The notes under the pieces were generated by a model. The model worked only from the letters and a program-made list of their open reading frames with translations, did no database searches and was not told the DNA's origin. A stretch of 34,175 nucleotides of DNA from Candidatus Liptonbacteria bacterium (GTDB taxonomy: Bacteria > Patescibacteriota > Minisyncoccia > UBA6257 > Colwellbacteraceae): positions 1 through 34,175 of the forward strand of contig JAHXGO010000005.1 of assembly GCA_019923695.1 (NCBI GenBank). Direction: 5' to 3'. Within the stretch, counting starts at the first letter, position 1. Each line of letters begins with the position of its first letter. Positions 1 through 34,175 of the stretch are shown here, in pieces. The translations under genes were made by a program, and so were the position numbers.

Positions 1-29
1 CAAGCGCGGAAAACGCAAACTTTACAAAT

Positions 30-103
30 TGGCTGCCGGACTTGGATTCGAACCAAGATACCATGCTCCAGAGGCATGTGTCCTACCATTAGACGATCCG
101 GCA
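30..103 (-). tRNA. tRNA-Gln (anticodon CUG), CCA encoded
   Basis: Read on the minus strand this is a full cloverleaf: acceptor TGCCGGA pairs with TCCGGCA, D arm GTCTAATGGTAGGAC, anticodon stem CATGC/GCATG around loop CTCTGGA, and T arm with TTCGAAT. The loop gives anticodon CTG, which reads CAG (Gln). The discriminator is G and the 3' CCA is encoded. It is closely similar to the second tRNA-Gln at 14371-14444, including part of the 3' flank, so the two are probably duplicates with different anticodons. Confidence 0.95.
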
Positions 104-150
104 ATATTTTATATCTTGCCTATTTTTTTGAAAACTTGGCGAGATAAGAT

Positions 151-177
151 GTGTCATTAGACGATCCAACAATATTT
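151..177 (-). repeat. Truncated tRNA-Gln 5'-end copy
   Basis: On the minus strand this reads TTGGATCGTCTAATGACACAT, close to the start of the neighbouring intact tRNA-Gln (CCGGATCGTCTAATGGTAGGACACAT) with two substitutions at the front and loss of GTAGG. The preceding AATATTG also matches the flank of the intact gene. It lies about 65 bp upstream of the intact tRNA, in the same orientation, and lacks the anticodon arm and 3' half, so it cannot be a working tRNA. Confidence 0.7.
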
Positions 178-303
178 ACCAAGATAATTTTGGGAAAAAC
201 GCTTCGTCATTCTATTTAAAATATTTTTTAAAAAACTAACAATAGTAAATTTTTAACTTAATATATCAAATTAAATTTATTATAAGCAATTGGAATATTG
301 CTA

Positions 304-312
304 TGATATAAT
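304..312 (+). promoter_or_regulatory. Extended -10 promoter of the superoxide dismutase gene
   Basis: TGATATAAT is a TGn extended -10 element with a perfect TATAAT hexamer, about 46 bases before the ATG. No good -35 is visible at the usual spacing. A 9-bp inverted repeat (AAAAAGAAG at 314-322, CTTCTTTTT at 338-346) follows, but it begins before the expected transcription start, so a leader hairpin is doubtful. Confidence 0.5.
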
Positions 313-358
313 AAAAAAGAAGAGATTTCAATCAAAACTTCTTTTTATAAAATAAAAA

Positions 359-952
359 ATGGCAAAAGAAATAATTGTAAAACCGCTTGGGATAACCGCT
401 GATTTAAATGGAATTACTTTCAAAGCTGTTTTAGAGCATTTTAAGCTTTATGAGGGATATATTAAAAAAATTAATGAAATAAGAACCAAAATAGAGACCG
501 TTGATAAACAGCTCGCGAATGCTACTTATAGTGAAATAGGAGAACTTAAAAGGCAGGAATCATTTGCCGCAGATGGGGTTAAACTACATGAAATATACTT
601 CAGTATTTTAGGCGGCAACGGAGAGTCGTCTGGAAAAGTAGCACAGCTTATTAATCGGGACTTCGGTTCTTTGGAAAATTGGATGGCGGATATGACTGCC
701 GCCGGACTTTCGGCAAGGGGATGGGTGATACTTTCATACGATTTAGCGGATAAGTCGCTTCATAATTACAGCGCTGATGCCCATAATGTAGGGTTGGTTG
801 TTGGGACAATACCACTTATAACGCTTGATGTTTATGAGCACGCTTATTTTATGGATTATGGCGTTAACCGAAAAGGATATATTGAAGCGTTTTTCAAAAA
901 TCTTAACTGGAAAAAAATAGATGAAATAGCGGAGGAACATAAAATACAATAA
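359..952 (+). CDS. Superoxide dismutase, Fe/Mn family
   Basis: Converts superoxide to oxygen and hydrogen peroxide using a single Fe or Mn ion; no export signal is visible, so it should be cytoplasmic. At 197 aa it has the usual length. All four metal ligands can be placed: His27 in the N-terminal helical hairpin, His77 (LHEIYFSIL), and Asp157 and His161 in the family signature DVYEHAYFMDYG. The GW pair near residue 121 is also present. Position 142 is His where Mn-type enzymes carry the outer-sphere Gln; the 15-residue spacing to Asp157 matches the bacterial Mn enzymes. His at this site is known from the M. tuberculosis iron enzyme, so iron or mixed metal use is my inference. The gene stands alone with its own extended -10 promoter and no Shine-Dalgarno. 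Metal choice cannot be settled from sequence, so I give no sodA/sodB symbol. Confidence 0.93.
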   Translation: MAKEIIVKPLGITADLNGITFKAVLEHFKLYEGYIKKINEIRTKIETVDKQLANATYSEIGELKRQESFAADGVKLHEIYFSILGGNGESSGKVAQLINRDFGSLENWMADMTAAGLSARGWVILSYDLADKSLHNYSADAHNVGLVVGTIPLITLDVYEHAYFMDYGVNRKGYIEAFFKNLNWKKIDEIAEEHKIQ

Positions 953-1212
953 AATTTCACCTCATTTTCACTACTTAACAAAATTTTGCAGAATAAGCTT
1001 GAGTTTTTATTGTCGCGAGAATAACACAAAAATAAATTTTCACGCGTATAAATAACGGTGGCGCAAACATAATAATAAAATTTGTGAAAAATTATTCAGG
1101 AGAAAAAACTCTTCGTTAATATCAAATTTTTTAAAAAACCACAATAGTCGAAACTCAAAATTGACAGGAATTTAGCAAGTTTTTGGATGATACCTTAAAT
1201 TATAAAAATTAT

Positions 1213-2118
1213 TTAAATAATTATCGGTTTTTTGCCCTCAATCTGGATTTTCTTGAGTTTTAGTTTCCCATCTAGAGTTAAAATAGCCTCTAAAATTTTT
1301 ATCCGTTTTTCGGTTTTTGTAATTTCGTATAATTTTGTATTTTTGTAAGTATGTGTCCATATTCCCGGCTCGGGATTTAAAGCCCGGATTTTACGATCAA
1401 TTTCTACAGCAAGCCGTTGAATTTCTTGAAGTGAGTTTGTTGAACCTTGAGCTTTTTCTAAATCTGTTGGTTCAATATAAGCGTCTTGAATAAAAAATTT
1501 TTTGGTATAAGTGGCTTGGGATTCGTCTTGAGGTAAGGGGGTAATTTTACCTAACACAAAATCCGGCAAAATTTTAATTAATAAATCCGCTCCTAATTTA
1601 GCTAATTTTTGAGACAAAATTAAAAATTTAAAATTATTTTTGTTTATTGAAAACTCTAATTTTTGTTTTATAAGAATTGGCCCGTGGTCCATTTTTTCAT
1701 CCATTAAATAAAGAGTGAGGCCAGTTTGTTCGTCCCCGTTTAAAATAGCGGCTTGAATAGGGGAGGAACCGCGATGTTTTGGCAAAAGCGAAGGATGAAC
1801 GCCAATAGCGCCAAGTTTTGGAATATCTAAAATTTCTTTCGGTAAAATTTTTGAATAAGCGGCAACTACGAAAAAATCAGGTTTATAATTTATGATATCT
1901 AATTTATGATTTATTAAAATTTCCGGCTGTAGAATATCAATATCATATTTTTCAGCCAAAATTTTAGTTAGCGGGGGAGTAATAATTTTTTTTCTGCCAA
2001 CCGGCTTATCCGGATTGCAGATAATCGCCGAAGGGATAAAACCGGCTTTAATTAATTCTTCTAAAATAACGGCCGCAAATTCAGGCGTGCCGAAGAATAT
2101 GTATTTCAAATTTTTCAT
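1213..2118 (-). CDS. fmt: Methionyl-tRNA formyltransferase
   Basis: Formylates Met-tRNA(fMet) for initiation using 10-formyltetrahydrofolate. The 301-aa protein has the N-terminal start IFFGTPEFA, the formyltransferase motif HPSLLPKHRG at about 108-117 and MDHGPIL at 143-149, followed by a slightly short C-terminal domain ending in KKPIII. Of the family's Asn-His-Asp catalytic set (E. coli N106, H108, D144), His108 and Asp144 are present but position 106 is Gly (GAIGVH instead of GCINVH). It is the last gene of a leftward operon, 8 nt after def, which makes the paired formylation/deformylation role secure. No Shine-Dalgarno precedes the ATG. The Asn loss might be a lineage trait rather than loss of function. 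Confidence 0.93.
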   Translation of the reverse strand: MKNLKYIFFGTPEFAAVILEELIKAGFIPSAIICNPDKPVGRKKIITPPLTKILAEKYDIDILQPEILINHKLDIINYKPDFFVVAAYSKILPKEILDIPKLGAIGVHPSLLPKHRGSSPIQAAILNGDEQTGLTLYLMDEKMDHGPILIKQKLEFSINKNNFKFLILSQKLAKLGADLLIKILPDFVLGKITPLPQDESQATYTKKFFIQDAYIEPTDLEKAQGSTNSLQEIQRLAVEIDRKIRALNPEPGIWTHTYKNTKLYEITKTEKRIKILEAILTLDGKLKLKKIQIEGKKPIII

Positions 2119-2126
2119 AATATTTT

Positions 2127-2636
2127 CTATTTGATATTTGCTACTTTATACAATTGCTTTGTTTTGTCTATAAATAGAATGCCATTAAGATGATCAATTT
2201 CATGCTGAATTGCTCTTGCTAAAATTCCCCATGCTTTGATTTTTACTTTTTTACCATTTTTATCAAAGCCTAAAAGAACTATCTTTTTATATCGCGAAAC
2301 TTTGCCGATAACTCCATCAACGCTCAAACATCCTTCTTCTCCGTCTTCGGTTTCTTTGGAAAACTTTATTATTTGAGGATTAAAAATCGCGTAAAATTTT
2401 TCTTTATCGCTTAAAATGAACATTCGCCAATTCATTCCTACTTGATTTGCCCCTAAACCAATACCATTATTTTCCTTCATTATTTTTCTCATTTTTTTGA
2501 TAGCTTCCGTAATTTCTTTTTTTCTTTTTGTGTCGCGCAAAACAGCAAGGTCAAAATCCGGCGCCTGTTTTCGCAAAAATTCAAAATCTTCTTTTAAGTG
2601 TATTTTTAAAAGTTTATTTTCTTTTTGTGTGTTCAT
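2127..2636 (-). CDS. def: Peptide deformylase
   Basis: Removes the formyl group from the N-terminal methionine of new proteins; a metal-dependent cytoplasmic enzyme. The 169-aa product carries the three family motifs in order: GIGLGANQVG (58-67), EGCLS (101-105, ligand Cys103) and QHEIDHLNG (144-152, ligands His145 and His149 with catalytic Glu146). Motif 1 is usually GxGLAAxQ; here the second Ala position differs (GLGANQ). It overlaps the upstream hypothetical gene by 23 bp and is followed by fmt, so the three are almost certainly one transcript. There is no Shine-Dalgarno; translational coupling through the overlap is likely. Confidence 0.95.
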   Translation of the reverse strand: MNTQKENKLLKIHLKEDFEFLRKQAPDFDLAVLRDTKRKKEITEAIKKMRKIMKENNGIGLGANQVGMNWRMFILSDKEKFYAIFNPQIIKFSKETEDGEEGCLSVDGVIGKVSRYKKIVLLGFDKNGKKVKIKAWGILARAIQHEIDHLNGILFIDKTKQLYKVANIK

Positions 2637-2934
2637 TTTTTATTTTTTTTTGTTGATGCCAAACTTTCATAAAATAAGCGCCTTTGTTCTTTACAAGCTT
2701 CATTTCCGAAATTGATTTTGCTAATTCTAAAAGCTTTGTTTCGTCGTCCTTTTTAGCCATTTTTATGTAAAGGGACTTATGTTTTTCATCGTCAAGAAGC
2801 TGGGCAAGTAAAAGGCCGATTAATTGATATTTTGTGTAAACTCTGGATTTTTTAGCTCTTTCAGCGATTGTTTTAAGATAATCGTCAGGGAAGCTTTCGT
2901 TTTTAACCCTGTTGTTGTTTAATGGTTCAGCCAT
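2614..2934 (-). CDS. Small conserved-looking protein upstream of def
   Basis: I do not recognise a family. The 106-aa product is highly charged, with a Lys/Glu-rich helical pattern (for example PDDYLKTIAERAKKSRVY and KDDETKLLELAKSI) and a basic tail KKIKNEHTKRK, which suggests a small helical, possibly RNA- or ribosome-associated protein, but that is a guess. It is the first gene of the leftward operon, overlapping def by 23 bp. A -10-like TACAAT lies at complement 2943-2948, only 8 nt before the ATG, so the message would be nearly leaderless. The overlap, reading-frame length and promoter position make it a real gene. Confidence 0.75.
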   Translation of the reverse strand: MAEPLNNNRVKNESFPDDYLKTIAERAKKSRVYTKYQLIGLLLAQLLDDEKHKSLYIKMAKKDDETKLLELAKSISEMKLVKNKGAYFMKVWHQQKKIKNEHTKRK

Positions 2935-2942
2935 TATATTTC

Positions 2943-2948
2943 ATTGTA
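2943..2948 (-). promoter_or_regulatory. -10 box of the hyp-def-fmt operon
   Basis: On the minus strand TACAAT is followed by 8 nt and the ATG of the first operon gene, leaving almost no 5' leader. No strong -35 is visible in the A/T-rich upstream sequence. Confidence 0.4.
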
Positions 2949-2985
2949 GAATAAAAAATATAAAAAAATAAGCCTTTTTATATAT

Positions 2986-3273
2986 ATGGCAAGGAGTTTA
3001 TTTTTAGCTATAAATCTATCTGAAAATATCAAAGTCAATTTTTTTGTTTTTTATTTAACATTAGCGAGGTTTTATTTTCAAATAGATGAGGTTGATTTGG
3101 TTTAATTTGTCAACGATATTACAATTGTAAATAATAAAATAAAAGAAGAAAAAGAAAATTTTTCTTTTTTCGCCGATAAGTTTGACCTTATAAAATCAAA
3201 GATTCATAAAAACGGGCCTTCTTATAATGTAGTTAAAATAATATTTTTTAATCAAAACAACGAATCCCATTAG
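2986..3273 (+). pseudogene. Decayed 2'-5' RNA ligase-like (ThpR/LigT) gene
   Basis: One frame runs from ATG to TAG over 95 codons with a single internal TAA at 3103-3105. Before the stop it reads MARSLFLAINLSENIKVNF, matching the conserved start of the 2'-5' RNA ligase/cyclic phosphodiesterase family. After the stop, FDLIKSKIHKNGPSYNVVKI matches the family's C-terminal block (pattern F..I.L.ES.L...GP.Y.V). The central part is missing, including both HxT catalytic motifs, and the length is about half of the usual 180 residues. I read it as a remnant with a large internal deletion plus a nonsense codon. This is pattern recognition by eye; a profile search would settle it. Confidence 0.6.
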
Positions 3274-3302
3274 AGGCGATTCAATAAAATTGTTTGGGGA
3301 TA

Positions 3303-3332
3303 TTGGTTATTTTTAAAAAAATTATGTATAAT
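3303..3332 (+). promoter_or_regulatory. Promoter of hpf, nearly leaderless
   Basis: TTGGTT (3303-3308), an 18-bp spacer and a perfect TATAAT (3327-3332). The chosen ATG of hpf begins at 3342, nine bases after the -10 box, so transcription should start within about 3 nt of the start codon. Confidence 0.6.
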
Positions 3333-3341
3333 TTAAAAACT

Positions 3342-3671
3342 ATGAAAATAAATATTAAAATTACAAATTTTGATTTAACTCCGGCTATAAAACAATATAT
3401 AGAAAAAAAGCTTAATTATCTGGATAAATTTTTATCTCGTTATACAACTAAAGGCGAAGCTGAAGTGGATTTTGAAGTTGGCAGGACAACGCGTCATCAC
3501 AAAAAAGGAGAAGTGTTTTATGCTAAAGCTAACCTTAAGACGCCGGACGGATTTTTTAGGGCGAATAAAACTAACGATGATTTGTTTACCGCTATTGATG
3601 AAGTTAAAAGCTGTCTTTTGGAGTTAATTAAGAAGCATAAAACAAAAAAAGATTTAAACAAAAGAAAATAA
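3342..3671 (+). CDS. hpf: Ribosome hibernation promoting factor (short HPF/RaiA type)
   Basis: Binds the decoding region of the 30S subunit and keeps idle ribosomes inactive. From the chosen start the protein is 109 aa, the length of the short form without the C-terminal dimerisation domain. It begins MKINIKITNFDLTPAIKQYI, a typical family start, and continues through EVDFEVGRTTRHHKKGEVFYAKANL to a Lys-rich tail. The ORF track extends upstream to 3294, but that extension has no family match and overlaps the -10 box, so the internal ATG at 3342 is preferred. It directly precedes secA by 15 nt. The ribosomal target is inferred from the family. Confidence 0.88.
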   Translation: MKINIKITNFDLTPAIKQYIEKKLNYLDKFLSRYTTKGEAEVDFEVGRTTRHHKKGEVFYAKANLKTPDGFFRANKTNDDLFTAIDEVKSCLLELIKKHKTKKDLNKRK

Positions 3672-3686
3672 TTGTTAAATATCGGA

Positions 3687-6287
3687 ATGATTTTAGATTT
3701 TTTATTTGATTTTAAAAAAGCGTCTTTAAATAAAGCGGAAGCGCTGGTAGAAAAAATTAATCAGAAAGAAAACGAAATTTCTATTTTAAGCGATCAAAAA
3801 TTAAAAGAACAAAGCCTTCAGCTTAAAAATAAAGTTTCAAAAGGCGAAAACCCGGATGATGTTTTAATAGATGCCTTTGCTTTAATTAGAGAAGCGTCAA
3901 AAAGAACTTTGGGTCAAAGGCATTTTGATGTTCAGTTACTTGGCGGAATTGTTCTCCATCAGGGGAAAATAGCGGAGATGTTGACGGGTGAGGGAAAAAC
4001 TCTTGCGGCTACGACGCCAGCTTATCTCAATGCTTTGACCGGCAAAGGAGTTCATATTATTACGGTTAACGATTATTTGGCTAAGCGAGACACTGTTTGG
4101 ATGGGCCAAATATATCATTTTTTAGGATTATCGGTTGGATGTTTAACTCACGAACAGGCTTTTTTGTATGACCCAAATTATCAAGAAAAAGACCCAGAAC
4201 CCGAAATTTTAGTTACAGAAGGAGCGCCAAAAAAAAGCAAATTAGAAATTACAGACAATAATAAGGACAAAGAACGCGATGTTTTAGGCGGCTTTAAAGT
4301 AGTTCGTGAATTTTTAAGACCGGTTTCAAGAAAAGAGGCGTATTTAGCTGACATCACTTATGGCACGAATCATGAGTTTGGATTTGATTATTTAAGAGAT
4401 AATTTGGTTTACAATAAAAGCGATCAAGTTTTAAGTCGTGACTTTGACGAACAAAGCGTTCAAGACATCGAGAAACCTACTATTTATTCTGACGAACAGA
4501 AAACTCAAGATATTAAGCGATATGCCGCTCGGTATAATTACGCCATTATTGATGAGGTTGACAGTATTTTAATTGACGAAGCTAGAACCCCTTTAATTAT
4601 AGCTTCACCCGACTATTCTTCAGCTGAATTTTACAAGTTATTTAATAAAGCCGTTAGTCGTCTTAAGGTGGAAGAAGATTATATAGTTGATGAAAAACAT
4701 AAATCCGCGGAAATAACCGAGAAAGGCATTGATGCGGTTGAAAAATTAACGGGTATTAAAAATCTTTACAGTCCTCAAAATATTGGATTAATTCATTTTT
4801 TGGAAGCTTGCTTAAAGGCTAATTATCTTTTTGTTAAAGACAAAGATTATGTTATTAAAAGTGGAGAAGTTGTTATAGTTGATCAGTTTACTGGAAGGCT
4901 GATGTTTGGTCGGCGTTATTCAGCTGGTTTACATCAAGCAATTGAGGCCAAAGAAATGGTTCAAATTAAAGAAGAATCCAAAACCTTTGCCCAGATTACT
5001 ATTCAGAATTTTTTCAGGCTTTACAAAAAGAAAGCCGGGATGACCGGAACCGCTCAAACATCAGCCGAAGAATTTCATAAGGTTTACAATTTAGAGGTGG
5101 TTAGCATCCCGCCGAATAAACCGATGATTCGTAAGGATTTTGGGGATGTGGTATATAAAACCGCTCAAGCAAAATATCAAGCAATTAGCGAAGAGATAAA
5201 AAAACGTCAAGAAGCTGGACAGCCAGTTTTAGTTGGTACGGTTTCAATTGAAAAAAATGAAGCTCTTGCGGATTATTTTAGGCAGACAGGTATTTCTTTT
5301 GAAATATTAAATGCTAAAAATCATGAACGCGAAGGTTCGATTATTGCTCAAGCTGGAAAATTGGGAGCTGTAACTTTAGCGACAAATATGGCTGGGAGAG
5401 GAGTTGACATTGTTTTAGGAGGAAATCCGTCGTCTATATCTGAATCAGAAAAAATTAAAAAAATAGGAGGACTTCATGTTATCGGAACCGAAAGACATGA
5501 AGCTAGAAGAATAGATAATCAGTTAAGGGGAAGAGCTGGTCGGCAAGGAGATCTTGGGTCTTCGCAATTTTTTCTTTCTTTAGAAGACGATTTAATGAGG
5601 GTTTTTGGAGGCGATAGATTAAAACAATTGATGCATTCTTTTAACATACCGGATGAACAGCCTATTGAGTCGCGATTGGTTTCATCGGCGATCGCTGAAG
5701 CTCAACGAAAAATCGAAGGAATTAACTTTGACACTAGAAAACATCTTTTAGAATACGACGATGTTTTAAATAAGCAAAGAATTAATATTTATCGCCGTCG
5801 TCAAGAAGTTTTGGACGCGGATGAAAAAAGTTTAAAAAATATCGTGGCTAATTTGATATCAGATTATTTAAAAAAAATAAATGATAGCGATAAGTTTGAT
5901 GAGATAAGAGAAAAAATTAATCGATTTGAAAATATTAGTATCATCAAGAGGCCGGTTCTTATGATTCTTGATACTTTGTGGATGAATCATTTGGAAGATA
6001 TAGAATCTTTGACGGACTCGGTTAGGATTAGAGCTTATGGCCAACACGATCCTTTGGTTGAATATCGGCGAGAAAGCCACATTTTATTTAATGAATTAAT
6101 TTTAAACTTGGAGCGGTGGGTTTTTGAAAATATTTTTAAAATCCGGTCTTTATTGGAAAACTCTTCTGAAAATTTGCAGGTTAAAACTAGTAATTTTTTT
6201 AAAGCCGGCAGAAACGACCCTTGTCCTTGCGGAGCAAAAAAAGAAGACGGCACACCGATTAAATATAAAAAGTGTCATGGTAAATAA
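3687..6287 (+). CDS. secA: Protein translocase ATPase SecA
   Basis: Motor ATPase that pushes preproteins through SecYEG at the membrane. About 867 aa from the ATG at 3687; the track start at 3672 is a TTG and adds five unlikely residues. Visible in order: Walker A MLTGEGKTL near residue 100, VNDYLAKRD, the Walker B region DEVDSILIDEARTP, TGTAQTSAEEF, GTVSIEKNE, NMAGRGVDIVLGG, the helicase motif RGRAGRQGD, and a C-terminal zinc tail CPCG...KYKKCHGK. Two stretches look inserted compared with standard SecA: a charged segment between FLYDPNYQEKD and REFLRPVSRKEAY, and another before NYAIIDEVDS. It follows hpf closely and could be on the same message. Confidence 0.97.
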   Translation: MILDFLFDFKKASLNKAEALVEKINQKENEISILSDQKLKEQSLQLKNKVSKGENPDDVLIDAFALIREASKRTLGQRHFDVQLLGGIVLHQGKIAEMLTGEGKTLAATTPAYLNALTGKGVHIITVNDYLAKRDTVWMGQIYHFLGLSVGCLTHEQAFLYDPNYQEKDPEPEILVTEGAPKKSKLEITDNNKDKERDVLGGFKVVREFLRPVSRKEAYLADITYGTNHEFGFDYLRDNLVYNKSDQVLSRDFDEQSVQDIEKPTIYSDEQKTQDIKRYAARYNYAIIDEVDSILIDEARTPLIIASPDYSSAEFYKLFNKAVSRLKVEEDYIVDEKHKSAEITEKGIDAVEKLTGIKNLYSPQNIGLIHFLEACLKANYLFVKDKDYVIKSGEVVIVDQFTGRLMFGRRYSAGLHQAIEAKEMVQIKEESKTFAQITIQNFFRLYKKKAGMTGTAQTSAEEFHKVYNLEVVSIPPNKPMIRKDFGDVVYKTAQAKYQAISEEIKKRQEAGQPVLVGTVSIEKNEALADYFRQTGISFEILNAKNHEREGSIIAQAGKLGAVTLATNMAGRGVDIVLGGNPSSISESEKIKKIGGLHVIGTERHEARRIDNQLRGRAGRQGDLGSSQFFLSLEDDLMRVFGGDRLKQLMHSFNIPDEQPIESRLVSSAIAEAQRKIEGINFDTRKHLLEYDDVLNKQRINIYRRRQEVLDADEKSLKNIVANLISDYLKKINDSDKFDEIREKINRFENISIIKRPVLMILDTLWMNHLEDIESLTDSVRIRAYGQHDPLVEYRRESHILFNELILNLERWVFENIFKIRSLLENSSENLQVKTSNFFKAGRNDPCPCGAKKEDGTPIKYKKCHGK

Positions 6288-6456
6288 GATAAAGCCGGAT
6301 TATTTGTCTACAGCGGGTTCATCAGAAACGGGGTTATTGGTTAGAACTGTCTATGAGTCAAGGATTGTTTATTAACCGTATAGTCTATAAAAAAGAATTA
6401 AAAATACGGCCGTTAAAAATATTTATTATTAAGACTTAAATATAAAGTACAAGTTT
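6288..6456 (+). other. Intergenic spacer between secA and the DUF4012 gene
   Basis: About 170 bp with no convincing gene; the 83-aa track ORF that crosses it is a shadow of the secA 3' end. A TATAAA at 6441-6446 lies 10 nt before the next ATG and is a possible -10 box. Confidence 0.4.
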
Positions 6457-8532
6457 ATGGTGAAAAAGAAAAATAACGATAAAGAATATTATTTAACTGA
6501 TATTCGTCAGCCTCACAAAAGTGATTTAAAAAAGAAAAAAGCAGACGACCCCGATGTTTCGGTTAAGGCTTCGGTTTTGGGCCTGGGTGATAATTTTTTG
6601 TTTAAAACCGCGAAAAAAAATAACAATAAGAAAAAATTTTCGTTTAATAAAAAAACTTTTTTAATATTCACAGCTTTATTTTTAATTTTGACGGCAGTTT
6701 TATTTTTTCAGGTTCAAAATTTTTTTTCATTGATTGGTGGAACATTTTCAGACTTTAATCAGGAAGCTTTGCGGCCAACGGATAATTTGTCGCAAGAATT
6801 AAAAGTTGAAGATATTAACGAGGGTGATAATAATTCAATCCAACAAGGATTTTCTGAAGTTCTACGGCTTTTGGTTTCGGCGCCTTCTTTATTTGCTTCA
6901 ACAAGGAAATTTGTTGAAGAAACTCGTTCTTTATCGGAGATTTTTTTAGAAATAAGATTAAAAGGGATAAACTGGATTTTTGAGGACGGAAAAGCTTTGA
7001 TAGATAAATTAGAAAACGCAAAAGAGAAAACTCAAAATATTAATAATTTTTTAACTAAAATAAAGGGGCTTGGCATGTTACCTGTTGATCAGGGGTTATC
7101 CCTTGGTCAGGAATTACCCCTTGATAATATTAATTATTTAGAAATTCAGCATCGTTTGGTTTTAGCTGAAGATTTTTTAGAAGGATTAATCGCCATATTA
7201 CAACCGGAAGACAATCCATTAAAACAAAGTCATCTGATATTGCTTTTTAAAAATGCTTCTGAAATTAGGCCGGCCGGAGGTTTTGTTGGGAGTTACGCTC
7301 ATTTGATAATATCCGACGGAGAAATTAAAAATATAGAAGTTTATGATATTGCTTATCCAGACAGACTTTGGGATTCAAGAGTAATTCCTCCTTTGCCTCT
7401 TCAATTAATCACCACAAGTTGGGAGGCTCGGGATGCTAATTGGTTTTTTGATTTTCGGACTTCAGCCAGAAAAATTAAATTATTTTTAGAATCATCTCCA
7501 CTTTATAGTGGTCAGAACGCTCAACAAACTAAACCTCGGGAAGGGTACCCGATTATTTTTGACGGCGTAATAGCCATTAACCATCGCGTTCTTGGCGACA
7601 TTTTTCAAATAATAGATAAAGTAGAGCTTCCTAATTATAAAATTGTTTTAAATAAGAATAACTATCTTTATGAAATTCAACGGGAAGTTTCAAGCGATTC
7701 TTTTATAAGAGGAAGCGAGCGAAAAAATATTTTAAAAGAATTAACCCCAAAATTAATAGATAAAATTAAAAATTTTGACGGAAATCAAAAAAATCAACTT
7801 TTCAATTTTTTAAGTCAACGGATAAAAAATAAGGATATCAAATTTTATTTTTCCGACACAAAAATTCAGAAATTTATAGAAGAGGTTGGCGCCGCCGGAG
7901 ATGTTTATGAACTACCGGACAATTTTTTCGGGGATTATTTAGCGGTGGTAAACGCGAACATTGGTGGCGGAAAAACCGATGTTTTTATGAAACAGAAAAT
8001 TGTTTTAAAAAGTAAATTAGATGAGTCAGGTAGAATTTATAATAATCTTCAAATTGAAAGGCATCATACAGGAGATTCTCAAAAGGCGGATTTTTATCGC
8101 GCTGTCAATCAAAATTTTATAAGGATTTTAACTCCTAAAAATTCTGTTGTCAGCTCTGTTTCTGGAAATACCGTTAAAAATATAAGGCCGAAACTGAATT
8201 ATTCTCGGCTTAATTATAAAAAAGACCCTGATGTTGAATTATTCGAAAAAGGCGAGGAGTCGGGCAAACAAATATTCGGTTATTGGTTTAATGTTTCTCC
8301 CGGCAAAAAAGGTAATTTAGAGTTATCCTATCAAAGAACATCTTTAATTTCAGAAGGAGTTTTTAGGTTTATTTACGAAAAACAATCGGGCGTGGATTCC
8401 GCGCTTCATTATCACTTGACAGCGCCTAAGGGATATATTTTTGTTGAAACACAAAGCTCTGAATTTATTTATATAAACGAAAACCCTCCATCAAGATTAA
8501 TAATTGATTTGAATTTAAAAAAGATAGATTAA
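6457..8532 (+). CDS. Membrane-anchored DUF4012 protein
   Basis: A 691-aa protein with a Lys-rich cytoplasmic N-terminus, one strong membrane segment at about 66-87 (TFLIFTALFLILTAVLFFQV) and a long extracytoplasmic part. The DUF4012 core begins around residue 264 with LLFKNASEIRPAGGFVGSY, continues through YDIAYPDRLWDSRVIPP and a W-rich segment (ANWFFDFRTSARK), and is followed by a beta-rich tail (YHLTAPKGYIFVETQS). The family is found in CPR bacteria and Gram-positives and has no established biochemical role; a surface or envelope function is only inference. It lies 6 nt before lepA and is probably co-transcribed with it. A TATAAA box sits 10 nt before the ATG; no Shine-Dalgarno is seen. Confidence 0.88.
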   Translation: MVKKKNNDKEYYLTDIRQPHKSDLKKKKADDPDVSVKASVLGLGDNFLFKTAKKNNNKKKFSFNKKTFLIFTALFLILTAVLFFQVQNFFSLIGGTFSDFNQEALRPTDNLSQELKVEDINEGDNNSIQQGFSEVLRLLVSAPSLFASTRKFVEETRSLSEIFLEIRLKGINWIFEDGKALIDKLENAKEKTQNINNFLTKIKGLGMLPVDQGLSLGQELPLDNINYLEIQHRLVLAEDFLEGLIAILQPEDNPLKQSHLILLFKNASEIRPAGGFVGSYAHLIISDGEIKNIEVYDIAYPDRLWDSRVIPPLPLQLITTSWEARDANWFFDFRTSARKIKLFLESSPLYSGQNAQQTKPREGYPIIFDGVIAINHRVLGDIFQIIDKVELPNYKIVLNKNNYLYEIQREVSSDSFIRGSERKNILKELTPKLIDKIKNFDGNQKNQLFNFLSQRIKNKDIKFYFSDTKIQKFIEEVGAAGDVYELPDNFFGDYLAVVNANIGGGKTDVFMKQKIVLKSKLDESGRIYNNLQIERHHTGDSQKADFYRAVNQNFIRILTPKNSVVSSVSGNTVKNIRPKLNYSRLNYKKDPDVELFEKGEESGKQIFGYWFNVSPGKKGNLELSYQRTSLISEGVFRFIYEKQSGVDSALHYHLTAPKGYIFVETQSSEFIYINENPPSRLIIDLNLKKID

Positions 8533-8538
8533 AAATAA

Positions 8539-10332
8539 ATGGATAATATCAGAAATTTCGTTATTATTGCTCATATTGATCACGGCAAATCAACTTTAGC
8601 TGACCGGATACTTGAGATAACAAAGACCATCCCTGTCTGGCAGATGCAGCCGCAATATTTGGATCAACTTGATTTAGAAAGGGAAAGAGGGATTACCATT
8701 AAAATGGCGCCGGTTAGAATGATTTATAAACCGCAAGACCAAAAAGAGGCAGAAACTTTTAATTTTGATTTTTACATTTTAAATTTAATCGATACTCCCG
8801 GCCATTCTGATTTTTCTTATGAAGTTTCAAGAGCCTTAAAAGCGGTTGAAGGAGCGGTTCTTTTGGTTGATGCTGTTCAGGGAGTTCAGGCTCAAACATT
8901 GGCTAATTTTAACGCCGCTCGAAAAGCGGGATTAAAAATCTTAGGCTGTGTTAATAAAATTGACCTTAATCCTTTAGGTTTGGAATCAGTAATAAAGGAA
9001 TTAGCAGATCTTATTGGTTGTGGCGAAGAGCAGATTTACAAAGTTTCAGCTAAAACAGGACAAGGAGTAAAAGACTTGATAAACGGAATTGTTAAAAATA
9101 TTCCTTCTCCGGCTTTATCTGATGATGAACAATCTTTAATTTTTGATTCTGCTTATGACGACCATAAAGGAGTTATTGCTTATGTGAGAGTTTTTGGAGG
9201 AAAATTTTATCCTAAAAAAGAAGCTCGGCTTATAGCCGTGGAAAAAAGTTTTTTAATCAAGGAAACAGGTTTTTTTTCTCCGCTTTTACAGCCTGTTAAC
9301 GAAATTAAGGCGGGGGACATAGGTTATATTGCCACAGGAATAAAGGATTCGGGCATTATTAGGGTAGGCGACACAATCGGCGCTAAAGCCTTGTCGGGTT
9401 ATACCTTACCTCAACCAGTTATTTTTGTATCTTTGTATCCTGACGACGGCAATAAATATGATGATTTAAAAAATGCTTTAAACAGATTAAAATTAATTGA
9501 TTCTTCTCTTTATTTTGAACCTGATTTTAGCGAGATTTTAGGGAGGGGATTTAAAGTGGGGTTTTTAGGGCGTCTACATTTTGAAATTATTATTGAACGT
9601 CTAAAAAGAGAATTTGCTATTGAGATTATCCCAACTTTTCCAAGTGTTGCTTATAAGGTTAAAACAAAAAAAGGAGAAATTATTGTTGAAACTCCAAAAG
9701 ACTTTCCGGAAGATAATCTTGGAGTTTATGAGCCGATTGTTTTAATTAAAATAATAACACCTTCGGAATACTTGGGAAGAATTTTAAGTTTAAAAAACAT
9801 TTTTCATTTTTATGATATTGAAACAGAATTTTTGCGATTAAAGGGCGACTCTAAAGACAAAGTTTTACTTTCTTTGAAAATGCCTCTTGCCGAGCTTATT
9901 TCCGATTTTGATGATAAGTTAAAATCAGTTTCAGTTGGTTATGCTTCTTTTAGTTATGAATTTTTTGGATATGCGCCGGCTGAAGTTGCAAAACTTGAGG
10001 TTTTAGTAGCCGGAGAAATAGTGGCTGGTTTAACTAGAATAGTTTATAAATCGGAAACTTATCATATTGCTAGAAAAATAGCCGAAGAATTAAAAAAGTG
10101 TCTCCCAAAACAACTTTTTATTCAACCGATTCAAGTTAAAGTTTCTAGTAGAATTGTGGCCAGAGAAACAATTTCAGCTTTAAAAAAGGACGTTACCGGC
10201 CATCTTTATGGCGGCGATCGAAGCAGAAAAATGAAGCTTTGGAAAAAACAAAAAAAGGGGAAGAAGAAGCTTCAAGCAAGAGGTCGAGCAAATATTCCCT
10301 TGGATGTTTTTAAGGACTTGTTGAAAAAATAG
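8539..10332 (+). CDS. lepA: Elongation factor 4 (LepA)
   Basis: Ribosome-bound GTPase implicated in translation under stress and in ribosome function. 597 aa, the normal length. All five G motifs are present: G1 AHIDHGKS near residue 11, G2 RGITIK, G3 DTPGH, G4 NKID and G5 SAKTG. The C-terminal family-specific domain ends ARETISALKKDV...GGDRSRKMKLWKKQKKGKKK, diagnostic of LepA rather than EF-G. The start MDNIRNFVIIAH matches the family start, six bases after the DUF4012 stop codon. There is no Shine-Dalgarno, so coupling to the upstream gene is likely. Confidence 0.96.
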   Translation: MDNIRNFVIIAHIDHGKSTLADRILEITKTIPVWQMQPQYLDQLDLERERGITIKMAPVRMIYKPQDQKEAETFNFDFYILNLIDTPGHSDFSYEVSRALKAVEGAVLLVDAVQGVQAQTLANFNAARKAGLKILGCVNKIDLNPLGLESVIKELADLIGCGEEQIYKVSAKTGQGVKDLINGIVKNIPSPALSDDEQSLIFDSAYDDHKGVIAYVRVFGGKFYPKKEARLIAVEKSFLIKETGFFSPLLQPVNEIKAGDIGYIATGIKDSGIIRVGDTIGAKALSGYTLPQPVIFVSLYPDDGNKYDDLKNALNRLKLIDSSLYFEPDFSEILGRGFKVGFLGRLHFEIIIERLKREFAIEIIPTFPSVAYKVKTKKGEIIVETPKDFPEDNLGVYEPIVLIKIITPSEYLGRILSLKNIFHFYDIETEFLRLKGDSKDKVLLSLKMPLAELISDFDDKLKSVSVGYASFSYEFFGYAPAEVAKLEVLVAGEIVAGLTRIVYKSETYHIARKIAEELKKCLPKQLFIQPIQVKVSSRIVARETISALKKDVTGHLYGGDRSRKMKLWKKQKKGKKKLQARGRANIPLDVFKDLLKK

Positions 10333-10361
10333 TTTATTTTTTCTAAAATTAAAACAGAGAA

Positions 10362-10637
10362 ATGAAGTTTGTTATTGTTTGTCTTCTTTTTTTAGTTTTG
10401 GTTGCGGTCGGTTATCAGCTTTACGGGGTGGCAGGTAATTATTTTTCTTTAAGAGGTCGTTTTATTGATTTTCAAAAAACAGCCGATGAACTTAAGGTGG
10501 AAAATAAAAATCTTGAGAAAAAAATAAATTATTTTGCGAACCCTTATAATTTAATCAAAGAAGCTCGTTTAAGACTTAATTATCGTTTGCCGAACGAAAG
10601 AATGATAATTATTGTTCCTCCTCAAAATAATGAATAA
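10362..10637 (+). CDS. FtsB/DivIC-like septum formation protein
   Basis: A 91-aa bitopic membrane protein: N-terminal membrane segment at about 2-22 (KFVIVCLLFLVLVAVGYQLYG), then a short coiled-coil region with regular hydrophobic spacing (ADELKVENKNLEKKINYFAN) and a YNLIKEARLRLNYRLPNE block that resembles the segment after the coiled coil in FtsB/DivIC. Members recruit partners to the division site. The length, topology and end of the lepA operon fit, and division genes follow (ftsE, ftsX). The family is short and weakly conserved, so I leave the symbol open. Confidence 0.7.
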   Translation: MKFVIVCLLFLVLVAVGYQLYGVAGNYFSLRGRFIDFQKTADELKVENKNLEKKINYFANPYNLIKEARLRLNYRLPNERMIIIVPPQNNE

Positions 10638-10663
10638 TAGAAATATCAAGTTGTCTATCAAAC

Positions 10664-10687
10664 TTGCGGATATAGTATAATGCTAAT
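10664..10687 (+). repeat. tRNA-Gly 5'-end-like sequence, also a possible -10 region
   Basis: GCGGATATAGTATAATGC resembles the first bases of the tRNA-Gly that starts 50 bp downstream (GCGGGTATAGTATAGTGG); 18 of 24 positions agree. It also contains TATAAT and may simply be the tRNA promoter, the resemblance arising because the tRNA D arm itself looks like a -10 box. Confidence 0.4.
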
Positions 10688-10713
10688 ATCTAACTTTTAT
10701 TGAACATAATTTT

Positions 10714-10784
10714 GCGGGTATAGTATAGTGGCAGTACGTGACCTTCCCAAGGTTAAGGCGTGGGTTCAATTCCCATTACCCGCT
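10714..10784 (+). tRNA. tRNA-Gly (anticodon CCC)
   Basis: Acceptor GCGGGTA pairs perfectly with TACCCGC. The D arm is GTATAGTGGCAGTAC, the anticodon stem TGACC/GGTTA has one G-T wobble, and the loop TTCCCAA gives anticodon CCC (reads GGG). The T arm contains TTCAATT. The CCA end is not encoded, unlike in the two tRNA-Gln genes of this window. Confidence 0.93.
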
Positions 10785-11090
10785 TAAAAAATTGACTTTC
10801 GGGCAGAACATCGGCTTTTTGATGGGCGGCGATGCGCGCCGCCCATTGATTTGATTTTGTGGCTCGCCGCGGTGTGCTACTTCATAATTTTAGTAACAAA
10901 TTTTAGTTTGTCTAAGAGTGTTTGATACTTTAAGTTTGAAGTTTGAAATAAGGGGCAATTATATACAAAAAATAGCAATTTTTTAAAAATTTTGATAAAA
11001 TTAATTTTATTATGTTAGAGAGAGAAAATCTTTTATTTACTTGATTTTGAGTTTATATAGTTTTTTGTTGTCTTTGTTTTATGATTTGAC
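10785..11090. other. Intergenic region between tRNA-Gly and tRNA-Thr
   Basis: Just over 300 bp without a gene. The first 90 bases are unusually GC-rich and contain a perfect 10-bp hairpin; the rest is AT-rich and shows nothing I can name. Confidence 0.6.
10822..10846. repeat. GC-rich perfect hairpin after tRNA-Gly
   Basis: ATGGGCGGCG and CGCCGCCCAT form a 10-bp stem around the loop ATGCG. It lacks a clean T tract directly after the stem, so it is a weak fit to a classical terminator. It stands out against the AT-rich background. Confidence 0.7.
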
Positions 11091-11162
11091 GCCGGAGTAG
11101 CTCAGTGGCAGAGCAGGACTTTCGTAAAGTCAAGGTCGCGAGTTCGAATCTCGCCTCCGGCT
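11091..11162 (+). tRNA. tRNA-Thr (anticodon CGU)
   Basis: Acceptor GCCGGAG pairs with CTCCGGC; D arm GCTCAGTGGCAGAGC; anticodon loop TTCGTAA gives CGT, which reads ACG (Thr); T arm GCGAG/CTCGC around TTCGAAT. The outermost pair of the anticodon stem (27-43) is a G-A mismatch. CCA is not encoded. It lies 20 bp upstream of prfB and may share its transcript. Confidence 0.93.
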
Positions 11163-11182
11163 TAATATATTAAAACCTAACT

Positions 11183-12145
11183 ATGAATAAAGATAAAAAA
11201 GAATTTTCAGAAAATTTAGATAAATTAAAAAAGCTTTTAGCCGAACGCTTGGGTATTGAAGAAAAAAGAAGGAAATTGAGAGAGCTTGAGTTTGAAGTTT
11301 CTGATTCTGATTTATGGCAGAATAATAAAATTTTAGCCGAAGCAAAAGTTAAAGAATTCGGAATATCAAAAAATTTAATAGAAAAATTTGACGCAATTGA
11401 TTCTGTTGAAAAATTGCATCGTTTTGAAGTTGAAGCAATGACTGGAAGCAAATATGAATTTTTACCCTCAATTATTTCTGTTTATCCTGGGGCAGGCGGG
11501 AAAGATGCCGAAGACTGGGCAGTTATTCTTTTAAAGATGTATGAAAAATATGCGACTTATCGCGGTTGGGGTTTTTCTTATATTGATGATTTTATTTTAA
11601 AAATTAAAGGTGAAGACTCTTACAATATTTTACGGAAAGAATCGGGTGTCCATAGATTGGTCAGGATTTCTCCTTATGATTCAAAAAAACTAAGGCACAC
11701 TTCTTTTGCTTTAGTAGAAGTTTTACCGGACTTAAAGAAAGCTGATGTGGATAAAATTCAAATTCCCGAAAAAGACATCAAATTTGAATTTTCCCGTTCT
11801 TCGGGTCCGGGTGGACAAAATGTCAATAAAGTGGAAACAGCCGTAAAAGTTGTTCATCTTCCAACAGGATTGACTGCTTCTTCTCAATCATGTCGTTCTC
11901 AAGCTCAAAACAGAGAACAAGCAATAAATATTTTAAAAGCTAAAATCATTAAATTAATGGAAGTTAATCGGGAGACAGAAATAGAGAAATTAAAAACTAA
12001 AACTGTTCCAGAGTGGGGGAGTCAAATTCGTTCTTATGTTATGCATCCTTATAAACTAGTCAAAGATCATCGCACTGGCGTTGAAACTGCGAAAATAGAC
12101 GAAGTTTTAGATGGTCGACTTGATGATTTTATAGCAAGTCGTTAA
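11183..12145 (+). CDS. prfB: Peptide chain release factor 2
   Basis: Reads UAA/UGA in the ribosomal A site and triggers release of the finished protein. 320 aa, with an N-terminal domain about 30-40 residues shorter than in E. coli. The catalytic GGQ is intact (SGPGGQNVNKVE, 210-212), and GVHRLVRISPYDSKKLRHTSF is the release-factor core. The RF2 stop-recognition tripeptide is SPY at 163-165 instead of SPF. It is RF2 rather than RF1 because RF1 has PxT here. The reading frame is continuous, so there is no programmed frameshift of the kind known in many prfB genes. Its presence argues that UGA is a stop codon in this organism. It follows tRNA-Thr closely. Confidence 0.94.
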   Translation: MNKDKKEFSENLDKLKKLLAERLGIEEKRRKLRELEFEVSDSDLWQNNKILAEAKVKEFGISKNLIEKFDAIDSVEKLHRFEVEAMTGSKYEFLPSIISVYPGAGGKDAEDWAVILLKMYEKYATYRGWGFSYIDDFILKIKGEDSYNILRKESGVHRLVRISPYDSKKLRHTSFALVEVLPDLKKADVDKIQIPEKDIKFEFSRSSGPGGQNVNKVETAVKVVHLPTGLTASSQSCRSQAQNREQAINILKAKIIKLMEVNRETEIEKLKTKTVPEWGSQIRSYVMHPYKLVKDHRTGVETAKIDEVLDGRLDDFIASR

Positions 12146-12170
12146 GTTTAATATATGGTAAATCGCTAAA

Positions 12171-12200
12171 TTTAATATATCAAAGCTTTACTTTACTATA
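12171..12200 (-). repeat. 30-bp interspersed repeat, copy B
   Basis: Minus-strand sequence TATAGTAAAGTAAAGCTTTG followed by ATATATTAAA; 26 of 30 positions agree with the copy at 17122-17151. It lies between prfB and ftsE and overlaps the putative -35 region of ftsE. Confidence 0.65.
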
Positions 12201-12220
12201 TATAGAATTTGGGTTAAAAT
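12192..12220 (+). promoter_or_regulatory. Promoter of ftsEX, leaderless
   Basis: TTTACT (12192-12197), 17-bp spacer, TAAAAT (12215-12220), then only six bases to the ftsE ATG. This places the transcription start at or next to the start codon. Confidence 0.5.
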
Positions 12221-12226
12221 TAGCAA

Positions 12227-12907
12227 ATGATAAGTTTTAATAAAGTTTCAAAAAACTATAATCATCACGAGGTTTTAAAAGATATCAGCTTTAAAATAGC
12301 CCCAAAAGAGTTTGTTTCTATTGTCGGACGCTCTGGAACGGGGAAAACAACTATTATCAAACTTTTAATGGCCGAGGAAAGGCCGACAAAAGGTAGAATT
12401 GTTTTTGGTCAGTATGATGTTACTAAATTGAAAAGTCATCAACTTCCCGAACTTCGCCGGCATATGGGAGTTGTTTTTCAAGACTTTAAACTTTTACCTA
12501 AAAAAACCGCTTACGAAAATATTATTTTTACCTTGGAGGTAGCAGGGAGATCACAAAAAGAAGCAGAAGAAATTGCTTTGCAGGCTTTAGAGCTTGTTGG
12601 GTTGATTGATATGAAAAATAATTTTATTAATGAGCTTTCTGGTGGAGAAAAACAAAGATTAGCTATAGCCAGAGCTATGGTTAATCAACCAGACCTTATT
12701 ATTGCTGATGAACCCACTGGTAATTTAGACCCCTCAAACACGCTCGGAGTTATTAATTTATTGTTGAAAATAAACGAATTAGGAACAACAGTTATTTTAG
12801 CCACCCATAATAAAGAAATCGTCAATCATATTGAAAAAAGAGTTATTAGTATTGAAGACGGAAGAATAATAAAAGATGAAGAAAAAGGTCGTTATTTTTT
12901 GGTATAA
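12227..12907 (+). CDS. ftsE: Cell division ATP-binding protein FtsE
   Basis: ABC-type ATPase that works with FtsX at the division site to control peptidoglycan hydrolases. 226 aa, the usual length. Motifs: Walker A GRSGTGKTT near residue 34, Q-loop VVFQDFKLLP, ABC signature LSGGEKQR, Walker B LIIADEPTGNLDP and the switch His in LATHNKE. It is 29 nt before ftsX, the normal pair order. A LytM/EnvC-like protein, the expected downstream target, is encoded at 26211-27485. Confidence 0.95.
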   Translation: MISFNKVSKNYNHHEVLKDISFKIAPKEFVSIVGRSGTGKTTIIKLLMAEERPTKGRIVFGQYDVTKLKSHQLPELRRHMGVVFQDFKLLPKKTAYENIIFTLEVAGRSQKEAEEIALQALELVGLIDMKNNFINELSGGEKQRLAIARAMVNQPDLIIADEPTGNLDPSNTLGVINLLLKINELGTTVILATHNKEIVNHIEKRVISIEDGRIIKDEEKGRYFLV

Positions 12908-12936
12908 TAAACTATAAGTTTCATATAATAAAATAA

Positions 12937-13845
12937 ATGATTACAACACTTTATCGCATAATAAAATACGGTTTTCAAAATTTTTGGCGAAATTATTTAA
13001 TTTCCATTGCTACGGTTCTGGTTTTATTTTTAAGTGCGGCTGGATTTTTAGGACTTTTGATTTTCGGAGCAGTTGGCTCTAAAGCTATTTCATCTGTTCA
13101 AGAAAGGATTGATATCAGCGTTTATTTTAAACCCGATGCTCCAGAAGACGATATTCTAAAAATCAAGGAAGGCCTTAGAGGTTTGCCTGAAGTAAGGTCT
13201 GTTGAATATATTTCAAAAGATGAAGCTTTGGAGATATTTAAAAAAAGACACGCTTATGATAATGTTATTTATCAAGCGATTGAAGAGCTTAATGTTAATC
13301 CTCTTTCTGCCTCTTTAAATATTAAAGCCTATGACCCAGGCCAGTATTCTCTCATTGCTTCTTATTTTGAAGTCGAAGCTTTTAAAAATATTATTGATAA
13401 AATTACTTATTCTGAAAATTATCTGATTATAAATCGGTTAGCTAGAATAGTCAGTCTGGGAGAACAAGGAGGGTTAATGCTGACTTTGATTTTAGCTATT
13501 ATCGCGGCGATTGTCGCTTTTAATGCTGTTCTTTTAGCGATTTATTCCAACAAAGAAGAAATCGCAATTATGCGTTTGGTCGGAGCTTCAAATACTTTTA
13601 TTAGGAGCCCTTATATTTTTGTTGGGATGATTTACGGTTTTTTAGCTGCTTTTTTAGCAATGGTAGTTTTTACTCCTTTCGTTTATTTTATTTCTCCTTA
13701 TATTGAAGTTTTTATTCCCACAACGGATCTTTGGTTTTATTTTCTTGGAAATTTTTTTAAATTTTTTGGTTATTGCCTTTTATTTAGTATGAGTATTAGT
13801 GTTGTTTCAAGTATAGTCGTTGTAAAAAGATATTTAAATGTTTAG
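12937..13845 (+). CDS. ftsX: Cell division protein FtsX
   Basis: Membrane partner of FtsE that passes ATPase-driven changes to cell-wall hydrolase activators outside the membrane. 302 aa with the FtsX plan: an N-terminal membrane segment (about 20-48), an extracytoplasmic domain (about 50-170, with the common start ERIDISVYFKPDAPEDDI), then three membrane segments with the conserved loop IYSNKEEIAIMRLVGASNTFIR. A TATAAT lies at 12924-12929, seven bases before the ATG, so an extra internal promoter is possible. A terminator follows about 60 bp after the stop. Confidence 0.94.
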   Translation: MITTLYRIIKYGFQNFWRNYLISIATVLVLFLSAAGFLGLLIFGAVGSKAISSVQERIDISVYFKPDAPEDDILKIKEGLRGLPEVRSVEYISKDEALEIFKKRHAYDNVIYQAIEELNVNPLSASLNIKAYDPGQYSLIASYFEVEAFKNIIDKITYSENYLIINRLARIVSLGEQGGLMLTLILAIIAAIVAFNAVLLAIYSNKEEIAIMRLVGASNTFIRSPYIFVGMIYGFLAAFLAMVVFTPFVYFISPYIEVFIPTTDLWFYFLGNFFKFFGYCLLFSMSISVVSSIVVVKRYLNV

Positions 13846-13906
13846 TTTTGCTGGATAATATAAGAAATCATTAGACAAATCTTAAATTCGATTTAATAAG
13901 ATAAAC

Positions 13907-13936
13907 AAAAATGCGGAGATTAAATCTCCGCATTTT
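13907..13936. terminator. Intrinsic terminator after ftsX, probably bidirectional
   Basis: AAAATGCGGAGAT, loop TAA, ATCTCCGCATTTT is a perfect inverted repeat with a T run on one side and an A run on the other. It can end ftsEX transcription rightwards and would also stop leftward transcripts that run past the small RNA. Confidence 0.85.
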
Positions 13937-13944
13937 CTTTCTAC

Positions 13945-14018
13945 AAAAAAATGCTATCGTCAGAGGGAACTAGACTTTCATGATTGCTCATAATCACCCA
14001 GCTCCATAAACGATAGCA
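13945..14018 (-). ncRNA. Candidate small structured RNA of about 70 nt
   Basis: On the minus strand a consensus promoter (TTGACA, 16 bp, TATAAT) is followed about 6 nt later by TGCTATCGT, and the unit ends with ACGATAGCA plus seven T. The two ends form a 9-10 bp stem, so the 3' half of that stem doubles as an intrinsic terminator. Inside, GGAGCT can pair with AGTTCC (one G-U) and TGATT with AATCA around ATGAGC. There is no open reading frame of useful length. I do not recognise an RNA family: it does not fit SRP RNA, 6S, tmRNA, RNase P or the riboswitches I know. The promoter and terminator are seen directly; the exact ends are inferred. Confidence 0.65.
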
Positions 14019-14023
14019 TAGTA

Positions 14024-14051
14024 ATTATACCTAAGGCATTTTTTTTGTCAA
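14024..14051 (-). promoter_or_regulatory. Consensus promoter of the small RNA
   Basis: Minus strand TTGACA (14046-14051), 16-bp spacer and TATAAT (14024-14029). Both hexamers are perfect sigma-70 consensus, the best promoter in the window, and no protein gene follows it. Confidence 0.8.
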
Positions 14052-14146
14052 GTGGCTGTATAACCGCACCCACTTTTGCACTCTTGAGACCTTAGAGGTA
14101 TTTTATTTTGTAAAAAATATAGCGATGACCTTTTGGCGAAGAAACA

Positions 14147-14338
14147 TTGGAACCGAAATCAACCAACCCAAAAACAAATCCAAAGGAAACGGTTATTCAC
14201 GTCAAAGAACTAGTTATCTCCAAGAGAAAAAAGTTAAAACAATGCGCTCAAAAACTCCATTGGCAACTTGCTCTTGAAGGCACGATTATTCCTGTCCGCA
14301 CTATTGGAAAAATTCTGAAGTTGTTGATTTTGCAATGA
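14147..14338 (+). pseudogene. Transposase/integrase relic (IS481/IS3-like, helix-turn-helix part)
   Basis: A 63-codon frame contains CAQKLHWQLALEGTIIPVRTIGKIL, which resembles the second helix-turn-helix region of rve-type transposases (pattern KLHW.L..EGI...RTIGKIL). It is preceded by a basic, Asn/Pro-rich linker typical of that position. In another frame just upstream, MTFWRRNIG could be the preceding residues, implying a frameshift. The DDE catalytic domain is missing and the frame ends just before tRNA-Gln. Identification is by eye only. Confidence 0.45.
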
Positions 14339-14370
14339 TATCATATGCGGGAAACCGAAACTTTACTAAA

Positions 14371-14444
14371 TGGCTGCGGGACTTGGATTCGAACCAAGAT
14401 ACCCAGCTCCAAAGGCTGGTGTCCTACCATTAGACGATCCCGCA
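14371..14444 (-). tRNA. tRNA-Gln (anticodon UUG), CCA encoded
   Basis: Minus-strand cloverleaf with acceptor TGCGGGA/TCCCGCA, D arm GTCTAATGGTAGGAC, anticodon stem CCAGC/GCTGG and loop CTTTGGA, giving anticodon TTG (reads CAA). Discriminator G and encoded CCA. The D and T arms are identical to those of the tRNA-Gln at 30-103; only the acceptor and anticodon arms differ. Confidence 0.95.
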
Positions 14445-14663
14445 ATTTTGGCCGCAAATAAATAATCGACCTTTAAGGTTGATATTTATTTTAACTTTAT
14501 TTTTGTTAATCGTAAAGTTAGGTATTTAACACATCAAAATGTAAAATTATAAATAATTCAAAAACCTTTTAAGTTTAAAAATTAAATCATTGAAAATTCA
14601 TTGAAAATTGGAATTATTGAAACTCAACTTCGATAAATACACCTTGCCACTGTGAGGTATTAT

Positions 14664-14687
14664 AGCACTATGCTATAGCATAGTGCT
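14664..14687. repeat. 24-bp perfect palindrome
   Basis: AGCACTATGCTA followed directly by its reverse complement TAGCATAGTGCT. It has no T tract on either side, so it is a poor terminator. It could be a binding site for a dimeric protein or a cruciform. Confidence 0.85.
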
Positions 14688-14701
14688 TGGTGATTTTAAT
14701 C

Positions 14702-14733
14702 TATGGAAGTTATGTAAAAGTTCAACTTCCATA
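14702..14733. repeat. 10-bp inverted repeat with 12-nt loop
   Basis: TATGGAAGTT and AACTTCCATA form a perfect 10-bp stem. The right arm is also the start of the 11-bp tandem repeat series that follows. Confidence 0.7.
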
Positions 14734-14768
14734 TAACTTTCATATAGCTTTTATACAACTTCTGTAGG
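14725..14768. repeat. Degenerate 11-bp tandem repeat, four units
   Basis: Consecutive units ACTTCCATATA, ACTTTCATATA, GCTTTTATACA and ACTTCTGTAGG repeat with an 11-bp period, close to one helical turn, so equivalent bases face the same side of the DNA. The last unit is the most diverged. Confidence 0.6.
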
Positions 14769-14810
14769 GTTTTGAACTTATGCAGTTAACAGGCGCTCGA
14801 TTTTTTAAAA

Positions 14811-15911
14811 TTATTTTAAATTTTCAATAATTGCCACTTCTAAAGGAATAATAGCAAAAGGAGAATACTTCATTTCACTGTAAGCCCTTATTAAGGATTT
14901 TAAAAGAATAATATGTTTTTCAGGCTGGCAAATTTTACTGTGTTCTTTTAACTGTTTTAATTCTTCTAAAGTTAGTTCTTCTTCAAAAATTTTTTCCATT
15001 TTTGGGTCAAAAGACAAAACTAAAACCCGTCTCAAATAATGAATAATATCATGATTTAATTGAATTAAATTATATCCGCCTTCGTTGATTTTACTTAAAA
15101 ATTCTAAAGATTCTTCAAGCTCTCCTTTGAGTATTAAACCAGCCAATTCAGCGGTTTTTGAAAAACCGATTTTTCCCAAAATTTGTTCAACCGTTGATAA
15201 ATCTCCGTTGCCTAAAAGAATAACTTGGTCAAGCAGAGATTCAGCATCCCTAAAGCTTCCTTCTGCCGCTGTTGCTATCAATTCAAGGCTAATTTCATCT
15301 ATTTTTATTTTTTCAACTTCAACGACATTTTTCAGCTTTTGCAAAATTTTATTTTTTGATAATTTTTTGAAGTTAAATCTTTGTGTTCTAGAAATAATAG
15401 TTGTCGGAATTTTTTCAAATTCAGTTGTGGCTAAAATAAAAATTGCGTGAGAAGGGGGTTCTTCAAGAGTTTTTAATAAGGCGTTTGAAGCTTCTTTAGT
15501 TAATTGATGACATTCGTCAATAATAAAAACTTTATATTTATAAGAAGTGGGGGAAAGTCTTATACCTTCTTTTAAATTTCTTATTTCGTCAATTCCCCGA
15601 TTAGAAGCGGCGTCGATTTCAATAACATCTAAAGCCTTGCCTTCATCGATTTCAAGGCAGGGCCGGCATTTATTACAGGGTTCTCCCTTTTTTTTAAATT
15701 GATTATCCGAGTCCCTTGTTTCGCAGTTAACAACTTTTGCCATAATTCTTGCCAAAGTTGTTTTTCCGCTTCCTCTTGGGCCGTAAAAAAGGTAAGCGTG
15801 TCCGATTTTGTCGTTTTTGGCGGCATTTTGCAGAATTTCAATAATTGGTTCCTGACCGATAAGTTCTTTAAAGGTTTTTGGACGATATTTACGATAAATG
15901 GCTAAAGGCAT
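14811..15911 (-). CDS. dnaX: DNA polymerase III subunit gamma/tau
   Basis: ATPase of the clamp loader, which puts the sliding clamp on DNA. 366 aa, corresponding to the gamma part only; no tau-type C-terminal extension is encoded. Motifs: MPLAIYRKYRPKTFKELIGQ start, Walker A GPRGSGKTT near residue 45, four zinc-ligand cysteines (Cys64, Cys78, Cys81 and Cys84, with CNKCRPC holding three), the DECHQLT Walker B and sensor 1 ATTEFEKIPTTIISR. It is transcribed leftwards, divergent from the scp operon, with about 40 bp between its ATG and the small rightward reading frame. No Shine-Dalgarno precedes the ATG. The absence of a frameshift-generated second product is inferred from the short frame. Confidence 0.96.
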   Translation of the reverse strand: MPLAIYRKYRPKTFKELIGQEPIIEILQNAAKNDKIGHAYLFYGPRGSGKTTLARIMAKVVNCETRDSDNQFKKKGEPCNKCRPCLEIDEGKALDVIEIDAASNRGIDEIRNLKEGIRLSPTSYKYKVFIIDECHQLTKEASNALLKTLEEPPSHAIFILATTEFEKIPTTIISRTQRFNFKKLSKNKILQKLKNVVEVEKIKIDEISLELIATAAEGSFRDAESLLDQVILLGNGDLSTVEQILGKIGFSKTAELAGLILKGELEESLEFLSKINEGGYNLIQLNHDIIHYLRRVLVLSFDPKMEKIFEEELTLEELKQLKEHSKICQPEKHIILLKSLIRAYSEMKYSPFAIIPLEVAIIENLK

Positions 15912-15937
15912 ACTTTTAATAATAGAGTAAAATTTGA

Positions 15938-15943
15938 TAAAAT
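15938..15943 (+). promoter_or_regulatory. Extended -10 box upstream of the scp operon
   Basis: TGATAAAAT is a TGn extended -10, seven bases before the ATG at 15951. It is the only clear rightward promoter between dnaX and scpA. Confidence 0.5.
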
Positions 15944-15950
15944 AAAAGAG

Positions 15951-16022
15951 ATGTATTTTGTTTTTCCGATAGAAATTATTTCGGAGATTTCAAAATATTT
16001 ATCCAAAACAAAGACAATTTAA
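15951..16022 (+). CDS. Very small possible reading frame before the DUF4258 gene
   Basis: ATG to TAA over 23 codons (MYFVFPIEIISEISKYLSKT...), directly after an extended -10 box placed as in other leaderless genes here. I do not recognise it. It could be a leader peptide, the remains of a gene cut by the repeat insertion just downstream, or chance. Confidence 0.25.
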   Translation: MYFVFPIEIISEISKYLSKTKTI

Positions 16023-16046
16023 AAAATTGAAAAATAAAATGATATT

Positions 16047-16076
16047 TATAACAAAACGAAGCTCTGATATATTGAA
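16047..16076 (+). repeat. 30-bp interspersed repeat, copy C
   Basis: TATAACAAAACGAAGCTCTG followed by ATATATTGAA. It differs from the copy at 17122-17151 at four positions over 30 bp, all transitions. In frame it encodes ITKRSSDILN in the upstream extension of the DUF4258 reading frame. Confidence 0.75.
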
Positions 16077-16089
16077 CCAGAATTTTGAT

Positions 16090-16419
16090 ATGTCTTCCGA
16101 CGAAAAAAAAATTCATTGGACTTCTCATGCCAAAGCGAAAATGAGATTTTACGCTCTATCTGAATCAAGAATTAAAAGGATAATCAATTATCCGGACAGA
16201 ATTGAAGAGGGGATAGCTTTTGATACCATCGCTTTAATGAAAGATATTTCAGGAACAAAAAAATCGCAGGAGATTTGGACAATGATTCAAAAAAAGAACA
16301 AAAAAATAATAGTTATCAGCGCTTGGCGTTATCCAGGAAAAACAAAGCCGGACAATCCCTTGCCTCGCAAAATTCTTATAGAAATCAGTGAGGCCTTATT
16401 AATTAAAAACAATGTATAA
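16090..16419 (+). CDS. DUF4258-like protein of unknown function
   Basis: From the chosen ATG, 109 aa: KKIHWTSHAKAKMRFYALSESRIKRIINYPDRIEEGI matches the DUF4258-type pattern (a His in WTxHA, LS...I..V...P.R.E.G), followed by EIWTMIQKKNKKIIVISAWRYPGK. The fold is thought to be RelE/BrnT-like, but no toxin activity should be assumed. The track start (TTG, 16027) and the ATG at 16039 add a segment encoded by the interspersed repeat, so I prefer the internal start at 16090. It overlaps scpA by 8 bp and so probably belongs to the scp operon. The role is unknown. Confidence 0.72.
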   Translation: MSSDEKKIHWTSHAKAKMRFYALSESRIKRIINYPDRIEEGIAFDTIALMKDISGTKKSQEIWTMIQKKNKKIIVISAWRYPGKTKPDNPLPRKILIEISEALLIKNNV

Positions 16420-17155
16420 ATTATCAATAAATAATTTTTCTGGACCGCTTCAAAAACTTCTAGAATTAATTGAGGAAAAAGAGCTGGAGATAACCCAAGT
16501 TAGTTTGGCGCAAATTACGGCTGATTTTCTTAATTATTTAAAATCTTTAGATAAAATTGAGGCGCGAGTTTTGGCTGATTTTGTAGCCGTGGCCGCAAAG
16601 CTTATGGTGATAAAATCAAAAAGTCTTTTACCTGATTTGCGATTAACGCCTGAAGAAGAAAAAGATATTAAAGACTTAGAGGAAAGACTAAAGTTATATA
16701 AAGAATTTAAAAACGCCGAAGCCGGCCTAAAAAAAGTTTACGCTGAAAATAAATTTTCTTTTTCCAGAAAATTTTTGCCGGTAACAGATATTGGTTTTTT
16801 TTATCCATCATCGAATTTAACAATTAACTCTATTCATTCTTCTCTTGAAAAAATTTATGAAACCACCACTGCTTTAAAATTTGAAAAAGTTGAACGCAAG
16901 ATGATTGATTTTAAAGAATATATAAATCAGCTTTTTTTGAGAATTGGTTGTCTTTCGACTACAAAAGGGGATGGATTGTCCTCTGGCTATAAATCAAAAT
17001 TCAGCGATTTAAGTTTTGGTAAAAAAAGGGAAGAAATAATTATGCTTTTTTTAGCTGTTCTTTATTTGATTCAAGATAATCTTGTCAAGATTAGCCAAGA
17101 AAATCATTTTTCTGATATTATTATAGCAAAGCGAAGCTTTGATATATTGAATTAA
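16412..17155 (+). CDS. scpA: Segregation and condensation protein A
   Basis: Kleisin subunit that bridges SMC heads and binds ScpB in chromosome condensation. 247 aa. The N-terminal block FSGPLQKLLELIEEKELEITQVSLAQI and the following DFVAVAAKLMVIKSKSLLP are the family's hallmark; the C-terminal winged-helix region includes FLAVLYLIQDNLVKISQE. The last residues IIIAKRSFDILN are encoded by copy D of the interspersed repeat, so the native C-terminus has been replaced or extended. It overlaps the DUF4258 gene by 8 bp and precedes scpB by 47 bp. No SMC gene is in the window. Confidence 0.93.
   Translation: MYKLSINNFSGPLQKLLELIEEKELEITQVSLAQITADFLNYLKSLDKIEARVLADFVAVAAKLMVIKSKSLLPDLRLTPEEEKDIKDLEERLKLYKEFKNAEAGLKKVYAENKFSFSRKFLPVTDIGFFYPSSNLTINSIHSSLEKIYETTTALKFEKVERKMIDFKEYINQLFLRIGCLSTTKGDGLSSGYKSKFSDLSFGKKREEIIMLFLAVLYLIQDNLVKISQENHFSDIIIAKRSFDILN
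17122..17151 (+). repeat. 30-bp interspersed repeat, copy D
   Basis: TATAGCAAAGCGAAGCTTTG followed by ATATATTGAA, forming the 3' end of scpA. The central CAAAGC-GAA-GCTTTG is a 6-bp hairpin with a triloop. A partial copy (TATAGCAAAGTAAAATTT) follows at 17163-17180. Confidence 0.8.
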
Positions 17156-17202
17156 GATTCACTATAGCAAAGTAAAATTTAAAATCTTAATAATGTTAAA
17201 TT

Positions 17203-17739
17203 ATGAATAATTTAGAAGCAAAAGTAGAGGCCCTGCTTTTTATTTACGGGGAGCCGACAACCTTTAACCATCTCGCTTTAGTTTTAGAGGTAGAAGAAAA
17301 AGACATTAGAGAGGCGGTTTTGGGTCTTGCTGAATCTTTAAAGTCCGATAATCGGGGCATTAAATTAATTGTTGACGGAAATAAAATACAATTCGTGACA
17401 AAACAAGAATTCGGTTCCTTAATTGAGAAAGTTGTCAAAGACGAATTACGAGAAGAACTTACTCCTGCCAGTCTTGAAACATTAAGTATTATCGCTTATC
17501 TTGGGCCGGTAATGCGTTCTACTATCGAATATATAAGAGGAGTAAATTCGGATTTTATTTTAAGAAAACTTTTAATAAGAGGTTTAGCAGAAAAAATTCC
17601 TCATCCAAATCGCAATAATATTTATCTTTATGCGCCGTCTTTTGAATTATTAAAGTATTTTGGGATTAACTCGGTTGAAGAACTGCCTGAATATCCAAAA
17701 TATCGGGAATTATTGCATATCTTTGAAAAAAATACCTAA
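17203..17739 (+). CDS. scpB: Segregation and condensation protein B
   Basis: Dimeric winged-helix partner of ScpA in the SMC complex. 178 aa, usual length. It starts NLEAKVEALLFIYGEPTTFNHLALVL and contains the conserved block PASLETLSIIAYLGPVMRSTIEYIRGVNSD followed by LLIRGLAEKIPHPNRNNIYLYAPSFELLKYFGI. The scpA-scpB order is standard. It ends 1 nt before the carboxypeptidase ATG, so translation of the two is probably coupled. Confidence 0.95.
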   Translation: MNNLEAKVEALLFIYGEPTTFNHLALVLEVEEKDIREAVLGLAESLKSDNRGIKLIVDGNKIQFVTKQEFGSLIEKVVKDELREELTPASLETLSIIAYLGPVMRSTIEYIRGVNSDFILRKLLIRGLAEKIPHPNRNNIYLYAPSFELLKYFGINSVEELPEYPKYRELLHIFEKNT

Positions 17740-17740
17740 A

Positions 17741-18709
17741 ATGTCTAAAGAGCTTAAAAAGATATTTTATTATATTTTTTCCAGTATTATTTTAATTTTG
17801 TTTATAACCAGTTTTAAGGTTATTTCTGAAATCGATTCGGCGCCGAATCTTAAACAGGTTTATTCTTCTGAAATTTATAACGAGCAGTACGCCGCTCGAT
17901 ATATTGAGTTTTCGATTCAGTATAATAAACAGCGCGCTATTCGATCTATTGAGCTTGAAGATCAATATACCTTTTCTTCTTTAAAAAAATTATCGAATAA
18001 TTCACAACTTAATAATGAATTAACGAATTTATTGGCTCCGATTTTTTTAGTTTTTGATTTTAGAAAAAATGCCATAATTTTTTCAAAAAATAGTAATCAT
18101 CGCTGGCCCTTGGCGTCTTTAACAAAACTGATGACAGCTTTAATAGCTTTAGAAAACCTGCCTAAAGATAAAATTATTAAAATAAACGAAAAAGGAGAAG
18201 AATTTAAGGTTTTAGACCTGATAAAGGCAACAATAATTTATTCTTCAAACGAAGCGACGCTGGCTTTGTCTAATTCTTTTTCTGAAAAAGAATTTATTTT
18301 ACTAATGAATAAAAAGGCCGAAGAAATTGGTATGAAAAATACAATTTTTGAAGAACCAACAGGGCTTTCTATGTTTAATCAGTCAACTGGAAAAGATGTG
18401 ATAAAATTGGTAAAATATATTTTAAGGGTTCAGCCGCTGATTTTTGAAATTGCCCAGCTTCCTCAAACAACTATCATTGAACAAAAAAGCGGAACAAAAA
18501 TAGATATTTACAACACCCATCCTTTTGTTGGACAGCTGAATTTTATGGGAGGTAAAACCGGACTTATTAGGATTAGCAACGGTAATTTGCTTTCAATTTT
18601 TGAAAATAATAAAAATTTAGTTTTAATAGTAGTTCTTGGGGCGGAAGACCGCTATGAAGAAACAAAAAAAATAATGGATATTTATATTCAACAATCAAAA
18701 CTTGATTAA
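17741..18709 (+). CDS. D-alanyl-D-alanine carboxypeptidase (penicillin-binding protein type, S11)
   Basis: Trims the terminal D-Ala from peptidoglycan stem peptides outside the membrane. 322 aa from the ATG at 17741; the track start at 17660 lies inside scpB and adds no family sequence. A membrane anchor/signal segment spans about 9-28. The serine-acylase motifs are all present: SLTK (Ser126, Lys129), SSN (168-170) and KTG (272-274, in GGKTGLI). The region 36-95 before the catalytic domain is Tyr/Ser/Asn-rich and looks like a spacer. The neighbouring mraY, ftsW and murG support a wall role. No symbol is given, since DacA-type paralogues cannot be told apart here. Confidence 0.9.
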   Translation: MSKELKKIFYYIFSSIILILFITSFKVISEIDSAPNLKQVYSSEIYNEQYAARYIEFSIQYNKQRAIRSIELEDQYTFSSLKKLSNNSQLNNELTNLLAPIFLVFDFRKNAIIFSKNSNHRWPLASLTKLMTALIALENLPKDKIIKINEKGEEFKVLDLIKATIIYSSNEATLALSNSFSEKEFILLMNKKAEEIGMKNTIFEEPTGLSMFNQSTGKDVIKLVKYILRVQPLIFEIAQLPQTTIIEQKSGTKIDIYNTHPFVGQLNFMGGKTGLIRISNGNLLSIFENNKNLVLIVVLGAEDRYEETKKIMDIYIQQSKLD

Positions 18710-18759
18710 TTATTAAAAACGATAAATTTTTTATCTAAAGATAATCTTAAATAAAAAAA

Positions 18760-18768
18760 TGATATACT
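18760..18768 (+). promoter_or_regulatory. Extended -10 promoter of mraY
   Basis: TGATATACT is an extended -10 element about 48 bp before the mraY ATG. The leader contains an imperfect inverted repeat (TTAGTAATA and TATTACTTA), so unlike most genes here mraY would have a real 5' leader. Confidence 0.45.
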
Positions 18769-18816
18769 CAAGGTCAAGTTTATTAGTAATAATTAGTCAA
18801 ATTTCTATTACTTAAT

Positions 18817-19863
18817 ATGGCAACAACAGCAATAATTATTATTTTAACAATAACAATTTTATCTTTTTTTGTCGCTTTCATCAGCGTTCGTTTTGTTTAT
18901 AAAGGACTTTTAAAATTTGGCATTAAAAAACAAATTAGGGTGTCAGACTCAACTCCTGTGTTTTCAGCTCTTCACGCGAAAAAAGCCGGAACCCCAACAA
19001 TGGGCGGAGTTATTATCTGGGGAACGGTTTTAGGACTTTCTTTGTTATTTTTTGTTTTGGACAAATTATTCGGCGGTTTTTTCAGTTATTTAAACTTTAT
19101 TGACCGCGGTCAAACATATCTACCTTTAGCAACAATGTTTATTGCCGCAGCCTTTGGGTTGTTTGATGATTTTTTGGGGGTAAAACGAATTGGCCCAAAA
19201 GGCGGAGGATTGAGTATTAAACACAAACTTATTCTTTACACGGTTATCGCTTTTATGGCCGCTATTTGGTTTTATTCCAAGCTTGAATGGAGCGTTTTAT
19301 ATATTCCTTTTTTTGGAAATTTTGAGATAGGTGTTTGGTATGTTCCGGTATTTATGTTTATTATTATTGCCAGCGCTTTTTCCGCTAACGAAACTGACGG
19401 GCTTGATGGGCTTTTAGGCGGAATAATGCTTTTTGTTTTCGGAGCTTTGATGATAATTTCTTTTTTTCTCGGCAAATATTATTTGGCAATGATGATTGGT
19501 TCTATTATCGGCAGTCTTTTAGCTTTTTTATGGTTTAATATTTATCCGGCAAAATTTTTTATGGGAGACACCGGTTCTATGGCCTTGGGGATTACTTTAG
19601 GCGTAGTAGCAATGCTTACAAATACTCTTTTGCTTTTACCCTTATTGGTTTTGCCGCTTGTCATTGAATCTTTGTCGGTTATTATTCAACTAACAAGCAA
19701 AAAATTTTTTAAAAGAAAAGTTTTTCTTTCCGCTCCGATTCATCATCATTTTGAAGCCTTAGGAATGCCAGAATCGCAGATTACTATGCGTTTTTGGATT
19801 TTCTCGTTTGTTTGCGCCAGTTTGGGAATCATTATTTTCTTTTTGGATTATTTATTCAAATAG
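18817..19863 (+). CDS. mraY: Phospho-N-acetylmuramoyl-pentapeptide transferase
   Basis: Integral membrane enzyme that makes lipid I from UDP-MurNAc-pentapeptide and undecaprenyl phosphate. 348 aa with about ten membrane segments. Key sites: TPTMGG near residue 60, the Asp pair in LFDDFLGVKR (117-118), NETDGLDGL (191-199), FMGDTGSMALG (Asp251) and the HHH motif in SAPIHHHFEALG. All Mg2+ and catalytic positions of the family appear present. It has its own extended -10 promoter and follows the carboxypeptidase by about 107 bp. Confidence 0.96.
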   Translation: MATTAIIIILTITILSFFVAFISVRFVYKGLLKFGIKKQIRVSDSTPVFSALHAKKAGTPTMGGVIIWGTVLGLSLLFFVLDKLFGGFFSYLNFIDRGQTYLPLATMFIAAAFGLFDDFLGVKRIGPKGGGLSIKHKLILYTVIAFMAAIWFYSKLEWSVLYIPFFGNFEIGVWYVPVFMFIIIASAFSANETDGLDGLLGGIMLFVFGALMIISFFLGKYYLAMMIGSIIGSLLAFLWFNIYPAKFFMGDTGSMALGITLGVVAMLTNTLLLLPLLVLPLVIESLSVIIQLTSKKFFKRKVFLSAPIHHHFEALGMPESQITMRFWIFSFVCASLGIIIFFLDYLFK

Positions 19864-19949
19864 ATTAAACAAAAATCATTGAAATGGTTTAGCAAAATTA
19901 ATCAGCTATTTTATCCTAAAAAACTGTAAATAACACGACTATTTTTACA

Positions 19950-19955
19950 TATAAA
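19950..19955 (+). promoter_or_regulatory. -10 box of the cobO-like gene, leaderless
   Basis: TATAAA followed by five bases and the ATG at 19961. The surrounding sequence is strongly A/T-rich, so the hexamer could be chance. Confidence 0.35.
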
Positions 19956-19960
19956 TATAT

Positions 19961-20575
19961 ATGATAATAATATTTACCGGTAACGGAAAAGGTAAAACAA
20001 CTGCTGCTTTAGGTCAGGCAATGAGGGCATTGGGTTATAATAAACGGGTTTTAATGATCCAGTTTATTAAAGGGTCTTGGATTTCTGGAGAACATATTTT
20101 AATATCAAAAATTAAAAATCAAAAATTAAAATTACAAATCAAAAACAAAAAACTTCCGAAAGGATTAGAAAGTTTTTATAATTTTCAGATTATTAAAGCT
20201 GGGAAAGGATTTATTAAAATAGCCGGCGACAAAACTTTATTTTCCGAACATAAAAAAGCTGCCCAGAAGGCTTTATTTTTGGCGGAAAAAGCAATTAAAA
20301 GTCAGAAATGGGATTTAATTATTCTTGATGAAATAAATGTAGCCGTACATCTGAAATTATTGAATGAAAAAAAAGTTTTGGATATTTTAAAATGTATTTA
20401 TTTGTATCCACATAAGCCTGTCACAAGTCTGCATAGATCTGCGCTAACGGTGATTTTAACCGGTAGAAATGCGCCAAAATCCTTTATTAAAGAAGCTGAT
20501 TTAGTCACTGAAATGAAAGAAATTAAACATCCTTTTCAAAAAGGATGTTTAGCCCAAAAATCAATTGAGTATTAA
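19961..20575 (+). CDS. Cob(I)alamin/corrinoid adenosyltransferase, CobO/BtuR type
   Basis: Transfers the adenosyl group of ATP to the cobalt of a corrinoid, giving adenosylcobalamin-type cofactors. 204 aa with P-loop TGNGKGKTTAALG (6-18), Walker B-like LIILDEIN, LTGRNAPKSFIKEADLVTEM and the terminal AQKSIEY close to the family's QKGIEY. Residues about 49-73 (Lys/Ile/Gln/Asn-rich, NQKLKLQIKNKKL) look like an in-frame insertion of a simple AT-rich repeat. A 12-bp perfect inverted repeat lies in the 3' end of the coding sequence (20525-20550). No other corrinoid gene is in the window, so salvage of an imported cofactor is my inference. It sits between mraY and the amidohydrolase with no functional link that I can see. 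Confidence 0.88.
   Translation: MIIIFTGNGKGKTTAALGQAMRALGYNKRVLMIQFIKGSWISGEHILISKIKNQKLKLQIKNKKLPKGLESFYNFQIIKAGKGFIKIAGDKTLFSEHKKAAQKALFLAEKAIKSQKWDLIILDEINVAVHLKLLNEKKVLDILKCIYLYPHKPVTSLHRSALTVILTGRNAPKSFIKEADLVTEMKEIKHPFQKGCLAQKSIEY
20525..20550. repeat. 12-bp perfect inverted repeat inside the cobO-like gene
   Basis: AAACATCCTTTT, CA, AAAAGGATGTTT near the end of the reading frame. It encodes the conserved KHPFQKG block, so amino-acid constraint is compatible with it. No T tract follows, so it is probably not a terminator. Confidence 0.7.
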
Positions 20576-20699
20576 ATTGTTCGTTGACGGCAAATACATT
20601 GCAGATGAATCAGATAACCATAGCAAACAATATCCTGCTCAATATATAAACTTAAGTTTTGATATAGTAAAATTAAGATTCACCATCGGGCGTTTTTTC

Positions 20700-20708
20700 T
20701 GCTATAAT
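20700..20708 (+). promoter_or_regulatory. Extended -10 promoter of the amidohydrolase-like gene
   Basis: TGCTATAAT, a TGn extended -10 with perfect TATAAT, ten bases before the ATG at 20719, so the leader is only a few bases. Confidence 0.6.
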
Positions 20709-20718
20709 TAATCATAAT

Positions 20719-22290
20719 ATGAATTTACTTATTAAAGGTGGCCAGATTTTAGACGGTTTAGGCAATCCGCCGTATAAAGCCGATATTTTAATATCCGGAA
20801 ATAAAATTTCCGCTATCGGCGATTTTAGTCATCGTTCAGCCCAAGAAACTATTTTAACCAACGGAAGCTATATAAGCCCTGGCTTTATTGAAATAAGAAA
20901 TGAAGCTGACCATTATTTGACTCTTTTTAATGAGTCTCATCAGAAAAAAATGATTGAGCAGGGGATAACAACAATTATCGGAGGATTTAATGGGTGTTCA
21001 CTCTCTCCTCTTATTTACGGAGATTTAAACATTTTTAATCAATGGCAAGATTCAGAAAATATTAATATTAATTGGCATAGCTTAAAGGAAATGTTTAATT
21101 CATTTAAAAAATTTCCTTTAGCGATTAATTTTGGAACTGTAATTGGGTATTACACCATTAGAAGGGATATTACTTTAAATCGACGGGAATTAAGCGAAAA
21201 AGAATTAGAAATATTTTCAAAAATAATTGAAAAGTCCTTCAAAGAAGGCGCTTTTGGTTTATCTTCGGGCTTAGATTATTCTTTTGGTTATCAAATACCT
21301 TTTAAAGAAAAACAAATTATTTTAAATCTTTTAAAAAAATTCCGAAAGTTTTTTGCTATTCAGCCGATGGAAAGAAAACAAAATCCACTCCAAGTCGCAG
21401 AAGAAGCGGTAGAAATAGTAAAAAACGGAGTAAGTGTTATTATCAACGATTTTCAACCGGTTATCGGCTGTGAAAATGAATATCAAAAAGCGCTGGAATT
21501 AATTTCTTTGAATTTGACAAAAGCGGATATTCGTTTTGATATTTGTCCATACGGAATTAATGTGGTTTCTCTTTCTGATTTTTTGCCACAATGGTTTAAG
21601 AAAAAAGGGAAAGAGGGGATATTTAATAAAGAAAAACTTACGGCCAAAGGACAATTTACGACCAAAGGACGACTCACGGTCAAAGAACGACTCAAAAAAG
21701 AATGGAAGAATCTGGATTTTGAAAAAATAATAATTTTAAACATCCCAAAATTTAATTATTTAACCGGAAAAAATATTTTAGAATTTTCTGAAAACAGAGG
21801 TTTAGATGAAATTGAGGGTTTAATTGAACTTGCAAAATTATCCCTTAATCATGAAATAAATTCTTCAGGTCGCCCTTTGGCCATAAACGGAACAATAGGA
21901 ATAAAAAATATAAATGAAGAATTATTAGAAAAAAATTTAATGCATCGTCAGTCCTTTATAAGTTCTAACTTTACTTCATTAAAAGAAGAAGAGAGATTAC
22001 CCTTTAGTCGTGAAGGAGCTTTTATGAAGTTTTTGGGATTTTCTTTTGTTGACGACCAAAAAACAGCCTTATTACCGATTGAATCAGCCATAAAAAAAAT
22101 TACTTCTGAACCGGCAAAGTTTTTATCTCTTAAAGATAGGGGAGTGATTAAAGAGGGCAATGTTGCTGATTTAACGATATTTAAAGAAAAAAAGATCCAA
22201 AATGTTATTATTTCAGGCAAGCTGGCCGTAAAAGAAGGGGAGTTCCAAAATATTTTTAATGGTAAAACATTAAAACATTATAGCCGCTAA
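20719..22290 (+). CDS. N-acyl-D-amino-acid deacylase-like amidohydrolase lacking metal ligands
   Basis: 523 aa with full-length similarity to the D-aminoacylase branch of the amidohydrolase superfamily: start LIKGGQILDGLGNPPYKADI, SPGFIE near 53-58, TTIIGGFNGCSLSP (Cys93), EGAFGLSSGLDY, and the end PAKFLSLKDRGVIKEGNVADLTIF. Active members use zinc held by an HxH pair, a Cys and two further His. Here the HxH site reads GFIEIRNEADH, the next His region reads FAIQPMERKQNP, the next VIINDFQPV, and the late SDG-type Asp site reads SSNFTSL, so most ligands appear lost. Three 18-bp units (21640-21693) encode a short repeat around residues 307-325. The reading frame is intact, so it is probably a pseudoenzyme with another role. 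It lies between cobO and ftsW. Confidence 0.78.
   Translation: MNLLIKGGQILDGLGNPPYKADILISGNKISAIGDFSHRSAQETILTNGSYISPGFIEIRNEADHYLTLFNESHQKKMIEQGITTIIGGFNGCSLSPLIYGDLNIFNQWQDSENININWHSLKEMFNSFKKFPLAINFGTVIGYYTIRRDITLNRRELSEKELEIFSKIIEKSFKEGAFGLSSGLDYSFGYQIPFKEKQIILNLLKKFRKFFAIQPMERKQNPLQVAEEAVEIVKNGVSVIINDFQPVIGCENEYQKALELISLNLTKADIRFDICPYGINVVSLSDFLPQWFKKKGKEGIFNKEKLTAKGQFTTKGRLTVKERLKKEWKNLDFEKIIILNIPKFNYLTGKNILEFSENRGLDEIEGLIELAKLSLNHEINSSGRPLAINGTIGIKNINEELLEKNLMHRQSFISSNFTSLKEEERLPFSREGAFMKFLGFSFVDDQKTALLPIESAIKKITSEPAKFLSLKDRGVIKEGNVADLTIFKEKKIQNVIISGKLAVKEGEFQNIFNGKTLKHYSR
21640..21693 (+). repeat. 18-bp tandem repeat, three units, in frame
   Basis: ACGGCCAAAGGACAATTT, ACGACCAAAGGACGACTC and ACGGTCAAAGAACGACTC follow each other directly and encode TAKGQF, TTKGRL and TVKERL within the amidohydrolase-like protein. 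Confidence 0.85.
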
Positions 22291-22377
22291 CAAAAAGTAT
22301 CAATTTAGAAAAAAATAATAATCTACTAAAGGTCATGATTTTTACAAATAATAAATAATCAATTTTTATTATTAGGT

Positions 22378-23469
22378 ATGCTTATTAAACACGCTGATAA
22401 AGTTATTTTTTTTACTGTTTTTATTTTAATTGTTTTGGGGATGGTTATGCTTGTAAGCGCTTCTTCGGAATTAGCTAAGTTAAGATTTGATGATCCTTAT
22501 TTTTTTGTCAGACGTCAGTTAACATACGGATTAAGCGCTGGAATCGTTGGTTTTTTAATTTGTCTTTTAGTTCCTTATAAGTTTTTTAAAAAAATCTCTT
22601 TTTCGTTGTTGGTTGTTAATATAATCCTTTTAGCCGCTGTTTTTTCGCCCTTAGGAGAACAATTTGGGGCTGCTTCTCGCTGGCTTAACATTGGTTTATT
22701 CACTTTTCAGCCTTCAGAAATCCTAAAATTTACTTTTATTGTTTATTTGGCAGCTTGGTTGACTTCAAAAACTAAAGACAGAAAAGGAAATTTTTTTGAA
22801 AGTGTTTTACCCTTTTTAATAATAAGCGGCTTCATCACTTTTTTATTAATTAAACAACCTTCAACAAGCGCGGTTATTATATTAATGTCTGCCGCCTTAA
22901 TACTTTATTTTGTTCATGGCGTTAAAATATCGTATATATTAAGTTTAGTTTTTATAGGGTTTTTTGCTTTGGTGTTAATTATTTCTTTTTCCCCTTATCG
23001 TCTTCAAAGGATAGTAACTTTTTTAAATCCGGGAGTTGATTTACAAGCAAGCCGCTTTCATATTAATCAATCACTTATTGCCATAGGGTCCGGAGGTTTT
23101 TTTGGGGTTGGTTATGGAAACTCTATTTCTAAAATAAGGTTTTTGCCGGAACCTATAGGTGATTCTATTTTTGCCATTATTGCGGAAGAATTTGGTTTTT
23201 TAGGTTCGTTTTTGTTTATTTTTCTTTTTTTTATTTTAATTAGCGCCGGTTTTTTTGGTAGTAAAAAAATTAGAAATCCATTTGGGAAACTTATTCTAAT
23301 CGGTTTTTCTTCTCTAATAGGAATTCAGGCCTTTGTCCATATAGCGGCTATTTCTGGTTTGATTCCTTTGACTGGCATACCCTTGCCTTTTATAAGTTAC
23401 GGTGGGTCTGCTTTAGCGACATTTATGTCAATGAGCGGTTTAATGATTAATGTTTTAAAAAATGCCTGA
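22378..23469 (+). CDS. ftsW: Septal peptidoglycan polymerase FtsW (SEDS family)
   Basis: Multi-pass membrane glycosyltransferase that polymerises lipid II at the division septum. 363 aa with about ten membrane segments. FtsW-like features: ASRWLNIGLFTFQPSEILK, SRFHINQSLIAIGSGGFFGVGYGNS, FLPEPIGDSIFAIIAEEFG (which keeps the Asp of the HTD(F/S)IFA site thought to be catalytic) and PLTGIPLPFISYGGSA. The usual QPDLGT motif reads QPSTSAV here, with Asp replaced by Ser. RodA is the alternative, but the murG neighbour, overlapping by 8 bp, favours FtsW. It ends in TGA within murG's start, so translation is probably coupled. Confidence 0.92.
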   Translation: MLIKHADKVIFFTVFILIVLGMVMLVSASSELAKLRFDDPYFFVRRQLTYGLSAGIVGFLICLLVPYKFFKKISFSLLVVNIILLAAVFSPLGEQFGAASRWLNIGLFTFQPSEILKFTFIVYLAAWLTSKTKDRKGNFFESVLPFLIISGFITFLLIKQPSTSAVIILMSAALILYFVHGVKISYILSLVFIGFFALVLIISFSPYRLQRIVTFLNPGVDLQASRFHINQSLIAIGSGGFFGVGYGNSISKIRFLPEPIGDSIFAIIAEEFGFLGSFLFIFLFFILISAGFFGSKKIRNPFGKLILIGFSSLIGIQAFVHIAAISGLIPLTGIPLPFISYGGSALATFMSMSGLMINVLKNA

Positions 23470-24667
23470 ACTTAAAAATAAAAAAAGAAGAAAACTGAAG
23501 ATTGTTTTAGCCGGCGGAGGCACAGGAGGTCATTTTTATCCGCTTTTAGCGGTTGCTGTTGAGTTTCAAATTTTAGCGGCCCAACAAAATATAGACCTTG
23601 ATCTTTTTTATCTGGGGACAGCATCTACAAAATATTATAATTTATTTTTAAAAAATAATATTGTCGTCAAAAAAACGTTAGCTGGAAAATTTCGCCGTAC
23701 CTTAAGTTTGTCAAATCTCTTTGATTTAATAAAATTCGCAATCGGTTTTTTACAATCGTTATGGCATCTTTTTTGGATTATGCCGGACGCGGTTTTTTCC
23801 AAAGGAGGGCCAGGAGCTTTATCCGTTGTTTTTGCGGCTGTTGTTTATAGAATTCCTGTTTTTATTCACGAATCAGATTCTGTTTCTGGTTTAACAAATG
23901 TGATTTCCGCTAAATTTTCCAAAGCGATATTTATAGCTTTTAAAGAAAATGCCAAAAGTTTTAATCAGAATAGAAATGTGGTGGTGAGCAGAATGCTCAA
24001 TATATCAAGCAGTATGCCGCTTACTATAGTTGTCGGTAATCCTATTAGACGTTACATTCTCAACGATATTCCAAAAAAAGAAAGAGCAAAAAAAATTTTA
24101 GGCCTTAATCCAGAAATTCCTCTTTTATTGTTTTTAGGTGGGTCTCAAGGCGCGGTTAGAATAAATAATATTGTGATTAAAAATTTAAAATCTCTTCTTT
24201 CAAATTATCAAATTTTTCATCAAATAGGAGACGCCAATTATAATGATTTTGAAAACCAAATTAATTCTGTTTTAAAAGAAATTCCTTTTAAAATTCGCAG
24301 TCGGTATTTTTTCGTCGATTATTTTTATGATGATTTCAAAGATATTTTAGCCGCAGCTGATTTAGTTATTTCACGAGCAGGCAGTGGCGCTATTTTTGAG
24401 ATTGCCGCTTTTGGCAAGCCGTCGATTTTAATTCCTTTGCCGGAATCCGCTTCTGACCATCAGTTGTTAAATAGCCAAATATATTCGTCTTCCGGAGCAG
24501 CCTTAGTGATGGAAGAAAAAGATTATTTTCCAGAACATTTTCTTAATTTAATTGAAAGTCTTTTATTGAATCCAGAAATTCTGGAAAAAATGTCCGTGAG
24601 AGCTAAAGAATTTAGCAAACCAGAAGCGGCTAAAATAATCGCTCAAAAAATAATTGAATTAACTTAA
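23462..24667 (+). CDS. murG: Lipid II synthase MurG (N-acetylglucosaminyltransferase)
   Basis: Adds GlcNAc to lipid I on the inner face of the membrane, giving lipid II. 401 aa, somewhat longer than E. coli MurG (355). Motifs: GGGTGGHFYPLLAV near residue 18 (family GGTGGHxxPALA), FSKGGPG, HESDSVSG where most enzymes have HEQN, GGSQGA, and SRAGSGAIFEIAAFGKPSILIPLPESASDHQ for UDP-GlcNAc binding. It begins inside the end of ftsW (8-bp overlap), the classical order in wall clusters. Confidence 0.95.
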   Translation: MPELKNKKRRKLKIVLAGGGTGGHFYPLLAVAVEFQILAAQQNIDLDLFYLGTASTKYYNLFLKNNIVVKKTLAGKFRRTLSLSNLFDLIKFAIGFLQSLWHLFWIMPDAVFSKGGPGALSVVFAAVVYRIPVFIHESDSVSGLTNVISAKFSKAIFIAFKENAKSFNQNRNVVVSRMLNISSSMPLTIVVGNPIRRYILNDIPKKERAKKILGLNPEIPLLLFLGGSQGAVRINNIVIKNLKSLLSNYQIFHQIGDANYNDFENQINSVLKEIPFKIRSRYFFVDYFYDDFKDILAAADLVISRAGSGAIFEIAAFGKPSILIPLPESASDHQLLNSQIYSSSGAALVMEEKDYFPEHFLNLIESLLLNPEILEKMSVRAKEFSKPEAAKIIAQKIIELT

Positions 24668-24709
24668 AATTTTAAAATCTAAAATATATAAAAATTAATA
24701 GTATGAAAA

Positions 24710-24739
24710 TTGGTAAACTTTTTTGTTTTTTGCTAAAAT
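24710..24739 (+). promoter_or_regulatory. Promoter of gltX, leaderless
   Basis: TTGGTA (24710-24715), 18-bp spacer, and TGCTAAAAT with an extended -10 (TAAAAT at 24734-24739). The gltX ATG begins eight bases later, so transcription starts within a couple of bases of the start codon. Confidence 0.6.
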
Positions 24740-24747
24740 AAAAAATA

Positions 24748-26214
24748 ATGGCTGATAACCCAATAAAATCAATTAGAGTAAGATTTGCGCCTTCTCCAAC
24801 AGGCCCTTTTCATATTGGCAATTCAAGAACGGCTCTTTTTAACTGGTTTTTTGCTAAAAATCACAATGGTCAGTTTATTTTAAGAATTGAAGATACTGAT
24901 AAAGAACGGTCAAAGCCGGAGTTTGAAGAGGATATTATCAGCGGATTAAAAAGCTTGGGTTTGAACTGGGACGAATTTTATCGTCAAAGCGAACGGATTG
25001 AAATTTATAAAAAATATCTTGAAAAGATGCTTGAAGAGAAGAAAGCCTATCGTTGTTTTTGCGATAAAGAGCAACTGGAAATCGAACGTCAGGCAATGTT
25101 TTCACAGGGTTTAGCGCCTAAATACTCCGGTCATTGCCGATATTTAAAAGACGAAGCAATCAACAACTTAATTAAAGAGAATAAGCCTTTTGTTGTCCGG
25201 CTTAAAGTCCCTGAAGAAGGAGAAGTTATTTTTAATGATTTAATTAGAGGGCATATTAAATTTAATTTAAATTTATTAGGTGATATAGTAGTCGCTAAAA
25301 ATTTAGAAGAACCTCTTTATAATTTCAGCGTTGTGGTTGATGACATATTAATGAAAGTTTCTCATGTTATTCGGGGGGAAGACCATATTTCAAATACTCC
25401 GAAACAAATAATTATTTTTAGAGCCTTAGGGGCCGAAGAACCGATTTTTGCTCATTTACCCCTAATTCTTAATTCAGACCGAAGCAAAATGTCTAAAAGA
25501 TACGGTGATACCGAGCTTCGTTTGTATTTAGATGACGGCTATCTGCCTGAAGCGATTGTTAATTTTTTGACTTTTTTAGGTTGGCACCCAAAAGAAGATA
25601 AAGAAGTAATGACAGTTTCAGAAATTATCAAAGATTTTAATTTAAAGCGGGTTCAAAAAGCCGGCGCAATATTTAATATTGAAAAATTAAATTGGTTCAA
25701 CAAGCATTATATCGCTTCAATGGATATTTATGAGCTTTTAGAAAAAGCGGTTAATTTTGTTCCTTCTGAATGGCCCCTGACAATCCAAATTTTAGAAGCG
25801 GTTCGCGGCCGATTAACCAAGCTTTCAGAGTTGGAAAAATTTGTTGAATTCTTTTTTATCAGGCCGAATTATCCAAAAGAGTTACTTTTTTGGAAAGGTA
25901 AGGAAGAATTTACGATAGAAAATATGAAAAAACTTTACGAATTTATAAAAGAATCAGAAGAAAAAGATTTTTTAACAATGGATTATTCTCCAACCACAGG
26001 CTCTCCTTTGGCTATTAGTTGTCCTTCAACCATAGAAAAAAAGATTTTAGGGGTTATTCCAGAAAACCAAAAAGGGGATTATTTGTGGCCCTTAAGAGTT
26101 GCTTTGTCTGGCAAAGAAGCATCTCCGGGCCCCTTTGAAATAATGACTGCGTTAGGAAAACAAGAAAGTCTTGAGCGCTTGCAAATAGCAATAACCAAAC
26201 TGGAAAAAGAATGA
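24748..26214 (+). CDS. gltX: Glutamyl-tRNA synthetase
   Basis: Class I synthetase charging tRNA-Glu. 488 aa. Visible: RFAPSPTGPFHIGNSRTALFN with HIGN at 22-25 as the HIGH motif, LRIEDTDKER, and SKMSKRYG (KMSKS motif) near residue 250. CPR bacteria generally lack glutaminyl-tRNA synthetase and use a GluRS that also charges tRNA-Gln followed by GatCAB amidation; whether this enzyme is non-discriminating is inference, though two tRNA-Gln genes lie in the window. It ends ATGA, overlapping the start of the EnvC-like gene by 4 bp, so the two are translationally coupled. It has its own leaderless promoter. Confidence 0.95.
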   Translation: MADNPIKSIRVRFAPSPTGPFHIGNSRTALFNWFFAKNHNGQFILRIEDTDKERSKPEFEEDIISGLKSLGLNWDEFYRQSERIEIYKKYLEKMLEEKKAYRCFCDKEQLEIERQAMFSQGLAPKYSGHCRYLKDEAINNLIKENKPFVVRLKVPEEGEVIFNDLIRGHIKFNLNLLGDIVVAKNLEEPLYNFSVVVDDILMKVSHVIRGEDHISNTPKQIIIFRALGAEEPIFAHLPLILNSDRSKMSKRYGDTELRLYLDDGYLPEAIVNFLTFLGWHPKEDKEVMTVSEIIKDFNLKRVQKAGAIFNIEKLNWFNKHYIASMDIYELLEKAVNFVPSEWPLTIQILEAVRGRLTKLSELEKFVEFFFIRPNYPKELLFWKGKEEFTIENMKKLYEFIKESEEKDFLTMDYSPTTGSPLAISCPSTIEKKILGVIPENQKGDYLWPLRVALSGKEASPGPFEIMTALGKQESLERLQIAITKLEKE

Positions 26215-27485
26215 ATTATTTTTTAAGAAATTTTGCTTTTAGGCTATTTTTTAGCCGAAAACTCGCTTTTTTTGTTCTGATAATATCTTTTATTTTTTTA
26301 AATATTACAAACATTGGATTAGCTTCTGATGATTTTTTAAAGACTCAAATTGAAGAAAAAAACAAAGAGTTAAACGTTATTAAATCTCAAATTCTCGAAA
26401 CTCAAAAAAAACTTGACGAAGTTGAAACCCAAGGCCAAAGCTTAAAAAAAGAAATTTCATTAATTGATTACCGTATTCGTCAGCTTGTGCTTGGTATTCG
26501 TTCCAGTGAAATAAATATTAAAAAATTGACTCTTGAAATTAAAGAGTTAAACACGAATCTCGGCGAAACAAAAAAACAAACAAATAATAAAAAAGAAACA
26601 ATAGGCCTTCTTTTAAGAGAAATGCAGAGAAAACATAATGAAGACTTACTTATAAGATTTTTAAAATCAAGAACTTTATCTGACAGTATGCTGGAATTCC
26701 ATTCTTTTATTAATTTTCAAAATAGTTTAACAAGCGAAATTAGCAGATTAAATAACTTAACCGAAGAAACTGATATTAAGCTAAAAGAATCAATAGAAAA
26801 AAAAGAAGAACTTAAAATTGAAAATTTAAATTTAAAAAGTCGTCGGAACATTATTAACGAGCAAAAAAACTTAAGACAAAATGTTTTAACTCAAACTAAA
26901 AATCAGGAAAAACTATATCAAGCCGGATTAAAAAAACTTCAAAAGCAGCAAAGAGAAATCGCCGAGGAAATTGAAAAAATTGAAGTTGGGTTAAGACCTA
27001 AAATTAATCTCGGATTTTTACCTCAAAAAGGCAGGGGAGTGTTGATGATGCCAGTTCGAGGAATATTGACGCAAGAATACGGCTATACGCGTTTTGCAAG
27101 ACATTCTTTTAAAGGAAGATTTCATAATGGTATTGATATTGGCGCGCCCATAGGAACTCCAGTTTTTAGCGCCGAAGATGGGAGAGTGGTAGCTTTTGGC
27201 GATCAGGATAGAACTTGTCCGAGAGTCAGCGCTGGAAAATATATTGTCATTAAACACAATAATAACTTAACTACTTTATACGCTCATTTATCTAAAATTA
27301 TTATTACTCACAATCAGCAAGTTAAAAGAGGCGAGATTATAGGTTATGTTGGGTCTTCTGGTTATTCCACCGGCCCTCATCTTCACTTTACTGTTTATGA
27401 TTCTAATACTTTTTATATGGGCCACAGCCGACTTTGCGGCCCAATGCCTTTAGGTGGGACTTTAAACCCAATGGACTATCTTTAA
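26211..27485 (+). CDS. EnvC-like murein hydrolase activator with M23/LytM domain
   Basis: 424 aa. An N-terminal membrane/signal segment (about 15-39, LAFFVLIISFIFLNITNIGLA) is followed by a long coiled coil (about 45-265, Lys/Glu/Leu heptads), then a LytM/M23 peptidase domain from about 275. The domain has HNGIDIG (His and Asp zinc ligands), YAHLS and GPHLHF. All zinc ligands of an active M23 peptidase appear present, so the protein may cut peptidoglycan itself rather than only activate amidases as E. coli EnvC does. The coiled coil is the expected docking site for FtsX, and ftsEX lies in this window. It overlaps gltX by 4 bp. Confidence 0.9.
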   Translation: MNYFLRNFAFRLFFSRKLAFFVLIISFIFLNITNIGLASDDFLKTQIEEKNKELNVIKSQILETQKKLDEVETQGQSLKKEISLIDYRIRQLVLGIRSSEINIKKLTLEIKELNTNLGETKKQTNNKKETIGLLLREMQRKHNEDLLIRFLKSRTLSDSMLEFHSFINFQNSLTSEISRLNNLTEETDIKLKESIEKKEELKIENLNLKSRRNIINEQKNLRQNVLTQTKNQEKLYQAGLKKLQKQQREIAEEIEKIEVGLRPKINLGFLPQKGRGVLMMPVRGILTQEYGYTRFARHSFKGRFHNGIDIGAPIGTPVFSAEDGRVVAFGDQDRTCPRVSAGKYIVIKHNNNLTTLYAHLSKIIITHNQQVKRGEIIGYVGSSGYSTGPHLHFTVYDSNTFYMGHSRLCGPMPLGGTLNPMDYL

Positions 27486-27557
27486 TTATTAGTGTAAAAT
27501 AATATAAATAGCAAAATAAAAAAATAATAGCGCAAAATTTTAATTTGTTATTTTAAT

Positions 27558-27728
27558 ATGGAAATTATAAATACAATAATAAATAATGATCAAATTCAAC
27601 AGATATTCGATACCATTCAATCCTCTTTGCCTGTTTTGATTTCCGCTTTTAAAAGTTTAGTAAATATTTTTGTTTTGATTTTTGAATTTTTTATTGACCT
27701 TATCAGGGAAGCGATAGAGCAACTCTAA
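27558..27728 (+). CDS. Small hydrophobic protein (56 aa), function unknown
   Basis: Too short for the ORF track. It begins MEIINTIINNDQIQQIFDTI and has a long hydrophobic stretch LPVLISAFKSLVNIFVLIFEFF, then a charged end (DLIREAIEQL). It is a likely small membrane or amphipathic protein. It lies in the otherwise empty 300-bp gap between the EnvC-like gene and murC, in the same direction. I do not recognise a family. Confidence 0.5.
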   Translation: MEIINTIINNDQIQQIFDTIQSSLPVLISAFKSLVNIFVLIFEFFIDLIREAIEQL

Positions 27729-27788
27729 TATCAAGATTCTTATATTTGTCGCATAATATATCTTTTGTGACAGATAATTTTAAAAAAT

Positions 27789-29333
27789 ATGAAACAACCC
27801 AAAATTCATTTTATTGGTATTGGAGGCATTGGAATGAGCGCTTTAGCTCAATGGTTTTTAAGTAAAAAATGGCTTGTAAGCGGCTCTGACGCTTCAGATA
27901 GCCCAATCATCCAATTTCTTAAAAAACAAGGCGTAGAGGTTAAAATTGGACACAAAAGCGGTAATTTCTCCCGTAATTCTCAAATGGCGGTTTATAGCGC
28001 TGCGGTGCCGCCTGATAATCCGGAGTTTAAAAAAGCTAAAGAATTAGGTATAAAAACTCTTTCTTACAGCGAAGCCTTAGCAGAACTGACAAAACAATAT
28101 AAGACTATCGCTGTTTCTGGTATGCATGGCAAAAGTACTACCACCGCCATGCTCGCTAACGTACTTATTAAAGCCGGAATGGATCCGACTGTTATTTTCG
28201 GCAGCAAATATCTTTTTGATAATCAAAAACAAGCTAATAATTTTAGACTTGGTAATAGTCAGATTCTGGTTATTGAAGCTGACGAATATCGCGATCATTT
28301 TCTTAATTATTCTCCATTTGGCGCGATTATCACCAATATTAATTTAGAACACGTAGATTATTTTAAAAATCTTCAAACTATTAAAAAATCTTTTATAAAA
28401 TTCATAAATGGAATTAATAAATCGCCTTCTGATTATAAAAATGGACCTATAGTTTTAAACGCTGATGATAAAAATATCGAATCAATAAAAAATAAATTAT
28501 CCGAACAAAAAATAACATGGTTTTCTTTAAATCAAAAAAACCGCGTTCGGATTTTAAAAAAGAATTTAAAAGTTATTGGAAAACACAATATCGCTAATGC
28601 TTTAGCTGTTTGGGCTTTAGCGGAAAAGCTTGGAATTAAACAAAATATAATTTTAAAAGGACTAAAAGAGTTTACTGGCATTTGGCGGCGGCTTGAATAT
28701 AAAGGCGAAATTAAATTTAAAAATCAATCCTTTAACAAATTCAAGATTGACCCTAAACAAAATCAAGCGGGCCAAAAATCAAAAATCAAAATTAAAGTAT
28801 ATGACGACTATGCTCATCATCCGACTGAAATCAGGGCTTCATTAAATGCTTTAAGAGAAAATTTCAAAAAATCTGATATTATATGTGTTTTCCAGCCTCA
28901 CCAGCAAAAAAGACTTGAAGCCTTATTTAAAGAGTTCAGCCTTGCTTTTGATGAAGCAGATTATTTGGTTTTATTGGATATTTTTAAAGTTGTCGGCCGA
29001 GATTCTTCGGTTTTATCCAAAACAAATAAAGTGTCGCAAAATCAATTTTGCAATAGAGATTCTTTTTGTTGTAAAAAATTATCAAGATTTCACAACGCCA
29101 AAAATGTCGTCGCGGAATCTCTTTCAGAACAATTGGCATATGTGATTAATAAAAGATTATCAAAGTTAAAAAATATCAGATTAAAAAAAATTATTTATCT
29201 CCCCTACTCTGAACAAGGACAAACTCCAAAATTATTAAAAGAAATTATTTTAAATAACCCTCCTCAACTCGCGATTATTGTAATGATGGGCGCTGGAGAT
29301 ATTTACAAAATAACAGATAAGCTGATAGAATAA
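27789..29333 (+). CDS. murC: UDP-N-acetylmuramate--L-alanine ligase
   Basis: ATP-dependent cytoplasmic ligase that adds the first amino acid, L-Ala, to UDP-MurNAc. 514 aa, longer than usual (about 450-490). Motifs: FIGIGGIGMSALAQW at the start, ATP loop SGMHGKSTTTAML near residue 112, EADEYRDHFL, NINLEHVDYF, GKHNIANALA and YDDYAHHPTEI. The extra length is partly a Lys/Asn/Gln/Ile-rich insertion before YDDYAHHPTE (KFKNQSFNKFKIDPKQNQAG, then QKSKIKIK) and partly a Lys/Asn-rich segment after FKVVGRDSS. A possible -10 GATAAT lies ten bases before the ATG. Confidence 0.95.
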   Translation: MKQPKIHFIGIGGIGMSALAQWFLSKKWLVSGSDASDSPIIQFLKKQGVEVKIGHKSGNFSRNSQMAVYSAAVPPDNPEFKKAKELGIKTLSYSEALAELTKQYKTIAVSGMHGKSTTTAMLANVLIKAGMDPTVIFGSKYLFDNQKQANNFRLGNSQILVIEADEYRDHFLNYSPFGAIITNINLEHVDYFKNLQTIKKSFIKFINGINKSPSDYKNGPIVLNADDKNIESIKNKLSEQKITWFSLNQKNRVRILKKNLKVIGKHNIANALAVWALAEKLGIKQNIILKGLKEFTGIWRRLEYKGEIKFKNQSFNKFKIDPKQNQAGQKSKIKIKVYDDYAHHPTEIRASLNALRENFKKSDIICVFQPHQQKRLEALFKEFSLAFDEADYLVLLDIFKVVGRDSSVLSKTNKVSQNQFCNRDSFCCKKLSRFHNAKNVVAESLSEQLAYVINKRLSKLKNIRLKKIIYLPYSEQGQTPKLLKEIILNNPPQLAIIVMMGAGDIYKITDKLIE

Positions 29334-29373
29334 ACCAATTATAATTTTGATTTTTAAATTTTAAACTTAATTT

Positions 29374-30123
29374 ATGTATTATTCTAATTTAGAACATTTT
29401 AAGGGAGCTTGCGGTTATGAAATTGACGGTATATGGTACCCGAGAGTTACCAGTATTGTAAATATAAAAGCAAAACCGGCTCTTTATCGTTTTTACGCGG
29501 AAATGAGTAGTTTTAACGAAGGAGAAGCCGTAAAAAAACAATCAGCGACCGAAGGCACTTTAATTCATGAAACAATTGAAAAAATACTTTTAGGCGAAAA
29601 CCCGGTTATTGATTCGTTAATTAAGCCGGCTGTAGACGCATTTTTGCGGTTTTCGTCAGAAAAAAATATTCAGGTTGATCCTGAATGGGTTGAAAAAAAA
29701 GTTATAGACTATGATGAAAGATATGCCGGAACAATTGACGCCTTAGCCTTAATTGACGGCAAATTCGGAGTTTTAGACATTAAAACCTCGCAAGCTATTT
29801 ATCGTGATTATAATCTTCAGGTATCCGCTTATACCGTACCTTTAAAAAGACAGCTTAAAAATATCTCAACTAGCTGGATTTTAAGAATTGACCAATCCCA
29901 AAAATGTCTTAAATGCGGAGCTACTTTAAGAACAAAAGGCGGGAGAGAAAAAATAAAATCCGGCAATAATAGTCATTGCGAACATCAATGGTCTGAAGTT
30001 AAAGGCAGTATCGAGCTTAAAGAGCTTCCTTATTTCGAAAATGATTACGAAGCTTTTTTAGGGGCTAAGAAATTATGGGAATGGGAAAACGAATATTGGT
30101 TGAAAGATGCAAAATATTTTTAA
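29374..30123 (+). CDS. PD-(D/E)XK nuclease superfamily protein
   Basis: 249 aa. The nuclease core is visible: EGTLIHETIEK (His65), YAGTIDALALIDGKFGVLDIKT with Asp122, Asp135 and Lys137, then the conserved Gln149 and Tyr153 (LQVSAYT), the arrangement seen in RecB/Cas4-type exonucleases. A C-terminal CLKCG...HCEHQW cluster could bind zinc. The substrate is unknown; there are no cas genes, restriction partners or recombination genes nearby, so a DNA-repair exonuclease is possible but unproven. It lies 40 bp after murC and has no Shine-Dalgarno. Confidence 0.8.
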   Translation: MYYSNLEHFKGACGYEIDGIWYPRVTSIVNIKAKPALYRFYAEMSSFNEGEAVKKQSATEGTLIHETIEKILLGENPVIDSLIKPAVDAFLRFSSEKNIQVDPEWVEKKVIDYDERYAGTIDALALIDGKFGVLDIKTSQAIYRDYNLQVSAYTVPLKRQLKNISTSWILRIDQSQKCLKCGATLRTKGGREKIKSGNNSHCEHQWSEVKGSIELKELPYFENDYEAFLGAKKLWEWENEYWLKDAKYF

Positions 30124-30124
30124 C

Positions 30125-30138
30125 GCCAATTTTTTGGC
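30125..30138. terminator. Weak hairpin after the nuclease gene
   Basis: GCCAA, TTTT, TTGGC just after the stop codon. The stem is only 5 bp and no strong T tract follows; a terminator is possible in either direction. Confidence 0.3.
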
Positions 30139-30147
30139 TGATTTAAT

Positions 30148-30327
30148 TTATAACTGTTCGCTTCTTTCGTAGACAGGGTCGCCGCATTTTTCAATTATTA
30201 TTGGGGTTTTCCTAAGATTAAAAGTTGATAAATATCCTAATCCAAAACCTAAAGAAATTGATAAAATAGTCACCAAAATAAGAATTTTAATAAATTTCTT
30301 TTCTTCGGGATTATTTGACGGCTTCAT
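30148..30327 (-). CDS. Small membrane protein (59 aa), function unknown
   Basis: Not in the ORF track. It reads MKPSNNPEEKKFIKILILVT, then ILSISLGFGLGYLSTFNLRK and ends YERSEQL: a charged start, one membrane segment (about 12-35) and a short outer tail with one Cys. The palindrome ATGATATCAT (30334-30343) lies between it and rpmA and could provide -10 boxes in both directions. I do not recognise a family, but the composition and single membrane segment suggest a real gene. Confidence 0.55.
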   Translation of the reverse strand: MKPSNNPEEKKFIKILILVTILSISLGFGLGYLSTFNLRKTPIIIEKCGDPVYERSEQL

Positions 30328-30333
30328 TATATT

Positions 30334-30343
30334 ATGATATCAT
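30334..30343. promoter_or_regulatory. Palindromic divergent -10 region
   Basis: ATGATATCAT is self-complementary and gives a TGATATCAT extended -10-like element on both strands, between the leftward 59-aa gene and rpmA. Confidence 0.35.
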
Positions 30344-30374
30344 TTTTTTTATAAAAATTTAAATTTTATATTAT

Positions 30375-30653
30375 ATGGCACATACTAAGGCAGGCGGCTC
30401 AACGAAATTAGGTCGTGATTCAATAGGTAAAAGATTAGGTCTTAAAAGAGCGGATGGCCAATTTGTTTCAACCGGCGAAATTTTAGTTCGTCAAAGAGGA
30501 ACAAAATATTTTCCAGGAGAAAATGTTAAAAAAGCAAGTGATGACACTCTTTTTGCCGTAAAAAGTGGTATTGTAAGATTTGTTTCTAAAAAAAGGGTAA
30601 GATTTGATTCCAGTGTTCGTTTTGTTACTAAGGTAATGGTTGTACCGAAATAG
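30375..30653 (+). CDS. rpmA: 50S ribosomal protein L27
   Basis: Ribosomal protein near the peptidyl transferase centre. 92 aa, starting [29 protein letters not shown], with the typical [18 protein letters not shown] core. The N-terminus starts directly with AHTKAGG, so no cleavable extension of the kind found in Firmicutes is present. It is not preceded by rplU (L21), the common partner. Its last 26 bp overlap the 3' end of the convergent rplI gene. Confidence 0.97.
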
Positions 30654-31086
30654 TTATTTTCTCTTTAATCCCCCTTTCTAAATCAACCTCTACTTCATGT
30701 TGACCGATTGATTTAATCGGTTTTTTTATATTTACCCTGAAATTAACAGACGACCCGGCGTCAAAAAACCCTTTTTCTTTTATTCTATTTTCAATTTCTT
30801 CTCGGCTAACAGAGCTGTATATCTCCCCTTTCCGCCCAACTTTTAAATAAAAAATAAAATCTTCTTTTTTTAGTTTTTCTTTTAGTTCTTTTAAATTTGA
30901 TTTTAGTCTGTTCTCTTTTTCAATATAAGACGATTTTATCAATTCTAATTTTGATAAAGATTCTTTTGTTGCCGGTTCGGCTAATTTTTGAGGAATTAAA
31001 AAATTACGAGCGTATCCACTTTTTACCTCTTTTATTTCGTTTGTTCTTCCTAAACCTTTTATATCCTTAAGAAGGATAATTTTCAT
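30628..31086 (-). CDS. rplI: 50S ribosomal protein L9
   Basis: 152 aa. The N-terminal domain [20 protein letters not shown] followed by [20 protein letters not shown] is diagnostic, then a long connecting helix rich in Lys/Glu and a C-terminal domain. L9 is reported missing from a number of CPR lineages, so its presence helps narrow the group. It follows ctpA by 7 nt in the same direction, so the two share a transcript. The gene ends inside the tail of rpmA on the opposite strand. Confidence 0.96.
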
Positions 31087-31093
31087 TTTACTA

Positions 31094-32284
31094 TTAAAGG
31101 GATTTTAATAGCTCAATCGCTTTTTTTAATTGCTGGTCGTTTTCTTCTATTATATAATTCGGAACTAAACCATTTTGTTCAATTTTCATTCTTTTTGGCG
31201 TTAACCAATAAGCAATCGTTATTTTTATACTAGAACCATCTTTCAATGATTCCAGTTGTTGAACCGTTCCTTTACCAAAGGATTTTTCTCCAACTAATTT
31301 AATATCAAGCTGGTCTCTTAAGGCGCCGGCTAAAATTTCTGAAGCCGAGGCAGTGCCTTTATTTATTAATATGACCGTCGGATAATTTTTTAAAAATCCA
31401 TTACCCCTAGAATAAATTGTTCGTTCTTCACCTTCGGTTTTTTGTTCTATAACAACTGGCTCTCCGCGACCTAAAAACCATCCGGCGATAGTTACAGCAA
31501 CATCAAGATAACCGCCGGGATTATTTCTTAAATCAAGAATTATTTTATTTGCTTTCTCATTTAAAACAGTATCCACAACAGCTTCATAAAACATTATGGG
31601 CGTTTGAGGATTAAAAGTATAAATTTTTATATGAGCGATTTTATCATCAAGTATTTCCCATTCAACTGTTGGCGCTCTAATTAATTCTCTTGTGATTTCA
31701 AATTCTTTCGGAGTTGTAAACCCCTCTCTGTTAATTAAAAGTTTTATTTTGGTTCCTGGTTCTCCGCGAATTATTTTAACGGCCTCATAAACATCAAAAC
31801 CCGCAAAATCCTCATTATTAACTTTTAAGATAATGTCTTGCGGTTTCAGTCCGGCCTTTTCTGCCGGAGAATTTTTAAGCGGAGAGATAATAATGATATT
31901 ATTATCTTTTTTACCTAATTCAGCGCCTATTCCTCCAAAAACGCCAGCTATATTTTCATTGAATTTTTTTGTTTCTTCAGGCGTGAAAAATACAGTATTT
32001 GAATCTTTTACGCTTTGTAAAAGTCCTTCAATCGCTCCGTAAACTAAATCTTGATGATTTAGTTCAGCTCCTCTAATATGAATATTTTTTAACTTATCCC
32101 AAGCTTGCCAGAAAACTCCAAAATCCGCTTTTACTTCCTCAAGCGGATTAATATCCGCCACTCCCCTAATTTCAATGATTCTAGTTTCATTAAATCCTGT
32201 AAGATAACCAATATAAAATGAACCGCCAGCTGCAGAAACAAATAATACTACTCCTAAAATCAAAATTAAAATTTTTTTATTCAT
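31094..32284 (-). CDS. C-terminal processing peptidase (S41 family) with PDZ domain
   Basis: Exported serine protease that cuts proteins near their C-termini. 396 aa: membrane anchor/signal at about 4-28, PDZ domain at about 115-200 (GVFGGIGAELG, SPAEKAGLKPQDIILKVN), then the S41 protease domain. The catalytic Ser315 lies in GTASASEILAGAL and Lys338 in GEKSFGKGTVQ; LDLRNNPGGYL is also typical. It is the first gene of a ctpA-rplI pair. Substrates are unknown. A TATAAA at complement 32303-32308 may be its -10 box. Confidence 0.94.
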   Translation of the reverse strand: MNKKILILILGVVLFVSAAGGSFYIGYLTGFNETRIIEIRGVADINPLEEVKADFGVFWQAWDKLKNIHIRGAELNHQDLVYGAIEGLLQSVKDSNTVFFTPEETKKFNENIAGVFGGIGAELGKKDNNIIIISPLKNSPAEKAGLKPQDIILKVNNEDFAGFDVYEAVKIIRGEPGTKIKLLINREGFTTPKEFEITRELIRAPTVEWEILDDKIAHIKIYTFNPQTPIMFYEAVVDTVLNEKANKIILDLRNNPGGYLDVAVTIAGWFLGRGEPVVIEQKTEGEERTIYSRGNGFLKNYPTVILINKGTASASEILAGALRDQLDIKLVGEKSFGKGTVQQLESLKDGSSIKITIAYWLTPKRMKIEQNGLVPNYIIEENDQQLKKAIELLKSL

Positions 32285-32374
32285 TATTTATCTAAAATAG
32301 ATTTTATACTTAATTGTTCGTAAAGTCCACCCTAAACATTAACCCATAAGATCCACTATTATAATGAATCAAAA

Positions 32375-32404
32375 TTTAATATATTAATGCTTCACTTCAC
32401 TATA
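32375..32404 (-). repeat. 30-bp interspersed repeat, copy E
   Basis: Minus strand TATAGTGAAGTGAAGCATTA followed by ATATATTAAA; 24 of 30 positions agree with the copy at 17122-17151. It lies in the spacer between divergent ctpA and rpmB, upstream of the rpmB promoter. Confidence 0.6.
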
Positions 32405-32418
32405 ACATAACTCTAAAT

Positions 32419-32447
32419 TTGATTTTTTGGAAGTTTTTATCTAAAAT
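32419..32447 (+). promoter_or_regulatory. Promoter of rpmB, leaderless
   Basis: TTGATT (32419-32424), 17-bp spacer, TAAAAT (32442-32447) and six bases to the ATG, so the transcript should begin at or beside the start codon. Confidence 0.55.
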
Positions 32448-32453
32448 AAATTT

Positions 32454-32672
32454 ATGAAACAATGTAAAGTTTGCGGCAAGGGCTCAATTCTCCGCGGCGC
32501 TAGAAAAAAAGTTCGCAGTAAATATAATCCGACGCCTAAAAAAAGAAAATATCCAAATCTTCAACAGACTAAATTATCTTCCGGTAAAAAAATATTAGCC
32601 TGTACCAAGTGCGTCAAAACAATAAAAAACGCCGCTGTTAGCGTCGCAAAAAAGAAAAAAATAAATATTTAA
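32454..32672 (+). CDS. rpmB: 50S ribosomal protein L28
   Basis: 72 aa, very basic. It starts MKQCKVCGKGSILRGARKKV and ends with ILACTKCVKTIKN plus a Lys-rich tail. Two CxxC pairs (Cys4/Cys7 and Cys50/Cys53) mark the zinc-binding form of L28. The usual bacterial partner rpmG (L33) is not adjacent. It has a leaderless promoter and stands alone, divergent from ctpA. Confidence 0.93.
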   Translation: MKQCKVCGKGSILRGARKKVRSKYNPTPKKRKYPNLQQTKLSSGKKILACTKCVKTIKNAAVSVAKKKKINI

Positions 32673-32784
32673 TATAACGGCTGTTACTCTCTATATTAAG
32701 AATTTTAGTAATAGTAAACGAATCGTTATATAATGACAGTCTATCTCGTTTTTTTTTAAAATAGAGTATGAGCTTGTGGTTACT

Positions 32785-32930
32785 CACGCGAATAAACTCA
32801 TACTAAAATCGGAGTGTCGTATAGTGGCAGTACGCATGCATGGGGTGCATGTAGCGGCACGCGAATAAACTCATACTAAAATCGGAGTGTCGTATAGTGG
32901 CAGTACGCATGCATGGGGTGCATGTAGCGG
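32785..32930 (+). repeat. Perfect 73-bp tandem duplication covering the tRNA-Pro 5' half
   Basis: Units 32785-32857 and 32858-32930 are identical by eye. Each contains CACGCGAATAAACTCATACT, a -10-like TAAAAT and the first 48 bases of tRNA-Pro, up to TAGCGG in the variable region. Only the second copy continues into the T arm and the acceptor 3' strand. Confidence 0.95.
32810..32857 (+). pseudogene. Truncated tRNA-Pro (5' half with anticodon arm)
   Basis: Identical to bases 1-48 of the intact tRNA-Pro, including the D arm and the whole anticodon arm, but without T arm and 3' acceptor strand. It cannot be aminoacylated. If transcribed it would give a tRNA-half-like RNA fused to the intact tRNA precursor. 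Confidence 0.85.
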
Positions 32931-32953
32931 GAGTTCAATTCTCCCCACTCCGA
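32883..32953 (+). tRNA. tRNA-Pro (anticodon GGG)
   Basis: Acceptor CGGAGTG pairs with CACTCCG, with the C1-G72 pair typical of bacterial tRNA-Pro. D arm GTATAGTGGCAGTAC, anticodon stem CATGC/GCATG, loop ATGGGGT giving anticodon GGG (reads CCC/CCT), T arm GGGAG/CTCCC around TTCAATT, discriminator A. CCA is not encoded. Confidence 0.93.
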
Positions 32954-32991
32954 CTAATTAAGACATTTTGAAAATTCAGAGGCGATTAGTT

Positions 32992-33010
32992 GCTCCGCCA
33001 AAGGCGAAGC
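32992..33010. repeat. Imperfect GC-rich hairpin after tRNA-Pro
   Basis: GCTCCGCC, AAA, GGCGAAGC pair with one C-A mismatch. It is immediately followed by a second, larger hairpin. Confidence 0.6.
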
Positions 33011-33027
33011 AGAAAACTGAACGCTCG

Positions 33028-33073
33028 GGCGGGCAAAAATTTCTCTCCTCAAGCCCCCCAATTTTTGCCCGCC
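33028..33073. repeat. 14-bp perfect inverted repeat after tRNA-Pro
   Basis: GGCGGGCAAAAATT and AATTTTTGCCCGCC form a perfect 14-bp stem with an 18-nt loop (TCTCTCCTCAAGCCCCCC). There is no T tract after the right arm. It is GC-rich against the local background. Confidence 0.85.
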
Positions 33074-33157
33074 TGGTGGGAGACTAAATTAAATTTTATA
33101 AAATTCGTTTGTTTTGTTATAATAAGTTAACAATGATAAAGTTTTAGAGTAAATGGT

Positions 33158-33340
33158 ATGGATTTAGAAAAACTTCCAGAATTACTAACAATGAAACAAG
33201 TATCGGAGATACTTAGCGTTTCTAGCATGACTTTAAGACGCTGGGACACCAAGGGGATACTAAAACCCTTTAAACCAACACTGTGAAATGTAAGGAGGTA
33301 CAGAAAACAGGATATTATTAAATTTATCAATAAAAAATAA
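33158..33340 (+). pseudogene. Helix-turn-helix (MerR/excisionase-like) gene broken by an in-frame TGA
   Basis: The frame reads LLTMKQVSEILSVSSMTLRRWDTKGILKP, a clear MerR/excisionase-type HTH, then KPTL, a TGA at 33284-33286, and continues NVRRYRKQDIIKFINKK to TAA. The part after TGA matches the usual RRYRxxDIxxFI end of these proteins, so the stop lies inside one original gene of 60 codons. A single C-to-T change from CGA (Arg) would create it, or GGA (Gly) by G-to-T. UGA recoding is unlikely because RF2 is present and TGA ends ftsW and gltX. It lies about 100 bp upstream of trpS. Confidence 0.7.
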
Positions 33341-33356
33341 AATATGACCCATAGTT

Positions 33357-33385
33357 TTAACAAAAACACGAAAAAGGATTATACT
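33357..33385 (+). promoter_or_regulatory. Promoter of trpS
   Basis: TTAACA (33357-33362), 17-bp spacer, TATACT (33380-33385). This gives a leader of about 54 nt, unlike the leaderless pattern of most genes in the window. Confidence 0.65.
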
Positions 33386-33430
33386 ATCCACAGTAATTTA
33401 AGTACCTTAAAAAAGGCCAAAACCCAAAGA

Positions 33431-33439
33431 AAGGAGGTG
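33431..33439 (+). promoter_or_regulatory. Strong Shine-Dalgarno of trpS
   Basis: AAGGAGGTG ends six bases before the ATG at 33446. It is the only clear full-strength Shine-Dalgarno I see before a gene in this window and fixes the trpS start. Confidence 0.85.
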
Positions 33440-33445
33440 TCTGCC

Positions 33446-34175
33446 ATGCAGTACAAGGTTGAGTTACTGACGGGCATTAGGCCCACTGGCGACTTGACCG
33501 TCGCCAACTACTTGGGAGCGGTTGCGCCCATTGTTGAACTTCAGGCACAGGGTATGTCTCCGGTAGTTTTCGTTGCCGATCTTCATGCGATCACGGACAA
33601 CGAACCGGCTACTGTGAGACAGTACATCCACGGAGTGGTTGCTGACTATATCGCGCTTGGGATAGATCCGCAGAAAACGAAGATCTATCTCCAATCGGAT
33701 ATAACAGGAGAGGTAACAACGTTTACCGCTCTTCTGGCTCGGCTTGTTTCTGTCGCTGAACTCTTGAGGGTGCCGACTCTCAAGGATAAGCTCAAAAACA
33801 ACGCACGGCCGGAAACGGCGAATGCTCTCCTTCTTCTCTATCCGGTCCTGATGGCTGCTGACATCTTGCTCAACAGAGCCAAGAAGGTTGCAGTCGGGGA
33901 AGATCAGTTACCACACATGGAAGTCACGCGTCTACTCGCCCGTAGGTTCAACAAGAGGTACGGAGAGCTTTTCCCGATTCCTCAGGTGTTGCAGGTCAAG
34001 TCGCTCCGAATTCTTTCCCTGAAGGGGGAGGGTAAGATGAGTAAGACCAATCCTGGCGGCGCCATCTTCTTGACGGATGATGTAAAGACGGTTACCAACA
34101 AGATTAAGACCGCTGAAACCGCCTTTGAGGGAGCGATGAGCGACAAACTGGAAAGTCATATCTTGATTGCCAAGG
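33446..34175 (+). CDS. trpS: Tryptophanyl-tRNA synthetase, 5' part (runs off the window)
   Basis: Class I synthetase charging tRNA-Trp. Absent from the ORF track because it has no stop before the window end; 243 complete codons are visible without a stop. It starts MQYKVELLTGIRPTGDLTVANYLGA, in which TVAN takes the place of the HIGH motif (TIGN in Geobacillus). It continues with VADLHAITDNEP, YPVLMAADILL, VGEDQLPHMEVTRLLARRFNKRYGE and GKMSKTNPGGAIFL (KMSKS motif). Composition differs sharply from its neighbours: about 52% G+C over four counted lines (126/240) against about 35% in scpA (83/240), with many C- and G-ending codons and a strong Shine-Dalgarno. Horizontal acquisition is the most likely reason, but an assembly join cannot be excluded. 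Confidence 0.93.
   Translation, partial: MQYKVELLTGIRPTGDLTVANYLGAVAPIVELQAQGMSPVVFVADLHAITDNEPATVRQYIHGVVADYIALGIDPQKTKIYLQSDITGEVTTFTALLARLVSVAELLRVPTLKDKLKNNARPETANALLLLYPVLMAADILLNRAKKVAVGEDQLPHMEVTRLLARRFNKRYGELFPIPQVLQVKSLRILSLKGEGKMSKTNPGGAIFLTDDVKTVTNKIKTAETAFEGAMSDKLESHILIAK

Follow-up and report, generated by a model that had tools for sequence, protein, structure and literature searches.

The window, which is the whole 34,175-nt stretch of DNA analysed here, carries on its minus strand a consensus promoter that reads directly into a 69-nt hairpin ending in a run of T residues. The reading that we prefer, with confidence a little short of even, is that this unit encodes a small noncoding RNA of ~75 nt, restricted to its lineage and strongly transcribed, that would act through its structure and not through extended base pairing. 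The remnant of an IS481-like element lies just upstream of the promoter, and the apparent tendency of such elements to sit against promoters may be a more novel result than the hairpin RNA itself. The features discussed, together with others observed nearby, are listed in Table 1.

Table 1. Coordinates of the minus-strand unit and of neighbouring features in the window
Feature	Positions	Strand	Remarks
Intrinsic terminator, bidirectional, 14 bp	13907..13937	-	Back-up 3' end; ends ftsX on the plus strand
T7 tract	13945..13951	-	Follows the closing stem without a gap; probable 3' terminus of the short form
69-nt hairpin RNA	13951..14019	-	MFE -32.9 kcal/mol, z = -6.2
13-codon ORF MLSFMELGDYEQS	13978..14019	-	ATG at 14019, on or close to the predicted transcription start
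Perfect sigma70-type promoter	14024..14051	-	-35 TTGACA at 14051-14046, 16-nt spacer, -10 TATAAT at 14029-14024
IS481-like right-end remnant	14057..14133	-	Transposase C-terminus ...ECKSGCGYT and terminal repeat GGTTATACA; ends 5 bp upstream of the -35
Interval without recognisable gene	14134..14370		~240 bp, from the IS remnant to tRNA-Gln
63-codon TTG-start ORF	14147..14338	+	No Pfam match
Perfect 12-bp palindrome AGCACTATGCTA/TAGCATAGTGCT, then TGGTGATTTT	14664..14687		Downstream of dnaX
130-aa TTG-start ORF	16027..16419	+	Upstream of an scpA-like gene; Pfam matches below threshold: DUF4258, a RelE-like nuclease family

Perfect promoter and self-terminating hairpin on the minus strand

Perfect promoters, defined as TTGACA and TATAAT separated by 15 to 18 nt, were counted over the 422-kb genome. 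A first-order Markov model predicts 0.03 of them per window and 0.41 in the genome; four were observed in the genome, and the minus-strand TTGACA-16-TATAAT is the sole 12/12 promoter in the window. The promoter that the initial annotation had called near-perfect and the strongest in the window is thus real and unique there. The layout on the minus strand is TTGACA-16-TATAAT-TACT-ATGCTATCGTTTATGGAGCTGGGTGATTATGAGCAATCATGAAAGTCTAGTTCCCTCTGACGATAGCATTTTTTT, with 4 nt between the -10 and the hairpin. Since self-closing terminators of this span are expected only ~0.1 times per window in random sequence, the presence of one right behind a perfect promoter is not a matter of chance.

The hairpin consists of an 11-bp closing stem (ATGCTATCGTT/GACGATAGCAT, the final pair being U-G), a 3x4 internal loop, a 10-bp inner stem (GGAGCUGGGU/GUCUAGUUCC), a 2x2 loop (GA/AA), and a 6-bp apical stem (UUAUGA/UCAUGA) capped by a GCAA tetraloop. 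Its free energy of -32.9 kcal/mol compares with a mean of -15.1 kcal/mol for shuffled sequences, none of 200 equalling it, and the pairs of the minimum free energy structure have a mean probability of 0.96. These results bear out the earlier description of a roughly 70-nt unit whose ends pair over 9-10 bp and run into seven T. The nested stems described at the same time (GGAGCT/AGTTCC and TGATT/AATCA) are present in kind, with the inner stem longer, at 10 bp, and the apical one formed by UUAUGA/UCAUGA; the unpaired purine-rich stretches were not recovered, as only 15 of the 69 nt are unpaired and the longest run is 4 nt.

On the minus strand, 6 of the 27 pairs of the hairpin are G-U. Folded as the plus strand, the same sequence reaches only -18.2 kcal/mol and the inner stems are lost, because every one of the six non-Watson-Crick pairs in the stems is a G-U pair of the minus strand. 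The fold therefore belongs to the minus strand, that is, to the direction of the promoter. This bias would fit an RNA read from the minus-strand promoter and not an inverted repeat kept for DNA reasons, and it is the one direct sign of selection on the unit.

A read-through form of ~115 nt, ending at the second terminator, is possible; the linker that it would add is mostly U and A. Two tandem terminators separate the unit from the convergent ftsX, and a site between convergent units with two terminators behind it would also suit a promoter-terminator insulator, in which leftward transcription ends at once and keeps the transcription of dnaX and the tRNA apart from that of ftsX. For such a purpose, however, a terminator alone would suffice, and a strong promoter and an elaborate 69-nt fold would be left unexplained, so that we consider this function improbable.

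Other perfect promoters

The three remaining perfect promoters of the genome precede the genes for 23S rRNA (rrl), RNase P RNA (rnpB), and EF-Tu (tuf). At the first of these (L077), the LSU match found by cmscan begins 200 bp downstream of the promoter; at the second (L080), the gene encodes RNase P RNA of class A, with a match to RNaseP_bact_a at E = 5e-28 and 90 bits, compared with a gathering score of 100; at the third (L078), the promoter lies upstream of EF-Tu. Given that the other three drive 23S rRNA, RNase P RNA, and EF-Tu, strong transcription of the hairpin RNA from its perfect promoter is well supported by analogy. By the same association, we infer that few transcripts of the cell are likely to be stronger than the hairpin RNA, which would probably be abundant. 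Little appears to be known about noncoding RNAs in Patescibacteria, for which we found no dedicated study in the literature, and a promoter shared in kind with those of rRNA, RNase P RNA, and EF-Tu would point to an abundant RNA missed by protein-centred annotation.

Two other promoter-hairpin units were observed. After typA in a relative, a perfect promoter precedes a two-hairpin RNA (genome G002; L069 1501-1595 and L075 1501-1595, the copies lying 1.8 kb apart) with a z score of -7.8 and a T-run end, for which L069 gave no Rfam match. Adjoining an NYN-domain gene, a perfect promoter on the minus strand of L070 (genome G001, near 1501-1593) is followed by a self-terminating hairpin of ~60 nt with a z score of -2.7.

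An IS481-like element lies against the promoter

The IS remnant upstream of the hairpin RNA is ~95% identical to a copy located directly upstream of rnpB in the same genome (L080/L090), a copy that has integrase core domain matches. Both copies, at the hairpin RNA and at rnpB, end exactly 5 bp before TTGACA, leaving the promoters untouched. We compared the right ends (...TTATACA) of ten IS copies, a small sample drawn from this genome, other Patescibacteria, and one plasmid of Nitrosophilus labii. A -35 matching at least 5 of 6 positions at +5, with a -10-like hexamer at normal distance, was found at seven of the ten (the window copy, L080/L090, L088, L092, L093, L097, and L098), a count that is 6 under automated scoring, which places the Nitrosophilus end at +4, while inspection by eye gives AATAA-TTGACT (+5). 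This promoter spacing was not seen in the ISKpn28-type copies inspected on Klebsiella plasmids.

An 88-nt match to the region upstream of rnpB had raised the possibility that the IS end includes the -35. This was rejected: the boundary of the IS is GGTTATACA, the 5 bases beyond it differ from copy to copy, and a near-identical copy (L091) is not followed by TTGACA. In two copies, L088 and L097, a 5-bp AATAA duplication is found at both ends of the IS, which places the -35 in the target DNA; a clean target duplication is absent in the remaining copies with a readable left end. The promoter is thus probably older than the IS and the hairpin RNA's own, and the comparison of ends suggests that this IS481-like group inserts against promoters while sparing the target gene. 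Repeated insertion against a -35, if true, would give bacteria a counterpart of the yeast Ty elements, which target sites upstream of promoters, and IS insertion points could then mark real promoters in uncultured genomes.

Homology searches and coding potential

That no known RNA family fits, as proposed from the sequence, was upheld by cmscan, with no Rfam family at or above its gathering threshold for the hairpin RNA. BLAST searches of 60 relatives (26 genomes of the same family and 34 of the same order) detected no homologue and gave short matches only (14-39 nt), those inspected being mostly coding sequence or partial. A covariance model built from the single sequence matched itself with 107 bits and gave no other match at E <= 5 in the 60 relatives under strict filters. 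No family-wide repeat was found, nor any match to the hairpin RNA in viral contigs, phages, or plasmids. In the ftsX-adjacent regions of 29 relatives, where gene order differs and some loci were read on the ftsE side instead, no equivalent promoter-hairpin unit was detected.

Conservation in relatives, examined with a covariance model, had been put forward in the initial annotation as the test of its proposal; with no homologue, and so no basis for covariation, in the 26 same-family and 34 same-order genomes, the case for function is weakened by that annotation's own standard. The relatives searched all belong to other genera, none to the same genus, and since the nearest share only ~60% FtsX identity, the absence is weak evidence against a fast-evolving small RNA and does not prove a recent origin.

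The lack of conservation in the relatives searched also fits the runner-up to a structure-acting small RNA, namely a functionless transcribed relic: a promoter with a leader or attenuator hairpin whose downstream gene was lost by genome reduction or by an IS-linked deletion. The locus is rearranged: next to the unit lie a truncated remnant of the IS and the ~240-bp interval in which no gene is recognisable. A relic would nevertheless be expected to decay in a 422-kb AT-rich genome, whereas the consensus promoter and the 27 paired positions are intact and all six wobbles favour the transcribed strand. We regard this origin as conceivable but doubtful.

A BLAST search of the own genome (95.9% complete) with a 118-nt query returned only the query itself at E <= 10; for comparison, matches as short as 14 nt did surface in relatives. 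This search revealed no extended complementarity to a target mRNA of the kind that defines RNA-OUT and the cis-antisense RNAs of transposons or plasmids, and in the absence of a second match, action through a long antisense partner is unlikely. The unit does have its own promoter and its own intrinsic terminator within the 50-300 nt span of generic bacterial sRNAs, and this size and organization are typical of trans-acting sRNAs that regulate mRNAs through short seeds. We nonetheless consider a trans-acting antisense sRNA rather improbable: the scarcity of unpaired nucleotides argues against seed pairing, a stable GNRA tetraloop forms the apex, the search of the own genome gave no second match, and the read-through form would contribute only its U- and A-rich linker.

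The sequence had been described as encoding no protein, which holds for anything longer than 13 codons; at the 5' end there is an ORF of 13 codons (MLSFMELGDYEQS), a length that arises by chance at better than even odds, and it is probably incidental. The position of its ATG, 5 nt past the -10, could indicate a leaderless mRNA for a 13-residue peptide, but the start codon is buried in the 11-bp closing stem, and together with the chance expectation this makes such an mRNA very improbable.

Proposed explanation

For the structure-acting small RNA that we favour, transcription would start within a few bases of the hairpin base from the unit's own perfect promoter. The inner hairpin would fold first, during transcription, and the 11-bp closing stem last, just before the T7 tract, releasing the polymerase at U7, so that the whole molecule would double as its own terminator. 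What results should be a stable, abundant rod, double-stranded almost throughout and with a GNRA loop. From the scarcity of unpaired sequence, we infer that it would most likely act by binding or titrating a protein; a structural role is the other mode that we envisage.

A more far-reaching proposal combines both parts of this work. It would hold that the hairpin RNA is a previously undescribed abundant structural RNA, expressed at a level comparable to RNase P RNA and with a housekeeping function limited to this lineage of Patescibacteria, and that insertion of the adjacent IS481-like group is directed to a point exactly 5 bp from -35 hexamers on their upstream side, which spares the target gene. 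We put this forward as a speculative and, taken as a whole, unlikely combination.

Comparison with known systems

The strong promoter and rod-like hairpin, together with the neighbourhood of dnaX, which in Bacillus adjoins the SRP RNA gene, could suggest a very divergent universal RNA, either SRP RNA or 6S RNA. The likeness to bacterial SRP RNA (RF00169) extends to the GNRA-type tetraloop, but the conserved apical motif of SRP RNA is missing from the hairpin RNA. Among 61 genomes of the order, SRP RNA was never detected above the cut-off (one weak match looked spurious), nor was Ffh (TIGR00959), although nearly all control genomes were positive for each. With neither detected, there would be no partner to bind and identity with SRP RNA is unlikely; SRP RNA in disguise was largely ruled out by the missing RF00169 match, the missing Ffh, and the missing apical motif. 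In 6S RNA, two helical arms flank a large, central single-stranded bubble, and here the largest internal loop is 3x4. Neither SRP RNA nor 6S RNA is among the cmscan matches at E <= 10, and we judge a divergent universal RNA extremely improbable. As a separate observation, this order of Patescibacteria seems either to lack the SRP pathway or to carry it in unrecognisable form.

A weak cmscan match at 13963-14010 was to RF04336 (Plastid-petD D5; 12.8 bits, E 5.9 and 2.7 in two scans). The hairpin RNA resembles domain 5 of group II introns in the AGC/GUU at the stem base, the 9-10 bp lower stem, and the GNRA loop, but the upper stem and internal loop are unlike and there is no surrounding intron. 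Identity with domain 5 was rejected as chance level, the score being far under the gathering score of 65.5.

RNA-OUT of IS10 is an antisense RNA to the transposase mRNA and is located inside the IS. At ~70 nt, with a strong promoter, a single stable stem-loop, and an IS association, it resembles the hairpin RNA, which, in contrast, lies outside the IS remnant, shares its direction with the transposase, and is matched by BLAST nowhere else in the genome; RNA-OUT is not among the cmscan matches at E <= 10. The plasmid copy-control RNAs RNA I and CopA are likewise short, strongly promoted, hairpin-based, and self-terminating, but they oppose an overlapping target transcript, whereas the strand opposite the hairpin RNA holds nothing but the spacer behind ftsX, and the hairpin RNA has too small an unpaired loop for a kissing complex. 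Although it occurs in two copies and has no sequence or structural similarity to the hairpin RNA, the two-hairpin RNA after typA (L069, L075) shares with it a perfect promoter, short hairpins, and a T-run end.
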